Source: Candidatus Poribacteria bacterium (GTDB lineage: Bacteria > Poribacteria > WGA-4E > WGA-3G). From it: DNA of 64,000 nt. This document shows, piece after piece, positions 1 through 64,000 of this stretch (positions are counted from its first letter, which is position 1; every line of letters begins with the position of its first letter). The stretch lies in NCBI GenBank assembly GCA_022821495.1, contig JAJEDN010000044.1, positions 47,353 to 111,352 of the forward strand, in the 5' to 3' direction. The notes beneath the pieces are model-generated. The model was not told the origin of the DNA and did not search any database. It worked only from the letters and a program-made list of their open reading frames with translations. A program made the translations under genes and the position numbers.

Positions 1-332
1 TGGCGGAGCCCGGTTTCGGTTGAGGGGATAGACGGATTGACTCTTAACGTCACATTGGCGCGGACGATCCGTTTCCTATCCTCCGATAGGATAATCGCGC
101 CATCCATTTTTGACAGTTCGTACAGCCGTGCGGGTGTATACTGGCAATTGATACGAAAGCCGCCTTCTGTCAAGTCTAAGATTTCTGGGGTATCGCCAAC
201 AACAATGAGTCCACCTGTTTTCCCTTGGCTGATATAATCAATACCTTCCCGTAGCGGGGTTCCAGGCGACAACACCTTCAAAGTTGTTAACAGTTCACGT
301 ATCTTCTGATTTTCTGTCGAGATGTTTCGCAC
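1..332 (-). CDS. disA: DNA integrity scanning / diadenylate cyclase DisA, N-terminal part (gene runs off the left edge)
   Basis: Hand translation of the minus strand from GTG at 332: MRNISTENQKIRELLTTLKVLSPGTPLREGIDYISQGKTGGLIVVGDTPEILDLTEGGFRINCQYTPARLYELSKMDGAIILSEDRKRIVRANVTLRVNPSIPSTETGLR. Matches the DisA/DAC pattern (PGTPLREG, KTGALIV, SPARLYELAKMDGAIIL, PTSETGTRHR). Absent from the ORF track because it is partial. Confidence 0.9.
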   Translation of the reverse strand, partial: MRNISTENQKIRELLTTLKVLSPGTPLREGIDYISQGKTGGLIVVGDTPEILDLTEGGFRINCQYTPARLYELSKMDGAIILSEDRKRIVRANVTLRVNPSIPSTETGLR

Positions 333-578
333 GGCAACCACCCCCTAATTATTAGGATACCATGTCCAAGCTGCGGTGTCAAGGCTAATAATTTTCGATA
401 AATGCTTAAAATGACTGTCCCAAATTTTGTTTGACTTCACCGTTAAATAAGTGTATAATGTATTCAACTTTTATTTTCGTCGAGGATGCACTTATGATTC
501 TATAGGAAACACTCGTCGAAGATTTCTGATAAAATCCGAATAAGATTTACGGCTACAACCTCTTGAACACAACGAATT

Positions 579-1181
579 TTGCGTAAACCTTTGCCAATAC
601 AAAAAGAAAAGGAATTCGTGAGAACGCGAAGTTTTCACACCAAAATTATGCGATTAAGCTTATTAGGTGCATTTTTGGCGACAGTTGTTTCATGTAATAA
701 CGAACAATTGCCTAATGTAACGATAGAAACTAAAAAAGGCAACATCATAATAGAACTTTACCCTGAAGCTGCCCCCGCGACAGTAGCAAATTTTGCGAGA
801 CTGGTTGGGGATGGATTTTACGACGGCGTGACCTTTCACCGCTATGTACCGGGTTTTGTCATCCAAGGTGGAGATCCAAAAGGCACAGGTTCCGGTGGCC
901 CTGGGTGGACAATTCCGGGTGAATTTCAGGATCCTGATCTCCGCGCCAAGATGCCGCCGCATGCGGAAGGTGTCGTTGCGATGGCACGGACACAGAACCC
1001 CGACTCCGCCGGAAGTCAGTTTTATATCTGTCTGACTTCGGATTCGAGAAGTGTCGGACACCTAAACGGCAACTATACCACGTTTGGAAAAGTTATCGAA
1101 GGGATGGATGTTGTTGAATCACTCCGCGAACGGGATGTCATGGAAAAGGTGACGATCGAGAACTACACGGCGGCACCGTAG
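579..1181 (+). CDS. Cyclophilin-type peptidyl-prolyl cis-trans isomerase, probable lipoprotein (true start may be the Met at 648)
   Basis: TKKGNIIIELYPEAAPATVANFARLVGDGFYDGVTFHRYVPGFVIQGGDPKGTGSGGPG is a classic cyclophilin core; MRLSLLGAFLATVVSC looks like a lipoprotein signal with lipobox Cys. Confidence 0.93.
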   Translation: MRKPLPIQKEKEFVRTRSFHTKIMRLSLLGAFLATVVSCNNEQLPNVTIETKKGNIIIELYPEAAPATVANFARLVGDGFYDGVTFHRYVPGFVIQGGDPKGTGSGGPGWTIPGEFQDPDLRAKMPPHAEGVVAMARTQNPDSAGSQFYICLTSDSRSVGHLNGNYTTFGKVIEGMDVVESLRERDVMEKVTIENYTAAP

Positions 1182-1276
1182 CAGTCTGAGTGAATTCCGT
1201 CCCGCCGACGAAGAACAGGTTTTAAACCTCGCCAGCAAAGGAAGCTGCGAAAACTTTAAAAGGACAGACAATATAT

Positions 1277-2332
1277 ATGGAAGAATGGAAACGTCTTGTT
1301 AGAGACACTGTCAACACCCCAGAAAAACTCGCCGCTGCATTCGATGTTGACTTAGAGGAGATGCGGCGGATTCATAAAGAGTTTCCGATCCGTATCAATC
1401 CGTACTATCTCAGTCTCATAGAAGAACCCGGTGATCCGATTTGGAAGCAGGTCGTTCCGGACCCAAAAGAGTTAATTAGCACGGGCGTAGAAGATCCGCT
1501 CCACGAAGAAGACGATAGTGAGGTGCCGAACGTTACGCACCGATACCCCGATCGCGCACTTTTTTATGTTAACTACATGTGCCCGATCTATTGCCGTTTC
1601 TGTACCCGTAAACGGAAAGTCGGTGACCCACATTCGATTTCTGAGGATAATGTTGAGAGAGGTCTCGCCTATATTCAGGCACACCCAGAAATTCGGGATG
1701 TGATTATCTCCGGTGGTGATCCCCTGATGCTAACGGATAAGAAAATTGATATGATTGTTGGCGGGTTACGAGCGATTGAACATTTGGAAATTATCCGTAT
1801 CGGTTCGCGTGTCCCTGTGACGCTACCGCAACGTATTACGCCTGAATTGTGTTCGATTTTGAAGCAGTATCACCCGTTTTATATCAACACACACTTCAAC
1901 CACCCGCGCGAAATCACACCTGAAACGGAAAAAGCGTGTGGTATGTTAGCCGATGCCGGAATACCTATGGGTAACCAGACGGTTCTCCTGAAAGGTGTCA
2001 ACGACGATCCGGATGTGATGGTGGAACTGATGAAGGGGCTTTTGCGCATCCGTGTCAAACCGTACTATATCTATCAAGCGGATCTTATTGTTGGGACGGA
2101 TCATTTCCGTACCGCGGTGCAGACGGGTTTAGACATCGTTGCGGCATTGCGTGGACATATATCGGGGCTTGGTGTCCCGCATTATGTTGTTGATGCGCCG
2201 GGTGGCGGCGGCAAAATCGCGTTGATGCCTGATCCGGTTGTGGCTTTCGATGACGATGAGATTCAACTTCGGAACTACGAAGGTAATGTCTACAGTTATC
2301 CGAGTACGCCGTTCTTTGATGAGGATTGGTAA
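1277..2332 (+). CDS. kamA: KamA family radical SAM protein (lysine 2,3-aminomutase-like)
   Basis: CPIYCRFCTRKRKVG radical SAM CxxxCxxC motif; IISGGDPLMLTD; GNQTVLLKGVND; PHYVVDAPGGGGKI, all KamA hallmarks. Confidence 0.93.
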   Translation: MEEWKRLVRDTVNTPEKLAAAFDVDLEEMRRIHKEFPIRINPYYLSLIEEPGDPIWKQVVPDPKELISTGVEDPLHEEDDSEVPNVTHRYPDRALFYVNYMCPIYCRFCTRKRKVGDPHSISEDNVERGLAYIQAHPEIRDVIISGGDPLMLTDKKIDMIVGGLRAIEHLEIIRIGSRVPVTLPQRITPELCSILKQYHPFYINTHFNHPREITPETEKACGMLADAGIPMGNQTVLLKGVNDDPDVMVELMKGLLRIRVKPYYIYQADLIVGTDHFRTAVQTGLDIVAALRGHISGLGVPHYVVDAPGGGGKIALMPDPVVAFDDDEIQLRNYEGNVYSYPSTPFFDEDW

Positions 2333-2348
2333 ATACATGCCAACAAAA

Positions 2349-2376
2349 ATGGGGGTGGTAAAACCACCCCCTGTTG
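2349..2376. terminator. Probable bidirectional intrinsic terminator between convergent genes
   Basis: GGGGGTGGTaaaACCACCCCC hairpin followed by a T-rich tract, between kamA (+) and the STAS gene (-). Confidence 0.65.
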
Positions 2377-2398
2377 AGATTTTAATGGATTTTGGATC

Positions 2399-2740
2399 TT
2401 AGGCGGAGAGTGCGGAAACCGCAGCAGCCTCGCTGTCGTAATGTTCGAAGACTCGCACGAGGCGGCTGAGAACAATCAGATTTTTAATCTGTTTACTCAC
2501 ATTCACAACCCCGATACGCCCTTTCTTTCGGGCTGTAACGGCACGGATGCCCATCAGTGCGCCGAGTCCATCACTGTCGATTTTATTCACGTTCTCGAAA
2601 TTAATGAGGATACGCGGTGCCTCGGCTACATCTAACTGCGGCGAAAGTGCTGTCCGTAATTCGGAGACCGAGGGGCCTATCATTTTTCCGTTGGGTTCCA
2701 AAATCGTGATGCCATTTTGTTGACGAATTTTAGTAATCAT
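2399..2740 (-). CDS. STAS domain protein (anti-sigma factor antagonist-like)
   Basis: Length and pattern (NGKMIGP...LINFENVNKIDSDGLGALMGIRAVTARKKGRIGVVNVSKQIKNLI) fit the SpoIIAA/STAS family, including the DSDGLG phosphoserine-type motif. Confidence 0.88.
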   Translation of the reverse strand: MITKIRQQNGITILEPNGKMIGPSVSELRTALSPQLDVAEAPRILINFENVNKIDSDGLGALMGIRAVTARKKGRIGVVNVSKQIKNLIVLSRLVRVFEHYDSEAAAVSALSA

Positions 2741-3040
2741 GATTTACTCCCTTTTTATTTTTTAGGTCATTAGAAGTATCAATATTGGCACCTCTAATTT
2801 TTTTATACTATTTGAAGGTTCAATTTTAGGTATTTGATAGTTTAGTCAGATACGCTGAAAAAAAGTTCGTTTTTTCCCAACCTCATAAATATCCACGTGT
2901 TGCATCAAATCCTGACATTTCGTTCATCATTGGCTTTCAATTATTAAAGACGCAATTTGTCACCAAAAAGGGTGCATAATTTGAAAAAAAATAAAAATTT
3001 ATCAATTAAACAAGAATCCTCCTTAAAAAATGAATCTCCG

Positions 3041-3379
3041 TCAATTAAATCGAGCGAAATTTGGGAGGGTGGGTTCAAACAGGTACGCCAACTTCGCAAA
3101 TACGGCACGATCCCCGGGTAGGCTATCAGCAATCAGAAAAAAGAAGTGGCTTTCCGGCGTAAATTCGTAGTCGAAAATCGAATTGAGGTTGTAGGTAATC
3201 TCATCTCGCATCCGTTCATCTACACGTTCAATGAAAATGCGCCAACCGATTTTTCGCCACGCAAACGTGTGAACCCGCGACCGATATTTCTCTACCAATG
3301 CAGCAAAAGCGTCGTGATCGCCTTCCAGAGTGAGCTGAACCAATTTATCATCGTTATGTTGCATGCGGGACTTCCACAA
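3041..3379 (-). pseudogene. Truncated ECF sigma-70 region-2 fragment with an unrelated tail
   Basis: MQHNDDKLVQLTLEGDHDAFAALVEKYRSRVHTFAWRKIG matches the start of ECF sigma factors, but the rest of region 2 and region 4 are missing and the downstream residues do not look sigma-like. Confidence 0.55.
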
Positions 3380-3572
3380 GAAATCGTCCTTCTATGATTA
3401 AAGACGAAAATTGAGGGTCGAAAAGTTGCACCTTTGCGGAAAAATTGCGTTTTTTGTTTGAATGTTATATAATATACATAATTCTGATTAAGAAATCTAG
3501 CTAAAGAAATAATTGCATTTTATTTTTTAGATAAATTTAAGGGGCGTTCTAATCGATTTTCAAAAGGGAGTC

Positions 3573-3806
3573 TTGAAAATGGAACAGAATAGATTATCTA
3601 TAGAAGAAATGTTTACCAGATATCCTGATCAATGGCTATTTATAGTAGACTGTGAGCATGATGAAGCTACCCAATTAGTATCAGGTGTCGTCGCTATCCA
3701 TAGTCCATCCCGTGATGTAATTGATAATTTTTCATCGAAGTACAGAGGTGGGGCAGCGATACGTTGGTCCGGTAAATTACCAGAAGGGGTAGGTTACTTG
3801 CTATAA
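3573..3806 (+). CDS. Small conserved-type protein paired with a retropepsin-like protease
   Basis: 77-aa ORF whose TAA overlaps the next ATG (TAATG), suggesting translational coupling with the 3806 ORF. Confidence 0.65.
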   Translation: MKMEQNRLSIEEMFTRYPDQWLFIVDCEHDEATQLVSGVVAIHSPSRDVIDNFSSKYRGGAAIRWSGKLPEGVGYLL

Positions 3807-4228
3807 TGACCTCTATCCGTTTTAACCCGAACTCGGATTTAATCCTACTGTCAATGAAAGTCGAAGGTGTTGATGAACCCGATTTCAGGGATGTTTGGGT
3901 GGCATTAGATACTGGTGCGAGCACCACTTCAATTCCTATACGGACTGCCTTGGATTTGGGCTATGACCCTTATCATCCAAAATACTACAAGGAGGTTATA
4001 ACAGGTACTCAAGTAGAGAATATACCTGTTATTGAAGTAAAAAAAATAACCGCTATCGGACAACCAGTAGAAAATATTGATGTCTTATGCCATGATTTAC
4101 CTCAAGAATTAAGAGTTGACGGTGTGTTGGGGTTAAATTTTCTATCCAAATTCAACATCAATATTTCTTTCGCCAGAGGCAGCATTGATATTGCGCCTCA
4201 TGATGGTTATGAATGGATTACATTTTAA
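3806..4228 (+). CDS. Retropepsin-like (clan AA) aspartic protease
   Basis: VALDTGASTTSIP active-site motif plus a second DGVLGLNFLSKF motif; 140 aa, single-lobed size. Confidence 0.82.
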   Translation: MTSIRFNPNSDLILLSMKVEGVDEPDFRDVWVALDTGASTTSIPIRTALDLGYDPYHPKYYKEVITGTQVENIPVIEVKKITAIGQPVENIDVLCHDLPQELRVDGVLGLNFLSKFNINISFARGSIDIAPHDGYEWITF

Positions 4229-4480
4229 ACTGTTTGCCTTAAAAAAATCAGGCACTGTTGGCACACAGGAATTGGGAGTATTGAGCAGATGTGCCTTCAC
4301 GCCACAACGACCTCTATTTGCTTATTCTTATTTTTTCTTCTGATTAAGAACATCCCAACCCCAGCAACGATAAATCCAACAACTGTACCCCGTAAATCGC
4401 GCGCGGTTACAAACCGCGCCCACCGCCTGGGGAACAATGCGATTTTTTTAAATTGATATTTACCGAGATTGCGGACACGG

Positions 4481-5251
4481 TTATTCTGCTTTACCGTTTA
4501 TCTTTTCGAGGAATGGACTGAGCAGATCTATTGGGATTGGGAAGACAACGGTTGAGTTTTTCTCTGCACTCACTTCCACCAGTGCCTGTAGGAATCGGAG
4601 TTGCACGGCTGTCGGCGTTTTGCTGAGAATATCTGCGGCATCCGTTAACACTTGGGCAGACTCAAATTCACCTTCGGCGTGTGTGACCTTCGCGCGGCGT
4701 TCCCGTTCTGCTTCCGCCTGTTTTGCCATTGCACGTTGCATCTCGACAGGGAGATCCACATCCTTGATCTCCATCGCCAGTACCTCGACACCCCAAGGTT
4801 CACAGTGTTTTTTGACGATTTCCTCTAAATCCTGATTCAGTTTCTCGCGCTCAGAGAGTAAGTCGTCGAGTTCAGCTCGTCCGAGGACACTTCGGAGTGT
4901 CGTCTGCGCGATTTGACCAATCGCGAAGCCGAAGTCTTCAACTTCAATAACAGCCTTATCGGCTTCGGTGACTCTGAAATTAAGCACGGCGTTGACGCTC
5001 ACGGAAACGTTATCTTTTGTGATGACATCTTGGGGGGTAACATCATTGACAACGAGACGTAGGCTGACCCGTTGCATTCGTTCGATCCAGAAGGGTATCA
5101 TAAATACGAGTCCGGGACCACGGGTGCCTGTCAATCGACCGAGACGGAAGATGACGGCGCGCTCGTATTCTTTGAGGATCCGGACGCTTGTCGCAAGTAG
5201 AATGATAACGATAACAGTAATAGTAAAATAGATCGGGTCAATTTGTGGCAT
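4481..5251 (-). CDS. Slipin/stomatin-like SPFH (band 7) membrane protein
   Basis: [51 protein letters not shown]...[31 protein letters not shown] is diagnostic of slipins. The ORF track start at 5326 extends into a dispersed repeat; ATG at 5251 ([15 protein letters not shown]) is preferred. Confidence 0.92.
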
Positions 5252-5260
5252 ATTTTTATA

Positions 5261-5340
5261 TTTCCTTGCGGTTCGTTCAGGTGGGTTTGGAGGTTTGACG
5301 CTTCTATGCGTAAATCCGCCTTCCATTACATTACAGGCTA
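5261..5340 (-). repeat. Dispersed 'EPQGK' repeat, copy next to the slipin start codon
   Basis: Minus strand: TAGCCTGTAATGTAATGGAAGGCGGATTTACGC...CACCTGAACGAACCGCAAGGAAATATAAAAAT-ATG; aligns with copies at 5377, 9005, 40601 and 40704. Confidence 0.75.
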
Positions 5341-5376
5341 CTTGCCTGAGGCTATGAAAATAAACACCTTTTTAAC

Positions 5377-5460
5377 TTTCCTTGCGGTTCGTTCAGATAG
5401 GTTTGAATGTTGACGCACTTCTCCGTATATGCGCCTTCCACTTCCTTCCAGGCTCGGTTT
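5377..5460 (-). repeat. Dispersed 'EPQGK' repeat, tandem partner copy
   Basis: Minus strand: GAGCCTGGAAGGAAGTGGAAGGCGCATATACGGAGAAG...TATCTGAACGAACCGCAAGGAAAGTTAAAAAGG; offset 116 nt from the 5261 copy. Confidence 0.78.
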
Positions 5461-5469
5461 CTGATGCTA

Positions 5470-6489
5470 TCAAGAACAACCTGTGATATCGCGAGCTTTC
5501 TGAAAAAAATCACGTTTGCGGGGTGTGTTGATTTGCCATTGGACTGGCACAGACTGGTAGCCGTGGTGATAATCATTTTCACCCGGATCGAAATAGCCCC
5601 ATGAGGCATATTGGCTAACAGCAGCGATGAAGTTATTCAAGGGTTTATCGAAATCGAAATGGTCGTCCTCGTTGAACAGGATCGGCATCGGACGGTAGCC
5701 CGGTACCTCGCGCGTCTGTTGGACCATCTCGATGATACGGTTCGGATCGCTGACCCCATTGCCGTGCACAAGTAGAAAATCAGAGGCACGAACGACGTTT
5801 TCCAGTGGTACTTTACCGCCACCGTAACTGGTTCCTACAAGGAATCTGTTGCCGTTGCGTGTTGTCGTTTTGACCTGTTCAATTAATTCGTGGACTCGTT
5901 CCGGCTTTAGTATTTCATGCGTATATGCTCTGACGTTGCATTCGTTGTTCACTTCAACGATAACGTTGGTATACCCTTTGTCAAAGAGCCAACCGGTAGC
6001 GTTTTCAACGGCGTTTTTGACGGCGTTCTCGTCCTTAACTCGCTGATCCTGCCCGAAATAGAAATAGCCGAGGATAACAACCATGCCGAGCGCGTCGGCG
6101 AAATCGATGATGCGTTCAAGGCGCGATAGGTAATCTGGATTGAGGCTGCCATCGGCTTCTATACCGGAGTTGTGCCACGGTTGGGCTTTAGAGTAGCCTT
6201 CGGGACTCCCCCCTTGGAGGTTGATCGTAAACGCCAATATGCCGTGTGCGCGCCATGTCGGCATCGCGGCTAAAAATTCGCGGGTATTGCGTTCGGGGTC
6301 CCATTCTCCGGTGTCTGGGTATTCCCATAAATGTATAGTTTCCGGGTTTCTGTCATCAAAGATGCCCTGCACCATTCGGGTATTGAGAAGCAACCCTTCG
6401 ACCTTATGACCTTGATAGGAACGTCCTGGGTAGGTAATCTCTTCGTTAATGTAAAAAGCATCGTTAACGATACTCACTGCTGTCTTCAT
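5470..6489 (-). CDS. Glycoside hydrolase-like TIM-barrel protein (clan GH-A-like)
   Basis: ADALGMVVILGYFYFGQDQ..., VIVEVNNECN (acid/base NE context) and PILFNEDDHFDFD (candidate nucleophile Glu). Confidence 0.65.
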   Translation of the reverse strand: MKTAVSIVNDAFYINEEITYPGRSYQGHKVEGLLLNTRMVQGIFDDRNPETIHLWEYPDTGEWDPERNTREFLAAMPTWRAHGILAFTINLQGGSPEGYSKAQPWHNSGIEADGSLNPDYLSRLERIIDFADALGMVVILGYFYFGQDQRVKDENAVKNAVENATGWLFDKGYTNVIVEVNNECNVRAYTHEILKPERVHELIEQVKTTTRNGNRFLVGTSYGGGKVPLENVVRASDFLLVHGNGVSDPNRIIEMVQQTREVPGYRPMPILFNEDDHFDFDKPLNNFIAAVSQYASWGYFDPGENDYHHGYQSVPVQWQINTPRKRDFFQKARDITGCS

Positions 6490-6520
6490 ACGTTATCCTT
6501 TCATTGCATTTAATTAACAG

Positions 6521-6622
6521 GACTTACGCAAATTTAGCACGCGATGGTAGATTTTTTACTTTTAAACCCCCTAAATCCCCCTTATCAGGGGGACTTTAAG
6601 AGGAAGTACGTAAATCCTAATT
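6521..6622. repeat. REP-like element of the CCCCCTAAATCCCCCTTATCAGGGGGACTT family
   Basis: Core aaccccctaaatcccccttatcagggggacttt, flanked by aggacttacgcaaa / agtacgtaaatcct; same core at 19.9 and 51.0 kb. Confidence 0.8.
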
Positions 6623-6634
6623 AAGGAAATGTAT

Positions 6635-9600
6635 TTACTGCGTTTTCTGCGAAAGTGCTTTAAAATACCGTCGCAGCTGCTCCCGATACTGGAACGGGAT
6701 GTCCTCCAGTTCTTTTGCGTGAGGTGCTGTTTCTAATTTCCGAACGATTTCAAGAAGTTCAGGATGCAGCGGTGGGACCTCCTGGGCAGGTGTTTCCGGC
6801 CTCTTTGCGACTTCAGCCTTGCGTTGTTTACCGACATCCCGTTTCTGCAACGACTTCAGACTATCAAGCATCCGCGTTAAAATTTGTTCCTGTCTATTGA
6901 GCACCTGATCACTGAGGTCACCGCGCTGGAGTGCCTTCTCAACCTCAGTCATATCCTCAGAGACCCCTTCAAGGCTTCCTAACATCTGTGCCATCTGTTC
7001 CGCGCGTTCAGCAAGGCGTTCGGTCGCTTCCCGAATCAGCTGCTGTTGTGCGGCGAGTTGACGCATCATCTGTTCAAAGCCCGGTGTTTGTCCCTGTTCT
7101 CGCATCTGTTGGCTCAGGTTTTGCGCCATCTGGTTTAATTGCTCCTGACTCTCGGCAAGTTGCTGGAGTTGCTCCAACATATTTTCCAATCCGCTGGCAC
7201 CCATTTGCTGGTTCATCTGTGCCATTGCATCCAGAAGTTCAAAGATCGCCTGATTGAGATCCGCAAGCGCAGTCCTCTGAATGGGGACAGCGAGACTCGG
7301 TTGTCTATCCTCTAAGGCACGTGCGGCACGAGAAAGTGCGTCGTTTGAGGCGTTGAGATGCCAAACAACTTTGTTCGGGACCTCTATCTGCCGGTTTCCT
7401 AACTCCCAAAGCCTATTGGAAAGTTGGGTGATCCCTTCTGCGGTGCTCAGTTCACCCGCTGCGAGTTGTTGTAATTGCAAGATTTCACTCGGGATATAAG
7501 CCTCAGCCTGCCCAGCAATAATAAGCGCATTTGTCTTATCAAGGACTTCTTCATGGAGATGGGAGAGATGAAGTCCGCTCTCAACGGCTTCTTGCATAGC
7601 CGTCATCGTTTCGTTTGCGTTCGCGCCTTCCATGAATGCCAAAGCGTTATCCAACCCCTGTGCGAGTTCTGTGAGCGTCTGTTCGGCTTCACGTCCGGAT
7701 TCAAGTGCCTCTGTGTTTTGCCCGCTGCGGAGATTCTCACTGGTCGTTGCGAGATCCTCAGGCAGCTGATGATCTTTCGTAAACTGATTGAGGCGTTTGA
7801 TTTCATCGGCGAGTCGTTCTATTTGCGGCGGCGCGTTTTCCTTATTTTTTGCGAGTTCGCCCATATCAGCACCGAGGTTATCCAATTTTTCACTGAGCTT
7901 CCCGAATTCCTCACCGACGCTATCCTCCTTTTCTGCGAGATCCGTTGTCGGGGAGGACTCTGGTAAGGTTTCCAAAGTATCCATGAGCTGCTTCTGTTGT
8001 TCAGCGAGTGCTTTCGCCTGTTTCGCCGCCGCTTCGAGTTCCTGTTGGAGGAGAATCTGCTCATAAAGCGACTTGGCGCGCTCCAGTTGCTGTAAAAACT
8101 GCTCTTGGCTGAGGTTCGCCTCCGTCATCGATCTTGCTTGATCGTTCATCTGTTGTTTCGCCAACGCCTCAGACAACTTCTGCAAAATCTCTTTATGTTC
8201 TTCAGAGAGCGCCTGCTCCATCAGATTTTGGAGTTCCTGATATTTTTGTATTGTCTCAGTGTCAAAGAGCTGGTTCTGTTCCATCTCTTCGGCAGTCTGC
8301 TTCATATCTTCGACCAGTTGCTTCGCTGTCTGCTCAATCTGCTTCTGATTCTCAAGCACCTGTTGCATCAAGTTCTCATCGTTAAGGGTGAGTTCTTGGC
8401 TCTTTCTGATTTTACCGAGGAGGGTATCAATCAAACCCGTTGCGTCCGCTTGCTCATCAACGAGTTCTTCAAGACCCTGTTGTTCTGTCTCCTGTTCGGT
8501 AGCGACAGAATCGTATAATTCGGAGAGCGATGGAAAGCGGAGCGTATAAGTCGGGGATTTACCGATATTCGGTCCTGAGACATTATCGTTATCCAGTGCC
8601 TGGACGTAATAAGCGAGCGTCTCACCCGGAAAGATACCGATCGGATCCACATCCCATGTGTATGATACAGAGACCGACCTACGGGCGGGTGCGTTCAGGA
8701 CATCCCACCGTTTCAATGGAATATTCATCTCTTCGGCTCCCTCCGCCTCAACACGATATACCAGTTGGAGTTCTTGTATACCGTAGTCGTCCGCAGCCTC
8801 CACCTCCAGTTCAACTAACATTGCATTATCCAAAACAGTATCCCGTGCGGGTGAAACAATATTGACATCAGGCGCGGCATCTCTGAAAACGGTGAGAGTA
8901 TACTTAATAGGATCGCGATTTGTAAAACCTTCAACATCGGTGATGTGGATATGATAATTTCCACTCTGTTGCGCTACAAAAGAGCCACGCATTGCGCGAG
9001 GTTCTTTTATTTTTCCTTGCGGTTCGGTTAAGTGTATTGATGGTGCTTGCGTTCTATTCCGTATATCCGCTTTCGACTTCGTTTCAAGCTGCTTTGGTTG
9101 CGGTTCAGTTAGGTGTCGCGCTGTGATCTCTAATGCGACAGCATCGGATCCTTCAAACGCGAGATGCGCTTTCTCAAGTGGTTTGTTACTTTCGCCAGTA
9201 AATGCGAGTTCTGTTCCGAAGAGTACTTGGATATCGCCAGTGTTTGCTGGCAGCGTCTGAGGTTGCAGTTGCGTGTAAACGGGGTAACGAAACCGATACT
9301 GAAATTGCGTAACAACCGGTTCATCGTTAATTGTTACTTGATACTGCGCTGAGGCTGACGCTTTAACATTTATATAGTATTGGAGCGGACGGTTCACATT
9401 TTTAAGGGTTACGTGGTAAGACGGATCAGGTTCTGGCACCTGTAGGTCGCTTGCGCGCTGCATAGGCATCGGCTGCCACGCTAATGTTGAGGCATCTTCA
9501 TTTCCGTCTCCGACGCGGTAATAGAGCGTAACAGGCGCGCTGAGGTGTCCGGTTACCTTTGCGGTGACGTTAACATCAGTGCCGCGTTCAATTTGAACAC

Positions 9601-10276
9601 TACCGGGTTGAATATCCGTAATCTGGATAGCGTGTTTTAAACCGTCCTGACCCTTCGGTAGTGTCTGTGGTAAAGTCTGAAAGGCGGTCGCTAAACCGGT
9701 AAAGGCGTTAGGAAAAAGAAAAAGAGTGATGAGCAGTAGCCCTATTCCTGCGACAGCAATACCGGCATTCCGCTTAATTTTCCGAAATTCGGTCTGAAAC
9801 ACCCGTCTGTGTTGGACATTTTTCATCTCTTCTTCGGTTTGAATAATCAGGTGTTCGATAAATTCGGGTGCGTAACCGAGTCGGTTATCGGTCAAGTTTT
9901 TCCAAAGCTGCACGGCACTCAGAATCCGGTTTTCGGATGCGAGCTTGGTTTCAGCTTGTGTTGATTCGAGGCGCGATGCGATTGCAGCATCTGTAAACCG
10001 ACGACGGAGCGGTAAAATAAGTGTTCGGATTAGGGTATAGATGCCGATGGCTACCGATAACAAGAGTATCCCGACACGGATCCAGAGCAAGAAAGGCGAC
10101 TGCCACGCTTGGATATTAATGGCTAAAATGATAAGGGTGCCTACTGTGACGAGTGCGAGAATCCCGATGCACTTTAGGAGACCTTCAGAAAAAGTGAGCC
10201 ACCACCACTGCCGCCGAATTGTCTGCAATCGAGCGATTAAGTTTTCATAAGCCTTATTTACATTTTGTGTGTCCAT
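6635..10276 (-). CDS. DUF4175-type large membrane protein with long Gln-rich coiled-coil region
   Basis: Two or three N-terminal TM segments, an extracellular-type repeat region and a very long coiled-coil (EQLQQLAESQEQLNQMAQNLSQQMREQGQTPGFEQMMRQLAAQQ); sits next to DUF4159 and VWA genes as DUF4175 proteins usually do. Confidence 0.82.
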   Translation of the reverse strand: MDTQNVNKAYENLIARLQTIRRQWWWLTFSEGLLKCIGILALVTVGTLIILAINIQAWQSPFLLWIRVGILLLSVAIGIYTLIRTLILPLRRRFTDAAIASRLESTQAETKLASENRILSAVQLWKNLTDNRLGYAPEFIEHLIIQTEEEMKNVQHRRVFQTEFRKIKRNAGIAVAGIGLLLITLFLFPNAFTGLATAFQTLPQTLPKGQDGLKHAIQITDIQPGSVQIERGTDVNVTAKVTGHLSAPVTLYYRVGDGNEDASTLAWQPMPMQRASDLQVPEPDPSYHVTLKNVNRPLQYYINVKASASAQYQVTINDEPVVTQFQYRFRYPVYTQLQPQTLPANTGDIQVLFGTELAFTGESNKPLEKAHLAFEGSDAVALEITARHLTEPQPKQLETKSKADIRNRTQAPSIHLTEPQGKIKEPRAMRGSFVAQQSGNYHIHITDVEGFTNRDPIKYTLTVFRDAAPDVNIVSPARDTVLDNAMLVELEVEAADDYGIQELQLVYRVEAEGAEEMNIPLKRWDVLNAPARRSVSVSYTWDVDPIGIFPGETLAYYVQALDNDNVSGPNIGKSPTYTLRFPSLSELYDSVATEQETEQQGLEELVDEQADATGLIDTLLGKIRKSQELTLNDENLMQQVLENQKQIEQTAKQLVEDMKQTAEEMEQNQLFDTETIQKYQELQNLMEQALSEEHKEILQKLSEALAKQQMNDQARSMTEANLSQEQFLQQLERAKSLYEQILLQQELEAAAKQAKALAEQQKQLMDTLETLPESSPTTDLAEKEDSVGEEFGKLSEKLDNLGADMGELAKNKENAPPQIERLADEIKRLNQFTKDHQLPEDLATTSENLRSGQNTEALESGREAEQTLTELAQGLDNALAFMEGANANETMTAMQEAVESGLHLSHLHEEVLDKTNALIIAGQAEAYIPSEILQLQQLAAGELSTAEGITQLSNRLWELGNRQIEVPNKVVWHLNASNDALSRAARALEDRQPSLAVPIQRTALADLNQAIFELLDAMAQMNQQMGASGLENMLEQLQQLAESQEQLNQMAQNLSQQMREQGQTPGFEQMMRQLAAQQQLIREATERLAERAEQMAQMLGSLEGVSEDMTEVEKALQRGDLSDQVLNRQEQILTRMLDSLKSLQKRDVGKQRKAEVAKRPETPAQEVPPLHPELLEIVRKLETAPHAKELEDIPFQYREQLRRYFKALSQKTQ
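9005..9117 (-). repeat. Dispersed 'EPQGK' repeat inserted in frame inside the DUF4175 gene
   Basis: Minus strand gCAGCTTGAAACGAAGTCGAAAGCGGATATACGGAATAGAACGCAAGCACCATCAATACACTTAACCGAACCGCAAGGAAAAATAAAAG, preceded by a partial copy (CACCTAACTGAACCGCAACC); translated as HLTEPQPKQLETKSKADIRNRTQAPSIHLTEPQGKIK. Confidence 0.85.
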
Positions 10277-10351
10277 TTTACCCTGTCCTTCTGTCTTTTA
10301 ATCAGGTATTAGTGGAAGGAAACCCGTCGGCGCGTGCCTACTACTTTCCTA

Positions 10352-11059
10352 TTAATGCGTTAGTGCGTACACAGCGATATTAACCGCCATTTTTGCAGCG
10401 AGTTCGCGTACCTGTGGTGTATCCGCTGGATGGACATCGGCATCTTCAAGTCCATCGCCGATATCAGCACTGTAAGCGTAATAAACGACCATTCGCCCAT
10501 CGTGGAAGAGTCCAAACCCTTGTGCGGGTTCACCATCATGTTCATGAATTTTCGGTAACCCTTTCATTTCGTAGAAACATCGGTAAATTAGGTGTGTATT
10601 CGGTATCGGTTGTAATTCTTGTTCGGGAAAAACCCTTTGCATTTCACGTCTGAAGCTCTCGTCAAGTCCGTAATCATCGTTCGCGAACAGAAATCCGCCG
10701 TCCATGAGGTAATCTCGTAACGCCTCGACCTCGCTTTCGGTTAATCGAATATTTCCATGCCCGACAAGGTAAAGCATCGGATACTGGTAAAGGGTATGAT
10801 CCGTGAATTTAAGAATGACTCTATCCTCAGCCGTTTCAATATCGGTTCGGGTGCGGAGCAGTCGGAGCCAATTCTTAATAACTGTTGCATCTCCGTACCA
10901 ATCGCCACCGCCACTGTAGTGGACCTGAGCAATAGTGAATGGAGCCCCTGTAGCCAACAAATTTTGCCCAATATGCACACCAGCGAATATACCGAATAGG
11001 AAGCAGCAGCTTAAAATCGGTTTCCACTTTATTAATCGTCCCACAAGGTATTGCTCCAT
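10352..11059 (-). CDS. DUF4159 domain protein
   Basis: TIAQVHYSGGGDWYGDATVIKNWLRLLRTRTDIET...LYLVGHGNIRLTESEVEALRDYLMDGGFLFANDDYGLDESFRREM matches DUF4159. ATG at 11059 overlaps the upstream stop (TAATG); the ORF track start at 11143 is too long. Confidence 0.88.
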   Translation of the reverse strand: MEQYLVGRLIKWKPILSCCFLFGIFAGVHIGQNLLATGAPFTIAQVHYSGGGDWYGDATVIKNWLRLLRTRTDIETAEDRVILKFTDHTLYQYPMLYLVGHGNIRLTESEVEALRDYLMDGGFLFANDDYGLDESFRREMQRVFPEQELQPIPNTHLIYRCFYEMKGLPKIHEHDGEPAQGFGLFHDGRMVVYYAYSADIGDGLEDADVHPADTPQVRELAAKMAVNIAVYALTH

Positions 11060-13434
11060 TACGTCAATCCGATCCGCTTGCGTAAAAACCATTCTGTGCC
11101 TAATAATCCGACGACTGCAATTAAGATCAACGGATGACTCCAAAGTTCGCGTTCCGCATCAATAAATACCGGATTTTGGACATCGGCGACATTTTCCGCC
11201 ACCGATGCCGCATCCGCCATGGTAAAATAGGCACCACCTGTTTTTGCAGTAAGTTCTTTAAGGAGGTCTTCATTGAGTTGTGGTGTCTCTAATTCAGCGA
11301 GTTGTGGATGTACATGGATATCAATTTGATCCTCACCGAGTGTCTGGTCGCCAGTCTCACCCGTCGCGCGAATACGATAGGTTCCGTTCTGTAATAGCGC
11401 GAATTGCGTCGTGTAGAGATTGCCCATATCTGTCTGCTGTGAAGCTGCCTCACCGATGTTTTCGGTTACCCCGCGAATCTGGAGTTGGAAAGGTGCCCCT
11501 TCAGGTGGAACGATTTCAAATTGGACGGTAGCGTCTGTCTGTGTGGCTCGATAGGATTTAGAGTATAAATACGCGGTGACCTGCGCGGTATCTCCAATAG
11601 CATAAGTATCGGCATCTGTCGTAAGATGTAATCCGTCGTCATCGGTATCGGTTGCCATCCATCGAACAACTTGCGCCCAGAAGCGTGCATAAATGCCGTC
11701 GTAACGGGTATCTTTAAAAGTATTAACGCCGAAATCCCAATTCCAGAGTCCTTCCGCTGCAATTAGAAGGCTTTTGCCTAAGCCGGTTCTCTGAAGCATC
11801 AGTATAGGGGTCCCTTTCCCACTTTCCATGAGGGTTGTTACGCCACCTCTAAGTCGAAACCCACTAAAGGATCGAAACAGAGGTGGTATGTTCCGCCAGA
11901 CGGCGGCGTTCTGCTCGCCTGAAACAGAGAACTGATTTGGTTGCGACTCCATAAGTTGAAGCATCGGATGAAACTCACCGGACCGGGTGAGCCGAACGGT
12001 GGATTCAGTATCGTGCCTACGACACCCAGCACTTGGAATGTCAATCGGCAAAAGCTGCGCTAATTCCGTGTTTCGCAGCCCATTGATGCCAAGCATTCTG
12101 CGAGATGGGAGGAATATGATAGATTTTCCTTGTATTTCAATGAAGTCAACAATTGCGCGTTGCTGCGTGCTGGTAAGATGCTCAACGCCTAAGTCTCCTA
12201 AAATCAGCACATCGTACTTGGAGAGTTCAGCAGACGTTTCAGGGAATCGTGGTGTTTCGGATGCTGATGTCGTTTGTGGATAGTATCCATCTAAACGGCT
12301 AAGCACAGTATTATCAGGCGGAAACTGCTTAGATTTGTTGCGTAATAAAACTGCAGAGGTAGCCTCGATATCGGGGTCTCGTTCTAATGTGCGTTTTAAA
12401 AACGTGTATTCCCATCTCGGCCTGCCTTCGAGATAGAAAACGTTGAGTTTCGCCTTTACAACCTTCACCGAAAACGTTTTCTGATTGTTCGCTTCTGTTA
12501 ACTCACCATCAAGTGCTGGAAGTTCGACGGTATATTGAAAACTCCCTTCAACCGGTGGTGTCAATTTTAATTCAACAACCTGTTTTGTGGTGCCACTCGC
12601 GGGTATTGCGTCCTCAGACTGTTGAAAAGTTAATGTTGCGGTATCCACAAGGGTTTTACGCTTGACTTCACGTAGAGAGAGCCGTGTCGTTTTACCGATA
12701 TATCCTGTTTGCACAACTGTCACACGGATGATACTCTCGTGGTTTGTGTAGGCAACAGGTGTGTAATCAATATGTTGAATCTGGATATCTTTTGGAGCAT
12801 CTACAGAGCCGACCCCGATTGCATAGACCGGTACCCCGAGCGCGGTAACATCCGCTAAAGGCAACTGTCCAGAGTTATGTCCACCATCGGTAATAAGTAG
12901 CACTCCAGCGTTTTGTTGTCCTTTCCATGCAGCGGCGATGTCTCGTATAGCGGTTCCAATGTCAGTGAGGGTTCCTTTCGGCTCAAATTGTGGCAATCTT
13001 TCGGAGTCAAGGTCTTGTGGTAACGCTACGCTCTGCTGAAGCCCTATATCAAAAGGGTAGAGATGTACCTCAAAACGGTCGCGTAAAGATTGAAGGAATT
13101 GTTCTTCTGGATTGGACAGCAGTTGATTCACTTGATTTAGGCGAGATATCGGAGCCTCGCTCGTAGAGGCATCAACGAGTTCCATACTCCGCGATGTATC
13201 TACTAAAACCGAGAGATGCGTCGGTGGTGTGATGTCCTTTTTTTCAAGGATGACGGGTGCTAAGAGGCAACAGAGCAGGATCGACGCTGCACAACCCCGC
13301 ATGGCAATGAGTAAAAACCGATACCTCGGATGCATAGTGTGTGCTGTTCGGAGATAAACAAATACAGTTATGCCGATGACAATCCCGATACCGAGTGCAA
13401 CTGCCCATCCGGGCCAAAAATAGGTGAATCGCAT
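11059..13434 (-). CDS. VWA-domain membrane protein with glutamine-amidotransferase-like region
   Basis: N-terminal TMs; VLVDTSRSMELVD (MIDAS DxSxS-like); GVLLITDGGHNSG; FYLEGRPRWEYTFLKRTLERDPDIE; C-terminal TM followed by RKRIGLT. Confidence 0.87.
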   Translation of the reverse strand: MRFTYFWPGWAVALGIGIVIGITVFVYLRTAHTMHPRYRFLLIAMRGCAASILLCCLLAPVILEKKDITPPTHLSVLVDTSRSMELVDASTSEAPISRLNQVNQLLSNPEEQFLQSLRDRFEVHLYPFDIGLQQSVALPQDLDSERLPQFEPKGTLTDIGTAIRDIAAAWKGQQNAGVLLITDGGHNSGQLPLADVTALGVPVYAIGVGSVDAPKDIQIQHIDYTPVAYTNHESIIRVTVVQTGYIGKTTRLSLREVKRKTLVDTATLTFQQSEDAIPASGTTKQVVELKLTPPVEGSFQYTVELPALDGELTEANNQKTFSVKVVKAKLNVFYLEGRPRWEYTFLKRTLERDPDIEATSAVLLRNKSKQFPPDNTVLSRLDGYYPQTTSASETPRFPETSAELSKYDVLILGDLGVEHLTSTQQRAIVDFIEIQGKSIIFLPSRRMLGINGLRNTELAQLLPIDIPSAGCRRHDTESTVRLTRSGEFHPMLQLMESQPNQFSVSGEQNAAVWRNIPPLFRSFSGFRLRGGVTTLMESGKGTPILMLQRTGLGKSLLIAAEGLWNWDFGVNTFKDTRYDGIYARFWAQVVRWMATDTDDDGLHLTTDADTYAIGDTAQVTAYLYSKSYRATQTDATVQFEIVPPEGAPFQLQIRGVTENIGEAASQQTDMGNLYTTQFALLQNGTYRIRATGETGDQTLGEDQIDIHVHPQLAELETPQLNEDLLKELTAKTGGAYFTMADAASVAENVADVQNPVFIDAERELWSHPLILIAVVGLLGTEWFLRKRIGLT

Positions 13435-13504
13435 ATATGTTCTAAATCCGTTTTACAATATATTATATTCTAATTACCCGACTGATGTCAAACGGATTTT
13501 GGTT

Positions 13505-13820
13505 TTTAGCGATCAGTGGTCAGTTACGAGTTACCAGTTACGAGTTGCCAGTTAAAGAGGTCTCCTTCAGATTATCAGAAACCTCTTTATAAGAATAACC
13601 AGTAAAGAGGTCGATCTGAAGGAGTTACCAGTAACCAGTGACCAGTTAAAAGTGCCTCGCAGTGAGAGTTTGTTTTATCAAGTCTTTCTCTTACTGGTAA
13701 CTCGTAACTGGAAACTGACGACTGATTTATCAAGTCTTTCTCTTACTGGTAACTGACAGCTGTTTCTCAGGCTACTGGCGACTAATAATGCCTCTTACTG
13801 ATAACTATCCCCTCTGATAA
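13505..13820. repeat. Cluster of CAGTTACGAGTTACCAGT-type direct and inverted repeats in a divergent intergenic region
   Basis: 13521-13540 cagttacgagttaccagtta is inverted at 13691-13710; 29-bp direct repeat tttatcaagtctttctcttactggtaact at 13674 and 13726; aaagaggt/acctcttt and ctccttcagat/atctgaaggag inverted pairs. Confidence 0.85.
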
Positions 13821-13896
13821 CCGAGTATCTCTGAAATAAGTTTGACAACCCGCGATTTGCTGTGTTAAAATTATGTTTAAATAAATTGCTACAGAA

Positions 13897-14289
13897 ATGG
13901 GGCACAGCATGGCAGAACAAAGTAACAAGGAAAACGTGGTTGAGACGCAATCTCAGACCGAGGCGGCAAGCGGGATTATTATCAATGCTTCGCAGATGCA
14001 GTCAATCGACATAAGCGATCGGTTCACCCGGACGCTCACGGAAACCGGTTGGCGTATTACATTAGAAGCATCCGCCCGCGTTACGATCAACTTCATCACG
14101 AGCATGCGGAAGTATGAAGTTACACTGATGCAGAACGATATCATTGAACGTGACAGCGACGACTTAATTTTAATACGGAACCATCCTGCTGATACGTATC
14201 GTTCACAAAGAAATGTATCAGCATCACCACTGGCTCGGAACACCAATCGGACACAGGCTTCTGAACCGTCCACAGATGGGACAGATTAA
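13897..14289 (+). CDS. Hypothetical protein (start may be 13909)
   Basis: 130-aa ORF in a long open region; no family recognised. Confidence 0.55.
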   Translation: MGHSMAEQSNKENVVETQSQTEAASGIIINASQMQSIDISDRFTRTLTETGWRITLEASARVTINFITSMRKYEVTLMQNDIIERDSDDLILIRNHPADTYRSQRNVSASPLARNTNRTQASEPSTDGTD

Positions 14290-14373
14290 TTCTCGTTCAT
14301 TGGGAAAATATGGGGGTGACTGCCCATTCTGGAACATATCTATCGGCTTCTCTCAAGTTTAAAGGGCGGAACA

Positions 14374-14853
14374 ATGATCCCTACAGAGGTTGTGCTGAGT
14401 CCACAAAGTTATACGAAAGTTGTCTCCGAACTTGCTGAGACGCTCGGTTACGAGGGTATTTCGCATTTGCAACTGGCGCATCATCTCGCCTTGACAGTTT
14501 CTATCCAACAAGAAAACACGGATATGATTGTCCTGAAGGAGTTAGCCCCGAACCCTTGTCCTGTCTGCCATCGTCGGTTAACGTTCCTTCGGGAAACAAT
14601 TGACCGTTTTGAAAGTGATAATTCCAATCAGATTCGTTGTTCAATGGGGCATCGTTATCCAGGTGAGTTAAAGGTGTACTATCTGAGTATCTTCGAGCAC
14701 AACGCCGGTGATGAACTGGAAAAGCCGGTTAAGGTATGCCCGGAGTGTAAGGGTAAAAATATCCAGTACTTGGGATCGGATATGATGTTTTGCCTGGATT
14801 GTGATTGGGATAGCGGGATGGAACCACGGTATCAGACGCAGCGTAATGAATAA
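14374..14853 (+). CDS. Hypothetical protein with two zinc-ribbon-like Cys clusters
   Basis: CPVCHRRL...RCSMGH and CPECKGKNIQYLGSDMMFCLDCDW. Confidence 0.68.
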   Translation: MIPTEVVLSPQSYTKVVSELAETLGYEGISHLQLAHHLALTVSIQQENTDMIVLKELAPNPCPVCHRRLTFLRETIDRFESDNSNQIRCSMGHRYPGELKVYYLSIFEHNAGDELEKPVKVCPECKGKNIQYLGSDMMFCLDCDWDSGMEPRYQTQRNE

Positions 14854-14889
14854 CGCACGAAGTTCTATTTCGTGGTGTTAGAGAAGGCA

Positions 14890-14931
14890 CGCCACTGCAG
14901 GCAGGGTTTAAAACCGCGCCTGCAGTGGTGG
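14890..14931. terminator. Hairpin between convergent genes, possible terminator or palindromic repeat
   Basis: GCCACTGCAGGC...GCCTGCAGTGGTGGC inverted repeat around gggtttaaaaccgc; no strong U-tract. Confidence 0.5.
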
Positions 14932-14942
14932 CTGCGTAAGTT

Positions 14943-16595
<1,653 letters not shown>

Positions 16596-16884
16596 TCAAT
16601 TTTAGTGTTGTAATATTCAAATATTTAGAAGTCTTGTGAATGATAAATCACTCCCATAATTATAGCATATACGACGCATAAAGTCAATTTTTTATAGTTG
16701 TTCACAGTGGCGGTCAACGATCAGCAATCAGGTATCAGACAGACAATTTTCAGAAAAATAGTTATCAGGACTCAGCGCCCATAGGTTGGGCTGAAGGGAA
16801 TCGAATCTAACAGATCGTTCTATATCCTCAAGAACGCAGTAAAATCCAACTTCATGCGGAGGGGTTAAGGTGCGTTTGCATAAG

Positions 16885-16926
16885 GAAAGCCCTATCTCAA
16901 GATAAAGAAAAAGAGAGATAGGGCTA
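16885..16926 (-). terminator. Intrinsic terminator of the 16935 gene
   Basis: Minus strand AGCCCTATCTC-N15-GAGATAGGGCTTTCCTT hairpin immediately after the CDS. Confidence 0.7.
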
Positions 16927-16934
16927 ACCGAGGT

Positions 16935-17768
16935 TTAGCGATTCCGTTTAATGTCTCCCCAAGTTGTTGTCGCTTTTCCGACAGGATCAACGGATAAAGC
17001 ACCGGCAACTTCATTAAAGAAACTTTTCTGGTCTTTCGCCTTATCGGGATAGATATCGACCGCCTTATGAGTTGCGTCATCAAAGTGCAAGTTCATATAG
17101 GCATCCCCACCGGATTCGCCACACCGATAGAGTAAAACATTTCCACCTTTTTGCAACTTAATTTCAACGTTGAAATCAACTTGCAGTGCGGCACCTGTCC
17201 ATCTGGAATTATTGTACCATTTCTCACCGTTAATCCAGATTTGGGCGTGGTCATCGTGTGCTGGGGACATAACGGATGTCATATCCTTAGGTGCATCAAT
17301 AACAATAATACCATAGGTATCAATGTTATCGCCGGGACCGTCCCTATTCATGTGATGGGAGTTAGCAGGCTCAAATTCAAAGATCTCCCAACCGCGCGGT
17401 CCGCCATTAGCCTTTTTCCAATTGACATCAACAGTCTGTGTCAGTTTCAAACCTTCAACGGTCGAGAGTTTAATCTGCGTCAGCTTACCACCCGTCCCCT
17501 CCTCAATAAGATCCTTGGGAGCGGAAGCACCGAAACCACCGTTGTTTTCGTAGTTGCCGTCGGGGCCATACCACTTGGTAATCCAGTTTTTGTTATCAGA
17601 GTGGTCTTCGCTGAGTTCCGGGGCTGGGTCTTTGAGCCAATCCGCCTCTTTTAGAGGTCCGCCCTTAATATTAACTTTCCCTTGGGCAAATGCAATCTGC
17701 GAAAGGCTCACAACGAGTACGAAAGCAATGGTTATAGCGAGTGTTAACTGATAAAACCTTGTCATCAA
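16935..17768 (-). CDS. Secreted protein of unknown function with conserved C-terminal tag
   Basis: Signal peptide (FYQLTLAITIAFVLVVSLSQIAFAQ); the C-terminal LSVDPVGKATTTWGDIKRNR resembles the C-terminus of the LamG protein at 24372. Confidence 0.8.
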   Translation of the reverse strand: MMTRFYQLTLAITIAFVLVVSLSQIAFAQGKVNIKGGPLKEADWLKDPAPELSEDHSDNKNWITKWYGPDGNYENNGGFGASAPKDLIEEGTGGKLTQIKLSTVEGLKLTQTVDVNWKKANGGPRGWEIFEFEPANSHHMNRDGPGDNIDTYGIIVIDAPKDMTSVMSPAHDDHAQIWINGEKWYNNSRWTGAALQVDFNVEIKLQKGGNVLLYRCGESGGDAYMNLHFDDATHKAVDIYPDKAKDQKSFFNEVAGALSVDPVGKATTTWGDIKRNR

Positions 17769-18017
17769 TTTGCCTCCTTATAAACAATTAGAAACGCAAC
17801 AGCAGGTTTTGGAAACCTACATATTTCGTCAAAAGATTAGGTAAGTCTGAATTTAATCAGGTTCAAGGAAAGTTTCCACGCAAAATTGCTCTGGAAACAC
17901 ATATATTGTATGTCTTAAGCGAAAATTTGTCAACCTTTTGACGAAAATAATTGCAACTTCGTTTTAGAAGATAAGGAAGACTGAAAAGTTAAGGTTTGAA
18001 AATAACATTCGCGGTGC

Positions 18018-19838
18018 TTAGGATGATGGATAGGCATCTAAAGCGGCATGCCATTTCGTGAACTGGGCGACGCGCAATTCGGAATCCACTGGAATTTCAA
18101 GCGGTCTACCGCGAGTATCAACAACTAAGCCAACGACACCGCCGAACACCTCGGTTTCAATAGGTTGACCGTTCCCGGAACCGAGGTCAAACCGCCGTGA
18201 AGGTTGAAGTTTCAGTGTCGCCTTTTCACCCAAAGGAAGTGGATAGCGACGGAGTTCACCGAACTGGATATTTTCACTGATTGAAGCTATTCCGTCACCA
18301 TTGACCTCAATAGTGAGACATTCGTCTCCAGTATTTCCAGTGCCGATCGGGGCAATGGAGGTGCCCAGATGAATGAGGCAATCTCGTTCAAAGACATGCG
18401 TTGCGGCTTCTGGGTTGACTTGCGCGAGGACACCGAGTTGGGGCATCATGAAAATGCTGTCAACGGCGAGATGGGTTATGCCTTCGGGTTGAAATGCGTC
18501 TATCATCATGAGCATCGCTTGTTGCCGACGGGGTGCGTGCGATAAAACACCCCCGCTCCCGATAAGCATATCCAAAGAGAGCATATTAACGAGCGTCTGG
18601 CCACTCTCCGCCTGATCAAAGGCTTCAGAGATCGTGCGCTGTTGTTGGACCCCGCGCAATTCAACCGCCAGTTGTTTATGCTGTTCAAAAGCGAGCCGGA
18701 GTGCCTCACGTGCAATCGCCTGTTCCAGAATTAACTCTTGCAGGGTTTGTGGGATCGTCGTCGGACGAATCATCTTGTTTTTAATGCGATTCCGGAGATC
18801 CCCTACCTCAATGTCAAACGGCACCCACCGGAGAACGTTTTCTAAGCCTGCTTCAGCGAGGACATTCGAGACGCTGTAACTCATACCGAGGTTCGCACTG
18901 ACAGTTCGGTTAAAGATCGATTCCGATTCCTTATTTTTGAAAACAGAAAAGACATCTGTCGTCGCGCCACCGATGTCCACACCGACCACTTCAATATCCT
19001 GTTGTTCAGAGACGGTCTGGATGATCTCTCCGACTGCCCCAGGTGTTGGCATGATAGGTGCGTCCGTCCAGTCGATGAGTCGCTTGTAGCCGGGGGCATG
19101 CGCCATGACGTGCTCAAGGAATTGCTCCTGAATCTTGTGGCGTGTTGGCATCAAATTTTCACGTTCCAAAACGGGGCGGAGGTTGTCTACCATCTCCAAA
19201 GCCATCACATCTTGCAAACGTTCTTGGATTGATTCACGGGCATCCATATTTCCAGCATAGATCAGGGGAAGTTCGTAAGCGATCCCGAGCCGCGGTCTTG
19301 GACGTGCAGCCGCGATAATCTCAGCCAATTCGACGACGTGAGAAGTCGTTCCACCATCAACGCCACCAGAGAGGAGTAGCATATCCGGTCGGAGATGACG
19401 GATACGTTCAATTTTTTCGTGTGGGAGGCGTTTGTCGTTAGAGGCAATGACATCCATAACAATCGCGCCAGCCCCGAGCGCAGCACGTTCCGCGCTCTCG
19501 CCAGTGAGGTTACGCACAACACCGGCGACCATCATCTGAAGCCCACCGCCTGCGCTGCTGGTCGAAATATAGATGTCAACACCTTCGTCGCCGTTTTGTG
19601 GTTTTATGATGATCCCATTATTAAGGAGTTTGCGACCTGCGAGTTCCTCAACTTCGGTAATAGCATTGATAACGCCTGCGGTTACATCTTCGACGGGTGC
19701 CTCAACAGTTGTGGGTGCCTCGCCCCGCACGACCAGTTGGTATTCGTCATCTCGTTTCTCAATTAAAATTGCTTTCGTCGTCGTACTGCCACAATCTGTA
19801 GCAAGAATAGAGCGGATTTCACCCGCTGCTTGGTTCAT
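18018..19838 (-). CDS. GlmL/MutL family protein (glutamate mutase L-like ASKHA ATPase)
   Basis: ILATDCGSTTTKAILIEK...VGVDIGGATTDVFS...TVSANLGMSYSVSNVLAEAG...MLIGSGGVLSHAPRR. Confidence 0.88.
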   Translation of the reverse strand: MNQAAGEIRSILATDCGSTTTKAILIEKRDDEYQLVVRGEAPTTVEAPVEDVTAGVINAITEVEELAGRKLLNNGIIIKPQNGDEGVDIYISTSSAGGGLQMMVAGVVRNLTGESAERAALGAGAIVMDVIASNDKRLPHEKIERIRHLRPDMLLLSGGVDGGTTSHVVELAEIIAAARPRPRLGIAYELPLIYAGNMDARESIQERLQDVMALEMVDNLRPVLERENLMPTRHKIQEQFLEHVMAHAPGYKRLIDWTDAPIMPTPGAVGEIIQTVSEQQDIEVVGVDIGGATTDVFSVFKNKESESIFNRTVSANLGMSYSVSNVLAEAGLENVLRWVPFDIEVGDLRNRIKNKMIRPTTIPQTLQELILEQAIAREALRLAFEQHKQLAVELRGVQQQRTISEAFDQAESGQTLVNMLSLDMLIGSGGVLSHAPRRQQAMLMMIDAFQPEGITHLAVDSIFMMPQLGVLAQVNPEAATHVFERDCLIHLGTSIAPIGTGNTGDECLTIEVNGDGIASISENIQFGELRRYPLPLGEKATLKLQPSRRFDLGSGNGQPIETEVFGGVVGLVVDTRGRPLEIPVDSELRVAQFTKWHAALDAYPSS

Positions 19839-19883
19839 ACGCGTTTTCTCCAGTCTTTATTACAGCACACCTCATAAATAATT

Positions 19884-20010
19884 TGCGAGTTTTGCCAAAT
19901 ATGAAAGAAACCCCCTAAATCCCCCTTATCTGGGGGACTTGCAATGTCTTGCGAGTTTTGCCAAATATGAAAGAAACCCCCTAAATCCCCCTTATCTGGG
20001 GGACTTGCAC
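19884..20010. repeat. Tandem pair (66-bp unit) of the CCCCCTAAATCCCCCTTATC(T/A)GGGGGACTT REP-like repeat
   Basis: tgcgagttttgccaaatatgaaagaaaccccctaaatcccccttatctgggggacttgca occurs at 19884 and again at 19950. Confidence 0.92.
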
Positions 20011-20013
20011 GGA

Positions 20014-20805
20014 TTAGTAACCTAATTGCCGCAAATATTCCCGATTCACTGTCATCCGCTCTTCATCGGAACGGTCTTCCACCATGCCCGGACAAGCCGT
20101 AATCCACCGATCATAATTGAGATCTTCTAAAGTGGACATGATTCCCGGAAAATCCATGACATTTCCAGTACCGACATCAACCCAATCCACGTCATAATTG
20201 CTACCCTCTCCACCCGTATAGCCTGCGTAATCTTGAAGATGGACGTAGACGAGGACATCACCATAACGTCGAATAGAGTCAATCGGATCGTAGCCCCAGA
20301 GTGCGGAATGCGAAACGTCTATGCACAACTTGCACTTTCGGAGCAGGCTCATATATTTAGCCCAGTCGTCAATTGAATCGACCGTGGTGTTTGTGTGGAT
20401 ATGATAACAGACATCCAAACCGTATTGCGCGGCGTATTCTGCCCAGTCTTCGGAAACGTCAGCGAGTGCTGCGAGATCGGAATTATCGACAGGTCGGTCT
20501 TGCGGTTTACCCGCTCCCATGAACATGAAACAGTCCGCCTCGACTTCTGCTGCGAAGTCAATCCGGCGTTTATTCAGCTCCATCTGTTCGGGATTTTTGT
20601 CGATTGGCAGCCCGCGTGCTGTGACAGCAGCGACGGGTAGGTCGGTATTGGCACAGACCTGTCGAATCCGCTGTGGTGTTCCGACCCAGTCCAAAGATTG
20701 ACGCATCTCCCAACCGTCCCAACCTGCGCTTTTGAGTTGGGTCAACAGTTCTTCAAAATCAGGTTGTTGCCAACGTAATGTACTATATCCAAATTTGAAA
20801 CCCAT
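20014..20805 (-). CDS. Sugar phosphate isomerase/epimerase (xylose isomerase-like TIM barrel)
   Basis: FKFGYSTLRWQQPDFEELLTQLKSAGWDGWEMRQSLDWVG...VCYHIHTNTTVDSIDDWAKYMSLLRKCKLCIDVSHSALWGYDPIDSIRRYGDVLVYVHLQDYAG. Confidence 0.85.
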   Translation of the reverse strand: MGFKFGYSTLRWQQPDFEELLTQLKSAGWDGWEMRQSLDWVGTPQRIRQVCANTDLPVAAVTARGLPIDKNPEQMELNKRRIDFAAEVEADCFMFMGAGKPQDRPVDNSDLAALADVSEDWAEYAAQYGLDVCYHIHTNTTVDSIDDWAKYMSLLRKCKLCIDVSHSALWGYDPIDSIRRYGDVLVYVHLQDYAGYTGGEGSNYDVDWVDVGTGNVMDFPGIMSTLEDLNYDRWITACPGMVEDRSDEERMTVNREYLRQLGY

Positions 20806-20876
20806 GTGTTTCTCCTTGTTCTTTGGCTGTTGGCTGTCGGCTGTCAGCCATTTAAAATATTATACCACATTTGGAA

Positions 20877-21030
20877 GTGATAGCACCCACTACCTAAAGG
20901 TAGGGGCTTCGGTTTCATACTCTCACTGCGAGGCATGCGGTTTTCTCAAAGAGAAGACCGTCTTATTTTCGCTCCACCAGCGGGCGTTTCCCTGTAGTAT
21001 TCTACAGGCATATCGTTACGTAACGGCTAT
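20877..21030 (-). ncRNA. Candidate omega-RNA (reRNA) at the TnpB 3' end / right end
   Basis: Position fits known TnpB omega-RNAs: region after and overlapping the tnpB stop, rich in short hairpins, ending at the RE hairpin AAGCCCCTACCTTTAGGTAGTGGGTGC. Confidence 0.5.
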
Positions 21031-22134
21031 CCCTGCCCGCAATATATTTATAGCAGCGTTGATGTCTCGGTCGTGGTGTGAACCACATTCGGGACATGTC
21101 CACCGTCTATCTTTCAATGTGAGATTTTCGTTATGAAAACCGCAATTACTACAAGGTTTTGTTGTAGCAGTCCATTGATCTATCTCTTTCAAAAGACGCT
21201 TATGTTTACTACACTTATACCTCAATATCTCAACGAACTGGTAGAAAGCAAGGTCAGAGACTTTGCGTCCCCACAATCGCTTCATACCGTCAAGGTTCAA
21301 GGTTTCAATGACAATCTTATCAAACTTTTTACAGATTTTGCTTGCGAGTTGCCAATGAAAATCTTTGCGTTGATTAGAAATCTTACGGTGCAGTCGTGCG
21401 ATTTGTCTGACACACCACCACCAACCGTTAGAACCTTTGACTTTACGACTCAATGCCTTATTGAGAGACCGAAGTTTGTTCAAGGAGTGTTTCAAGGGTT
21501 CGGGGTGTTGTATCTTTTCACCCGTGCTAAGGGTCAAATATGCGTCTTTCATGCCGAAGTCTGCCCCAACGCTTTTACCTGTTGTCGGCAGTGGTTTAAA
21601 ATCTGTATAGGTTGTTGTAAGACAAAGCCAATAGTTCCCGCAACTATCACGCTTTATCGTAACTTGGCGAATCCTCCCATGCCATTGACGGTGCTTATGA
21701 AAAGTGTACGGTATCCTATCAAACTGCCACTTACGTGTTGTAGGATTCCATTTACGAAAAGTCAACGTAATACGATTGTTTTTCAGAGACCAACCCGCAG
21801 ACCCCGGGTAAGTGATAGATTTGAACTTATGTTGCTTTTTAATTTTCGGTCTGCCACCAAGTTTCCTAAAAAAACGATCATAAGCTTTATCAATACGCAT
21901 AAGTTCTTGTTGCACCGCTTGACTTGGCAACAGATTCCAATGGGGGTGCGTGGTTCGTTTCAACACCTTGAAGTGTGCATCCATAGCATTGTAATGCGCA
22001 TAAGGCAGTCCGTCTTTATAGCGTTGACGCTGCCACTCGTGAAAATACTTATGCACTTGCCATATATCATCAAGCAAATTGCCAATGCGGATTGTATTCG
22101 ATTGTTTTCCCAATGGGTATTTATAGTTTTTCAT
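21016..22134 (-). CDS. tnpB: RNA-guided endonuclease TnpB family protein
   Basis: RuvC-I VGADFGMKDAYL, RuvC-II KIVIETLNLDGM, zinc ribbon CSNCGFHNENLTLKDRRWTCPECGSHHDRD, RuvC-III DRDINAAINIL. Confidence 0.95.
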   Translation of the reverse strand: MKNYKYPLGKQSNTIRIGNLLDDIWQVHKYFHEWQRQRYKDGLPYAHYNAMDAHFKVLKRTTHPHWNLLPSQAVQQELMRIDKAYDRFFRKLGGRPKIKKQHKFKSITYPGSAGWSLKNNRITLTFRKWNPTTRKWQFDRIPYTFHKHRQWHGRIRQVTIKRDSCGNYWLCLTTTYTDFKPLPTTGKSVGADFGMKDAYLTLSTGEKIQHPEPLKHSLNKLRSLNKALSRKVKGSNGWWWCVRQIARLHRKISNQRKDFHWQLASKICKKFDKIVIETLNLDGMKRLWGRKVSDLAFYQFVEILRYKCSKHKRLLKEIDQWTATTKPCSNCGFHNENLTLKDRRWTCPECGSHHDRDINAAINILRAGIAVT

Positions 22135-22475
22135 GGTATATCAAGTATCAAGTCTTTAACCTCTACACAGTGGATAGGCAGACACGCAGCCTTGCGACTA
22201 CGCTGTGTATGTCTGCCAACTTAATATAAATATCATACTACAATTTTAGGGAATCGTCAAGTCTTTTTTGACTTTCAAACACAAGGTTTCCCCTACATCC
22301 CGCAAGCTAAAGCATGGGTCTTGGCGGGAAGATGATAAATTGCAGAGGCATTTAGGCATCGGCTGACGGCTAATGGCTGAAAACTGAATAAATTGCTTGC
22401 TATAAACGTCCACTTTTGTTAAACTATAGCCGTAAAACTTAGGGATTTTGGAATACCCATTTTTAAGGAGAAAAC

Positions 22476-23441
22476 ATGGATAAAGTGAAACTCGGTTTTA
22501 TCGGAACCGGTGGCATGGCTGGCGCGCACATGAACAACCTCAAAGATAACTTTGAAGATGTCGAATTTTGTGCGATGTGCGATATTTCGGAAGACCGCGC
22601 GAAAGCACGTGCCGAAGAATTCGGCGGAAACGCTTATACAGACTATCGGGTCATGTACGACAAAGAGGATTTGGACGCGGTTTATATCTGCACACCGCCG
22701 TTTGCACACGGTGAACAGGAACGTATCGCTTGTGAACAAGGCATCGCGATGTTCATTGAGAAACCGATTCATTCTGAACTTGAACCCGCAATCATCATCA
22801 ATGAAGACGTTGAGCGGAGTGGTGTGATCACAAGCGTTGGTTACCACTGGCGTTATGGTGGTAATGCGCAGAATGCGAAAGCCATGCTCGATGAGCAGCC
22901 CCAAATTCTCGGCGCGCTCGGTTACTGGATCGGTGGTATGCCTGGTACACCGTGGTGGCGGGTTCGCGCACAATCTGGTGGACAGCACGTTGAACAGACA
23001 ACGCACATCTTCGATCTCGCACGTTTCCTCGTCGGTAGCGATGGCAAAACCGTACACGGTGTCGCTGCAAGCGGTAGCATGACGCACATCGAAAACTACG
23101 ATGTTGATGACATCAGCATGGTGAACATCGAGTTTAAGAACGGTGCTGTCGCGAATATCGTCTCAAGTTGCGCTATGGAAGGCTTCGGTCGTGTCCATCT
23201 TGAAGTGTTCACGCGTGGGTTGGTCGTCACCGTTGGTGGTCCGAACAACGTGAACCGTGGTGGTGAGACAGAACCGCTTTCCGGCGACGGTGGGGCAGAC
23301 AGAGACCGTGTCTTTATTGATGCTGTTAAGAGCGGTGATGCCTCTAAGATCCTATCGCCTTATAGCGACGCATTAGAGACGCTCCGCATCATGCTCGCGG
23401 CAAGTACGTCCTTCCGCACTGGTAAGGCAGTAGATCTATAG
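22476..23441 (+). CDS. Gfo/Idh/MocA family oxidoreductase
   Basis: KLGFIGTGGMAGAHMNNLKD...DAVYICTPPFAHGEQERIACEQGIAMFIEKPIHSE (the EKP motif). Confidence 0.95.
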   Translation: MDKVKLGFIGTGGMAGAHMNNLKDNFEDVEFCAMCDISEDRAKARAEEFGGNAYTDYRVMYDKEDLDAVYICTPPFAHGEQERIACEQGIAMFIEKPIHSELEPAIIINEDVERSGVITSVGYHWRYGGNAQNAKAMLDEQPQILGALGYWIGGMPGTPWWRVRAQSGGQHVEQTTHIFDLARFLVGSDGKTVHGVAASGSMTHIENYDVDDISMVNIEFKNGAVANIVSSCAMEGFGRVHLEVFTRGLVVTVGGPNNVNRGGETEPLSGDGGADRDRVFIDAVKSGDASKILSPYSDALETLRIMLAASTSFRTGKAVDL

Positions 23442-23492
23442 AAAATAACGGGACGAGGCAACCTCGCCCCTACGATAAAGAAAGAGAGAATT

Positions 23493-24248
23493 ATGTCAAT
23501 TAATCAATCCATCTGCTTTGGTGGTTTCAGCCGTGGCAGAGACCCCATAGATGTTATTAAGAAAGCCGCGGAAATCGGCTATAAATCTGTTGAGATGCTG
23601 CCCGCAGAATACTGGTCCGTCGTTAAGGATCATGGGATGCGCGTCGCAATTATTGTAGGACACTCATCGCTTCCATCTGGATTGAACGATCCGAGCAACC
23701 ATGATAGGATTGAGGATGAACTCCTCAAGAATATCGACATCGCGGCGGAAAACGACATCCCTGGACTCATCTGCTTCTCTGGGAATCGGGAAGGTCGATC
23801 GGAAGAAGAAGGACGCGATAACACGATCGCAGGCCTGTCTCGCGTCACCAAATACGCTGAAGAGAAGGAGATCAACCTCTGTGTTGAACTCCTTAACAGC
23901 AAAGTTAACCATCCGGACTATCAATGCGATACGACGGCGTGGGGTGTTGAGGTTTGTAAGGGTGTCGGTTCGCCACGGGCGCAGTTGCTCTACGACATCT
24001 ATCACATGCAGATTATGGAAGGCGATCTCATCCGTAACATCACGGACTACAGTGAATACATCGGGCATTACCATACTGCTGGTAATCCGGGTAGAAACGA
24101 CCTCGACGATGAGCAGGAAATTTATTATCCTGCCGTGATGCGCGCTATCGCCAAAACCGGATACGAGCTTTATGTAGGACACGAATTTGGTCCCAAAGGC
24201 GATGCATTTGACGCGATGCAACACGCGTATGACGTATGTAACGTTTAA
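23493..24248 (+). CDS. Hydroxypyruvate isomerase-like TIM-barrel protein
   Basis: EINLCVELLNSKVNHPDYQCDTTAWGVEVCKGVGSPRAQLLYDIYHMQIMEGDLIRNITDYSEYIGHYHTAGNPGRNDLDDEQEI is an Hyi-like signature. Confidence 0.9.
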   Translation: MSINQSICFGGFSRGRDPIDVIKKAAEIGYKSVEMLPAEYWSVVKDHGMRVAIIVGHSSLPSGLNDPSNHDRIEDELLKNIDIAAENDIPGLICFSGNREGRSEEEGRDNTIAGLSRVTKYAEEKEINLCVELLNSKVNHPDYQCDTTAWGVEVCKGVGSPRAQLLYDIYHMQIMEGDLIRNITDYSEYIGHYHTAGNPGRNDLDDEQEIYYPAVMRAIAKTGYELYVGHEFGPKGDAFDAMQHAYDVCNV

Positions 24249-24269
24249 GGGCATCTACAGAAGGTTATA

Positions 24270-24303
24270 GGGGCAGGTTTCTCTATACCTGTCCCTTTTT
24301 TTC
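24270..24303 (+). terminator. Intrinsic terminator
   Basis: GGGGCAGGTttctctatACCTGTCCCTTTTTTTC after the Hyi-like gene. Confidence 0.85.
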
Positions 24304-24371
24304 GCACCGAATGCAGACGGGGTTTGCAACCCCGCTAATTAACCGAACACCACCTATAGGAGAAACTCTAA

Positions 24372-25193
24372 ATGAGAATCCTAAATTGGCTCATACTCAC
24401 AACACTCATAGTCGCTGTTTACCTGACATCAGTCGCAAGTGCTGGTCTCAATGACGGTTTACTGATCTATCTGCCTTTTGATGAACGTTCAGGACAAACC
24501 GCTGCTGATCAGAGCGGGAACGGTAACGATGCGAAATTGATCGATGGTGCCAAATGGAAACCGAACGGCGGTAAAATCGGCGGTGCTGTGGAACTCGACG
24601 GCGCAGGTGCCGTCGTTGAAGACCCGAACGGCGCAGATTATATCAACGGACTTGACGCTTTTACGATTTCTGTTTGGGTAAAATCTGATTCAGTTGGACA
24701 CGACAGAGGTATTGTCTTTGCTACAGATCCGGATGGTGGAGACAACACGTTCGGGTTCTGCTACGATGCCGCAAGTTGGTCAACGCCAGGGGGTACGAAT
24801 CTTGTCAAGGGCGCCATTTCGACAACGGGCGGTGGTCAAGCGTATGAGGGAAAAAGCGATGTGCAAACGACTGACTGGCAACACCTCGTTTTTACTTGGA
24901 AAAGTGGTGAAAAACTGGCCCTCTATATTGATGGCGAGCTTGATGATGATCCTACACACAATGACGACGGTAAAGTGGGAACAATCTCAGGTGCCACCAA
25001 ATTATTCGTTGGTAAAGGGGCAAAGGATAATAATGGCACATCGTGGCCTGGACTCATAGACGACATTCGCATCTATGACAGAGCATTGACCGAAGCAGAG
25101 ATTGCGGATTTGGCAAGTGGTGTCCTCGCTGTCGAAGCGGACGGAAAATTAGCGACCACTTGGGCACACCTCAAGCAAAGACGTACCGATTAG
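24372..25193 (+). CDS. Secreted LamG / concanavalin A-like domain protein with C-terminal tag
   Basis: Signal peptide, LLIYLPFDERSGQTAADQSGNGNDAKLIDGAKW...DDIRIYDRALTEAEIADLA (LamG); ends LAVEADGKLATTWAHLKQRRTD. Confidence 0.9.
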   Translation: MRILNWLILTTLIVAVYLTSVASAGLNDGLLIYLPFDERSGQTAADQSGNGNDAKLIDGAKWKPNGGKIGGAVELDGAGAVVEDPNGADYINGLDAFTISVWVKSDSVGHDRGIVFATDPDGGDNTFGFCYDAASWSTPGGTNLVKGAISTTGGGQAYEGKSDVQTTDWQHLVFTWKSGEKLALYIDGELDDDPTHNDDGKVGTISGATKLFVGKGAKDNNGTSWPGLIDDIRIYDRALTEAEIADLASGVLAVEADGKLATTWAHLKQRRTD

Positions 25194-25263
25194 CACCTAT
25201 CTTGTAAATATGGGTAGGTGTGTTATCAAAACATGCCTACCCAACGCACAGCGTGGAGATATT

Positions 25264-25665
25264 ATGCAAGCATCTTTTGAAAACACACGGACAGATCAGA
25301 CATCGTTTCGGAACCATGTAAAATCAGAATTCTCGAAAATCCGTAAAAAGATCACCGAACCCGCTGTGGAAGATCGGGATTTTTTCCCTACACCGGATTT
25401 GGTATTCAATGATGCCCTCTTTCTGATGGAAACCCTCTTTACTTCCGGCATTCCGACCCCGGACATCCGTTGGACGAAAGAGGGCACCCTTAATTTTAAA
25501 TGGCATCTTGAAGATGGCGTAGCGATGTTAGAAATATACGGTGATGGACTTGTTGTCTATAATGTAACCCGCGATGATGAGCGTCCAGATGAAGTATCTT
25601 TCACATTGACGGATACTGCGAGCCTACAAGATTGCCTCGTAAGACTAAACCGCCTTTTCCAGTAA
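25264..25665 (+). CDS. Hypothetical protein, apparent paralog of the 31811 gene
   Basis: IPTPDIRWTKEGTLNFKWHLEDGVAMLEIYGDGLVVYNV aligns with IPMPDLMWLEDGGIGLEWRSGDGIITMSLYGDDHVNFVV of the 31811 ORF. Start taken at MQASFENT. Confidence 0.65.
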   Translation: MQASFENTRTDQTSFRNHVKSEFSKIRKKITEPAVEDRDFFPTPDLVFNDALFLMETLFTSGIPTPDIRWTKEGTLNFKWHLEDGVAMLEIYGDGLVVYNVTRDDERPDEVSFTLTDTASLQDCLVRLNRLFQ

Positions 25666-25717
25666 CACCACTTTTGAGATTCTATCTCCAACCAAACAGA
25701 AAACGATTCATATTACT

Positions 25718-28135
25718 ATGACCCCCGAAAACAGAGCCAGACGCAACATAGATAAAATGCTTGAAGCATCTGGATGGCACATCCAAAATTATGCTGAACG
25801 TGACACAGCTGCTGCGTTGGGTGTGGCCGTGCGTGAATATCGATTAAGAGCGGATCAGCGGGCGGATTATCTCCTCTTTATCGGTAGCGTTGCAGTTGGG
25901 GTTATTGAAGCCAAACCTGAAGGAACAACGCTTAGCGGTGCCTTGCAACAGGCAGAACGGTATCGAGCAAGTTTGCCAGATGATTTGCCAAACCGCACCA
26001 GATTTTTCTTTTCCTACGCCGCAACAGGAGTTGAGACCTACTTTCGGGATATTCGGGACCCAGATTCCCGTTCACGGCACGTTTTTACATTTCATACGCC
26101 TGAAGCACTTGCCAACGCTTTTTATCAACCCAGAACCTTGCGCGAGAGACTTAAAACGGATATACCGCGATTAGAAAAAGGTTCTCTGAGAGATTGTCAA
26201 TTTGGGGCAATAACCGAGCTTGAAAAATCGTTAGCAGAATCACGCCAGCGCGCTTTAATCCAAATGGCGACTGGCAGCGGAAAAACGCACGCCGCTGTCA
26301 GTAGCGCGTATCGACTCATTAAATTTACGGATGTCAAACGCGTGCTTTTTCTCGTAGACCGCAATAATCTTGGCAGGCAAACACTTCGCGAATTTCAGGC
26401 ATACACGACTCCCGATGACGGTAGAAAATTCACTGATCTCTATAATGTCCAGCACCTTTCGAGCAACATTATCGACGAAGCAAGTGCTGCCTGTATTACC
26501 ACTATCCAACGCCTCTATTCCATGCTAAAAGGTGACTCAGACTATGAATCGGAAGAGGAAGAGACCTCCGCCTTTGAAAATGATACTGAAGACGCTTCAC
26601 CACAGTTTGTTATCTATAACCCAGAAATTCCAATCGACACCTTCGATGTTATCATCGTTGACGAATGCCATCGCTCTATCTATGGTAAATGGCGACATGT
26701 GTTGGAATACTTTGACGCTTTCATTATCGGACTCACCGCAACACCATATAGACAAACGCTCGCTTTTTTCGATCACAATCTCGTTTACGAATACCGCCAC
26801 GAGCAAGCTATTGAGGATAATGTAAATGTCGGTTACTATATCTATCGGATTAAAACTGAAATCACACAAAGAGGGAGTAGTCTTGAAACAGGTAGTTATA
26901 TCGCAAGACGCGATAGGCGAAGTCGGCGACTTAACTGGGATGAATTGGATGCAGATGTTGAATATACCGGAAGCCAGTTAGATCGCGACGTTGTTGCTAT
27001 AAATCAAATCCGGACAGTAATCCAAACCTTCAAGGATAAGCTTTTCACCGATCTTTTTCCAAGTAGGCAAACCGTTCCTAAAACACTTATCTTTGCGAAA
27101 GATGACTCCCACGCCGAAGATATTGTTCACATTGTGCGGGATGTATTTGCCAAAGGTGATGATTTCTGCCAAAAGATTACGTACCAGAGTGACAGACCAG
27201 AGGAACTCATCAAAACATTTCGCACACAATTAAATCCGCGGATCGCCGTAAGTGTTGACATGATTTCTACCGGCACTGATATAAAACCGCTTGAGTGTTT
27301 GGTCTTTATGCGGGCAGTCCGATCCAGCGGCTATTTTGAGCAGATGGTTGGGCGCGGCGTGCGCGTCATCAGTCCTGACGATCTGAAAACCGTCACCGGC
27401 GATGCGACTACAAAAACGCATTTTTTCATCGTTGATGCCGTCGGTGTCTGTGAATCCGTAAAAATTGACTCACAATCACGCCCCGGTGAACCGCCTTCTA
27501 CTGATCCAGATGAACAGGAAGAAAGAGATCCTAACCAACTAATTGACGATATTAGTGAAGATCACGTTCTTGATACTGGATTTGAGCCCCAAAGTTTCAC
27601 ACAAGTGGCTGCAGTCATTCACGCCTTTAAACAGTTTATCGATGAAAATATAGATGAATTGATAGCGTTACAAATTTTGTGTAAACGTCCAGAGGTACAA
27701 GGGACATTGAACGAAAACAATTTGAAGGAACTGGAAGAAGCATTGCAGCAACATTCAAGGAGTCTGAGTCGCGAGTCATTATGGTTGGCTTACAAAAACC
27801 GGTCTCCAGAGAGTGTTCAAGGAAATATGGAACAACCTACAGACCTCATATCGCTGGTGCGATTTGCTATGGGGTACAATCTTTTCCTGGAGCCGTTTAG
27901 TGCAACTGTCAACCGAAATTTTGAAGAATGGTTAGATGATAAAGATTTTAACTCAGAGCAACATAAATGGCTTGAAATGATACGTGACCATATTGCCACC
28001 TCACTTGATATTCGGATGTCCGATTTTGAGTATACCCCGTTCGCGGAACTTGGGAATGGTGCGAAAGTCTACGAACTCTTTGGAGATGATTTAGACGACA
28101 TCCTAAAAGATCTCACAGAAAAATTGGTATCTTAG
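25718..28135 (+). CDS. hsdR: Type I restriction endonuclease subunit R (EcoEI-like HsdR)
   Basis: N-terminal RADYLLFIGSVAVGVIEAKPEG (PD-(D/E)XK), QMATGSGKTHAA Walker A, DVIIVDECHRSIYGKW (DECH), FEQMVGRGVRVISPDDL motif VI. Confidence 0.94.
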   Translation: MTPENRARRNIDKMLEASGWHIQNYAERDTAAALGVAVREYRLRADQRADYLLFIGSVAVGVIEAKPEGTTLSGALQQAERYRASLPDDLPNRTRFFFSYAATGVETYFRDIRDPDSRSRHVFTFHTPEALANAFYQPRTLRERLKTDIPRLEKGSLRDCQFGAITELEKSLAESRQRALIQMATGSGKTHAAVSSAYRLIKFTDVKRVLFLVDRNNLGRQTLREFQAYTTPDDGRKFTDLYNVQHLSSNIIDEASAACITTIQRLYSMLKGDSDYESEEEETSAFENDTEDASPQFVIYNPEIPIDTFDVIIVDECHRSIYGKWRHVLEYFDAFIIGLTATPYRQTLAFFDHNLVYEYRHEQAIEDNVNVGYYIYRIKTEITQRGSSLETGSYIARRDRRSRRLNWDELDADVEYTGSQLDRDVVAINQIRTVIQTFKDKLFTDLFPSRQTVPKTLIFAKDDSHAEDIVHIVRDVFAKGDDFCQKITYQSDRPEELIKTFRTQLNPRIAVSVDMISTGTDIKPLECLVFMRAVRSSGYFEQMVGRGVRVISPDDLKTVTGDATTKTHFFIVDAVGVCESVKIDSQSRPGEPPSTDPDEQEERDPNQLIDDISEDHVLDTGFEPQSFTQVAAVIHAFKQFIDENIDELIALQILCKRPEVQGTLNENNLKELEEALQQHSRSLSRESLWLAYKNRSPESVQGNMEQPTDLISLVRFAMGYNLFLEPFSATVNRNFEEWLDDKDFNSEQHKWLEMIRDHIATSLDIRMSDFEYTPFAELGNGAKVYELFGDDLDDILKDLTEKLVS

Positions 28136-28186
28136 CATCACTTTTGTAGGAGCGACCTCTGGTTGCGATTTGGAGATATTCAATTG

Positions 28187-28213
28187 TCTGAATCGCGGAT
28201 TACGCGGATTTTT
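28187..28213 (+). repeat. Dispersed repeat CTGAATCGCGGATT(G)ACGCGGATTT
   Basis: gtctgaatcgcggattacgcggatttt; related copy at 49266-49310. Confidence 0.7.
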
Positions 28214-28398
28214 TGTGTTTGGGTATCCCAAAATCGAAAGGTAATTTAGTGGGTTTTCGAGAGAATCGAATGCGTCTGGGTAGCGACTTAAAGCGGCTTG
28301 CATCTCAAGTCAACTTTGTGTTAAACTTTATAACGAATTTCCACCAAAGGTATTGTAATCTGTGCCAATTTCAAAACACGCCAGAAAGGGATTCGTAA

Positions 28399-29799
28399 AT
28401 GCCAACGCCAAAAGAAGTTTTTGATAATCCTCTACAATATCTTGATTTCCTACAGTCTGCTAATTTTGAAGGGCAGTATTTTGAACGAAAAGAGGTCCGC
28501 ATTGATACCAGCAATCAAATTAACACACTGAAGGACAAGATCAAACAGTGCATTTCTGCTTTCGCGAATAGCAACAGAGCAGGTGGTCTATTAATACTCG
28601 GCATCGCGGATGATGGCACCATTAAAGGCACACAGCATGTTGATGAACAGACACTCAATGGGATCCTGCAAGTGGCACGAGATTTAAGTAACCACGCAAC
28701 ACAATTAGAAGAAGTCATACTGCCGAATTCAGATAAAAAAAAATTACATCTTCTTTACACCCCGTGGACACCAAATGGGATTTGTGAAACCTTCGCAGAT
28801 TCTCCGAAAGCATGGAAAAGGTTTGGGGCACAGTGTTTGCTCCTACGACGAATTGACGAGGAACAATTGAGACGGGATAAAGGAATCATTGACTTTGAAA
28901 AATCTCCCTGCTGTTCCTACAATCCCGACGAACTTGATAAAGAGGTGGTTGACGAGTTCAAACGTGAATTCCTCGCGGTAAGAGGTGCCCAATACGAATA
29001 TAGCACAGAGGCGTTTCTCTTGAACATAGATGCTATTAGGCAAATAGAGGGTGAAAAGTGCGTTTTCACCAATGCCGGTTACCTCTTTTTTGCTTCAAAT
29101 CCACGTAAAGAGTTTCCAAGTGCACATGTTCGAGTTTTACGTTTTGAAGTTGACGTTGAGGCATCAGGTGCGCGTGGTGCAACGACCTTTGATAAAGAGT
29201 TCGATGGAGCACTTCCAAACATTATCCGTAAACTACGAACCTTTTTCAGAGATTCTGCCCTTTTTCGGACGATGATAAGACGGAGTGCTAACGGTGGATT
29301 CATTGAAGACCCTGAATATCCACTCTTGGCGGTTGATGAGGCAGTCTTAAACGCTGTTATTCATAGAGATTATGGGGCCAACGCTGCGATTCATTGCATT
29401 GCGTATCGGAATGGTTTGGTGGTAGAAAATCCGGGCGGTATCCCTCAGGAAGTCCCACGACACTTTAGTCTGGCGGATACAGTCCTGAGTTCGGTGCTGC
29501 GAAATCATAAGATTGTTGAATGGATGCGCTTTATGAAAGATGAACGTGGTGAACCTCTGGTACGTGCTTTAAGTGAAGGCACAAGAAAAATGCGTCAAGA
29601 AATGGAAAACCTCGGTCTACCAGCACCGGATTATGAAACAACTCAAAATACCGCCGTCACACTTTATAATCACTTTGAGGAGCGATTGGCACCACACGCC
29701 GCTTACACCTCTACATCCAAGCCTGAAACACCGCCTGAACAGGGCAGCGTAAAAAAGGCACTGCGTTCCATCGGCGAACGTCTCGCTAAAATCGAATAA
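28399..29799 (+). CDS. AlbA_2/Schlafen-type ATP-binding (RecG-like C-terminal) regulator
   Basis: EGQYFERKEVRID...CISAFANSNRAGGLLILGIADDGTIKGTQH (AlbA_2); AVDEAVLNAVIHRDYGANAAIHCIAYRNGLVVENPGGIP (HATPase_c_4-like). Confidence 0.88.
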   Translation: MPTPKEVFDNPLQYLDFLQSANFEGQYFERKEVRIDTSNQINTLKDKIKQCISAFANSNRAGGLLILGIADDGTIKGTQHVDEQTLNGILQVARDLSNHATQLEEVILPNSDKKKLHLLYTPWTPNGICETFADSPKAWKRFGAQCLLLRRIDEEQLRRDKGIIDFEKSPCCSYNPDELDKEVVDEFKREFLAVRGAQYEYSTEAFLLNIDAIRQIEGEKCVFTNAGYLFFASNPRKEFPSAHVRVLRFEVDVEASGARGATTFDKEFDGALPNIIRKLRTFFRDSALFRTMIRRSANGGFIEDPEYPLLAVDEAVLNAVIHRDYGANAAIHCIAYRNGLVVENPGGIPQEVPRHFSLADTVLSSVLRNHKIVEWMRFMKDERGEPLVRALSEGTRKMRQEMENLGLPAPDYETTQNTAVTLYNHFEERLAPHAAYTSTSKPETPPEQGSVKKALRSIGERLAKIE

Positions 29800-29809
29800 A
29801 AGGAAACAG

Positions 29810-31249
29810 ATGAGCAAAATGAATCAAAAGGATTTGCCACTGAATTGGCGGATCGTAAGATTTGGGGAGGTGGCAACATTTACCAAAAAGCCAAAAGACT
29901 TGCGATATTCTGAGTATAACGAAGTCCCGTTTGTGCCGATGAAATTGATTCCAATTGCCACATTATTTTTTACGGAATTTATACTCAAGTCAACCGATGA
30001 ACTCAGTAGCGGAACTTATTTTGAACCCGGGGATATCCTTCTCGCTAAAATCACACCGTCTTTTGAAAATGGTAAACAGAGTATAATTGAAGATTTGCCA
30101 ACGCCATTTGGTGTTGCAACAACTGAGGTAATTCCGATTCGTGAAGTTGAAGAGGTTAGTGATAAATTCTATCTTTTCTATTATTTGTTACTTCCTGATA
30201 TCCGTGCTTTGCTTACATCACGCATGAAAGGAACAACCGGAAGACTAAGATTAGGGACAGAAGCCCTTGCTAACTTAGAAATCCCACTGCCGCCGCTGGC
30301 AGAGCAACGCCGTATCGTAGCCAAGTTAGAGGTGCTGTTTACACAATTAGATACAGCAGTTGATAGTCTCAAAGAAGCACAAGTGCAGTTGGAACGGTAT
30401 CGTAGATCAATCCTCAAAGCTGCTTTTGAAGGAAAATTGACAACGGAATGGCGCGAAGGATATTCCGGCGCACTTGAACCGATGTCGGTTTCAGAAGATT
30501 CTACTCCCAACAGTTTATCTGAGCTACCTAATGGTTGGATGTGCACGACATTAGCAAATTGTGCAGATATTTTAGATAATCAACGAGTCCCAATAAATGC
30601 AAAAGAACGGGAAACGAGGATAAACGGTAAACTTGAGCCAGAACTCTATCCATACTATGGTGCAACTGGACAAGTTGGCTGGATTGACGATTACTTATTT
30701 GATGAAGAACTCGTTTTATTAGGGGAAGATGGTGCTCCTTTTCTGGACGTTTTAAAAGACACGGCATATCTTGTTAAAGGCAAAAGTTGGGTAAACAACC
30801 ATGCTCACGTCTTGAGAGCAGAAAGGGGTGTTACGTCAAATCAATTTTTATGTCATTATCTAAACACATTCGACTACCACGGTTACTTAACAGGAACAAC
30901 AAGGTTAAAACTCAATCAGTCAACAATGCGAAAAATACCTGTTCCGCTTCCATCCCTTCCTGAGCAGAAACAGATTGTCTTTGAAATTGAGGCTCACCTT
31001 TCAGTCACCGGTGAAATTGAAGCGACCCTTGATGCTGAACTTAAACGCGCGGAACGTTTGCGGCAGTCTATTCTCAAGCAAGCGTTTTCTGGTAAACTTG
31101 TGCCACAAGACCCGAATGATGAACCGGCAAGTGTCCTATTGGAGAAAATTCGAGACGAGAAAGGACATCAGCAACCGAAGCGAAAAAAGACTATACCAAA
31201 ATCACAAACAACTTCTTCGGCAGAACAAATGTCGCTTCCACTCGACTAA
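29810..31249 (+). CDS. hsdS: Type I restriction-modification specificity subunit S
   Basis: Two target-recognition halves, each followed by conserved helices: LPPLAEQRRIVAKLEVLFTQLDTAVDSLKEAQVQLERYRRSILKAAFEGKL and LPSLPEQKQIVFEIEAHLSVTGEIEATLDAELKRAERLRQSILKQAFSGKL. Confidence 0.96.
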   Translation: MSKMNQKDLPLNWRIVRFGEVATFTKKPKDLRYSEYNEVPFVPMKLIPIATLFFTEFILKSTDELSSGTYFEPGDILLAKITPSFENGKQSIIEDLPTPFGVATTEVIPIREVEEVSDKFYLFYYLLLPDIRALLTSRMKGTTGRLRLGTEALANLEIPLPPLAEQRRIVAKLEVLFTQLDTAVDSLKEAQVQLERYRRSILKAAFEGKLTTEWREGYSGALEPMSVSEDSTPNSLSELPNGWMCTTLANCADILDNQRVPINAKERETRINGKLEPELYPYYGATGQVGWIDDYLFDEELVLLGEDGAPFLDVLKDTAYLVKGKSWVNNHAHVLRAERGVTSNQFLCHYLNTFDYHGYLTGTTRLKLNQSTMRKIPVPLPSLPEQKQIVFEIEAHLSVTGEIEATLDAELKRAERLRQSILKQAFSGKLVPQDPNDEPASVLLEKIRDEKGHQQPKRKKTIPKSQTTSSAEQMSLPLD

Positions 31250-31277
31250 GGAACTATTATTAACCCAGCTTGCCACC

Positions 31278-31366
31278 TGTTTATACACATAGCACTCCGC
31301 TGGAGTGCAAGAGTTGAATACACCATTTTCTATAGACATTTTACCCCTCTGGGGTGGGGAAGTGTC
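31278..31366. repeat. Two degenerate REP-like units
   Basis: cacatagcactccgctggagtgcaagag and tctatagacattttacccctctggggtggggaag have the same layout as the units at 44.3-44.7 kb (TCTAYAGA-N-CCCCTNNGGGG). Confidence 0.55.
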
Positions 31367-31421
31367 TGAAAAACTGTGTTGAAACGCTCAAAATCTGTTA
31401 GTAGCAACTTGGATTATTATT

Positions 31422-31718
31422 ATGACGCAAGATGAAATACAAAACAACACGGATGAATCCGAGGAAACGCAGGAGACTGATCCGCTTCTTGCCTTAGCCG
31501 GAACATTGCAATGGGACATAGATGAAATAAAAACGCGACTCCGTACCTATAAGCGACCAGAGATACGTGTGGTTGAAGGTGCATACAAAGACCATCCGGA
31601 TCCGCTCATTGCTTTAGCGGGGACGTTGGAATGTGATGCGACTGACATCGGTGAACGCCACGATGACTATATTGCAGCCGCTTTGTTGGCAGAATTATGC
31701 GGAGATGAGGATGAATAA
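31422..31718 (+). CDS. Antitoxin-like small acidic protein with internal duplication
   Basis: DPLLALAGTLQWDIDEI and DPLIALAGTLECDATDIGERHDDYI are tandem copies of one motif. Confidence 0.7.
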   Translation: MTQDEIQNNTDESEETQETDPLLALAGTLQWDIDEIKTRLRTYKRPEIRVVEGAYKDHPDPLIALAGTLECDATDIGERHDDYIAAALLAELCGDEDE

Positions 31719-31810
31719 CACGAGGTGAGTTGTAGCGAAATGGTATTGAATCTAATAAAGCATCATGCTAAAATATGAAATAACCCTCAAATTTTGATAG
31801 GTGATACACT

Positions 31811-32233
31811 ATGAAAACCTTACAAGATAACTTTGATCCGCTCTTGCTGCCAGCAGACAGGTCGCTATTGAGGAAACATATCCAACGCGAACTGGATGAA
31901 ATCCGCGAGGAAGTCGAGGAAACCTGTAAAGTGGATAGCGACGTTAGGCCTGTCCCACAACAAGCTTATGACGAAACCTCCACTTTGCTGAAGCGAATAT
32001 CTCCTGCTATTCCAATGCCGGACCTGATGTGGTTGGAAGATGGCGGGATTGGGTTAGAATGGAGATCCGGTGATGGTATTATTACGATGAGCCTATATGG
32101 CGACGATCATGTTAACTTCGTTGTCGTTTTAGATGATCAGCATGAGATTGCGGGGACTTGTCCGTTATCAGATCCGCTTTTACTCCCTAATTTTCTAACA
32201 ATATTACCTGAGCTTTTCCAACGAAGGACATGA
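31811..32233 (+). CDS. Hypothetical protein, first gene of a two-gene accessory module
   Basis: 140-aa ORF; paralog-like to 25264..25665; stop overlaps the next gene's start region. Confidence 0.72.
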   Translation: MKTLQDNFDPLLLPADRSLLRKHIQRELDEIREEVEETCKVDSDVRPVPQQAYDETSTLLKRISPAIPMPDLMWLEDGGIGLEWRSGDGIITMSLYGDDHVNFVVVLDDQHEIAGTCPLSDPLLLPNFLTILPELFQRRT

Positions 32234-32234
32234 T

Positions 32235-32648
32235 GTGGACGATATTTTACAAGACGAAATTCTCACCCGCTTTATTTTTTCTTCCAGACACTTCACTCGT
32301 AGAAACGAGACAATAAAATTTGGTGCATTTATGCCGCCTTACGCCAGTAAAGATCCACCTTTATATAGCCCAGATATTTCTGTTTACCGTTTATCAGGGC
32401 TCTCAGATAACGAAAAATGGACGATTGGTCGGGAATATGTCCAAACAGAGGGTAGATCCATAAAAGCAAGAGCCGATCTTCCGGTGCGAGAAGTTTACAG
32501 GAATAAGCTAAAGGTTATATCAGATACGCAACCTCATGAAAGACATGCCAACATAACACCGTTTCCTTCTGATAGATTAGCATGTCAGAGGTTGGCGACT
32601 AAACTTGCGCGTGCCAGTAAATTAGTCATTCCACCCGAAGATGTCTAA
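32235..32648 (+). CDS. Hypothetical protein, second gene of the two-gene module (GTG start)
   Basis: RFIFSSRHFTRRNETIKFGAFMPPY...SVYRLSGLSDNEKWTIG...KARADLPV...ERHANITPFPSDRLACQRLATKLARAS; looks like a widespread uncharacterised family (from memory). Confidence 0.72.
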   Translation: MDDILQDEILTRFIFSSRHFTRRNETIKFGAFMPPYASKDPPLYSPDISVYRLSGLSDNEKWTIGREYVQTEGRSIKARADLPVREVYRNKLKVISDTQPHERHANITPFPSDRLACQRLATKLARASKLVIPPEDV

Positions 32649-32716
32649 CTTCAAACCAAAATCATACCACACGTGCCCAATGTGCCTTTTAGTCCATTCA
32701 TCCTTGAGGTAAATTC

Positions 32717-34183
32717 ATGCCTAACGAATCCGCAACGATTGTCCAAAAACTCTGGAATTTCTGTAACGTTCTCCGAGATGATGGCGTCAGTTACGGCGAT
32801 TACGTCGAACAACTCACCTATCTGCTATTTCTTAAACTTGCTGACGAACAGACGAAACCGCCTTTGAACAAACCTGCAACAATTCCCGCAGGTTTGGATT
32901 GGGAGAGTTTACTCAACGCAAGTGGTGCCGAGTTGGAGACCCAGTATATCAAAATCCTGCGAGAACTAAGTAATGAACAAGGCTTACTCGGTGTGATATT
33001 CCAGAAGTCGCAAAACCGCATTCAGACCCCCGCGAGTCTTCAACGCCTGATTCATCTCATCAACGACGAAAATTGGAGCGGGATGACTGCTGACATCAAA
33101 GGGACGATCTACGAAGGACTTCTACAGAAAAACGCCGAAGATACGAAAAGCGGTGCAGGTCAGTATTTCACACCACGTCCCCTTATTAAGGCGATGGTGA
33201 CCGTGATGCGTCCCGAACCGATGCAAACTATCTGTGATCCGGCGTGCGGGACGGGTGGTTTTTTTCTTGCTGCACACGACTACATTTCCGAAAATTATAG
33301 CAGTGGAATGGATCGCGAACAGAAGGATTTCCTTAGATTTAACACCTTCGCTGGCACAGACATCGTTGATAACGTTGTACGCCTCTGTGTGATGAATCTC
33401 TATCTACACGGTATCGGTGGAACGGAAAGTCCAATTACAACTGACGATAGCCTCATGAGTGATACAAGTGATCGCTATGACATAGTGCTTACCAATCCGC
33501 CATTCGGGAATAGGAGTAGCATTACAATCATTACCAATGGCGGTAAACGCAGCAATACATCACTTACTTATGAACGCGACGATTTCTGGGCAACCACTTC
33601 AAATAAACAGTTCAATTTCCTCCAACACATTAAGACGATTCTGAAAACAGATGGGCGCGCCGCTGTCGTTCTGCCAGATAATGTCCTCTTTGAACGCGGC
33701 GCAGGCGAAACGATCCGTCAGCAACTGCTCAAACAATTTGATGTCCACACCCTCTTGCGATTACCAACCGGTATCTTCTACGCCCAAGGTGTCAAGGCAA
33801 ACGTGCTCTTTTTTGATAAGAAACCGGCGCGCGAAGAACCGTGGACACAAAAACTTTGGATTTACGACCTACGGACAAATAAAAACTTCACACTCAAAAC
33901 AAACCCACTGACAGATACCGATCTGCGAGATTTTATAACTGTCTACAATCCAGATAACCGCGACGCGCGGACTGAGACCGAGCGATTTCGTGCTTTCAGT
34001 TATGAAGAACTTATCGAACGCGAGCATGTCAACCTTGACATCTTCTGGCTCAAAGATGGGTCGTCTGAGGATGCCGCAGACCTTCCCGCTCCAAATGTAT
34101 TAGTGGCAGAAATCACTGAGAATTTAGAGGCTGCATTAGCACAATTTCAGAACATCCAAGCAGAATTAGACAGTAACGATTAA
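32717..34183 (+). CDS. hsdM: Type I restriction-modification N6-adenine methyltransferase subunit M
   Basis: LWNFCNVLRDDGVSYGDYVEQLTYLLFLKLADE...GQYFTPRPLIKAMV...DPACGTGGFFLAAHDY...DIVLTNPPFG. Confidence 0.97.
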   Translation: MPNESATIVQKLWNFCNVLRDDGVSYGDYVEQLTYLLFLKLADEQTKPPLNKPATIPAGLDWESLLNASGAELETQYIKILRELSNEQGLLGVIFQKSQNRIQTPASLQRLIHLINDENWSGMTADIKGTIYEGLLQKNAEDTKSGAGQYFTPRPLIKAMVTVMRPEPMQTICDPACGTGGFFLAAHDYISENYSSGMDREQKDFLRFNTFAGTDIVDNVVRLCVMNLYLHGIGGTESPITTDDSLMSDTSDRYDIVLTNPPFGNRSSITIITNGGKRSNTSLTYERDDFWATTSNKQFNFLQHIKTILKTDGRAAVVLPDNVLFERGAGETIRQQLLKQFDVHTLLRLPTGIFYAQGVKANVLFFDKKPAREEPWTQKLWIYDLRTNKNFTLKTNPLTDTDLRDFITVYNPDNRDARTETERFRAFSYEELIEREHVNLDIFWLKDGSSEDAADLPAPNVLVAEITENLEAALAQFQNIQAELDSND

Positions 34184-36598
34184 ATGAAGACACATATTCT
34201 TGAAAACTTACTCGGTTGTGAAATAGAAGATACACTTGCGGCGATTTCTGCTGATACCGCTGAGCTTGAAATTTTTCTCTCCACACTTTCACCAGATACC
34301 CTTGAACACCATCTCACACCCCAATGGGTCGTGCTTGCTGCGGGTAAAGGGACACGGATTGATCCCACCGGACGCTTGAGCAAAACGCTGGACATCACCT
34401 TCGGGGAGCAGAACACACTCCAACACTCGCGACGCTATCTGCCCGGCAACCGTCCGGATATTGTTGTTATCAACCCACAGATGGCATCGCGGATCGAGAA
34501 AAGCGCATCTGCGGAACGGCTGCTGGGTCCGAACACTATCCAATGTATTCAGGAAGAGATGAACGGTACGGGTGGTGCGTTGCGAGCAGCATTGCCCGCA
34601 CTCCAAGACTCCGATGCTGAATGGATCGGTGTGGCGTTCGGTGACGAACCGTTTTTACAACGTGAGATTTTCGCACAGACACTACTCTCCCATTTTCTGT
34701 CTGGTGCGGATGTTACGCTCTGCGGGAAAATTCCCGAAACAGTCGTGGATAAGGGCGGACTTTTCTTTGATGCTGAAGGAAAACTCACGGGAACCAAAGA
34801 GTGGTACGATATGACGGAAGCAGAACAACAGGAGATGTGGGATCGCTTGCGCCGCGGTGAAGCATACACGAACACAGGTATTACACTCATTCGGAAAAGC
34901 GCGTTGTTAGATCGGATACATCGGTTGGGACCGCATGCAAATCGGAACGACGAACTCCATCACGTTGATCTGATCCGCCACTGTTATGAAGACGGGTTGA
35001 AAACAAATGCCTTCATCTATCGCGGTGACGTGTTGTCTGGGGTTAACCGCTGGTCGAATGTTCTATCAGGTGAAGCGGCACTGTTTGCTCAGGTACGGGA
35101 ATCCCTCGCACGAAAAGGCGTTCGCGTCGATCCTAATGCACAAATAACATTGGCAGGTGATGATGTTGAGATGGGTACGGCGTGCTATCTCATCGGTAGG
35201 GTACATCTCGGTGAAAAGGTGCGGATCGGAGATTATTGTAGGCTCGAAAATGTTACGCTGCTTGGGGCAACAACGGTAGGCGATGGCATCGGATTGCAAG
35301 ATGTCTCCGCGAACGATACGATATTTGAATCGAATCCGATCCCAGAAACATTGTCTGAACCCGTCCGTGGACTTGCGACAGGTAGCACAATTAAAAATTC
35401 CACATTCGATGCAGCGAGCGTGGGCAGTGGTGTTCAACTTTCAGCGATTGTTGCGCGCGGAACAGTGATCCCATCTGGTATCACTTTGACGCATCAAACG
35501 TTCGGTGTTCCACCCGCAGAAGCACCGCCTGCAGTACCGAAGTCGCTTTTTAATCAGATCGTGCCACCGGAATACAGTCCTGGCGTTTTTACTTTTGGAG
35601 AGAAAAAGGAACTGCCCGATTGGGAAAACCTCCGTCAACATGTTCAAACACACAGTGCTGCAGAACTCATCCCGCGTGCGACGAGCGATCCCGACTTACA
35701 ACAGGTTGTGTGTGATGCTGTCCAAACACTCTTGGATCTACGACGCGCAAATTCTGATTATCTGATTGAAGCCCTCACGCCTGAAGAGTTGTGGGGAAGT
35801 ATCTTTGAGATGGTAGGTCTCCATACTGGCAATCCAAACCCTTACCGCAGTGATAAACTCAAGGCGCGACAGACTGCGCTCGACCTACTCTCGGATTTTT
35901 GGGAAGACAGCTGGCAGACGCGTTTGAAGTTAGTCGTCGCTGGGAATATTATTGATTACAGCAGCGCGCGGGTCGTAAATAAACTCAACGCGAACCCTGA
36001 GTACTTTTCTGAGGCACTGCGGGCAGCAGTCGAAATACCTTTCGCTATTGATTGTTATGAACAGTTTTATGAAAAAGTCATTGATGGCGCGCCGCAGCAG
36101 ATTCTCTGGCTCGCTGATAACGACGGAGAAGTGATTTTTGATATTGCCTTCGTTCAGGAACTTGTTCAATACGGGCACCAAATCATTGTGGTTGGAAAAG
36201 TGGATAATGCCAGCAATGATGTAACGCTTGCCGATCTACACGAAATAACGGGTTACCCACAATTTCAAGAACTCCGGGAAGCGATTCGGGACGGTGTTGT
36301 TCAGCTGATTTCGTCAGGTGCGAAAACGATTGGCACCAACCTCTATCAGGCAACACCGGAATTTGTGAATGCGCTGTTGGAAACTGACCTCGTTATTTCA
36401 AAGGGACAGGGAAATTTCTATACCACGCCGGGTTGGGCAAAGGATACCTTTTATCTATTGCTTTCAAAGGGTTTAACAGCGGAACAGAGTACGGGTGTTG
36501 TCGCGGATCGAAGTCTGCCGATTGATGGGATGATTTTGGCTTACCTTCCGGGTGGAACAAAACGGGTTGCGCCGCTCAACGACCTGTGTTTATCGTAG
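34184..36598 (+). CDS. Predicted fusion: GlmU-like nucleotidyltransferase + left-handed beta-helix + DUF89 (ARMT1-like damage-control phosphatase)
   Basis: N-terminal WVVLAAGKGTRIDPTGRLSKTLDI...GTGGALRAALPAL...VAFGDEPFL; middle hexapeptide-like IGRVHLGEKVRIGDYCRLENVTLLGATTVGDG; C-terminal VVAGNIIDYSSA...ILWLADNDGEVIFDIAFVQEL...LVISKGQGNFYT (DUF89 motifs). Confidence 0.85.
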   Translation: MKTHILENLLGCEIEDTLAAISADTAELEIFLSTLSPDTLEHHLTPQWVVLAAGKGTRIDPTGRLSKTLDITFGEQNTLQHSRRYLPGNRPDIVVINPQMASRIEKSASAERLLGPNTIQCIQEEMNGTGGALRAALPALQDSDAEWIGVAFGDEPFLQREIFAQTLLSHFLSGADVTLCGKIPETVVDKGGLFFDAEGKLTGTKEWYDMTEAEQQEMWDRLRRGEAYTNTGITLIRKSALLDRIHRLGPHANRNDELHHVDLIRHCYEDGLKTNAFIYRGDVLSGVNRWSNVLSGEAALFAQVRESLARKGVRVDPNAQITLAGDDVEMGTACYLIGRVHLGEKVRIGDYCRLENVTLLGATTVGDGIGLQDVSANDTIFESNPIPETLSEPVRGLATGSTIKNSTFDAASVGSGVQLSAIVARGTVIPSGITLTHQTFGVPPAEAPPAVPKSLFNQIVPPEYSPGVFTFGEKKELPDWENLRQHVQTHSAAELIPRATSDPDLQQVVCDAVQTLLDLRRANSDYLIEALTPEELWGSIFEMVGLHTGNPNPYRSDKLKARQTALDLLSDFWEDSWQTRLKLVVAGNIIDYSSARVVNKLNANPEYFSEALRAAVEIPFAIDCYEQFYEKVIDGAPQQILWLADNDGEVIFDIAFVQELVQYGHQIIVVGKVDNASNDVTLADLHEITGYPQFQELREAIRDGVVQLISSGAKTIGTNLYQATPEFVNALLETDLVISKGQGNFYTTPGWAKDTFYLLLSKGLTAEQSTGVVADRSLPIDGMILAYLPGGTKRVAPLNDLCLS

Positions 36599-36607
36599 CA
36601 GTAATTT

Positions 36608-37948
36608 TTAATCAGTAGCAGGTGTACCAACTTTTGAAATCGTGTATTCCCGCTTGCCTGAAGCAGCAAGCGGAATATCCTCTACAAATTTTACTGTGAC
36701 AACGACCTCCTCACCGAGTGCCTTCTGGATACATTGAACGAGGGAACGACGCGTTGCCTCTGTCCATTGTCTATTAACAACTACTTTTAAGACACAATGC
36801 TTAAGGGTCTCTTGGATTATCTGGAACTGGTTCACGCCTTTGACCCCGTAGAATTGTCGTGTGAAATAGCCGCCATGTATCAATGTCCCCATTCTCGTCC
36901 GGAAAGTTGCCGTAGTACGTCCAAGCAGTTCAGCCAAAATAGGTAAACTATTACCACAGGGGCATACTTCGTCCGAGAGCATACCGATATCTCCAATCCG
37001 ATACCGAATAAACGGCATAGCATAATTATTGAGCTGCGTGATCAGAATCTCTCCGGGTTCGCTGTAGGGGTCGGGACTGTCTATTTCAAGGTAGATATCC
37101 CGACAGTTAATATGCATCCTGCCTTCTGCACATTCCATTCCGATTAAACCGACTTCCCGGCCACCATAGCGATTATAGACTTTTGCTTTGAAAACAATCT
37201 CGGCTAAGGCACGGTAATGTGGGTGCAACATTTCAGCGGAAGCTATAATACCTTTTAAATTCCATTGTGGGATCAATCCGTTTTCAGAAAGAAACGTAGC
37301 AAATTGGTAAAGTGATGAAGGATAAGCGAGGATGGTCTGTGGCGGTGCTTCCTCCATCTGCTCAAAAATTTCTAACATTGCTGTGTCTGTGAGGTGAAAC
37401 CCGTTGAGCCACTGTTGATTCCGCCAGAAGTTGCCGAGCCGGTGTTTCCAGTGTCCATCGTTTTCCAAATCTACGGGAGCACCCCAGATCACCAATTGCG
37501 GTTGTCCGAAATTCCAGCCTGCCCATCGATCGAAATAGTAGACGCTCAGGTTTCGTTGATTCCAATAGTTTCTATCTTGATAGAAGGTAAGCGGTGTCCC
37601 CGTTGAACCGCCGGTAGCGTTCTCAATCCGCTGCGCCTCAGTGAAGGCGGTAGAACAGAGCGCGTCCAATTGTTCACGAATGTGCTTCTTCTCAAGTGGT
37701 GGGATTTCCGCTATATTAGGTGTCTCTGTCTTTAATAATTCACGGTAATAAGGTGTTGTCTGGTAGGCGTGCCGGAGGAGTTCTTCTAAACGTTCTGCCT
37801 GATATGCTTCAATAGTCTCGCGTGGTGCCTCTAACAGCACAGCGACGCGTGAGAGTTTGAAATGGTAGTGCACACCTTTACGATAAGTATTATAGGCGTG
37901 CCATCCTGCCTTTGAAATTAACGTTTTAACAGAGCGATGAATAGGCAT
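36608..37948 (-). CDS. PaaK/CapK-like adenylate-forming protein (phenylacetate-CoA ligase family)
   Basis: ATGGSTGTPLTFYQDRNYWNQRNLSVYYFDRWAGW...YPSSLYQFATFLSENG...NRYGGREVGLIGMEC...YRIGDIG. Confidence 0.9.
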   Translation of the reverse strand: MPIHRSVKTLISKAGWHAYNTYRKGVHYHFKLSRVAVLLEAPRETIEAYQAERLEELLRHAYQTTPYYRELLKTETPNIAEIPPLEKKHIREQLDALCSTAFTEAQRIENATGGSTGTPLTFYQDRNYWNQRNLSVYYFDRWAGWNFGQPQLVIWGAPVDLENDGHWKHRLGNFWRNQQWLNGFHLTDTAMLEIFEQMEEAPPQTILAYPSSLYQFATFLSENGLIPQWNLKGIIASAEMLHPHYRALAEIVFKAKVYNRYGGREVGLIGMECAEGRMHINCRDIYLEIDSPDPYSEPGEILITQLNNYAMPFIRYRIGDIGMLSDEVCPCGNSLPILAELLGRTTATFRTRMGTLIHGGYFTRQFYGVKGVNQFQIIQETLKHCVLKVVVNRQWTEATRRSLVQCIQKALGEEVVVTVKFVEDIPLAASGKREYTISKVGTPATD

Positions 37949-37990
37949 GGCTTATAATTGCTGTGGAATATGTCCAAAATTGTATCGCGC

Positions 37991-39472
37991 TCAATTTCTG
38001 AGTGTGTCCACATTTGGTGAATACCCGGGTGGAAACTGGTCGCTCACAGAACGCCCATCTTGGAAAAGTTGCCCGGCATCTGGGTTCTCAGGTTCAAAAG
38101 GTGGCGGGAAGTCGCGCCATGTATTCTCGTCAAGCGGGAGTTCATACCCATCGTCTCGGAACCATTCAATCAAACGTTTTCGGTAAGCGTTTAGGATTCG
38201 ACTATATCCGGGATTACCGGCGAGACTCCGTTCCTCAAGTCTACCTTGCACACGCCTGAAGAGCCACTCCTGCCGATCAGCAGCAGAGTAGATGTACTTG
38301 TATTCGTCTGTCAGGAGCATATAAAGTCCTGTCTCTTCCTGTCCCAACTGACCGATGATGGCATCGCGTTGTATATTTCCGGTGGCAATATCTGCGAGAT
38401 CAACGCCGCTTCGATCTACCTGTGATGATAATCCTGCTGCACCGAGACTTGTCGGTAGTACATCAACAAGACTGGTTGGTATATCGCATTGCGCGTTCGC
38501 TTGAAAACGTTCAGGGTAGCGGACAAGCAGTGGAATCCGAGCGGCAGCATCAAGAAACGAGCGTTTGCCGTAGCAGTCATAGTCGCCGAGCAGCTCGCCA
38601 TGGTCGGAAGTGTAAAGGATTAAGGTGTTGTCTAATTCGCCTTCCGATTCAAGATAGTCAAGGATCCGACCTACCTGATAATCAATGAAGGAGATGGCTG
38701 CGTAGTAAGCGGCGCGCATCGTCCGAAGGAGATTCATATCGCGTCCTTGATCGCGGTATTTATAACGATTTTGGTGTCGGTTCCAATAGGTATGCAGGTG
38801 CTCATAATCTGATGGCAAGAACGGCAGTGGCATCTCGACTGTCCGATAGAGCCTATTCCAAGGCACAGGCGATTCAAAGGGAGGATGGGGCTTAATAAAG
38901 CTGCTCCAACATAAAAAGGGACGATCGGCATCGCGCTGTGAGAAGAATTCGAGCGTTTTATCGCTTACCCACTGCGTATGGTGTAGCCGCGCGGGGAGTT
39001 GTGAAGGTTGTGGGATGTAATAATATTCACTCCGCTCACCATGGGGTGCTACAACATGATCATAACCGTTCTCGATCAGAGAAGCCGTGAAATCGTCAGG
39101 GCCGGGTCCTTCCTCGGAATAGTCGCGCGTCTCAAACCCCCACATTTTTCGGCTTTGCGGTGTGAAATGCATCTTGCCGATACCGTGCGTCTGATAGCCT
39201 GCTTCATTGAGCAGCTCCATCACTGAAACGCGATCTTGGGGCATTGCGGAATTGCTCGTGCATTCTGTCTGATGTGGCCACTGCCCGAGCAGAAAACTAC
39301 AACGCGATGCTACACATACAGGGGAGGGGCAGTAGGCTGAGGTAAAACTTGTTCCCTCTCGCACAAGTCGATCTAAACCCGGTGTCTGAATCATCGGGTT
39401 CCCAAGGGCACCGATGGTGTCAAAACGTTGCTGATCCGTCATAAGAAAAAGAATATTCGGTTGTTTCGTCAT
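37991..39472 (-). CDS. Sulfatase (type I, formylglycine-dependent)
   Basis: PNILFLMTDQQRFDTIGALGNP, C-x-A-x-R motif in SPVCVASRCSFLLGQWPHQTE, LYTSDHGELLGDYDCYGKRSF. Confidence 0.96.
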   Translation of the reverse strand: MTKQPNILFLMTDQQRFDTIGALGNPMIQTPGLDRLVREGTSFTSAYCPSPVCVASRCSFLLGQWPHQTECTSNSAMPQDRVSVMELLNEAGYQTHGIGKMHFTPQSRKMWGFETRDYSEEGPGPDDFTASLIENGYDHVVAPHGERSEYYYIPQPSQLPARLHHTQWVSDKTLEFFSQRDADRPFLCWSSFIKPHPPFESPVPWNRLYRTVEMPLPFLPSDYEHLHTYWNRHQNRYKYRDQGRDMNLLRTMRAAYYAAISFIDYQVGRILDYLESEGELDNTLILYTSDHGELLGDYDCYGKRSFLDAAARIPLLVRYPERFQANAQCDIPTSLVDVLPTSLGAAGLSSQVDRSGVDLADIATGNIQRDAIIGQLGQEETGLYMLLTDEYKYIYSAADRQEWLFRRVQGRLEERSLAGNPGYSRILNAYRKRLIEWFRDDGYELPLDENTWRDFPPPFEPENPDAGQLFQDGRSVSDQFPPGYSPNVDTLRN

Positions 39473-39717
39473 GAAGGGTTCCGGTCCTTTGAAAGAAGTA
39501 GTGCTGTTAGCGGATAGATTGCAGACAATATATCAGATTTTCAGACGGAGTGCAACTAAAAATTATCAATCTTCCGACTAACCGTCCTTCTGTCCTTCAT
39601 TTCCTATTGACATTTGACCGGATATATGATAGTATTTCACTGGCGGGTGTGATGTAATCTCACATGTGAGGATTTTCCGATCTGAAAGCGATTTTGTATT
39701 TTTGAAGGAGCGACAAT

Positions 39718-40320
39718 ATGGCATCTACGGACTTCAAATCAATTAGACAAGTTCAAGAAGCTTTCAATATTAAATATACAGAAGCGAATTATCTTCAGTA
39801 CGAGGACGTTGAACCTTCCAAAGCGTTTTTAGAGGAATTTGAATTCAGTCAGCGTCACATCAACGTATTTTCATCAGAAGCCGCCCGCTGTGAAAATATA
39901 ATCTATCCGATCCTGAGAGATGTTTACAAAAACTATGTGGACTGGCTTTCCTTATGGAGCCACGAATCGATTTCTTATGACGCGGAGTTGAACGGAACTC
40001 CTGATTATCTTGTGTCAACAAAATCTGCTTTGGGCAAAACAGTCCCCGGAACACCTATTCTCGTCGTTGTAGAAGCAAAACGGAACGACTTTGTAACAGG
40101 CTGGGGACAGTGTTTAGCCGAACTGGTTGCCGTTCAAAAAATCAACAATGACAACTTAAAACGGGTTTACGGCATCGTAACTGATGGGACACTATGGCAA
40201 TTCGGAAAATTGGTTGAAGACCTGTTTACGTTGAGTGAAACGGCACTTACGATAAGTGAATTAAAAAAGGTTTTCGGTGCGATCGGGTATCTGATGCGCG
40301 ACAGTTTACCTGAAGTTTAA
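39718..40320 (+). CDS. PD-(D/E)XK-fold-like protein (HsdR N-terminal-like), orphan
   Basis: NGTPDYLVS...TPILVVVEAKRNDFVTGWGQCLAELVAVQ...VYGIVTDGTLWQFGKL. Confidence 0.7.
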   Translation: MASTDFKSIRQVQEAFNIKYTEANYLQYEDVEPSKAFLEEFEFSQRHINVFSSEAARCENIIYPILRDVYKNYVDWLSLWSHESISYDAELNGTPDYLVSTKSALGKTVPGTPILVVVEAKRNDFVTGWGQCLAELVAVQKINNDNLKRVYGIVTDGTLWQFGKLVEDLFTLSETALTISELKKVFGAIGYLMRDSLPEV

Positions 40321-40350
40321 TAGATCACACAACAAATCATGATGTAACAG

Positions 40351-40548
40351 ATGCAAAAATGGTATGAAAACAAAAAACTCCTGAATATCTTCATTGTGGC
40401 AATGTGTATCAGTTTCATTGCTTATTATTTTTTTCAATGGAGATGGGGCCTGCCTTTAACGCTGTGTCTCGGTACAGCGATCATGGTGAGAGGCATTGTG
40501 AAAATTACGATGCAGATGCGAAATAGAAAAAAACGTGAAGAGAAATAG
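40351..40548 (+). CDS. Small membrane protein
   Basis: 65 aa with two hydrophobic segments (IFIVAMCISFIAYYFFQW; LPLTLCLGTAIMVRGIV). Confidence 0.55.
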   Translation: MQKWYENKKLLNIFIVAMCISFIAYYFFQWRWGLPLTLCLGTAIMVRGIVKITMQMRNRKKREEK

Positions 40549-40600
40549 CAGTCAGCAAAGAGACACACGGTATATTATACCTCTCTTTTCAGAAGCACAC

Positions 40601-40682
40601 GCAGCTTGAAACGAAGTGGAAAGCAGATATACGGAGAGGAACACGAACACCCCAAAACCCGCTAACCGAACCGCATATTATA
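40601..40682 (+). repeat. Dispersed 'EPQGK' repeat, first tandem copy
   Basis: gcagcttgaaacgaagtggaaagcagatatacggagaggaacacgaacaccccaaaacccgctaaccgaaccgca. Confidence 0.88.
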
Positions 40683-40703
40683 ACTCGCTTTTCAAAAATA
40701 CAT

Positions 40704-40793
40704 GCAGCTTGAAACGAAGTGGAAAGCGGATATACGGAAAGGAACACGAACACCTCAAACCCAGCCAACCGAACCGCAAGGAAATTTAAAAGA
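40704..40793 (+). repeat. Dispersed 'EPQGK' repeat, second tandem copy abutting a start codon
   Basis: gcagcttgaaacgaagtggaaagcggatatacggaaaggaacacgaacacctcaaacccagccaaccgaaccgcaaggaaatttaaaag, then aATG; 103-nt offset from the first copy. Confidence 0.9.
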
Positions 40794-41786
40794 ATGAAAA
40801 GACGAACGTTCATAAAACTGAGTGCGATTAGTGCCGCAGGAATGGTTTTACCGCTCCAACTCGAAGCACAAACAGAAGTAAAATCGTTGCTGAAGCCAAG
40901 GACTTTTGTGACCCCTAACGCCGATTTCTATATTTTACAGATTGGCGACCCTAAAGTGCTCGACGCGGCAACGTGGCGGATGGGAATCACCGGTTTAATC
41001 GAGAACCGGATACCGCCCCTCCGGCTTGAAGATATTGTTGCAATGGAGTCTGTCGAAGCGACGCGTACCCTGAAATGTATCGGGGACCCGATTGGCACGG
41101 AGCAGATGAGCAATGCACACTGGAAAGGCATTCGACTTCGTGATCTGCTTGAGCAAGTTGGTCCCAAACCCGAAGTGAAAGTCGTTGTATTCCGTTGTGC
41201 AGACCGTTACCATACAGCGATTCCGCTGGAAGACGCGATGCGTGAAGATACGCTTCTCGCCTACGAGATGAACGGTGTTCCGCTCCCGACTGCGCACGGC
41301 TTCCCCATCCGACTGCTGAATCCCGGTCACTACGGCACGAAAAACCCGAAATGGATCGTGAACATCCACTTGGCAAAAGCACATGAAAGTTATTGGGAGA
41401 AACGGGGTTGGGATCCAATTGCGAATGTGAAACTCGGTACAATGATTGGAACTCCGAGTGAGGGTGAGGAAATCATTGGTGGCAAGGTTTATACGGTAAG
41501 TGGTGCGGCTTTTGATGCGGGACACCACGGTGGTATCAAGAAGGTAGAAGTCAGCATCGATTACGGGCAAACATGGCAAGAGGCAGAAATATGGGCGAAG
41601 GATACGCCACTTGCATGGGTGCTCTGGAAATGGGATTGGCAGGTACCAGAAGAAGCAAATCCGGTCGAAATTTATGCGAGAGCCACTGCGAATAGCGGTA
41701 TCACACAAGACGAAATCGGTCTTGAAGTGGAACCGGTTAGTGCGATACCTTATCACATGATTGATGCAGCAATTGTAATGCCATAA
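40794..41786 (+). CDS. Sulfite oxidase-like molybdopterin-dependent oxidoreductase, probable Tat substrate
   Basis: MKRRTFIKLSAISAAGM (Tat-like), ATRTLKCIGDPIGTEQMSNAHWKGIRLRDLLEQVG, LLAYEMNGVPLPTAHGFPIRLLNPGHYGTKNPKWIVNI. The ORF track start at 40719 lies in the repeat. Confidence 0.92.
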   Translation: MKRRTFIKLSAISAAGMVLPLQLEAQTEVKSLLKPRTFVTPNADFYILQIGDPKVLDAATWRMGITGLIENRIPPLRLEDIVAMESVEATRTLKCIGDPIGTEQMSNAHWKGIRLRDLLEQVGPKPEVKVVVFRCADRYHTAIPLEDAMREDTLLAYEMNGVPLPTAHGFPIRLLNPGHYGTKNPKWIVNIHLAKAHESYWEKRGWDPIANVKLGTMIGTPSEGEEIIGGKVYTVSGAAFDAGHHGGIKKVEVSIDYGQTWQEAEIWAKDTPLAWVLWKWDWQVPEEANPVEIYARATANSGITQDEIGLEVEPVSAIPYHMIDAAIVMP

Positions 41787-41809
41787 TATCAGGTGCGGAA
41801 CGACAAAAT

Positions 41810-43048
41810 ATGCGCCAACTTTTGTCCAGTAAATTTTGGCTATCAAGTGCCGCCAAAATACGCCAATTTTCGACCGTTTATCTTCCCGTCCTGCTACTTG
41901 ATCTCGCTTATAGCAGCATCTTAACCAACACCTCCTTCTATACGAGTTACCTCGGACTCTCCTCAACCTTTTTAGGCGTGCTGATGGCGGTCACGACTGC
42001 TTTCTTCGCTGTGCTTGCGATTCCGTTTGGACGCCTCTCGGATCGGATAGATCGGCGATATGCGCTTTATGCTGCGTGTCTGGTGCTGGGTGCGGTTAGC
42101 ATGGGGCTCCCGCGCTGTCGAAATAGCATGCACCTCATGCTAATATTTCCCGGTATCGGCATCAGTATGGCACTCTTCTGGCCCGCCTACGAGGCATGGC
42201 TCGCTGAACGCGAAGGCGGCGGTAAACTTATCCAGCGGGTTATGCTTTTCAACTTATTCTGGAGTACCGGTATCACCTTAGGTCCGGCATTCTCAAGCTA
42301 CCTATATGGCGATGCAAATCCATTTAAACCGTTCTATCTCGCGGGTGTCATGGTCATACTGACTTTAGGCACAATTATAGCAAACAGTTGGCAAACCTCC
42401 GGTGTGCTAAAAACCGATTCCGCCTCCGAAGTCAATGAAGAATCTATCGAAACGCTCTATCCACCGCAACCTGTACGAACAAGTTACCTCAACATAGCAC
42501 GATGTGCGAACTTTACCTCATGGTTCACGTTGGGCGTGTTGCGCCGTCTGGCACCGAAACTCACAAAGGAGATGGGGATGGTTCCGTCAACATTCGGTAA
42601 CCTGATGCTCACACTTGGCGGCATGCAGACGATGGCGTTCCTCATCCTTGGGAGCGGCTACTCGACACGATGGCACTACCGTTTTGCTCCGATGTTAATA
42701 GTGCAGTTGTTGGCAGCCCTCAGTTTCTTTGGCATATGGCGACTCCAACATACGCTTCTTTGGACTTTGGCATTCGGGGTCGTTGGTGTGTCAGCGGCTT
42801 TCACCTATTTCAGTAGTCTCTATTATGGGTTGGACAGGCATGTAGACAAAGGCAATAAAAGCGGGTGGCACGAGGCTATCTTGGGGCTGGGTATTTTGTT
42901 AGGTCCACTTTTAGGAGGTATCTTAGCGGATTCACGATTCGGCACACAGAGTCCGTATCTACTCTGTGCAGGCGCGACCGTCATCGCTATTTTGGTGGAG
43001 ATCTTTATTGTGTCTAAGATGCCGAAACCTTCAGGGGGTTCGCCTTGA
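41810..43048 (+). CDS. MFS transporter
   Basis: Many TM segments; AIPFGRLSDRIDRRYAL cytoplasmic loop 2-3 motif. Confidence 0.9.
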   Translation: MRQLLSSKFWLSSAAKIRQFSTVYLPVLLLDLAYSSILTNTSFYTSYLGLSSTFLGVLMAVTTAFFAVLAIPFGRLSDRIDRRYALYAACLVLGAVSMGLPRCRNSMHLMLIFPGIGISMALFWPAYEAWLAEREGGGKLIQRVMLFNLFWSTGITLGPAFSSYLYGDANPFKPFYLAGVMVILTLGTIIANSWQTSGVLKTDSASEVNEESIETLYPPQPVRTSYLNIARCANFTSWFTLGVLRRLAPKLTKEMGMVPSTFGNLMLTLGGMQTMAFLILGSGYSTRWHYRFAPMLIVQLLAALSFFGIWRLQHTLLWTLAFGVVGVSAAFTYFSSLYYGLDRHVDKGNKSGWHEAILGLGILLGPLLGGILADSRFGTQSPYLLCAGATVIAILVEIFIVSKMPKPSGGSP

Positions 43049-44144
43049 TATAGTCCTCATCAGGAACGACACCGAGCCCAGCCTTGTCCGGCACTGTCAC
43101 GACGTGGTCATGTATCTCGACACCACGCACCGCCATCGTTTCCAAAAAAGCGGGGGCATTGAGCTCAGCGGGGAGTACGAGATCCAAAGTTGCAAAGAGG
43201 TGGACGCTGGCGATGAACCCGATACCGGCTTCCGTCAAACCACTGCCGAGGAGTTCGATTGAATTGGCTTCGGCGACATGCGTGCTTTTGAGGCACTCCG
43301 CTAAACCTCCAGATTTACAGACCTTCAAAACGACAGCATCCGCACACGCTAATCGCACAACCTTCGCTAAATCAAAATAGGTAAAACACCCTTCATCAAT
43401 AGCAATCGGGATTTGTGCGTCCTCCCGAACGCGCTTCATGCCGAACCAGTCTTGGCTGGCTACGGGTTGTTCCATACAGTAGATTTTTCGGATGTCTTCG
43501 ACGCGCTTCAGTAATTCCAGGGCATTAGTGGGCGTATAAGACTGATTGGCATCGATCCAGAGTTGGGCATCAGGCATCGCTTCATGGACTGCGCGCAGGC
43601 GCTCCTCATCTGCTGCCGGATTGCCCGCAACTTTTACCTTGAAACAGGAACAGGGTGCCAAGGCTTTCGCCTTCAACCCCATTATCTCCGGTGTATCAAT
43701 ACTCAAGGCATAGGCGAGGGGGAGCGTGTCGTGACGTTTCCCGCCGAAAAGGGTGTGTAGCGGAACATCAAGAATGTGTCCACGTAGATCGTGCAAAGCG
43801 ATGTCTACTGCAGCTTTGGCGAAAGGGTGTCCGTTGCTGACAGCGGGCTTTAATGCGTTATAGATAGCATCGTGGATGGCGTTGTGATTCAGTGGGTCTT
43901 GTCCGAGAAGTAGCGGCGCGATGTGATGCTGAATCGTGGTCGTGATAGATTCGGTCGTCTCGTAACTCCACGACGGGAGTGCGCGTTGTTCACCCCAACC
44001 GACATAGCCGTCGTCCGTTGTGATTTTGACGAAAACATGGTCGCCTGCGGCTCCCGTGTCCCCGACGAAACCGGTGCCGATATTAAAAACATCCTTCATC
44101 CCAACAGCAGTCGGATAAACGTCTACGTGTGCTATTTTACGCAT
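43014..44144 (-). CDS. Mandelate racemase/muconate lactonizing enzyme family (enolase superfamily)
   Basis: FKVKVAGNPAADEERLRAVHEAMPDAQLWIDANQSYTPTNAL...YCMEQPVASQDWFGMKRVRE...PIAIDEGC. Confidence 0.93.
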   Translation of the reverse strand: MRKIAHVDVYPTAVGMKDVFNIGTGFVGDTGAAGDHVFVKITTDDGYVGWGEQRALPSWSYETTESITTTIQHHIAPLLLGQDPLNHNAIHDAIYNALKPAVSNGHPFAKAAVDIALHDLRGHILDVPLHTLFGGKRHDTLPLAYALSIDTPEIMGLKAKALAPCSCFKVKVAGNPAADEERLRAVHEAMPDAQLWIDANQSYTPTNALELLKRVEDIRKIYCMEQPVASQDWFGMKRVREDAQIPIAIDEGCFTYFDLAKVVRLACADAVVLKVCKSGGLAECLKSTHVAEANSIELLGSGLTEAGIGFIASVHLFATLDLVLPAELNAPAFLETMAVRGVEIHDHVVTVPDKAGLGVVPDEDYIKANPLKVSAS

Positions 44145-44325
44145 GTCTGAATAGGATACCCCATTGTTGTTATTCTAAAGAGTAGGAAACTTCCTCTGCA
44201 TTTTAGCACAAAGTCCCAAATCAATCAAAAGAATTTCCCAGAAATTACTTCTATTGGGTTCATTTATTTCTCTGGACCGACCATAAATGTTAATTGAGCG
44301 ATTTTCTACGACATTTTTGACAGGT

Positions 44326-44655
44326 CTCTGTAGATGCCGCCCCTATGGGGCTAAAGAATTGGGACAAACGCGTTTCTACAGAGATGCCGTCGCTACGCGA
44401 CTGAAGAGGTTTCTGATTCATGCAAGGTTTTTGTGTAAAACCCGGTTCGGTTTTGCGGCGTACACGCCCAAATTTTGCCCATACGCGGCAAAATTTGTCT
44501 TTGCTTTACATTTGCGACGTGCATTCGTAACCGAACAGGCTCCTACGCGGAAACCTTGAAGGTTCCAAAAACCTCTTGAATCCCGTAGGGATGGTATCTT
44601 TGTAGAAAAACGCCACCTCGCAAATCTAAGCCCCGTAGGGGCGGCATCTACAGAG
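44326..44655. repeat. Nested REP-like inverted repeat cluster
   Basis: gtctctgtagatgccgcccctatggggct (44326) inverted as agccccgtaggggcggcatctacagagac (about 44627-44655); inner pair tttctacagagatgccgtcgctacgcgactgaagaggttt (44373) vs aaacctcttgaatcccgtagggatggtatctttgtagaaa (about 44569). Confidence 0.88.
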
Positions 44656-44863
44656 ACAGTCCCCGAAATACCGCGAAAATCGCTAAATTGACACCTATGG
44701 TGCGTTTAGAAACACGCACCTACCGGGTTTGGTCACTCAAAAACGGCATAAAAATGGAAAACTAAATAACTCTGATGCCTCTGACAATTTCCGTTGACAT
44801 CTTCGGAGTTATCTACTATAGTAACAAGGATTTTAGCTGCTATTGTTATAAGGAAAACATGCA

Positions 44864-45130
44864 ATGCTATTTGTTATATTTGTGATTGTCACACCTATCG
44901 CCATCTGGTTGATTTTGCATCTCATGTCTCGGCAGAAAGAGGATGAAGAGACCGATGACACCAAAGAATTGATAGAACTTTGTGCGATCTGCCAAGAAGA
45001 GTTTCCGATGAACCAGTTGCTTGAAAAAGAGGTTGGTGGATACGGTCGGGTCTACTGTTTCTGTGGACAATGTATTGAAAACCTCTATCAGGAACACCAG
45101 AACACAACAAACATCAAAACAGGAGAATGA
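44864..45130 (+). CDS. Small membrane protein with Cys-pair (zinc-ribbon-like) domain
   Basis: N-terminal TM (FVIFVIVTPIAIWLILHLM) then LCAICQEEFP...VYCFCGQCIENLY; stop overlaps the next start (ATGA). Confidence 0.65.
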   Translation: MLFVIFVIVTPIAIWLILHLMSRQKEDEETDDTKELIELCAICQEEFPMNQLLEKEVGGYGRVYCFCGQCIENLYQEHQNTTNIKTGE

Positions 45131-46179
45131 ACTATATGTATGATTTAGTCACATTTGGCGAAGCGATGATACGTCTGACTTCACCAGAGTTTATGCGTCT
45201 TGAGAATGCGACATCGCTGTCTATCACTGCAGGCGGTGCAGAGATGAACGTCGCCGTCAATGCCGCGCAACTCGGATTGCGGACAGCGTGGGTATCACGG
45301 CTCGTGGATAACTGGTCGGGCCGCTATATCCGCAACAAGGGGCGCGAACTCGGCGTGGACATGTCCAATATCGTCTGGGTGGACTTCGACGGTGTCGGCT
45401 TTGAACGAAACGGGTTTTATCACCTCGAAATGGGCGCGGGACCGCGTGCGAGCAGTGTTACTTACGACCGTGGGTACTCCGCAATTTCCAAAGTGCAACT
45501 CGGTGAGATTGATTGGGCATCTATTTTTAGTGGGGCGCGGTGGTTCCATCTGAGTGGTATTACACCGGCGTTGTCGGAATCTGCGGCTGCAGTCTCGGCA
45601 GAGGCACTTCAAGCAGCACGTGCGGCGGGTCTCAAAACCAGTTATGACCTGAACTTCCGCTCCAAATTGTGGAGTGCCGAAGAAGCACAAGCAGCGAACC
45701 GACCAATGATGGAGCACGTCTCCGTCCTCATCGGTAACGAGGAAGACTTTGAGAAATCGCTCGGTTTCGCGGCAGAAGGGGCAACCGAATCCTATAGCAA
45801 ACTCGAACCGGAGAGTTATAAGGCAGTTGCCCAGCGCGTCAAAGACACTTTTCCGAACATCGAGATGATCGGCACGACCTTACGTGATGCCAAAACCGGT
45901 TGGCTCAACGATTGGCGGACACTCCTGTTTGATGGTGAAGAATTCTATCTCTCACGTATTTATGAGGACTTAGAACTGGTTGACCGTGTTGGCGGTGGTG
46001 ATAGTTTCTCGTCAGGATTAATTTATAGTCTCTTGAACGGAAAATCGCCGCAAGCGGCAGTGGATTTCGCAGGCGGGTACTCCGCTTTAGCGCATACGTT
46101 CCCCGGTGACTTCAACTGGGCAACGGCAGAAGAGGCAGAGAAGGCGATGCAGGCAGGCGGTGTCCGCATTAGTCGCTAA
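45127..46179 (+). CDS. PfkB-family sugar kinase (2-keto-3-deoxygluconate kinase-like)
   Basis: YDLVTFGEAMIRLTSPEF...GGAEMNVAVNAAQLGLRTAWVSRLVDN...RVGGGDSFSSGLIYSLL. Confidence 0.92.
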   Translation: MNYMYDLVTFGEAMIRLTSPEFMRLENATSLSITAGGAEMNVAVNAAQLGLRTAWVSRLVDNWSGRYIRNKGRELGVDMSNIVWVDFDGVGFERNGFYHLEMGAGPRASSVTYDRGYSAISKVQLGEIDWASIFSGARWFHLSGITPALSESAAAVSAEALQAARAAGLKTSYDLNFRSKLWSAEEAQAANRPMMEHVSVLIGNEEDFEKSLGFAAEGATESYSKLEPESYKAVAQRVKDTFPNIEMIGTTLRDAKTGWLNDWRTLLFDGEEFYLSRIYEDLELVDRVGGGDSFSSGLIYSLLNGKSPQAAVDFAGGYSALAHTFPGDFNWATAEEAEKAMQAGGVRISR

Positions 46180-46191
46180 GCAGATAAAACT

Positions 46192-47202
46192 ATGGAAACC
46201 AAGATTTTTCTTTCTCCTATTTTTGAGAACAGTGAATTTGATACTGCGGAACGCCGAGCCGCTTTGGCAGATTTAGAGCAATTCGGCGAGTTAAGTATCC
46301 ACCCGCGTGAACTGACGGATGCCCACGCGGACGGTGTTATCGGTGTGATCGCAAGCTCGGTGCCCTTTCACGAAAGTTTCTACCAAGCGGCGACATCGCT
46401 CCGAATCATTGCCCGTTGGGGTGTCGGCTATGAAACTGTCAACGTCGATTTGGCGACCGAGTATGGTGTCATTGTCACGATTGCTCCTGAACACATGGTG
46501 ACCGTCGCTGAATATGCGATTGCACAGTGGTTTGCGACACTGAAGCGGGTTTACACGCTCAATAAAGCCTCCCACAGTGGAGATTTCGGACTTATCAAGA
46601 CGCATGAAGTGATGGGTTCGACACTCGGCTTGTACGGCTTTGGTCGGATTGGTCAAGAGGTTGCGCGCCGTGCACGTCCGCTGCTTGGTGAGGAAGGGCG
46701 GCTTTTGGTTTACGATGTCCGTCCAGACATCGCTGAACTCGCAGCGGAATTTGGTGCAGAGGCTGTTGATACACCGATGACGCTTTTTGAAGAGAGCGAC
46801 ACTGTATCGCTACATCTATCAGGTGCGGATACTGTTGTCGGGTATGAAGAATTCTGCGCGATGAAACCGCATGCATCTCTCATCAATCCGTCGCGTGGGA
46901 ACCTCGTTGACGATGCAGCAGCGAACCGCGCCGTCAGTGAAAACCGACTCTGGTATTATGTCGTAGATGATCCGGTGAACGGACCGCGGGCGATCCATAA
47001 AGACCATCCGCGCATCATCTCTACGAATCACAACGCTGGTATGACTGTTGAATCCGGTATCCGGTTGGATCTTCGGACGATTGGACAGGTTACAGATGCG
47101 ATTCAAGGGCGTGCACCGGCATACATTCTGAATCCAGAGGTGTTGGAGCATCCAAGGGTTAAGGCATTTTGCAAAGACACTTCACAACCGCTTAAACTGT
47201 GA
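46192..47202 (+). CDS. D-isomer-specific 2-hydroxyacid dehydrogenase
   Basis: RIIARWGVGYETVNVDLATEYGVIVTIAP...GSTLGLYGFGRIGQEVARRA...LINPSRGNLVDD. Confidence 0.92.
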   Translation: METKIFLSPIFENSEFDTAERRAALADLEQFGELSIHPRELTDAHADGVIGVIASSVPFHESFYQAATSLRIIARWGVGYETVNVDLATEYGVIVTIAPEHMVTVAEYAIAQWFATLKRVYTLNKASHSGDFGLIKTHEVMGSTLGLYGFGRIGQEVARRARPLLGEEGRLLVYDVRPDIAELAAEFGAEAVDTPMTLFEESDTVSLHLSGADTVVGYEEFCAMKPHASLINPSRGNLVDDAAANRAVSENRLWYYVVDDPVNGPRAIHKDHPRIISTNHNAGMTVESGIRLDLRTIGQVTDAIQGRAPAYILNPEVLEHPRVKAFCKDTSQPLKL

Positions 47203-47288
47203 CTTTAGTTTTGTCAGGATTCAACACCTCGAAAAATCGGTGTCTCATGCCGTTAGATACAACTTTATTTGTCATGAGGAGATAGAGT

Positions 47289-48113
47289 ATGTCGTTCAAT
47301 ATGCTGATGCTTATGTGTGTAATCACCGCACCACCGGAGCCAGAGGCGAACGAGTTGCCCGGTACTCCAATCTTGCTCGCGCACCGTGGTTTGGTGCAGC
47401 ACGCGCCTGAGAACACTCTACCGAGTTTTGCTGCTGCTATTGCGTTGGGTTTGTCAATCGAGTTGGACGTCTACCAGACACGCGACGAGCATCTTGTCGT
47501 CATTCACGATAAGACTGTAGACAGGACAACCAACGGCACCGGCGAAGTGGCCGAAATGACGTTGGCAGAAATCCGCAAACTGGATGCCGGCAGTTGGTTC
47601 GATCCGCGTTTTACTGGCGAGAAGGTGCCAACATTAGAAGAAGTGTTCAAACGCATTCGCGAACGTCAACGAACGCCGGTGACCATCGCACTGAATATGA
47701 AAATCATCTCGCCGGGGATTGAAGAGAATATCGTGCGGCTCGTCGAAAAGTACGAACTGTTCGATCAACTCTTCGCCTTCGGCCAGTCCAGCGCTTCGAG
47801 TCGTCGCTTCAAACAAGCTAACCCGAAGCTGCGGACGACGGTGTATCTAAACGATAGTCAAGCCGATCAGTTCTCCGAAGCCCTACATAATCCGATCGCT
47901 GACTGCCTGTGGGTGCGGTTTATTCCGAGTGCGGAAGCGATGGAACAGGCGCGTCAACTCGGTAAGCAGGTTTGGCTCGCCTTGCACATCGGCGAGCATC
48001 GACCGGATATCTGGGACGCAGCCCGCGCGAATAAAATAGACGGTATTTGCACGGATTGGCCGCTGGTGTGCAGCCGACATTGGCGACTCGGTGCAGAGCC
48101 TAAAGGTGATTAG
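47289..48113 (+). CDS. Glycerophosphodiester phosphodiesterase
   Basis: ILLAHRGLVQHAPENTLPSFAAAIALGLSIELDVYQTRDEHLVVIHDKTVDRTTNGTGEV. Confidence 0.95.
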   Translation: MSFNMLMLMCVITAPPEPEANELPGTPILLAHRGLVQHAPENTLPSFAAAIALGLSIELDVYQTRDEHLVVIHDKTVDRTTNGTGEVAEMTLAEIRKLDAGSWFDPRFTGEKVPTLEEVFKRIRERQRTPVTIALNMKIISPGIEENIVRLVEKYELFDQLFAFGQSSASSRRFKQANPKLRTTVYLNDSQADQFSEALHNPIADCLWVRFIPSAEAMEQARQLGKQVWLALHIGEHRPDIWDAARANKIDGICTDWPLVCSRHWRLGAEPKGD

Positions 48114-48119
48114 GCGTAC

Positions 48120-49241
48120 CTATTCTTTCTCAAGAAGAAAAAGGAATTCTCGGTTCGGTTTTGCGGCTGCGTTTATCCATTCATGCGTCCAACGCATACC
48201 TGCCATGACGTTTTTCTTATAGTCGAGTTCAAGGACAGCAAGCAGTTCTCCGTTGTCTTGCATGACTTCATTCAGTTGCTGGGCAGTTGCGCGCCCACCG
48301 GAACTGTAGGAGAGCAGAATCCAACGCGCTTGCGTCTCCCGGATTAACTTTGCGATGGCTTCAACGGCGATGAAATGCCCGTCATCGTTGCGGCGGAATT
48401 CCTCAAATATAGAGGCGGCGAGCGGATCTGATGTATCCTCTCGCCGTTTTGCTTTGCCGAAAAGGGTGGGTTTATCGAAAAGGATAACGCTTTTCCAGAG
48501 ATGGTAGTAGGCGGCGTACCTAACACGGGAGGCAGGCATCTTCTCGTTGTTTGAGCCGTAGGGCGGATCAAAATAAGCGAGGTCTACAGAAACGCTTGGC
48601 ACGAGTTCAAAGATGTCGCTTTGGTAGACTTGATGGTCTCCTTCTGACGTAAAAACTTGGGGGACTTCAAGCACTAAGGCTTTATAAGAACGCGGTGCCC
48701 ATTCTTTGAGATATGCCGAAAAGTGTCCGAGACTGTTGTCAACGCGGTCAAGTGCAAGAATTAGGCTTGTGAGCGCGACGGCTTTATCGACTGGATCAAG
48801 ACTCAAGTGCTCGATCTCCTGACGTATTGCATCCAGTTTACGCGTGTTGTGGAGCTGCCAAGGCTTTTTGAGTCCGTCCGCTTGGACTGCGTTGCCCGCG
48901 TTGGCGTGTCCGCCGTAGTGTTCTGTGAACCATCCGTCAACAGGCGGTACGGCGTTGAGGTGATCAGTGAGCGGTTGATATGAGTCTCTCGGTTTCGTGT
49001 TGAGGAGGTAGCAGGTGCCGAAGACTTTTGACCACGGGGCAGCATCGTTGCAGATGACGGTATAACCGAGTTTTGCGAGTGCTTGTGAGACGCGGGTGGT
49101 GCCTGCGAAGCCGTCAAGGATTGTTTTGGCGTTGACTTTTTTGACGAGTTCGATGACTTGTGGGATGAGTTTTAGTTTGGACCCGATGTATTTGATGCCT
49201 TGTGTGGGAGGCGAATGAAACGAAAGAAAGGATTGTTGCAT
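48120..49241 (-). CDS. D12-class N6-adenine DNA methyltransferase
   Basis: IKYIGSKLKLIPQVI...ILDGFAGTTRVSQALAKLGYTVICNDAAPW...LAYFDPPYGSNNEKMPASR. Confidence 0.92.
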   Translation of the reverse strand: MQQSFLSFHSPPTQGIKYIGSKLKLIPQVIELVKKVNAKTILDGFAGTTRVSQALAKLGYTVICNDAAPWSKVFGTCYLLNTKPRDSYQPLTDHLNAVPPVDGWFTEHYGGHANAGNAVQADGLKKPWQLHNTRKLDAIRQEIEHLSLDPVDKAVALTSLILALDRVDNSLGHFSAYLKEWAPRSYKALVLEVPQVFTSEGDHQVYQSDIFELVPSVSVDLAYFDPPYGSNNEKMPASRVRYAAYYHLWKSVILFDKPTLFGKAKRREDTSDPLAASIFEEFRRNDDGHFIAVEAIAKLIRETQARWILLSYSSGGRATAQQLNEVMQDNGELLAVLELDYKKNVMAGMRWTHEWINAAAKPNREFLFLLEKE

Positions 49242-49265
49242 GGTTTGAGTCAGCGGTATGCCTCG

Positions 49266-49310
49266 TCTGAATCGCGGATTGACGCGGATTTCACAGATTT
49301 CGCGGATTTT
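49266..49310 (+). repeat. Dispersed repeat CTGAATCGCGGATTGACGCGGATTTCACAGATTTCGCGGATTTT
   Basis: Shares ctgaatcgcggatt.acgcggatt with 28187-28213. Confidence 0.75.
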
Positions 49311-49393
49311 TGTATATTCAAAGGTTGAGTATAGCGTTGGGTTTCAACTACGTTTCAGCCCAACCTACGCGCTAAGTTGACCATTATCTTAAC

Positions 49394-50326
49394 TTATTCA
49401 CCATCTGTTGTCACCTTGTCCTTTTCAGGATCATACAACCGATATTTCCCTCGATCTATTCGCCAATATCTATCTCTGGTAGTAGAATAACTATTATATC
49501 GTGAAGGATTGTTGACACAACCCGCTCCTATCTCTGCCCCTAAGTTTGCCATATTAAAATCAGGGTATTTATTTAAGATCACTGCTTTAATATCTTTGAT
49601 TGCAAACGTCTTGTTTGCATCTTCATCTGTAAATTCCTGTACTGCTTCCCATACTACCTGATTTACGGGTATATCGCCTGACCATCGAGAAGTTTGCTGC
49701 TGCCGCGTCTTAGGCGTGATGATCTCTTCATCTCCAACTTTAGTTTCTGTACTAACGATCTCGTCTCCGGATTCAGTCTCGAACTTTGAAACCGCCATAC
49801 AACTGATATCCATTTTGTATGAAGTTCGGAGGAATCGACAAACATTTGCCACCCGCGGATGTATTTCTTCTGCAACTACGAACAAACGCAACTTCTGATT
49901 AAGCGGCGGGAGTTCATCGGTTTCAGGCATATCAAACGCCTCCCTGAAGGCATTAGGAAAAGTTTTGCCTCTGAATTCATCGCGTTTTTCAAAATAGGAA
50001 TCAGCAATTTCATGAATCTGTTCCAATGGAAGTTCATTTGCCCATGCAGCATACTCAAGTAGTTGCGCTACTACCTCCCGTGGAGTTCTTCCTCGTTTGA
50101 ATTCAACGATAACGAGATTACCTTCAACATCAACACCAAGCAAATCAGGAAAGATAGTTCCTTCCTCATTCTGTGCACTCGGTTGCCTGTCAATCCACAG
50201 AACAAGTTCGCCTTGGATAACTGCCCACGGACTGTTTTCGAGCCAAGTTTCCAGATGCTGTTCAAGTCCAACATCCGTCTCTTGTGCAATGATGAGTTTA
50301 TTTTCTTCTAATCTAAAAATAGGCAT
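49394..50326 (-). CDS. PD-(D/E)XK nuclease-like protein (NucS/DUF91-like core)
   Basis: TIFPDLLGVDVEGNLVIVEFKRGRTPREVVAQLLEYAAWA is a D-x(n)-ExK nuclease core. Confidence 0.8.
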   Translation of the reverse strand: MPIFRLEENKLIIAQETDVGLEQHLETWLENSPWAVIQGELVLWIDRQPSAQNEEGTIFPDLLGVDVEGNLVIVEFKRGRTPREVVAQLLEYAAWANELPLEQIHEIADSYFEKRDEFRGKTFPNAFREAFDMPETDELPPLNQKLRLFVVAEEIHPRVANVCRFLRTSYKMDISCMAVSKFETESGDEIVSTETKVGDEEIITPKTRQQQTSRWSGDIPVNQVVWEAVQEFTDEDANKTFAIKDIKAVILNKYPDFNMANLGAEIGAGCVNNPSRYNSYSTTRDRYWRIDRGKYRLYDPEKDKVTTDGE

Positions 50327-50342
50327 TGTTTTCCCTTAAAAC

Positions 50343-50909
50343 CTACTCAAAAAGCTGAGCGACTGGGCATGAAAATCCTTTAACGACATCTTCGCCTGTT
50401 AATGTATCCTCATAGTTTAGCACAGTGAAATCGGTTTCGGAGCGGTAGACCATTACGGTTTTCGCGACCGGTTCAATCACCCACACAAGACGTGTGCCTG
50501 ATCTCAAATAGGCTAACGCTTTTTCGGTAATATCGTAGTGTTTGTCTGATGGCGAGACGACTTCAACCGCTAAATCCGGCGGGACAGGTGATGCCTGCTC
50601 TCTATTTTCGGGTAATCGGTCGGTCGAAACAAACGCAACATCTGGTTTCACCGCCCGGTCATCCAATTGAAAAATCGTGCCTGCGGTATAGGAACGTCCC
50701 AACTGATGTTCAAAAACATGCGTACTCAAATGGAGGCTAACGTTGCTACTGATTTCGCCATGTTTCATTGAGGTAGGTGGCATCGGGACTAATTCTCCTT
50801 TTACATATTCATATCCCTCTAAGTCGTTTTCGAGAAACTCCTCCAGCGTCATCGTAGCGGGTGCCGGTATTTCTTGAATGGACTCATGGGCTGTTTGTGA
50901 ATTATGCAT
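50343..50909 (-). CDS. Uma2 family endonuclease (PD-(D/E)XK)
   Basis: YEYVKGELVPMPPTSMKHGEISSNVSLHLSTHV...VKPDVAFVSTDRLPE...PPDLAVEVVSPSDKHYDITEKALAYLRSGTRLVWVIEP. Confidence 0.93.
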   Translation of the reverse strand: MHNSQTAHESIQEIPAPATMTLEEFLENDLEGYEYVKGELVPMPPTSMKHGEISSNVSLHLSTHVFEHQLGRSYTAGTIFQLDDRAVKPDVAFVSTDRLPENREQASPVPPDLAVEVVSPSDKHYDITEKALAYLRSGTRLVWVIEPVAKTVMVYRSETDFTVLNYEDTLTGEDVVKGFSCPVAQLFE

Positions 50910-50967
50910 CAGTTGCCTCCTCTCAATTGGGTATTATGGTGGACCGCGTAATTATTTATACATTCTT

Positions 50968-51069
50968 GCTCAAATCCGAACCCCCCTAACCCCCCTTATC
51001 AGGGGGGAACTTGGAATGTTGGCTCAAGTTCCAACCCCCCTAACCCCCCTTATCAGGGAACTTGGAATT
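50968..51069. repeat. Tandem pair (54-bp unit) of the CCCCCCTAACCCCCCTTATCAGGGG REP-like repeat
   Basis: gctcaaatccgaacccccctaaccccccttatcaggggggaacttggaatgttg then gctcaagttccaacccccctaaccccccttatcagggaacttgga. Confidence 0.9.
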
Positions 51070-51081
51070 CACTATAAGTGT

Positions 51082-52320
51082 TTACGTATGGCGAATTGCG
51101 TCAATGGGTGTCATTTTGGCGGCTTGGCTAGCGGGGTAGTAACCGAAGAAGATGCCTACGGCTGCGCCCGCACCGACGGAGATTAACACGGCTTCCGGTG
51201 TAATCACAGCGGGCCAGGACAATTCTTCAAAGAATCTGCTCACTATCCAAGCAAAACCGCTCCCAGCCACAGCACCTAACGTGATACCGAGTAGGCTCCC
51301 GATCAGACATAACAACACAGATTCCGTCAGAAACTGGATACGGATGTCAAGGCTTTTGGCACCGACGGCTTTTCGGAGTCCGATCTCCGGTATCCGTTCT
51401 GTTACGGAAACGAGCATAATGTTCAGAATCCCGATACCGGCGACAATCAAGGAGACGGATGCGATGACAACCAAAACAGACTCAATAATAAAAATCATTC
51501 GCTTTCCGCTTTCAATTCCCTTCTTTGCGTTCCATGTCCTGAAAAAAGTGTCGTCGCCGCCGTGGTTGCGCATGATAACGGTTTTAACTTCCTTGAGAGC
51601 CTGATCAACGACATCAATGCTTTTGGCACGCGCCATAACAGCACCGACGCGGTTGCGTCCACCGAAACGGGTTTGTGCGGTTGTGATCGGGACGAAAATC
51701 ATATTGTCATCGCTTCTGCCGCGTTCTAATCCGTCGCCGCGGCTCTCCATGATGCCGATAATGGTAAAACGTCTGTTGTTGATACCGACCTCTTTACCAA
51801 TCGGATTCTGCCCTTTAAACTGTTCTTTCCAGACTTTGGCACCGATCACACAGACTTTATTCCAGAAATCCATATCGGTATCGGCGAGAAATCTACCGTA
51901 TTCCGTTTGCCATCTACGGACGGCTTGGTATTCGTTAGTTGTTGCGCGCATGTAGGTTTGGCGATGCTTTCCTTCGACTTCAAAATTGATGAAATGACTT
52001 CTTTCGACAGTAGCCACCTCAACAGAAGGACAATCCGTCAGAATATCGTGCAAATCTCGCATCTCAAGGAAATGGGGGCTGGTATTGCGCTGCCAGCGGT
52101 TGTTTTTTCGGATATATCCGGGTCGATAAACGCCGAACATGCTGGGACCACCGATATTCTCGAATTCTGCCATCATAAGTTTTTCGGCACCCGCGCCAAA
52201 AGACATCATCGCGATGACCCCGGCAATACCGATGGTAATGCCTAAAAGCGTGAGAACCGTGCGGAGTTTACTCCCGCGAAGGATAGAAAACGCTGAGATA
52301 AGATTCTCCAACACGTGCAT
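51082..52320 (-). CDS. ABC transporter permease (MacB/FtsX type)
   Basis: ENLISAFSILRGSKLRTVLTLLGITIGIAGVIAMMSFGAGAEK...GIGILNIMLVSVTERIPEIGLRKAVGAK...FFGYYPASQAAKMTPIDAIRHT. Confidence 0.95.
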   Translation of the reverse strand: MHVLENLISAFSILRGSKLRTVLTLLGITIGIAGVIAMMSFGAGAEKLMMAEFENIGGPSMFGVYRPGYIRKNNRWQRNTSPHFLEMRDLHDILTDCPSVEVATVERSHFINFEVEGKHRQTYMRATTNEYQAVRRWQTEYGRFLADTDMDFWNKVCVIGAKVWKEQFKGQNPIGKEVGINNRRFTIIGIMESRGDGLERGRSDDNMIFVPITTAQTRFGGRNRVGAVMARAKSIDVVDQALKEVKTVIMRNHGGDDTFFRTWNAKKGIESGKRMIFIIESVLVVIASVSLIVAGIGILNIMLVSVTERIPEIGLRKAVGAKSLDIRIQFLTESVLLCLIGSLLGITLGAVAGSGFAWIVSRFFEELSWPAVITPEAVLISVGAGAAVGIFFGYYPASQAAKMTPIDAIRHT

Positions 52321-52340
52321 GCTTAGCTTCCTTATGACTT

Positions 52341-53591
52341 TTATGTATGACGGATGGCATCAATGGGTGTCAATTTGGCGGCTTGACTGGCGGGATAATA
52401 GCCGAAGAAGATACCTACGGCTGCACCGGCAGCGACAGAAATGAGTATGGCTTCCGGGGTAATCACTGAGGGCCATGACAGTTCATCTAAAAACCTTCCG
52501 ACTATCCAAGCAAAGCCTTTTCCAGCGATCGCACCGAAAGCGATACCGAGCAGGCTGCCCATCAGACATAAAAGGACGGATTCTGTGAGGAACTGCATTC
52601 GGATGTTAAAACTCTTTGCACCAACGGCTTTTCGGAGCCCGATTTCTGGTATTCGCTCTGTCACAGACACGAGCATAATGTTCAGAATCCCGATACCGGC
52701 AACAATCAAGGAGACAGACGCAATGACGACCAACACAGTCTCTATGATGAGGATCATTCTTTTCGCATTTGCGATACCCTGTTTTGCCGACCATGTTCGG
52801 AAAAAGGTATCGTCACCTCCATGATTGCGCATAATAATGGTCTTCACCTCTTTGAGTGCCTGGTCGACGTGAAACGGACTTTTTGCACGCACCATGATAT
52901 GCCCAACGTGATCGTGTCCCCAGAACCGTTTTTGTGCGGTTGTAATCGGAATGAAAAGCATATTGTCATCACTTTTTCCACGTTCTAACCCGTCACCTCG
53001 GCTCTCCATAACCCCGATAACAGTAAAACGTTTGTTGTTCCCGAAGTTATTGATGACGACTTCCTTACCGATGGGATCCTGTCCTTTAAACTGCTCTTTC
53101 CAGATTTTTGAACCGATGACACAGACTTTCGTCCATGCGTCCATATCGGTATCGGCGAGGAATCTACCATATTCCGTCTGCCATTCACGAACGGCTTGGT
53201 ATTCGTTGGTTGTTGCGCGAAGATAGGTGGGTTGGAATTTTCCGTCAATACCGAGATTGATATAGTAGCTACCTTCGACAGTAGCAACTTCAACGGAGGG
53301 GCATTCCGCGAGGACATCGCGGAGGTCTTCCATTTCAAGGTGATGTGGGCTGGTGTTGCGTTGCCAGCGTCCATTTTTTCGGATATGCCCGGGTCGGTAA
53401 ACGCCGAACATACTCGGGCCGCCGATCTTCTCAAATTCTGCCATAATCAGTTTTTCGGCACCTGCCCCAAAGGACATCATCGCAATGATACCCGCAATCC
53501 CAATGGTAATGCCTAAAAGCGTGAGAATTGTGCGCATTTTGCTGGCGCGAAGGACGGAAAATGCTGAGATAAGATTTTCGAGAAGTTTCAT
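52341..53591 (-). CDS. ABC transporter permease (MacB/FtsX type), tandem paralog of 51082
   Basis: Near-identical blocks to the 51082 protein over the full length; start set to MKLLENLISAFSVLRASK rather than the track's 53624. Confidence 0.95.
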   Translation of the reverse strand: MKLLENLISAFSVLRASKMRTILTLLGITIGIAGIIAMMSFGAGAEKLIMAEFEKIGGPSMFGVYRPGHIRKNGRWQRNTSPHHLEMEDLRDVLAECPSVEVATVEGSYYINLGIDGKFQPTYLRATTNEYQAVREWQTEYGRFLADTDMDAWTKVCVIGSKIWKEQFKGQDPIGKEVVINNFGNNKRFTVIGVMESRGDGLERGKSDDNMLFIPITTAQKRFWGHDHVGHIMVRAKSPFHVDQALKEVKTIIMRNHGGDDTFFRTWSAKQGIANAKRMILIIETVLVVIASVSLIVAGIGILNIMLVSVTERIPEIGLRKAVGAKSFNIRMQFLTESVLLCLMGSLLGIAFGAIAGKGFAWIVGRFLDELSWPSVITPEAILISVAAGAAVGIFFGYYPASQAAKLTPIDAIRHT

Positions 53592-53864
53592 GTCTATTTT
53601 TTTCCGCGGTTTAGAGGTCGTCATCGTTTAGAGCTAAGCCAGAAAATCGGGGTTACAAACCGCGTCTACAAGAGAAAGGAACCTCTAATGCTAAAAAGTT
53701 TACACACCGAGACGGGACAACTTTTGATTGCACGAATTCTCAAAGTGTGCTAAACTCTTAATAAATACAGGGAGAATTTATGAACCTTGCCTTTCCTTCA
53801 GTGTTAAAAGTATATCACAACACGTTTAACAGTTGCAAATTTTTTAACATAGGAGCGGATACCT

Positions 53865-55733
53865 GTGCAGACAGATTCTTTTAACACGGGAAACTTGCAA
53901 GTTCCGGACGGTGGCAGCCTACTTCCCTGGCGAGGCACACAAGAATCGGCAGCGCACAGGGCGGCGTTAAAACAGTCTTCGCGACGAGGTAATCAGGCAT
54001 GGATTGTACTACCATCGGTTTTATTGCAGACGCGATACCAGTTGAACGCTACGGACTTGTCCTTCGGCGATACAGCAACAACTGCAACAATCCAAGCATC
54101 ACTTCGGCAGTCCCTCCTGTCGCATGAAACAGACTTCAATCAATACTACTTAATTGCGCAACCGCATGCAGAGGCACCGTGCTATAACATCAGCAACTAT
54201 GTTCAGCAGTGTGTGAACGGAGATATTACGATTGCAGAACGGCTTCGCGGACGAACTGTTATCAATCTGTTTCAGACGGAAACAGCGAGTGAGGATCTAT
54301 TAAATGGGCGTGGCGTTTCACAGTTCACAACAGGATTTCTGAAAGGCTATTTAGAAACCTATGGCACGCAGGACCACGCTGGTTTTGCCTGTGAACTCCC
54401 GAAGTTTCTATCTTTAGCGAGCGTTTTAGGGGCTGGTACAGGGACATCATCAGTCCCGTGGAGTCCCACGTTATTGGAGACAACAGAAGAAACACTGACA
54501 ACCTATCTGCCTTTGGTGTTTCATGAAACTTACAATTCAGCAGCAGTCAGAAACACATTTTGGAAGGCACTGACGCAGCGATTCGCGTCCTGTTTCCTTG
54601 GCGGTGTCCGCGATTTCTGCCGTCAAGAAGGACTACGGTTTGCCTTAAGCCTCCCGGCGAGTGCAAAGATGTTGGAGTTTGAGTTAGGTGCTATGCTGGC
54701 AGCAGTAGACTGCCCGATCCTAAATGTCACCGAAATAGATACAGCCAAGCGATTCGCCGTTGCGAAATGGATCTGTAGCGACACACAATATGCCGGTATT
54801 GCTCGAAAAAAGGATCATGCGACAGATAAAGACATCCCAATATCGCGGGACCTTGAAGATGCGAGTCTCGGTTTCAACTTGTGGATACGCGGAAATCGTG
54901 CCTCTGGGAACACAACGCAAGTGCTATCCCAACTGCTATCAATAGGTCATCCAAAGAAACCGCTTCTGATGGTAGCGCCGACGCAGAGTCTCTGGACAAA
55001 ACCCGATGAGAAATCGTGGAGTGGTGTAACAAAAGCGTGGGGCTGGTTATGCCAAAGTGTGTGGGAGTTGGGTTATGACTTCAGAATTGTCTCGGAACAT
55101 GAACTGCATTCATCAGAAGTTATAGATGCCGCGAGTGCGAAAAAACATGGCAGCAAGCGTGGAGGGCTTTGTTTTCCTAACAGTCAAGCAGCCACAACAG
55201 ATATTTATAGCGTTGTCCTGCTTCCGAGTTGCATATCGCTTCAAGAAGATACTGTCAAGCGTCTGAAGGCATTCACGAAAGCAAAAGGTAGGCTGATCGC
55301 AGATGAACCTACACCGTATCTGCTGAATGGTCGGATCGGACTGGAGCCGTATCCGCTTGAACATCTCATTTACGGACGGCGTGTAACTATCCTCCGTGGC
55401 CCGTCTGAAGAGAAGTTGGTAAAACTCGAAAAATGGCTCCGAAAATGGCTGTCCTGTATCGTTTCGGTGTATATAAAACCAGACAACGAAACGACGGATA
55501 CCGTTCAAGTGCTCCATAGGGAATCGGAAGCATCCGAACTTTTTTATTTGCGCAACACAAGCAGTGCGTCGATGGATACTTTGATCGAACTACGACGGAA
55601 GGCATCGCGTGTTTCGGAGTTTAATCTGTTCAACGCAGGAAAAGAAAATGTTAAATTTTGGCATGCTGACGGAAAGACGTATCTAAATAGTGCATTCACG
55701 CCAAAACAGGGACGACTTTTTGTAGTATCATAA
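53865..55733 (+). CDS. Hypothetical large protein, possibly divergent glycoside hydrolase (GH106-like layout)
   Basis: Layout FLGGVRDFCRQEGLRFALSL...PLLMVAPTQSLWTKPDEKSW...LGYDFRIVSEHEL...VVLLPSCISLQEDTVKRLKAFTKAKGRLIADEPTPYLLNG resembles GH106-type alpha-rhamnosidases; weak. Confidence 0.5.
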   Translation: MQTDSFNTGNLQVPDGGSLLPWRGTQESAAHRAALKQSSRRGNQAWIVLPSVLLQTRYQLNATDLSFGDTATTATIQASLRQSLLSHETDFNQYYLIAQPHAEAPCYNISNYVQQCVNGDITIAERLRGRTVINLFQTETASEDLLNGRGVSQFTTGFLKGYLETYGTQDHAGFACELPKFLSLASVLGAGTGTSSVPWSPTLLETTEETLTTYLPLVFHETYNSAAVRNTFWKALTQRFASCFLGGVRDFCRQEGLRFALSLPASAKMLEFELGAMLAAVDCPILNVTEIDTAKRFAVAKWICSDTQYAGIARKKDHATDKDIPISRDLEDASLGFNLWIRGNRASGNTTQVLSQLLSIGHPKKPLLMVAPTQSLWTKPDEKSWSGVTKAWGWLCQSVWELGYDFRIVSEHELHSSEVIDAASAKKHGSKRGGLCFPNSQAATTDIYSVVLLPSCISLQEDTVKRLKAFTKAKGRLIADEPTPYLLNGRIGLEPYPLEHLIYGRRVTILRGPSEEKLVKLEKWLRKWLSCIVSVYIKPDNETTDTVQVLHRESEASELFYLRNTSSASMDTLIELRRKASRVSEFNLFNAGKENVKFWHADGKTYLNSAFTPKQGRLFVVS

Positions 55734-55777
55734 AAAATCGGGCATCGAAGTAAGGCACGTATCAGAAAGGAGCAACC

Positions 55778-57337
55778 ATGACAGGTGGCGATATTTTTGT
55801 TGAATGTTTGAAAGCACAAGGCGTTAAAGATATTTTTGGGCTACCGGGTAACCACCTGGATACCGTTTACGAAGCACTCTATAACAACCAAGACCATATC
55901 CAGCACTACGTCACACGGCATGAAGGCGGCACGGCGTTTATGGCAGATGGCTATGCGCGCGCTACCGGCGATGTTGGGGTTTGTATGACTGTACCGGGTC
56001 CCGGTTCAAATAATGCTTCTGTTGGTATCGGTGAGGCGAATACGGCATCCTCACCGGTGCTTTGGATTACCGGACAGAACCCGTCCTACTTGGCATCGCG
56101 GGATCCAAAGAAAAGTTTCCACGGATTAGATCAGCGAGCGGCTTTCACACCGATGACGAAGCATCTGGAAATTGTGCATCGGGTAGACCAGATACCGGGT
56201 GCCGTTAATCGGAGTTTCAGTGCACTGCGTTCAGGGAGGCCCGGTCCTGTGCTGATTGAACTGGCGAAAGATGCGCTGGATGCAGAAGCCGACTTGCCAA
56301 TCCCATCTTACAATAACGGTATTCAGACAACAGCAAGTCCAGAAGACGTAGATGCTGCGCTGGCACTGTTGCAGACCTCGGAACGTCCGCTGATTATCGC
56401 AGGTGGTGGTATCAATCATACGCGCGCGACTGCGGAGGTCCTCGCGTTTGCGGAGCTGCTGGACGCGCCGATCGTGATGACGGGTTTTGGAAAAGGTTCG
56501 GTGCCGGAAGACTCGCCGTATTCCATCGGTATCTTCCGAGACGGCGTTGCCCAAGCAGCGATGAACGCATCCGACCTCATCGTTGCTGTCGGTACCCGAT
56601 TTAACTATCGTGATACCGGTAACTGGAGCCTCAAGATTCCGCAACCATTGTTACACATTGAAGCCGACCCCGAGGAGATTCATAAGGAATATCCGGCGAC
56701 TGTTGGTATCGGTGCGAATCCGAAATTGGTTTTGCGCCAGTTGAACACCGCGCTGCGTGACGAGAAACGGACAGGCGGTTGGGGTGAAGGTCTACACGAA
56801 TTGCGCCGACGGTTTACGGAAATTGAACATCCACAAATTCTCAAGGAGATGCGTGATGTGATGCCGCGTGATGCGATTTTGTCGGTTGACGTTAACATCA
56901 CTGGCTACGGTGCGCTGGCACATTTCCCCTGTTATCATCCGGGAAGTTATATCTTTTCCGGTGTCTCTGTAGCAATGGGGATCGGATTGACGGGTGCTAT
57001 CGGCGCGCAGGTCGCTTACCCGGAGCGAAAAGTCGTTGCGTTGAGCGGGGACGGTGGTTTCTTAATGACGTGTCCAGACCTCGCAACCGCGGTGATGTAT
57101 AATCTCCCTGTTGTGACGCTCGTGATGAACGACAATCAGTACACCTCCATTGAGCGTGGGCAGCTGCGTCGGTTCGGTAAACGGATCGGTGTCGAATTGG
57201 TGAACCCAGACTTTGTGCAATTCGCTGAGTCGTTTGGCGCAGTTGGATTACGGGTTGAAGATCCAAACGATTTTAAGCCGATGTTTGAAAAGGCACTCGC
57301 CTTGGATAAACCGGTTCTTCTTGAAGTTGTTAAGTAA
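55778..57337 (+). CDS. Thiamine pyrophosphate-dependent enzyme (acetolactate synthase-like large subunit)
   Basis: GVKDIFGLPGNHLDTVYEAL...HYVTRHEGGTAFMADGYARATG...VVALSGDGGFLMTCPDLATAVMYNLPVVTLVMNDNQYTS. Confidence 0.94.
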   Translation: MTGGDIFVECLKAQGVKDIFGLPGNHLDTVYEALYNNQDHIQHYVTRHEGGTAFMADGYARATGDVGVCMTVPGPGSNNASVGIGEANTASSPVLWITGQNPSYLASRDPKKSFHGLDQRAAFTPMTKHLEIVHRVDQIPGAVNRSFSALRSGRPGPVLIELAKDALDAEADLPIPSYNNGIQTTASPEDVDAALALLQTSERPLIIAGGGINHTRATAEVLAFAELLDAPIVMTGFGKGSVPEDSPYSIGIFRDGVAQAAMNASDLIVAVGTRFNYRDTGNWSLKIPQPLLHIEADPEEIHKEYPATVGIGANPKLVLRQLNTALRDEKRTGGWGEGLHELRRRFTEIEHPQILKEMRDVMPRDAILSVDVNITGYGALAHFPCYHPGSYIFSGVSVAMGIGLTGAIGAQVAYPERKVVALSGDGGFLMTCPDLATAVMYNLPVVTLVMNDNQYTSIERGQLRRFGKRIGVELVNPDFVQFAESFGAVGLRVEDPNDFKPMFEKALALDKPVLLEVVK

Positions 57338-57403
57338 TCCCATCAAGGACTGCCGCTCTCAAATAATCCTAATCCACTTATACAACAGACAGGGAATTTT
57401 CAG

Positions 57404-58147
57404 ATGAAGCGAAAGAAACGACAGTACGACAGTGAAGATGTTATGTTTGAACAGATGCGGATAGATTACCAGCGAACGCGCCTGCGTTTACTCCAATCGC
57501 CTATGCTGCACGCCGCTGCAGGAATGCCATCAGAAGATTTTAGAGGCATATCTGATCTGATCGCTGATAGCCAAGAAGAGCCTGAGCATTACGACACGAA
57601 TTTGCCGTTCTGGTTTTCTGAGCCTGCTGACACCAAACAACTCTTGGAATATCAAGAACGCTATCCGCATGTCTTTGAGGATTGTCAGGGAAAAGGGGGA
57701 GTGTTCATACCGGGTTACCCTCGATGGCAATTGTCTTGGCTCGGTCGGGCATTTTTCAAGGAGTACCCATATCAGGTTGATGTGACGTTGGAGACTGGGA
57801 AACTGCAAACAATTCTGGATTGTACTTTCTACGCACAAACCAACGGTATGCCTATCTTTATCTTTGGAATGCTGACATGCGAGGTCGTAAAACATAATAC
57901 CTTCAATGCCTTTGAGTACTTTGTTTTCGGGATAGAAGAAGATTCACGCACAGACTTTGACTTTGAGGGTCTCGATATACCATTGGATCAACCAATCCAA
58001 TTAGATACGGGTAAAGAAGTTAGTGATGGGAAAAAGTACCCTGTTTCTTTCCCTATAGAGATATCCAACAGGTTCTATGAACCGTACGGCGAATTGGAGA
58101 TTGAGAATGCTCTTTTCGGATGTGAGGGCACAATCTCGTCTCGTTAA
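57404..58147 (+). CDS. Hypothetical protein
   Basis: 247-aa ORF between two well-supported genes on the same strand; no family recognised. Confidence 0.6.
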   Translation: MKRKKRQYDSEDVMFEQMRIDYQRTRLRLLQSPMLHAAAGMPSEDFRGISDLIADSQEEPEHYDTNLPFWFSEPADTKQLLEYQERYPHVFEDCQGKGGVFIPGYPRWQLSWLGRAFFKEYPYQVDVTLETGKLQTILDCTFYAQTNGMPIFIFGMLTCEVVKHNTFNAFEYFVFGIEEDSRTDFDFEGLDIPLDQPIQLDTGKEVSDGKKYPVSFPIEISNRFYEPYGELEIENALFGCEGTISSR

Positions 58148-58183
58148 TATCTACTCGACATTTGTATAATAAAGGAGTTTTAG

Positions 58184-59386
58184 ATGAAAAAAAAGATCGG
58201 TGTTTTAACAGGGGGTGGCGATACGAGCGCGCTCAACGCTACCCTGAAAGGTATCGCGCTGAAAGCCGAAGAGCTCGGTTTTGAATTGGTAGGATTTATG
58301 GAAGGTTGGCGCGGTGTCCTGAAAGGTGGACGCTACTTTACGCTGACACCTGACCTGATCGATGAAAATAGAGGGGGCACGCTTCTAAAGAGTTCACGCA
58401 CGAACCTGATTAAAGATAATAAGTTAGATGAGGCAGTAGAGAATCTTAAAAAACTGGATATTAGTGGACTCATCCCGATTGGCGGTGATGACACTTTGAC
58501 AGTCGGAACAGCACTGTCCGATCAGTTCACGACTACGTTCGTCACCAAAACGATTGATAACGATGTCGGTGTCAATCCACCAGAAGGGGATGCCGTTGAC
58601 TACTCCAAGATGGTGAATTATTTTTGTCCAGGTTTCCCTTCATCCGCAAATAGCGTTATCAACTACGTTCGAGACTTACGGACGACAACGTATTCGCACG
58701 ATCGGGTTATCGTTGTGGAAGCGATGGGAAGAGATGCTGGCTGGCTGACGTTATCTGCTGCCTATGGACAAGCGGATCTTATCGTTGTGCCAGAGGTGCC
58801 GTATCAACCGGATAAACTCGCCGAAGCGATTCGCGAGAAACATGCTGAACAAGGTAACGTTATTGTTGTTGTCTCGGAAGGCATTCGGAATGACGCTGGA
58901 GAACTGATGATTAGTTCCGAGGCAGAACTCGACGCTTTCGGACATACGAAACCCGGTGGATGCTCAGAGATTATCGTTGAAGCGATGAAGAAACGGCTGC
59001 CTGAGATTTCGAGTTCGGCGTTCCGGGCATTGATACTCGGTTATCTCCAGAGATGCGGTAGCCCGATACCCTTGGATAGAGACATCGCTATGAAGGCGGG
59101 TGCTATGGCGGTGCAAGCACTCTCAGACGGGATGTTCAACGGTGTTGCGACTATTACGCGGACGGATGCGGGTATTGAACCGACGCTGTTGCCGTTAGAA
59201 CAGGTCTTAAAGCGGGACGCTACTGGCCATGTTATCCGAAGAAGCCTGGACCTGCGGTTCTACGATGCCGAACGGTATCAGATGTCGCCAGCGGGTGCGG
59301 GATATTTCCGTCCGCTGTTCGGTGACCTGCCGCGTCCGGATCGGTCTCTGGATGATCGTTTGATTGAGATCGGTGAGATTGGATAG
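58184..59386 (+). CDS. 6-phosphofructokinase family protein with PPi-dependent-type signature residues
   Basis: IGVLTGGGDTSALNATLKGI, LIPIGGDDTLTVG, FVTKTIDNDVGVNPPEGDA; GGDD and KTIDND replace the GGDG and GTIDND of ATP-PFKs. Confidence 0.92.
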   Translation: MKKKIGVLTGGGDTSALNATLKGIALKAEELGFELVGFMEGWRGVLKGGRYFTLTPDLIDENRGGTLLKSSRTNLIKDNKLDEAVENLKKLDISGLIPIGGDDTLTVGTALSDQFTTTFVTKTIDNDVGVNPPEGDAVDYSKMVNYFCPGFPSSANSVINYVRDLRTTTYSHDRVIVVEAMGRDAGWLTLSAAYGQADLIVVPEVPYQPDKLAEAIREKHAEQGNVIVVVSEGIRNDAGELMISSEAELDAFGHTKPGGCSEIIVEAMKKRLPEISSSAFRALILGYLQRCGSPIPLDRDIAMKAGAMAVQALSDGMFNGVATITRTDAGIEPTLLPLEQVLKRDATGHVIRRSLDLRFYDAERYQMSPAGAGYFRPLFGDLPRPDRSLDDRLIEIGEIG

Positions 59387-59410
59387 TCATCGGCGTGTTT
59401 TAGTATAGGG

Positions 59411-59440
59411 AGGCGCGGTTTGAAACCGCGCCTTTAATTT
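59411..59440 (+). terminator. Intrinsic terminator between convergent genes
   Basis: AGGCGCGGTTTgAAACCGCGCCTTTAATTTT perfect hairpin plus T-rich tail, abutting the hsdR stop. Confidence 0.82.
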
Positions 59441-62400
59441 TCGGTATAAATGCTTTTGCCTTCACCGTAGTAAGAATCGTAGATGTGCTGATAGACCGCC
59501 TCAGATTTCTGATTAAACAGTTCCAGCGTGTAAGGTTGGGGCAGTTCATCATCAAGTATATTTTCAACAGCAAGTCTGACTTGTGCACGTGTTTGTGTAT
59601 GTTTCCGCCAATCCAAGCCCAATTTTTCTCGTTTGAGTGTCTCAAGCATTTCCCTCACAGCATTTTTAACTTCATCCCGTTGTGGAGCAGTTAAATGAGG
59701 TTCGCAATGAGGCTCGCGTTGTGTGAGAAGGTCAAACACTGCTAATTCTTCTTCGGAGAGGTTTTCAGTCCTGGCGCGTTGGTCTTCTTCGTTGAGATCA
59801 TTAACGAAATCAAAAAGTCTCTGAAAATAGTCCGAAACCCCAATCGTACCCGCATTGTATTCCGCGATCATCTCCTCAAATTTCTCCTGATAGTTCATAC
59901 GGTTTCTGTTGAGCCGAATCATTGCGGTGAGCTTGCTGTTGATTGCGCCTCTAAGTTTCTCCGCTTCGACGCGTTTGTGCTGTGTATTGAATCGCTCGCT
60001 TAACTGCTCAAAATCAATCTGACTTAGGTCTATTGGCTCCGTATCGTATCCCTCCGCCGGTATCTGAATGCGATAGCCTTCAGGTGCGATTGACCGATCC
60101 AGCACCGCCTCAACCTCTGTCATTACATCGGAGATGTCAGTCGGTGGTGCCAAATTTCTGATTTTCTGCGCGATGATATGGATAAGTTGACAGATTTTGG
60201 TAAATGCATGCGCATCGGGATCGGGCAGGATCGCTTTGTATAATTTACTGACGTTCGTTGCGAGTTGTAGGTATCCTTTTTTCGTTTCATCGTTAATCAG
60301 GATACGTTCCATTGCGTCATTGATTTGGGCGATGTTTTGGAATGCGTCGTCCGTTTGGGCTGTATTTAAGTCAACACCGAGGCCTCGGCAGAATTCGGTG
60401 ATTTCGGCGATCGCCGCTCGGAGTTTTTCAATTAGTTCTGATTTATCCGCAATCGGTTTCTGGTTTCCTTCCAGATCCGCACCCGTAGCATAAATCGCCA
60501 ACGCTTTTTCCAGATCGCGGAAAACGCCAATGTAGTCAACAATTAAGCCGTTATTTTTTTCACCGAAGACGCGATTCGCTCTGGCAATGGTCTGCATCAA
60601 AGTGTGGTTTCGCTGCGGTTTGTCAAGATAGATTGTGGAACAGGAGGGAACATCGAAACCGGTTATCCACATCGCACAGACGAAAACAATTCGGAAGGGG
60701 TCATCGGGGTCTTTGAATTTGGTGTCTAAATCCTCTGTGTTCATACGGGCGCGGTGCGGCGTGATGTCTACGCCTTTCTGCCTGAGTTCATTGATTTCGT
60801 TTTGTCCCGGGGAAACGACGACTGCCATATCAGTCTCTTCCATGTAGCGAATTCTCTCTTGCAAATAGCCCCTTTCACTCCCGTGTCGTGTGACTACTTC
60901 GGATCTTAGTTGTTCAATTAAACGCTGCCAATATTTCTGCACTTTGTCGAACATTTTAACAGCAGTCGCTTTGTCGATTGAGATAACCATGGCTTTCCCT
61001 TGATAGCCTCTCCCTATAAAGTGGGAGACGATATCTTTAGCGATGGTCTCCAACCGATCATCTCGTGTGATGAGGTGATACTCTCTGGCGAATTCGTGTT
61101 CAAGCTTCGCCTCTTGCGCCTCATCGAGTTCGGCATCCTCAAGGATCTGTTCGATGTCTTCGTTGAAAGCTTCGTTTATCAGTTGTAGCGTCGGTACGCG
61201 GTTCTCATAGTAGAGTGGCACGGTGGCGCGATCCACAATAGATTGGTTAAAATCATAAATACTGACATAATCCCCGAAGACCGTTTTTGTTTTTTCTTCG
61301 CCAGCCATGAGCGGTGTACCCGTAAATGCGATGAATGCGGCGTTAGGGAGCGCGGTACGCATGTTCAAGGCGAGTGTATCGTATTGGCTCCGATGCGCTT
61401 CATCTGTGATGACGACGATGTCTGACCGCTCTGAGAGCACTGGATGTCTTTCGCCGCCTTGTGTCTGGAACTTGTGGATGAGCGTGAAGATATAGCGATG
61501 GTCTTCACCAAGGAGGCGGCGAAGATGTTTTATATCTTCTGCGTGAACTTCTTGCTGTGTCAAGACCCCGCTTGTACTGGCGAAAGTCTTGTAGGTTTGG
61601 TTATCCAATTCCTTGCGATCGGTTACGACAACAAATGTCCAATTTCCCGGCACTTTTCTAAGTACTTTCTGGGCAAAAAAGAGCATTGAGATGCTTTTCC
61701 CGCTACCCTGTGTATGCCAAAAAACACCGAGTTTGCCTTGGTTATCTTCAATCTGTTTCAGGGATTCGATCGTGTTGTTGACACCGAGGTATTGATGGTT
61801 CTTAGCGAGGATTTTGATTAATCCCCCTTGTGCTTCCATAAACAGGATAAAATTCTCGACGACATCGAGCAATCTTTCGGGTGTGCAAAGGGCATGCAGG
61901 ATTGTCTCTAAGGAGGTTTGAGGGGTTTCGTCTTCGCTGTGAATGCGTTTCCATTCGGCGAAGTGTTCCCAATCGGCAGTGAGGCTCCCGGCTTTACTTT
62001 CCGTGCCGTTAGAGAGTAAAATAAAAGCGTTATACCAAAAGAGGTGTGGGATGGTGTCTTTGTAGTCTCGGAGGTTGTCGTTATAGGCAGCGTGGAGATG
62101 GACATCAATCCGCTTAAACTCCATCAGGACTACAGGGATTCCGTTAACGAAACAGACTATATCTGGACGTTTTGTATACATCTCACCGGTAATCCAGAAT
62201 TGGGATGCGGCGAAGAAATCGTTGTGCTCTGGGTGTTCCCAGTCGATGACTCGCAGCACTTCAACGGTCTCGTCTGCGCTGTCTGGATCAGTGAGGGTGA
62301 CCTTCACGCCGTCTTTCAGGAGGGTATAAATCTCGCGATTGGCTTCAATAGCACTCATGACTGCGCGGGATTGGGTGAGTTCTTCGATTGCCTTGGCGAT

Positions 62401-62610
62401 AGTATCACTGGTTGCGGTAGGGTTGAGGCGTTTTAGTGAGGTTTCCAGTCGGGCAGTTAGGACGACTTCGGATTTGGTTTGCCGACCGAGTGGACTCTTT
62501 TCCGTCTGTTCAAATTCGCTGTAGCAGTTTAGCGTCTCCCATCCGATTTCTTTAAGTAGGTTGATGGCAGGTTGTTCTATGAGTTGGTCTTCGCTGTATG
62601 GGTTCTGCAT
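59434..62610 (-). CDS. hsdR: Type I restriction endonuclease subunit R (EcoR124/EcoAI-type HsdR)
   Basis: SEDQLIEQPAINLLKEIGWETLN; TKRPDIVCFVNGIPVVLMEFKR (PD-(D/E)XK); GVFWHTQGSGKSISMLFFAQK; VVITDEAHRSQYD; VCAMWITGFDVPSCSTIYLDKPQRNHTLMQTIARANRVFGEKNNG. Confidence 0.96.
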   Translation of the reverse strand: MQNPYSEDQLIEQPAINLLKEIGWETLNCYSEFEQTEKSPLGRQTKSEVVLTARLETSLKRLNPTATSDTIAKAIEELTQSRAVMSAIEANREIYTLLKDGVKVTLTDPDSADETVEVLRVIDWEHPEHNDFFAASQFWITGEMYTKRPDIVCFVNGIPVVLMEFKRIDVHLHAAYNDNLRDYKDTIPHLFWYNAFILLSNGTESKAGSLTADWEHFAEWKRIHSEDETPQTSLETILHALCTPERLLDVVENFILFMEAQGGLIKILAKNHQYLGVNNTIESLKQIEDNQGKLGVFWHTQGSGKSISMLFFAQKVLRKVPGNWTFVVVTDRKELDNQTYKTFASTSGVLTQQEVHAEDIKHLRRLLGEDHRYIFTLIHKFQTQGGERHPVLSERSDIVVITDEAHRSQYDTLALNMRTALPNAAFIAFTGTPLMAGEEKTKTVFGDYVSIYDFNQSIVDRATVPLYYENRVPTLQLINEAFNEDIEQILEDAELDEAQEAKLEHEFAREYHLITRDDRLETIAKDIVSHFIGRGYQGKAMVISIDKATAVKMFDKVQKYWQRLIEQLRSEVVTRHGSERGYLQERIRYMEETDMAVVVSPGQNEINELRQKGVDITPHRARMNTEDLDTKFKDPDDPFRIVFVCAMWITGFDVPSCSTIYLDKPQRNHTLMQTIARANRVFGEKNNGLIVDYIGVFRDLEKALAIYATGADLEGNQKPIADKSELIEKLRAAIAEITEFCRGLGVDLNTAQTDDAFQNIAQINDAMERILINDETKKGYLQLATNVSKLYKAILPDPDAHAFTKICQLIHIIAQKIRNLAPPTDISDVMTEVEAVLDRSIAPEGYRIQIPAEGYDTEPIDLSQIDFEQLSERFNTQHKRVEAEKLRGAINSKLTAMIRLNRNRMNYQEKFEEMIAEYNAGTIGVSDYFQRLFDFVNDLNEEDQRARTENLSEEELAVFDLLTQREPHCEPHLTAPQRDEVKNAVREMLETLKREKLGLDWRKHTQTRAQVRLAVENILDDELPQPYTLELFNQKSEAVYQHIYDSYYGEGKSIYTEN

Positions 62611-62632
62611 GGCTATCTACTGACCAGAGTTC

Positions 62633-63175
62633 TCAGGCTCGTTCACGCCTCACCTCTGCCAGTGCTTCCTCAAAATGACGTATCACTTCCTCCTCTGGCG
62701 TATCAGCAAACACATCGTGAAAGTATGCGAGGGTTTTATCCCACTCCTCCCGAAACCGTTTGCGCTCACTTTCAACTTCGGTGCGGAAGTGCGAAACGAT
62801 GTGCTGCCACTCTGTTGATATGGAGTCCCTACATTCTTGAATATCCGGCAAGAAAAAGATTTTATTAGAAAAATCGCTGTTTTTGACGACACGTCTGATT
62901 TGCGCGACAAGCGATTTTGATTCTGATTGTCCTTGTTGGTCGGAGTCAACGATGAAGATAATATAGTCGTCTTGGTTAAGGTAGTACTGGATCGCCTTCC
63001 TAAAACTTCCCTCTAAAAGTGTCCCTTTTCTATGACACTTGCGAAGCGTCCTTCTTCCAGCTGTTCGGATAGCAATATCCCCAAGCTGCCTGAATCTCAG
63101 AAATTCGTCTTCCAAGAATTTGACTGCTTCAGCATCGCAGTCCGATTGCAAATTCCAAACTCTCACGCTTATCAT
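62633..63175 (-). CDS. TOPRIM/DUF4276-like N-terminal half with distinct C-terminal tail
   Basis: MISVRVWNLQSDCDAEAVKFLEDEFLRFRQLGDIAIRTA...YYLNQDDYIIFIVDSDQQGQSESKSLVAQIRRVVKNSDFSNKIFFLPDIQE aligns with the 63185 protein, then diverges. Confidence 0.75.
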   Translation of the reverse strand: MISVRVWNLQSDCDAEAVKFLEDEFLRFRQLGDIAIRTAGRRTLRKCHRKGTLLEGSFRKAIQYYLNQDDYIIFIVDSDQQGQSESKSLVAQIRRVVKNSDFSNKIFFLPDIQECRDSISTEWQHIVSHFRTEVESERKRFREEWDKTLAYFHDVFADTPEEEVIRHFEEALAEVRRERA

Positions 63176-63184
63176 AATTACTAT

Positions 63185-63925
63185 TCATTTGAATTGCGCT
63201 AACACATTTCCTAACTCGCGGAGGGAATTATTACGCCGCAATGTCTCTGTGTCAATGACTACGTATTTAGCCAGATCAGGTGAAATCCTTTCATGGTAGC
63301 GTTCACGGTTAATGTTCTTTTGCGGTATGCTCGGATTGAGAGCTCGCAGAACCTGTTCAGAAAAATCCTCCAAGTACTCTTTGGACCCATTGCCTCCGGC
63401 TTGTGTTTCGACAATGTGTTCCGTATTACCGCTCTGATAACGTCTAAGCAATCGGACGAAGGACTGGTTCGTTAATACTTTATCACGGCAATTGTTTCTA
63501 TACTGTGCGCGGCGAGTAGCGAAATAACAGAAAATACCGAGACAATCAATTAACAACCACGCCTCAAGTTCATGAATAGCCGGAGCAAAAAATACTCTGC
63601 CATTAAAACTGCGGTCTCTAACAATTCGTTCAATTTGATTAATAAATGAATTCGGTTCCCGCCGCCGCTGATGAAGCGATATTGGACTATCACTGTCAAT
63701 GACGAAAATAACATATTCACCTTGATCTAAGAAATTCTGAACGGCCTTTCTCAATTTGTCGTTTAAAGTTCCACGGATTCTACGGCTATTCAGAAACCTC
63801 CGGTTTTCAACTGTTTGAATAGATATATCGCTGAGCTGCAGATGCCTCACCAACTTGTTCGCTAAACACCTGGCTGCTTTGGCATCATTGTCAGATTCCA
63901 AAGCCCAGATTCTTATCGTTGGCAT
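63185..63925 (-). CDS. TOPRIM/DUF4276-like protein
   Basis: TIRIWALESDNDAKAARCLANKLV...FLDQGEYVIFVIDSD...RVFFAPAIHELEAWLLID; the ELEAWLL motif fits the DUF4276/OLD-TOPRIM class. Confidence 0.75.
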   Translation of the reverse strand: MPTIRIWALESDNDAKAARCLANKLVRHLQLSDISIQTVENRRFLNSRRIRGTLNDKLRKAVQNFLDQGEYVIFVIDSDSPISLHQRRREPNSFINQIERIVRDRSFNGRVFFAPAIHELEAWLLIDCLGIFCYFATRRAQYRNNCRDKVLTNQSFVRLLRRYQSGNTEHIVETQAGGNGSKEYLEDFSEQVLRALNPSIPQKNINRERYHERISPDLAKYVVIDTETLRRNNSLRELGNVLAQFK

Positions 63926-64000
63926 ATAGGTTCATCCTCCATCAGATCTTGCAGAAGTCCACTATCAAAAATTGCACTGCCAACCCCGAAATCTACAATC
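63913..64000 (-). CDS. C-terminal 29 codons of an upstream gene, overlapping the 63185 gene start by 13 nt
   Basis: Minus strand frame reads IVDFGVGSAIFDSGLLQDLMEDEPICQR-stop; the overlap implies operon coupling. Identity unknown (an AAA ATPase partner would be expected). Confidence 0.5.
   Translation of the reverse strand, partial: IVDFGVGSAIFDSGLLQDLMEDEPICQR

Follow-up and report, generated by a model that had tools for sequence, protein, structure and literature searches.

The closest published analogues of the repeat family described here are the SAS and ESAS repeats of actinobacteriophages and the TAACTGA repeats of Beggiatoaceae. SAS and ESAS were described in cluster K mycobacteriophages and cluster EF Microbacterium phages, where the 13-bp SAS is found almost always in one orientation, at the ribosome-binding position a few nucleotides from the start codons of unrelated genes, and is practically missing from both mycobacterial host chromosomes examined (PMC3203893, PMC7302621). 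In cluster K, 17-bp imperfect inverted repeats are located just upstream of many SAS, and the authors saw little support for an mRNA hairpin (PMC3203893, PMC7302621). The TAACTGA direct repeats are found in marine Beggiatoaceae and in some Cyanobacteria and Bacteroidetes, with about 170 sites in one bacterial chromosome that are mostly located just upstream of start codons, few being in ORFs; the genes concerned have no common function, and a translational role was proposed (PMC4679880). They consist of tandem heptamers, canonical ribosome-binding sites are rare nearby, and the forward repeats contain stops in all frames (PMC4679880). Rickettsia palindromic elements (RPEs) are palindromic sequences of about 100-150 bp, nearly half of them reported inside ORFs and each encoding a conserved peptide ORF (PMC10969869).

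Here we analysed a dispersed repeat found in a 64,000-nucleotide stretch of Candidatus Poribacteria DNA, hereafter named the window (G000:C3:47353-111352, G000 being the label of the window's own genome, which comprises 5.37 Mb in 133 contigs). Poribacteria of this genus are sponge symbionts. The repeat is not mentioned in two papers on Poribacteria genomes, from one literature collection, that were searched for repeats. Comparison of its copies points, with a probability that we put at roughly 0.6, to a genus-specific, dispersed and structured 5' leader of about 97 nt, which would carry a ribosome-binding site and be common to host and phage genes. Start-codon-associated repeats were already known, without a mechanism, from a few phages and giant sulfur bacteria; the family described here is large and has a covarying hairpin, its spacing is the same in host and phage copies, and captures in frame as well as gains and losses can be seen between species of one genus.

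Like SAS and ESAS, this leader element occurs in one orientation and occupies the ribosome-binding position next to numerous start codons, and like the TAACTGA repeats it mostly precedes the start codons of unrelated genes, with few copies in ORFs. It differs from SAS in its length of about 97 nt, its host copies (at least 148) in addition to phage copies, its covariation-backed hairpin and its occasional copies inside ORFs. The SAS/ESAS sequence (GGGATAGGAGCCC / GGGAAAGGACCCC) differs from that of the leader element, no sequence relation to SAS was found, and the element is not confined to phages. The TAACTGA repeats, unlike the leader element, have no unit combining a hairpin with a Shine-Dalgarno sequence. 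The element resembles RPEs in being dispersed and found in frame inside unrelated ORFs; unlike them, it lies in ORFs at 3% of its sites, shows no frame conservation, and is palindromic only in a 21-nt hairpin and a weak 3-bp long-range helix. REP sequences are short dispersed hairpins, often with GTAG just before them. In contrast to a REP/RAYT system, the leader element lies mostly outside its hairpin, carries a Shine-Dalgarno sequence, occupies a start-codon position and flanks none of the Y1 genes in the assembled genome. Elsewhere in the genome, GGTAGGTTCGGTTTCCGAACCGAACC hairpins lie on both sides of a Y1 transposase gene (L034, G000:C75:1988-5269), forming a likely REP/RAYT pair unrelated to the leader element.

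Structure of the proposed leader element

Read from its 5' end, the leader element comprises GTA and the hairpin GYYY-GNA-AY-GNA-RU-GGA-RRRC, followed by GGATNTACGG, about 30 nt of variable sequence and a strongly conserved 3' block (CCTNACCGAACCGCAAGGAAANNTNAAAA); its built-in Shine-Dalgarno sequence is AAGGAAA. Among 26 copies, compensatory changes were found in five of the six hairpin pairs. The hairpin also stood out against controls, with a covariation score of 0.417 versus 0.227 for shuffled and at most 0.185 for slid controls. The four top covarying column pairs across 364 copies were all hairpin pairs. A weaker long-range helix of 3 bp, pairing ACGG with CCG, is modestly supported, and the palindromic portion of the element is limited to the hairpin, about 21 bases. 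In a hairpin subtype represented by 23 copies, Watson-Crick pairs replace much of the non-standard internal loop, and at some orthologous sites other 5' modules substitute for the hairpin. We also observed that GTTTTTGCTTGGGTGTTTCTTCAG repeatedly replaces GCGGAT right after the hairpin, at different loci and in different species (L078:2900-3090, L165, L066, L154 and L223). No family model of Rfam 15 matches the leader element, and a known structured RNA family was rejected.

Distribution of the repeat family

An earlier note on this DNA had taken the repeat for a dispersed one, and further copies were indeed detected in the window's own genome, far beyond chance: BLASTN returned 48 matches (E<=1e-3) and a covariance model at least 148 (E<=7e-6). 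With the covariance model, the element was detected in each of the 38 genus genomes, the copy counts often being lower bounds; few copies were found in two of them, G080 (1) and G084 (9). Elsewhere in the order, matches were only weak or isolated: the nearest genus gave weak ones (13 and 9), and the rest of the family a few. The exact 3' motif is present in 37 of the 38 genus genomes and in none of the 47 other genomes of the phylum. A single strong copy (E 8.9e-22) was observed in G018, from another family of the order, whose genome otherwise lacks the element; it reflects either a transfer or a misbinned contig. Named genomes matching a pattern of the 3' motif were Candidatus Poribacteria records, apart from one Acetobacteraceae match (L215). 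The latter was rejected as a family member, because it contains the short 3' motif with no element around it and is thus a chance match. Within the genus, a tandem array of the element with a period of 111 bp was found in G081 (G081:C1:4577259-4578243), with at least seven copies among the matches listed.

Position relative to start codons

The census covered 100 stretches around copies in the genome and yielded 157 copies, which were condensed to 130 sites for position counts. Start codons were inferred from ORFs. An ATG opening an ORF of 100 aa or more was found at the 3' end of 85 of the 157 copies in the sense orientation, 61 of them at the identical offset, compared with one of 157 in the antisense orientation and 4.9% of random positions. 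When counted by site, 87 of 130 were start-adjacent, with their end a few bases from a start codon and mostly with the same spacing behind the Shine-Dalgarno sequence, 25 were within 60 nt, 4 were inside ORFs and 14 were neither, leaving about 11% of sites without a nearby start codon. These counts bear out the description, in the earlier note, of a dispersed element occurring in both coding and non-coding DNA. The note had also placed copies upstream of genes; this is correct as to position, but a leader with a Shine-Dalgarno sequence at a fixed distance from the start codon had not been recognised.

We compared these sites with ordinary genes in an unbiased sample consisting of 387 kb of one relative and the window. 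AAGGAAA occurred seven times in the 256 upstream regions of genes without the leader element, and these genes use other Shine-Dalgarno forms. Since the AAGGAAA tail is rare before ordinary genes, it belongs to the leader element, and a generic Shine-Dalgarno context mistaken for a repeat was ruled out. The genes located behind leader copies are functionally unrelated: they encode, among others, a glycosyltransferase, histidine biosynthesis functions, the carbamoyl-phosphate synthase small chain, an SPFH protein, a sulfatase, Sua5 and oxidoreductases.

The copies found in the window are given in Table 1. Copy number upstream of the SPFH gene varies between species. For the pair at 40.6 kb, the reading proposed in the earlier note, in which both copies are read through as protein, holds on paper, where the frame is open; as the second copy directly precedes a start codon of its own, this read-through is not expected to be translated.

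Table 1. Leader-element copies and associated features in the window (window positions)
Feature	Position	Strand	Basis
SPFH/Band 7 gene downstream of the 5.3 kb copies	4481..5251	-	
Leader copy ending at the ATG (5251) of the SPFH/Band 7 gene	5248..5345	-	
Tandem second copy upstream of the SPFH gene	5364..5460	-	
DUF4175-family ORF, 1213 aa, uninterrupted, carrying the insert	6635..10276	-	ORF and Pfam match
Full leader-element copy within the DUF4175 ORF	8999..9096	-	Covariance-model match, 92 bits
Insert, residues 388-424, 37 aa (HLTEPQPKQLETKSKADIRNRTQAPSIHLTEPQGKIK)	9005..9115	-	Ortholog alignments; missing from most orthologs
Shine-Dalgarno-like AAGGAA of the DUF4175 copy, here an in-frame part of QGK	9013..9018	-	
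Covarying hairpin of the DUF4175 copy, GCTT-GAA-AC-GAA-GT-CGA-AAGC	9069..9089	-	
Motif CACCTAACTGAACCGCAA on the 5' side of the insert, like the leader element's own 3' motif	9098..9115	-	Sequence, ortholog alignment
First of two tandem copies at 40.6 kb	40597..40694	+	
Second tandem copy at 40.6 kb, Shine-Dalgarno at usual spacing before ATG 40794	40700..40797	+	

Turnover, constraint and phage copies

In the unbiased sample of the relative, the element was present at the corresponding site for two of seven comparable copies and missing for five. Apparently empty sites that still hold the element's 3' tail were not counted as virgin sites, since they may be deletions. At a given site, array copy number varies from species to species. 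Filled sites often have the 3' block at each end, compared with a single block in the relative. Comparisons of filled and empty sites revealed this duplicated 3' motif, with no clean target-site duplication and no terminal inverted repeat, and no mobilising enzyme for the leader element was found.

Sequence change was evaluated at 21 independent orthologous loci. It amounted to 2.7% at the hairpin-invariant positions and 3.8% in TATACG, compared with 20% in the middle and 29% in the variable tail, so that, from one orthologous copy to another, the rate at conserved positions was 5-10 times lower than at variable ones. A pattern covering the 3' block had served to find many of the non-window copies in these pairs, so that the evidence for constraint is limited to positions outside this pattern; the 3' block also looks conserved and was omitted from the argument, having been partly used to find the loci. 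These rates fit a leader element that is constrained where it is located; module exchange between copies could imitate such constraint.

The element is also present in two IMG/VR contigs of tailed phages, encoding terminase, tape measure, tail completion and head proteins. The parts of these contigs that were read contain nine copies, all nine with an ATG or GTG at the same offset. Both contigs were selected for containing the repeat and are not a measure of its density in phages generally. The shared leader element suggests Poribacteria as the hosts of both phages.

Copies captured in coding sequence

The starting observation, a repeat inserted in frame and in coding orientation in the DUF4175 gene, was confirmed: the ORF is uninterrupted over 1213 aa and matches Pfam DUF4175 (PF13779) at residues 308-583 with an E value of 1e-9. 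The repeat was also delimited at 9003-9092 (- strand) of the window, and the added segment, put at about 38 residues in the earlier note, proved to be 37 residues long. Of the 38 genomes of the genus, 37 yielded a DUF4175 ortholog, counting the window's own, as did all 18 genomes of the sister genus. The loop segment is wholly missing from all 12 sister-genus orthologs that were aligned and most members of the genus have another loop sequence; the insert is therefore lineage-specific. Neither of the two outcomes named in the earlier note as refuting its reading, an ancestral segment in distant orthologs or a lack of further copies, was observed.

This loop is hypervariable within the genus. 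Only the window genome (G000) and G082 have a full copy; G060 carries a shortened form of the insert (HLTEPQQKHLEAQTPPTHLTEPQGKLEK), G049 a lone 3' motif (HLTEPQGKLEK), and the remaining orthologs have other loop sequences. In the protein tree, G082 clusters with species lacking the insert, and G000, G060 and G049 are joined by G063 and G071, neither of which has it. As the G000 and G082 copies are similar over their full length, two insertions appear less likely than either one insertion with later losses or an interspecies transfer. The segment HLxETxxQ, found in several related loops, resembles the 3' motif of the leader element (HLTEPQ) and may be its point of entry into DUF4175. A copy would have entered the hypervariable loop, where relatives have an HLxExxPQ-like segment similar to the 3' block, kept the frame and been tolerated; its translation is predicted. 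The DUF4175 copy is a by-product of the spread of the leader family. In four orthologs from other species (L303, L305, L308 and L309), the same loop contains a different repeat-like insert (GATGGAAGAATGGAAGG...CTTCCAGCCTTCC), suggesting that it tolerates insertions.

Copies inside ORFs were also found in a beta-propeller protein (two copies, of which the ortholog L234 has one), in a penicillin-binding protein, between the transpeptidase and C-terminal domains, and in a UvrA-UvrA linker. The latter belongs to a UvrA-UvrA fusion ORF of 1955 aa (L107:38-5902), with the copy in the linker between the UvrA halves. In several further genes, no start codon follows the element, which is read into the N-terminus: a homocysteine S-methyltransferase, an RraA-like protein, a pyrroline-5-carboxylate reductase and a PLP enzyme that looks like trpB. 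The peptide MEGGYTERNVKPxxxLTEPQGKIK recurs in fusions. An open sense frame was found in 29 of 88 leader copies, versus 63 of 156 expected (shuffled mean, all copies). No frame is specially kept, a conserved encoded peptide was rejected on this count, and coding use of the element thus looks like a by-product.

Possible explanations for the leader family

We propose that the transcribed leader would aid or regulate translation initiation of whichever gene follows. Its copy number would change, and the element perhaps spread, by recombination between the conserved 3' blocks, as suggested by the filled sites, which often bear the block twice, against once in the relative. Phages might carry the element between strains, and copies would occasionally be captured as coding sequence. 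In a broader reading, which we advance tentatively and hold to fall somewhat short of even odds, the leader would be a mobile translation-initiation module that moves among unrelated bacterial genes and between bacterium and phages, takes over initiation regions and sometimes becomes protein-coding. With this family, the modular spread of ribosome-binding leaders becomes testable, as does the way in which such a module becomes protein sequence.

The main rival, which we find rather unlikely, is a tolerated selfish element: a non-autonomous, MITE- or REP-like sequence inserting widely, whose position and orientation would reflect selection against harm rather than any function. Copies would survive mainly where their own Shine-Dalgarno sequence replaces that of the gene, or where the frame stays open. 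Species-specific presence, tandem arrays, unrelated target genes, copies in phages and the in-frame and N-terminal fusions are all in line with such an element, the hairpin with its 5' GTAG is like that of REP sequences, and Y1 transposases occur in the genome. However, none of the five Y1 genes in the assembled part of the genome is flanked by the leader element, and a Y1/IS200-type mobiliser was rejected on this count. Terminal inverted repeats and clear target duplications were not seen either, the conserved positions are held between orthologous copies while their neighbours change freely, and spacing is exact in all phage copies read.

It is improbable, in our view, that the element is bound by a single global host regulator acting post-transcriptionally and is conserved for that control. 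The many similarly structured leaders that overlap the ribosome-binding site speak for such a regulon, and three ANGGA-like motifs pointed to CsrA. The genes served nevertheless share no theme, occupancy varies between close species, and there is no Rfam family. The CsrA gene was not found in the genome by a search whose control was positive; this rules out CsrA targets and bears on CsrA, not on other RNA-binding proteins. We give least credence, and very little of it, to a mobile element like RPEs, selected for coding compatibility, which was the main idea of the earlier note. The in-frame copies in DUF4175, the beta-propeller protein (two) and the UvrA-UvrA and penicillin-binding-protein linkers speak for it, as does the recurrent fusion peptide. 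The likeness fails on the 4 of 130 sites inside ORFs, on the frames, open in 29 of 88 leader copies where shuffles of all copies gave a mean of 63 of 156, and on the palindromic portion, which covers about 21 bases and not the full length.

Other repeats in the window

A second dispersed repeat, AAACCCCCTAAATCCCCCTTATCAGGGGGACTT, palindromic and MITE-like, was observed at window positions 6554-6590, 19883-20009 and 50968-51058, and also at L124 and L156; it sometimes adjoins the leader element. At 51081-53345, the window contains two diverged direct repeats (76-79%) of at least 300 bp with a spacing of about 1.26 kb, which are probably tandem paralogous genes.

Follow-up and report, generated by a model that had tools for sequence, protein, structure and literature searches.

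A GlmU-type nucleotidyltransferase fused to a DUF89 phosphatase domain in the Poribacteria, encoded beside hexosamine genes in basal families

DUF89 phosphatases are, to our knowledge, widespread, and few of them have a defined physiological substrate in bacteria. A preference for fructose-1-phosphate is reported for DUF89 proteins of yeast and human (PMC8669784); sugar phosphates are therefore plausible substrates of the family. In PANK4, which joins DUF89 to a (pseudo)kinase of CoA synthesis, the DUF89 domain holds the pathway back by removing phosphate from one of its intermediates; two aspartates (D623 and D659) have been shown to be essential (PMC9352595). In hexosamine metabolism, GlmR (YvcK) binds UDP-GlcNAc, and a stimulation of GlmS by GlmR has been proposed for Bacillus (PMC7525490); it has accessory uridyltransferase activity in Listeria (PMC10128056). 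No paper joining GlmU and DUF89 was found in the literature searched; an apparent match (PMC2701414) concerns DUF891. Each domain of the protein described here is known by itself; within the literature searched, the combination, its conservation across the phylum and its setting among hexosamine genes are undescribed.

The window, a stretch of 64,000 nucleotides, comes from a poribacterial MAG. It contains a single intact ORF (P0001; Table 1) that combines a GlmU-like half with a DUF89 half. A first-pass annotation, made from the sequence alone, had given the position, length and motifs of this ORF exactly, as well as the zero gap between the hsdM stop codon and the ATG at 34184. Its assignment of NTP_transferase and DUF89 domains to one ORF is confirmed by HMM domain parsing, which places both above gathering score. 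No frameshift separates two genes: in species at 40-90% identity, one reading frame runs uninterrupted through both domains; an assembly chimera is likewise ruled out by open frames in many genomes, single-contig assemblies included.

Table 1. The fusion gene, its parts and the adjoining methyltransferase gene, in window coordinates
Feature	Position	Strand	Basis
Fusion gene, complete, 804 aa (P0001)	34184..36598	+	Frame open in related genomes; matches in 83/86 poribacterial genomes
Residues 1-46, short helical N-terminal extension, least conserved	34184..34321	+	AlphaFold helices 2-10, 14-21, 26-34, 40-44
Residues 47-300, GlmU-N-type nucleotidyltransferase	34322..35083	+	Pfam, NCBIfam, Foldseek GlmU, invariant residues
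Nucleotidyltransferase motifs	LAAGKGTR 34334-34357; GDEPF 34640-34654; GVN 35039-35047	+	
Residues 310-445, short degenerate left-handed beta-helix without acetyltransferase active site	35111..35518	+	glmU models end ~306-330; low pLDDT
Residues 446-538, linker and DUF89 helical cap	35519..35797	+	Aligns with PH1575 from residue 30 on
Residues 539-790, DUF89/ARMT1 phosphatase core	35798..36553	+	Pfam PF01937, Foldseek PH1575, conserved residues
DUF89 motifs	DNDGE 36116-36130; ND 36215-36220; KGQGN 36401-36415	+	
hsdM-like DNA methyltransferase adjoining 5' side of fusion	32717..34183	+	NCBIfam hsdM / MAD2-like

The N-terminal extension (17-28% identity in other families) precedes the nucleotidyltransferase half, which is matched by the Pfam models NTP_transf_3 (residues 49-178, E 1.5e-8) and NTP_transferase (49-244), both above gathering score. 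The NCBIfam glmU model aligns GlmU 4-306 with fusion residues 49-365 at 79.7 bits, against an equivalog cut-off of 366.85; the archaeal GlmU model TIGR03992 gives 31 bits against a cut-off of 292, over model positions 3-290 of 393. The E. coli GlmU residues R18, K25, Q76, T82, D105, E154, N169 and N227, which we take to have the roles usually assigned to them, align with R58, K67, Q123, T129, D154, E206, N230 and N288 of the fusion. All are invariant among the fusions that cover them, except T129 (31 of 33). Q79, Y197 and T199 of E. coli GlmU correspond to M126, H259 and V261; given these changes, the sugar specificity of the fusion may differ from that of the E. coli enzyme. A nucleotidyltransferase role for this half is well supported.

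In the second half, the ARMT1-like family PF01937 is found at residues 539-746 (E 2.9e-33, 115.8 bits against a cut-off of 25); the NCBIfam damage-control equivalog scores far under its cut-off (82 against 440 bits). Every intact fusion retains N588, D591, D645, N646, D679, K740, Q742 and N744. Judging by motif position, D645 and D679 probably correspond to the essential PANK4 aspartates.

AlphaFold2, run with a 36-row alignment, gives a mean pLDDT of 82.7 and a pTM of 0.59, at which the model does not fix the mutual placing of the domains. The nucleotidyltransferase and DUF89 parts are predicted confidently; residues 320-440 are not, and most blocks of the beta-helix region have a pLDDT of 36-61. 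The beta-helix of the first-pass annotation holds in part: a helix is present, but it is short, the acetyltransferase half of GlmU is absent and the Pfam hexapeptide models match weakly, under cut-off. In Foldseek searches of the PDB, the best matches of the first half are all GlmU structures, UDP-GlcNAc complexes among them (top match 3d98, E 2.5e-17; E. coli GlmU 1fxj, TM 0.70 by target). The second half matches PH1575 (2g8l, E 1.3e-15, TM 0.81 by target), AF1104 and At2g17340. GlmU and DUF89 are returned as separate matches of the same model.

Every relative found is poribacterial. The fusion protein is matched in 83 of 86 poribacterial genomes, most of which hold the full-length fusion once; there is no match in G066 (81% complete), G074 (96% complete) or G056. 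In G060 and G061, the two lineages that branch deepest, only a stand-alone DUF89 occurs. G054 encodes a distant 704-aa nucleotidyltransferase/beta-helix protein (L101_4) which has no DUF89 and shares an EWxDMT signature with the fusion; this gene (L101 2938-5049) is possibly a pre-fusion form. A family profile search of 153 non-poribacterial genomes found only stand-alone DUF89 proteins, mostly of about 280-330 aa and without a GlmU-like half. A scan of genome contigs, which detects close relatives only, likewise found the fusion in Poribacteria only. Most likely, the fusion arose inside the phylum, at class level, and was then inherited vertically; its restriction to Poribacteria refers to the sample of 86 poribacterial and 153 other genomes.

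In other phyla, stand-alone DUF89 genes (L139-L158) are frequently found close to genes for Mrp/NUBPL Fe-S carrier ATPases, ferredoxin domains and DUF5320. Hexosamine genes are not among the commonest neighbour families of stand-alone DUF89 in these 20 genomes, which give no substrate clue.

The gene neighbourhood in the basal families f5 and f7 points to hexosamine metabolism. The gene directly 5' of the fusion is yvcK/glmR in all seven fusion-bearing genomes (G051, G053, G055, G057, G058, G059 and G062); glmM precedes yvcK in five of them, and nagB lies directly 3' of the fusion in five. In G058, archaeal-type GlmM (455 bits, cut-off 439), YvcK (308, cut-off 196), NagB (243, cut-off 237) and GlgC (453, cut-off 425) all score above cut-off. 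The order glmM-yvcK-fusion-nagB is a GlcN/UDP-GlcNAc (hexosamine) operon. Conservation of glmM-yvcK as a pair extends throughout the class, source genome included (C115); in family f4 the pair is followed by glmS as third gene.

A canonical GlmU above the glmU cut-off is found in none of the 86 poribacterial genomes, compared with 9 of 14 control genomes. In the source genome and most others, no protein matches the glmU model better than the fusion. Since lpxA and lpxC-fabZ are present in the source genome, UDP-GlcNAc must be made despite the absence of GlmU. GlmS occurs in 12 of the 86 genomes and NagB in 74; the two are almost mutually exclusive (GlmS only, 11; both, 1; NagB only, 73; neither, 1), in counts that follow a few clades and are not independent events. 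This suggests that most sponge-associated lineages use NagB in reverse, or amino sugars salvaged from the host, in place of GlmS. The nagB gene of the source genome is at G000:C59:25837-26586.

Acetylation has its own genes in some lineages. G036 and G039 encode, 14 bp behind glmS, a GlmU-C-like beta-helix protein of 225 aa that has no nucleotidyltransferase domain; G038 has a similar protein directly 5' of glmS. The acetyl and uridyl steps therefore lie on separate genes, and the closest GlmU-N relative in these three genomes is the fusion. These proteins of 225-232 aa, in effect a split GlmU acetyltransferase, are at L112 3902-4576, L113 3556-4251 and L114 3081-3755. No acetyltransferase was found beside glmM-yvcK-glmS in genus g5 of family f4.

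The source genome and most others encode an ST0452-like protein of about 464 aa (G000:C24:41651-42949; L070 487-1881), which has a full beta-helix and its own nucleotidyltransferase domain. It carries GxGRK or GxGTK in place of GxGTR, the arginine being usually lysine, and may be mainly an acetyltransferase. It is also the main competitor for the uridyl step: its presence in most genomes speaks against the fusion as sole synthase, and the fusion need not be the only source of UDP-GlcNAc.

On balance, we consider it somewhat probable that in this phylum the fusion acts as the GlcNAc-1-P (HexNAc-1-P) uridyltransferase, tethered to a sugar-phosphate phosphatase of the same pathway in the manner of PANK4. 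GlcN-6-P would come from GlmS, from reversed NagB or from salvage, and GlmM would convert glucosamine-6-P to glucosamine-1-P. Acetylation would be carried out by a separate protein: the GlmU-C type beside glmS in some families, the ST0452-like 464-aa protein in others, including the source genome. Uridylation would fall to the N-terminal half of the fusion, derived from the uridyltransferase domain of GlmU; we infer UTP and GlcNAc-1-P as its substrates. The DUF89 half would be an active metal-dependent phosphatase acting on a surplus or wrong sugar-phosphate intermediate. By analogy with PANK4, it may serve as an overflow valve or a control of product purity, and its substrate and its overflow or repair role are proposed on this basis. 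Points that count against this reading are the ST0452-like protein with its own nucleotidyltransferase domain, the uridyltransferase activity of GlmR in Listeria, the changed residues M126, H259 and V261, the absence of the fusion from G066 and G074, the loss of DUF89 catalytic residues in G052 and G053, and the stand-alone DUF89 genes, which lie near Mrp/NUBPL and ferredoxin genes instead of hexosamine genes.

The first-pass annotation had proposed a sugar-nucleotide synthase fused to DUF89, with built-in product repair or a novel nucleotide-sugar pathway, and a possible link to the adjacent R-M system. The first part is supported in that the fusion is real and phylum-wide, keeps the catalytic residues of both halves and, in basal families, lies in a hexosamine operon; product repair would be one possible job of the phosphatase, and the R-M link falls away. 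The data indicate UDP-GlcNAc synthesis without canonical GlmU, and for the most part without GlmS, across an entire uncultured phylum. The class-wide fusion and the basal hexosamine operon narrow the search for the DUF89 substrate to a handful of assayable sugar phosphates. A fuller scheme is tentative: a split-GlmU pathway in which reversed NagB mostly replaces GlmS, acetylation takes place on a separate beta-helix protein and the DUF89-tethered uridyl enzyme is a working part. If true, it would be the first defined role for DUF89 in nucleotide-sugar synthesis.

The ST0452-like protein also underlies an alternative that we regard as unlikely, in which it makes UDP-GlcNAc, and the fusion makes another UDP-sugar (e.g. 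UDP-GalNAc) or controls a side branch. This would fit a protein that is nearly as widespread as the fusion and has a complete beta-helix acetyltransferase part, and it would fit the changed sugar-site residues M126, H259 and V261. However, the search of the glmS-bearing families f2 and f4 gave a full-length ST0452-like protein in G050 alone, and no GlmU-N relative there is closer than the fusion. The usual replacement of the GxGTR arginine by lysine in the ST0452-like protein and the placing of the fusion in a GlcN/UDP-GlcNAc operon also argue against this alternative.

The remaining functional alternatives concern the DUF89 half, which has eroded in two lineages. In L087_7 (G052) and L088_3 (G053) the nucleotidyltransferase is kept, with 59 and 66% identity to the window protein; DUF89 is shortened, with DNxGE destroyed and 34 and 28% identity. 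The equivalents of the essential aspartates are gone in L087 and partly gone in L088. The phosphatase is thus dispensable at least in these two genomes, and an accessory function fits this erosion better than an obligate step. It therefore weighs against a two-step enzyme, in which DUF89 would remove a phosphate from a sugar bisphosphate (e.g. hexosamine-1,6-bisphosphate) and the first half would activate the resulting sugar-1-phosphate. Heptose-1,7-bisphosphate phosphatase, which feeds ADP-heptose synthesis, is a model for such an arrangement. Conservation of both active sites together throughout the class, retention of the fusion across many genera and the presence in the same operon of glmM, a bisphosphate-using mutase, are consistent with it. 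However, glmM already supplies the sugar-1-phosphate; a stand-alone DUF89 could substitute in G052 (L095), and none was found in G053. We consider the two-step enzyme improbable.

The same erosion could mean that only the nucleotidyltransferase half matters and that DUF89 persists as a remnant with a structural or regulatory part to play (oligomerisation, metabolite sensing); the nucleotidyltransferase half is the most conserved part of the fusion in nearly all comparisons. In every other fusion, however, the metal- and phosphate-binding residues of DUF89 are kept over class-level divergence, which is unlike a remnant. A remnant is accordingly doubtful, and an accessory phosphatase beside the uridyltransferase is preferred.

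On its 5' side, the fusion adjoins a type I-like R-M island (window 25718-34183), composed of hsdR (EcoAI-like), a 466-aa protein for which no NCBIfam match was found, hsdS, three small ORFs and an hsdM that is MAD2-like in NCBIfam. Pairs of small ORFs of about 130-190 aa recur at window 31811-32648 and among the upstream ORFs of relatives, in two clusters. This region on the 5' side of the fusion is a hotspot whose cargo differs from relative to relative.

The earlier suggestion of co-translation with the R-M system does not survive comparison. Among 34 loci with an upstream ORF, hsdM is directly 5' of the fusion in 10 (nine abutting, one overlapping by the stop codon). Other families have different neighbours; whole families of the phylum have no R-M genes at the fusion locus, and hsdM, hsdS and hsdR show no conserved co-occurrence with it. 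Within the genus, the downstream genes (AMP-dependent ligase, sulfatase and others, on the opposite strand) are conserved, and it is the upstream side that varies. At several loci hsdM does not abut the fusion, yet its last 20-75 bases remain ahead of the fusion ATG. Such hsdM 3'-end relics form the fusion leader at L033, L037, L043, L044, L047, L049, L058, L062 and L064; some consist of only the last 20-odd bases. In the rest of the relatives the gene begins some 14 codons earlier, with MNSD.. or MKSD.., and in most cases a GGAG precedes this start. We read this pattern as a single R-M insertion in one subclade which would have replaced the gene's own leader and native start, with losses afterwards. 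The reading frames abut because this is the scar of an insertion; given the relics and the variable upstream side, the R-M genes therefore have no functional link to the fusion. R-M linkage was rejected on the 34 loci and about 20 deeper relatives.

The idea that the fusion belongs to the adjacent R-M/defence island, as a nucleotide- or sugar-modifying defence enzyme, draws on the contact with hsdM in the window and nine further loci and on the MAD2-like type of this hsdM, but is refuted by the 24 of 34 loci without hsdM directly upstream, the families without R-M genes there and the relics, which record later loss of hsdM without loss of the fusion.

Compared with GlmU, the fusion has the Rossmann-like uridyltransferase domain, all catalytic and Mg-binding residues and the first beta-helix coils; the GxGTR...K signature and the metal-binding Asp and Asn (D105 and N227 in E. 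coli) are represented by the invariant R58, K67, D154 and N288. It differs in having DUF89 instead of the C-terminal acetyltransferase beta-helix (the profile ends at about 306-330), in its score (80 bits against a cut-off of 367) and in three changed sugar- or uracil-site residues. With ST0452, the archaeal GlmU-like protein of Sulfolobus tokodaii, it shares the character of a sugar-1-phosphate nucleotidyltransferase in hexosamine synthesis, and a homologue of ST0452 occurs in the same genomes; the fusion is nevertheless a separate lineage, with 31 bits in the archaeal GlmU model and no acetyltransferase part.

The second half resembles PH1575 and other ARMT1-like DUF89 proteins in fold (TM 0.81), in its DNxGE, ND and KGQGN motifs and in a Pfam score above gathering; unlike them, it misses about 30 N-terminal residues with CxPC and sits behind a nucleotidyltransferase. 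In PANK4 the partner of DUF89 is a pseudo-pantothenate kinase of the CoA pathway, whereas in the fusion it is a nucleotidyltransferase, probably of the hexosamine pathway, that looks active. The two are alike in that DUF89 is tethered to a present or former enzyme of one pathway and takes its substrate from that pathway in PANK4 (PMC9352595), as it would in the fusion.
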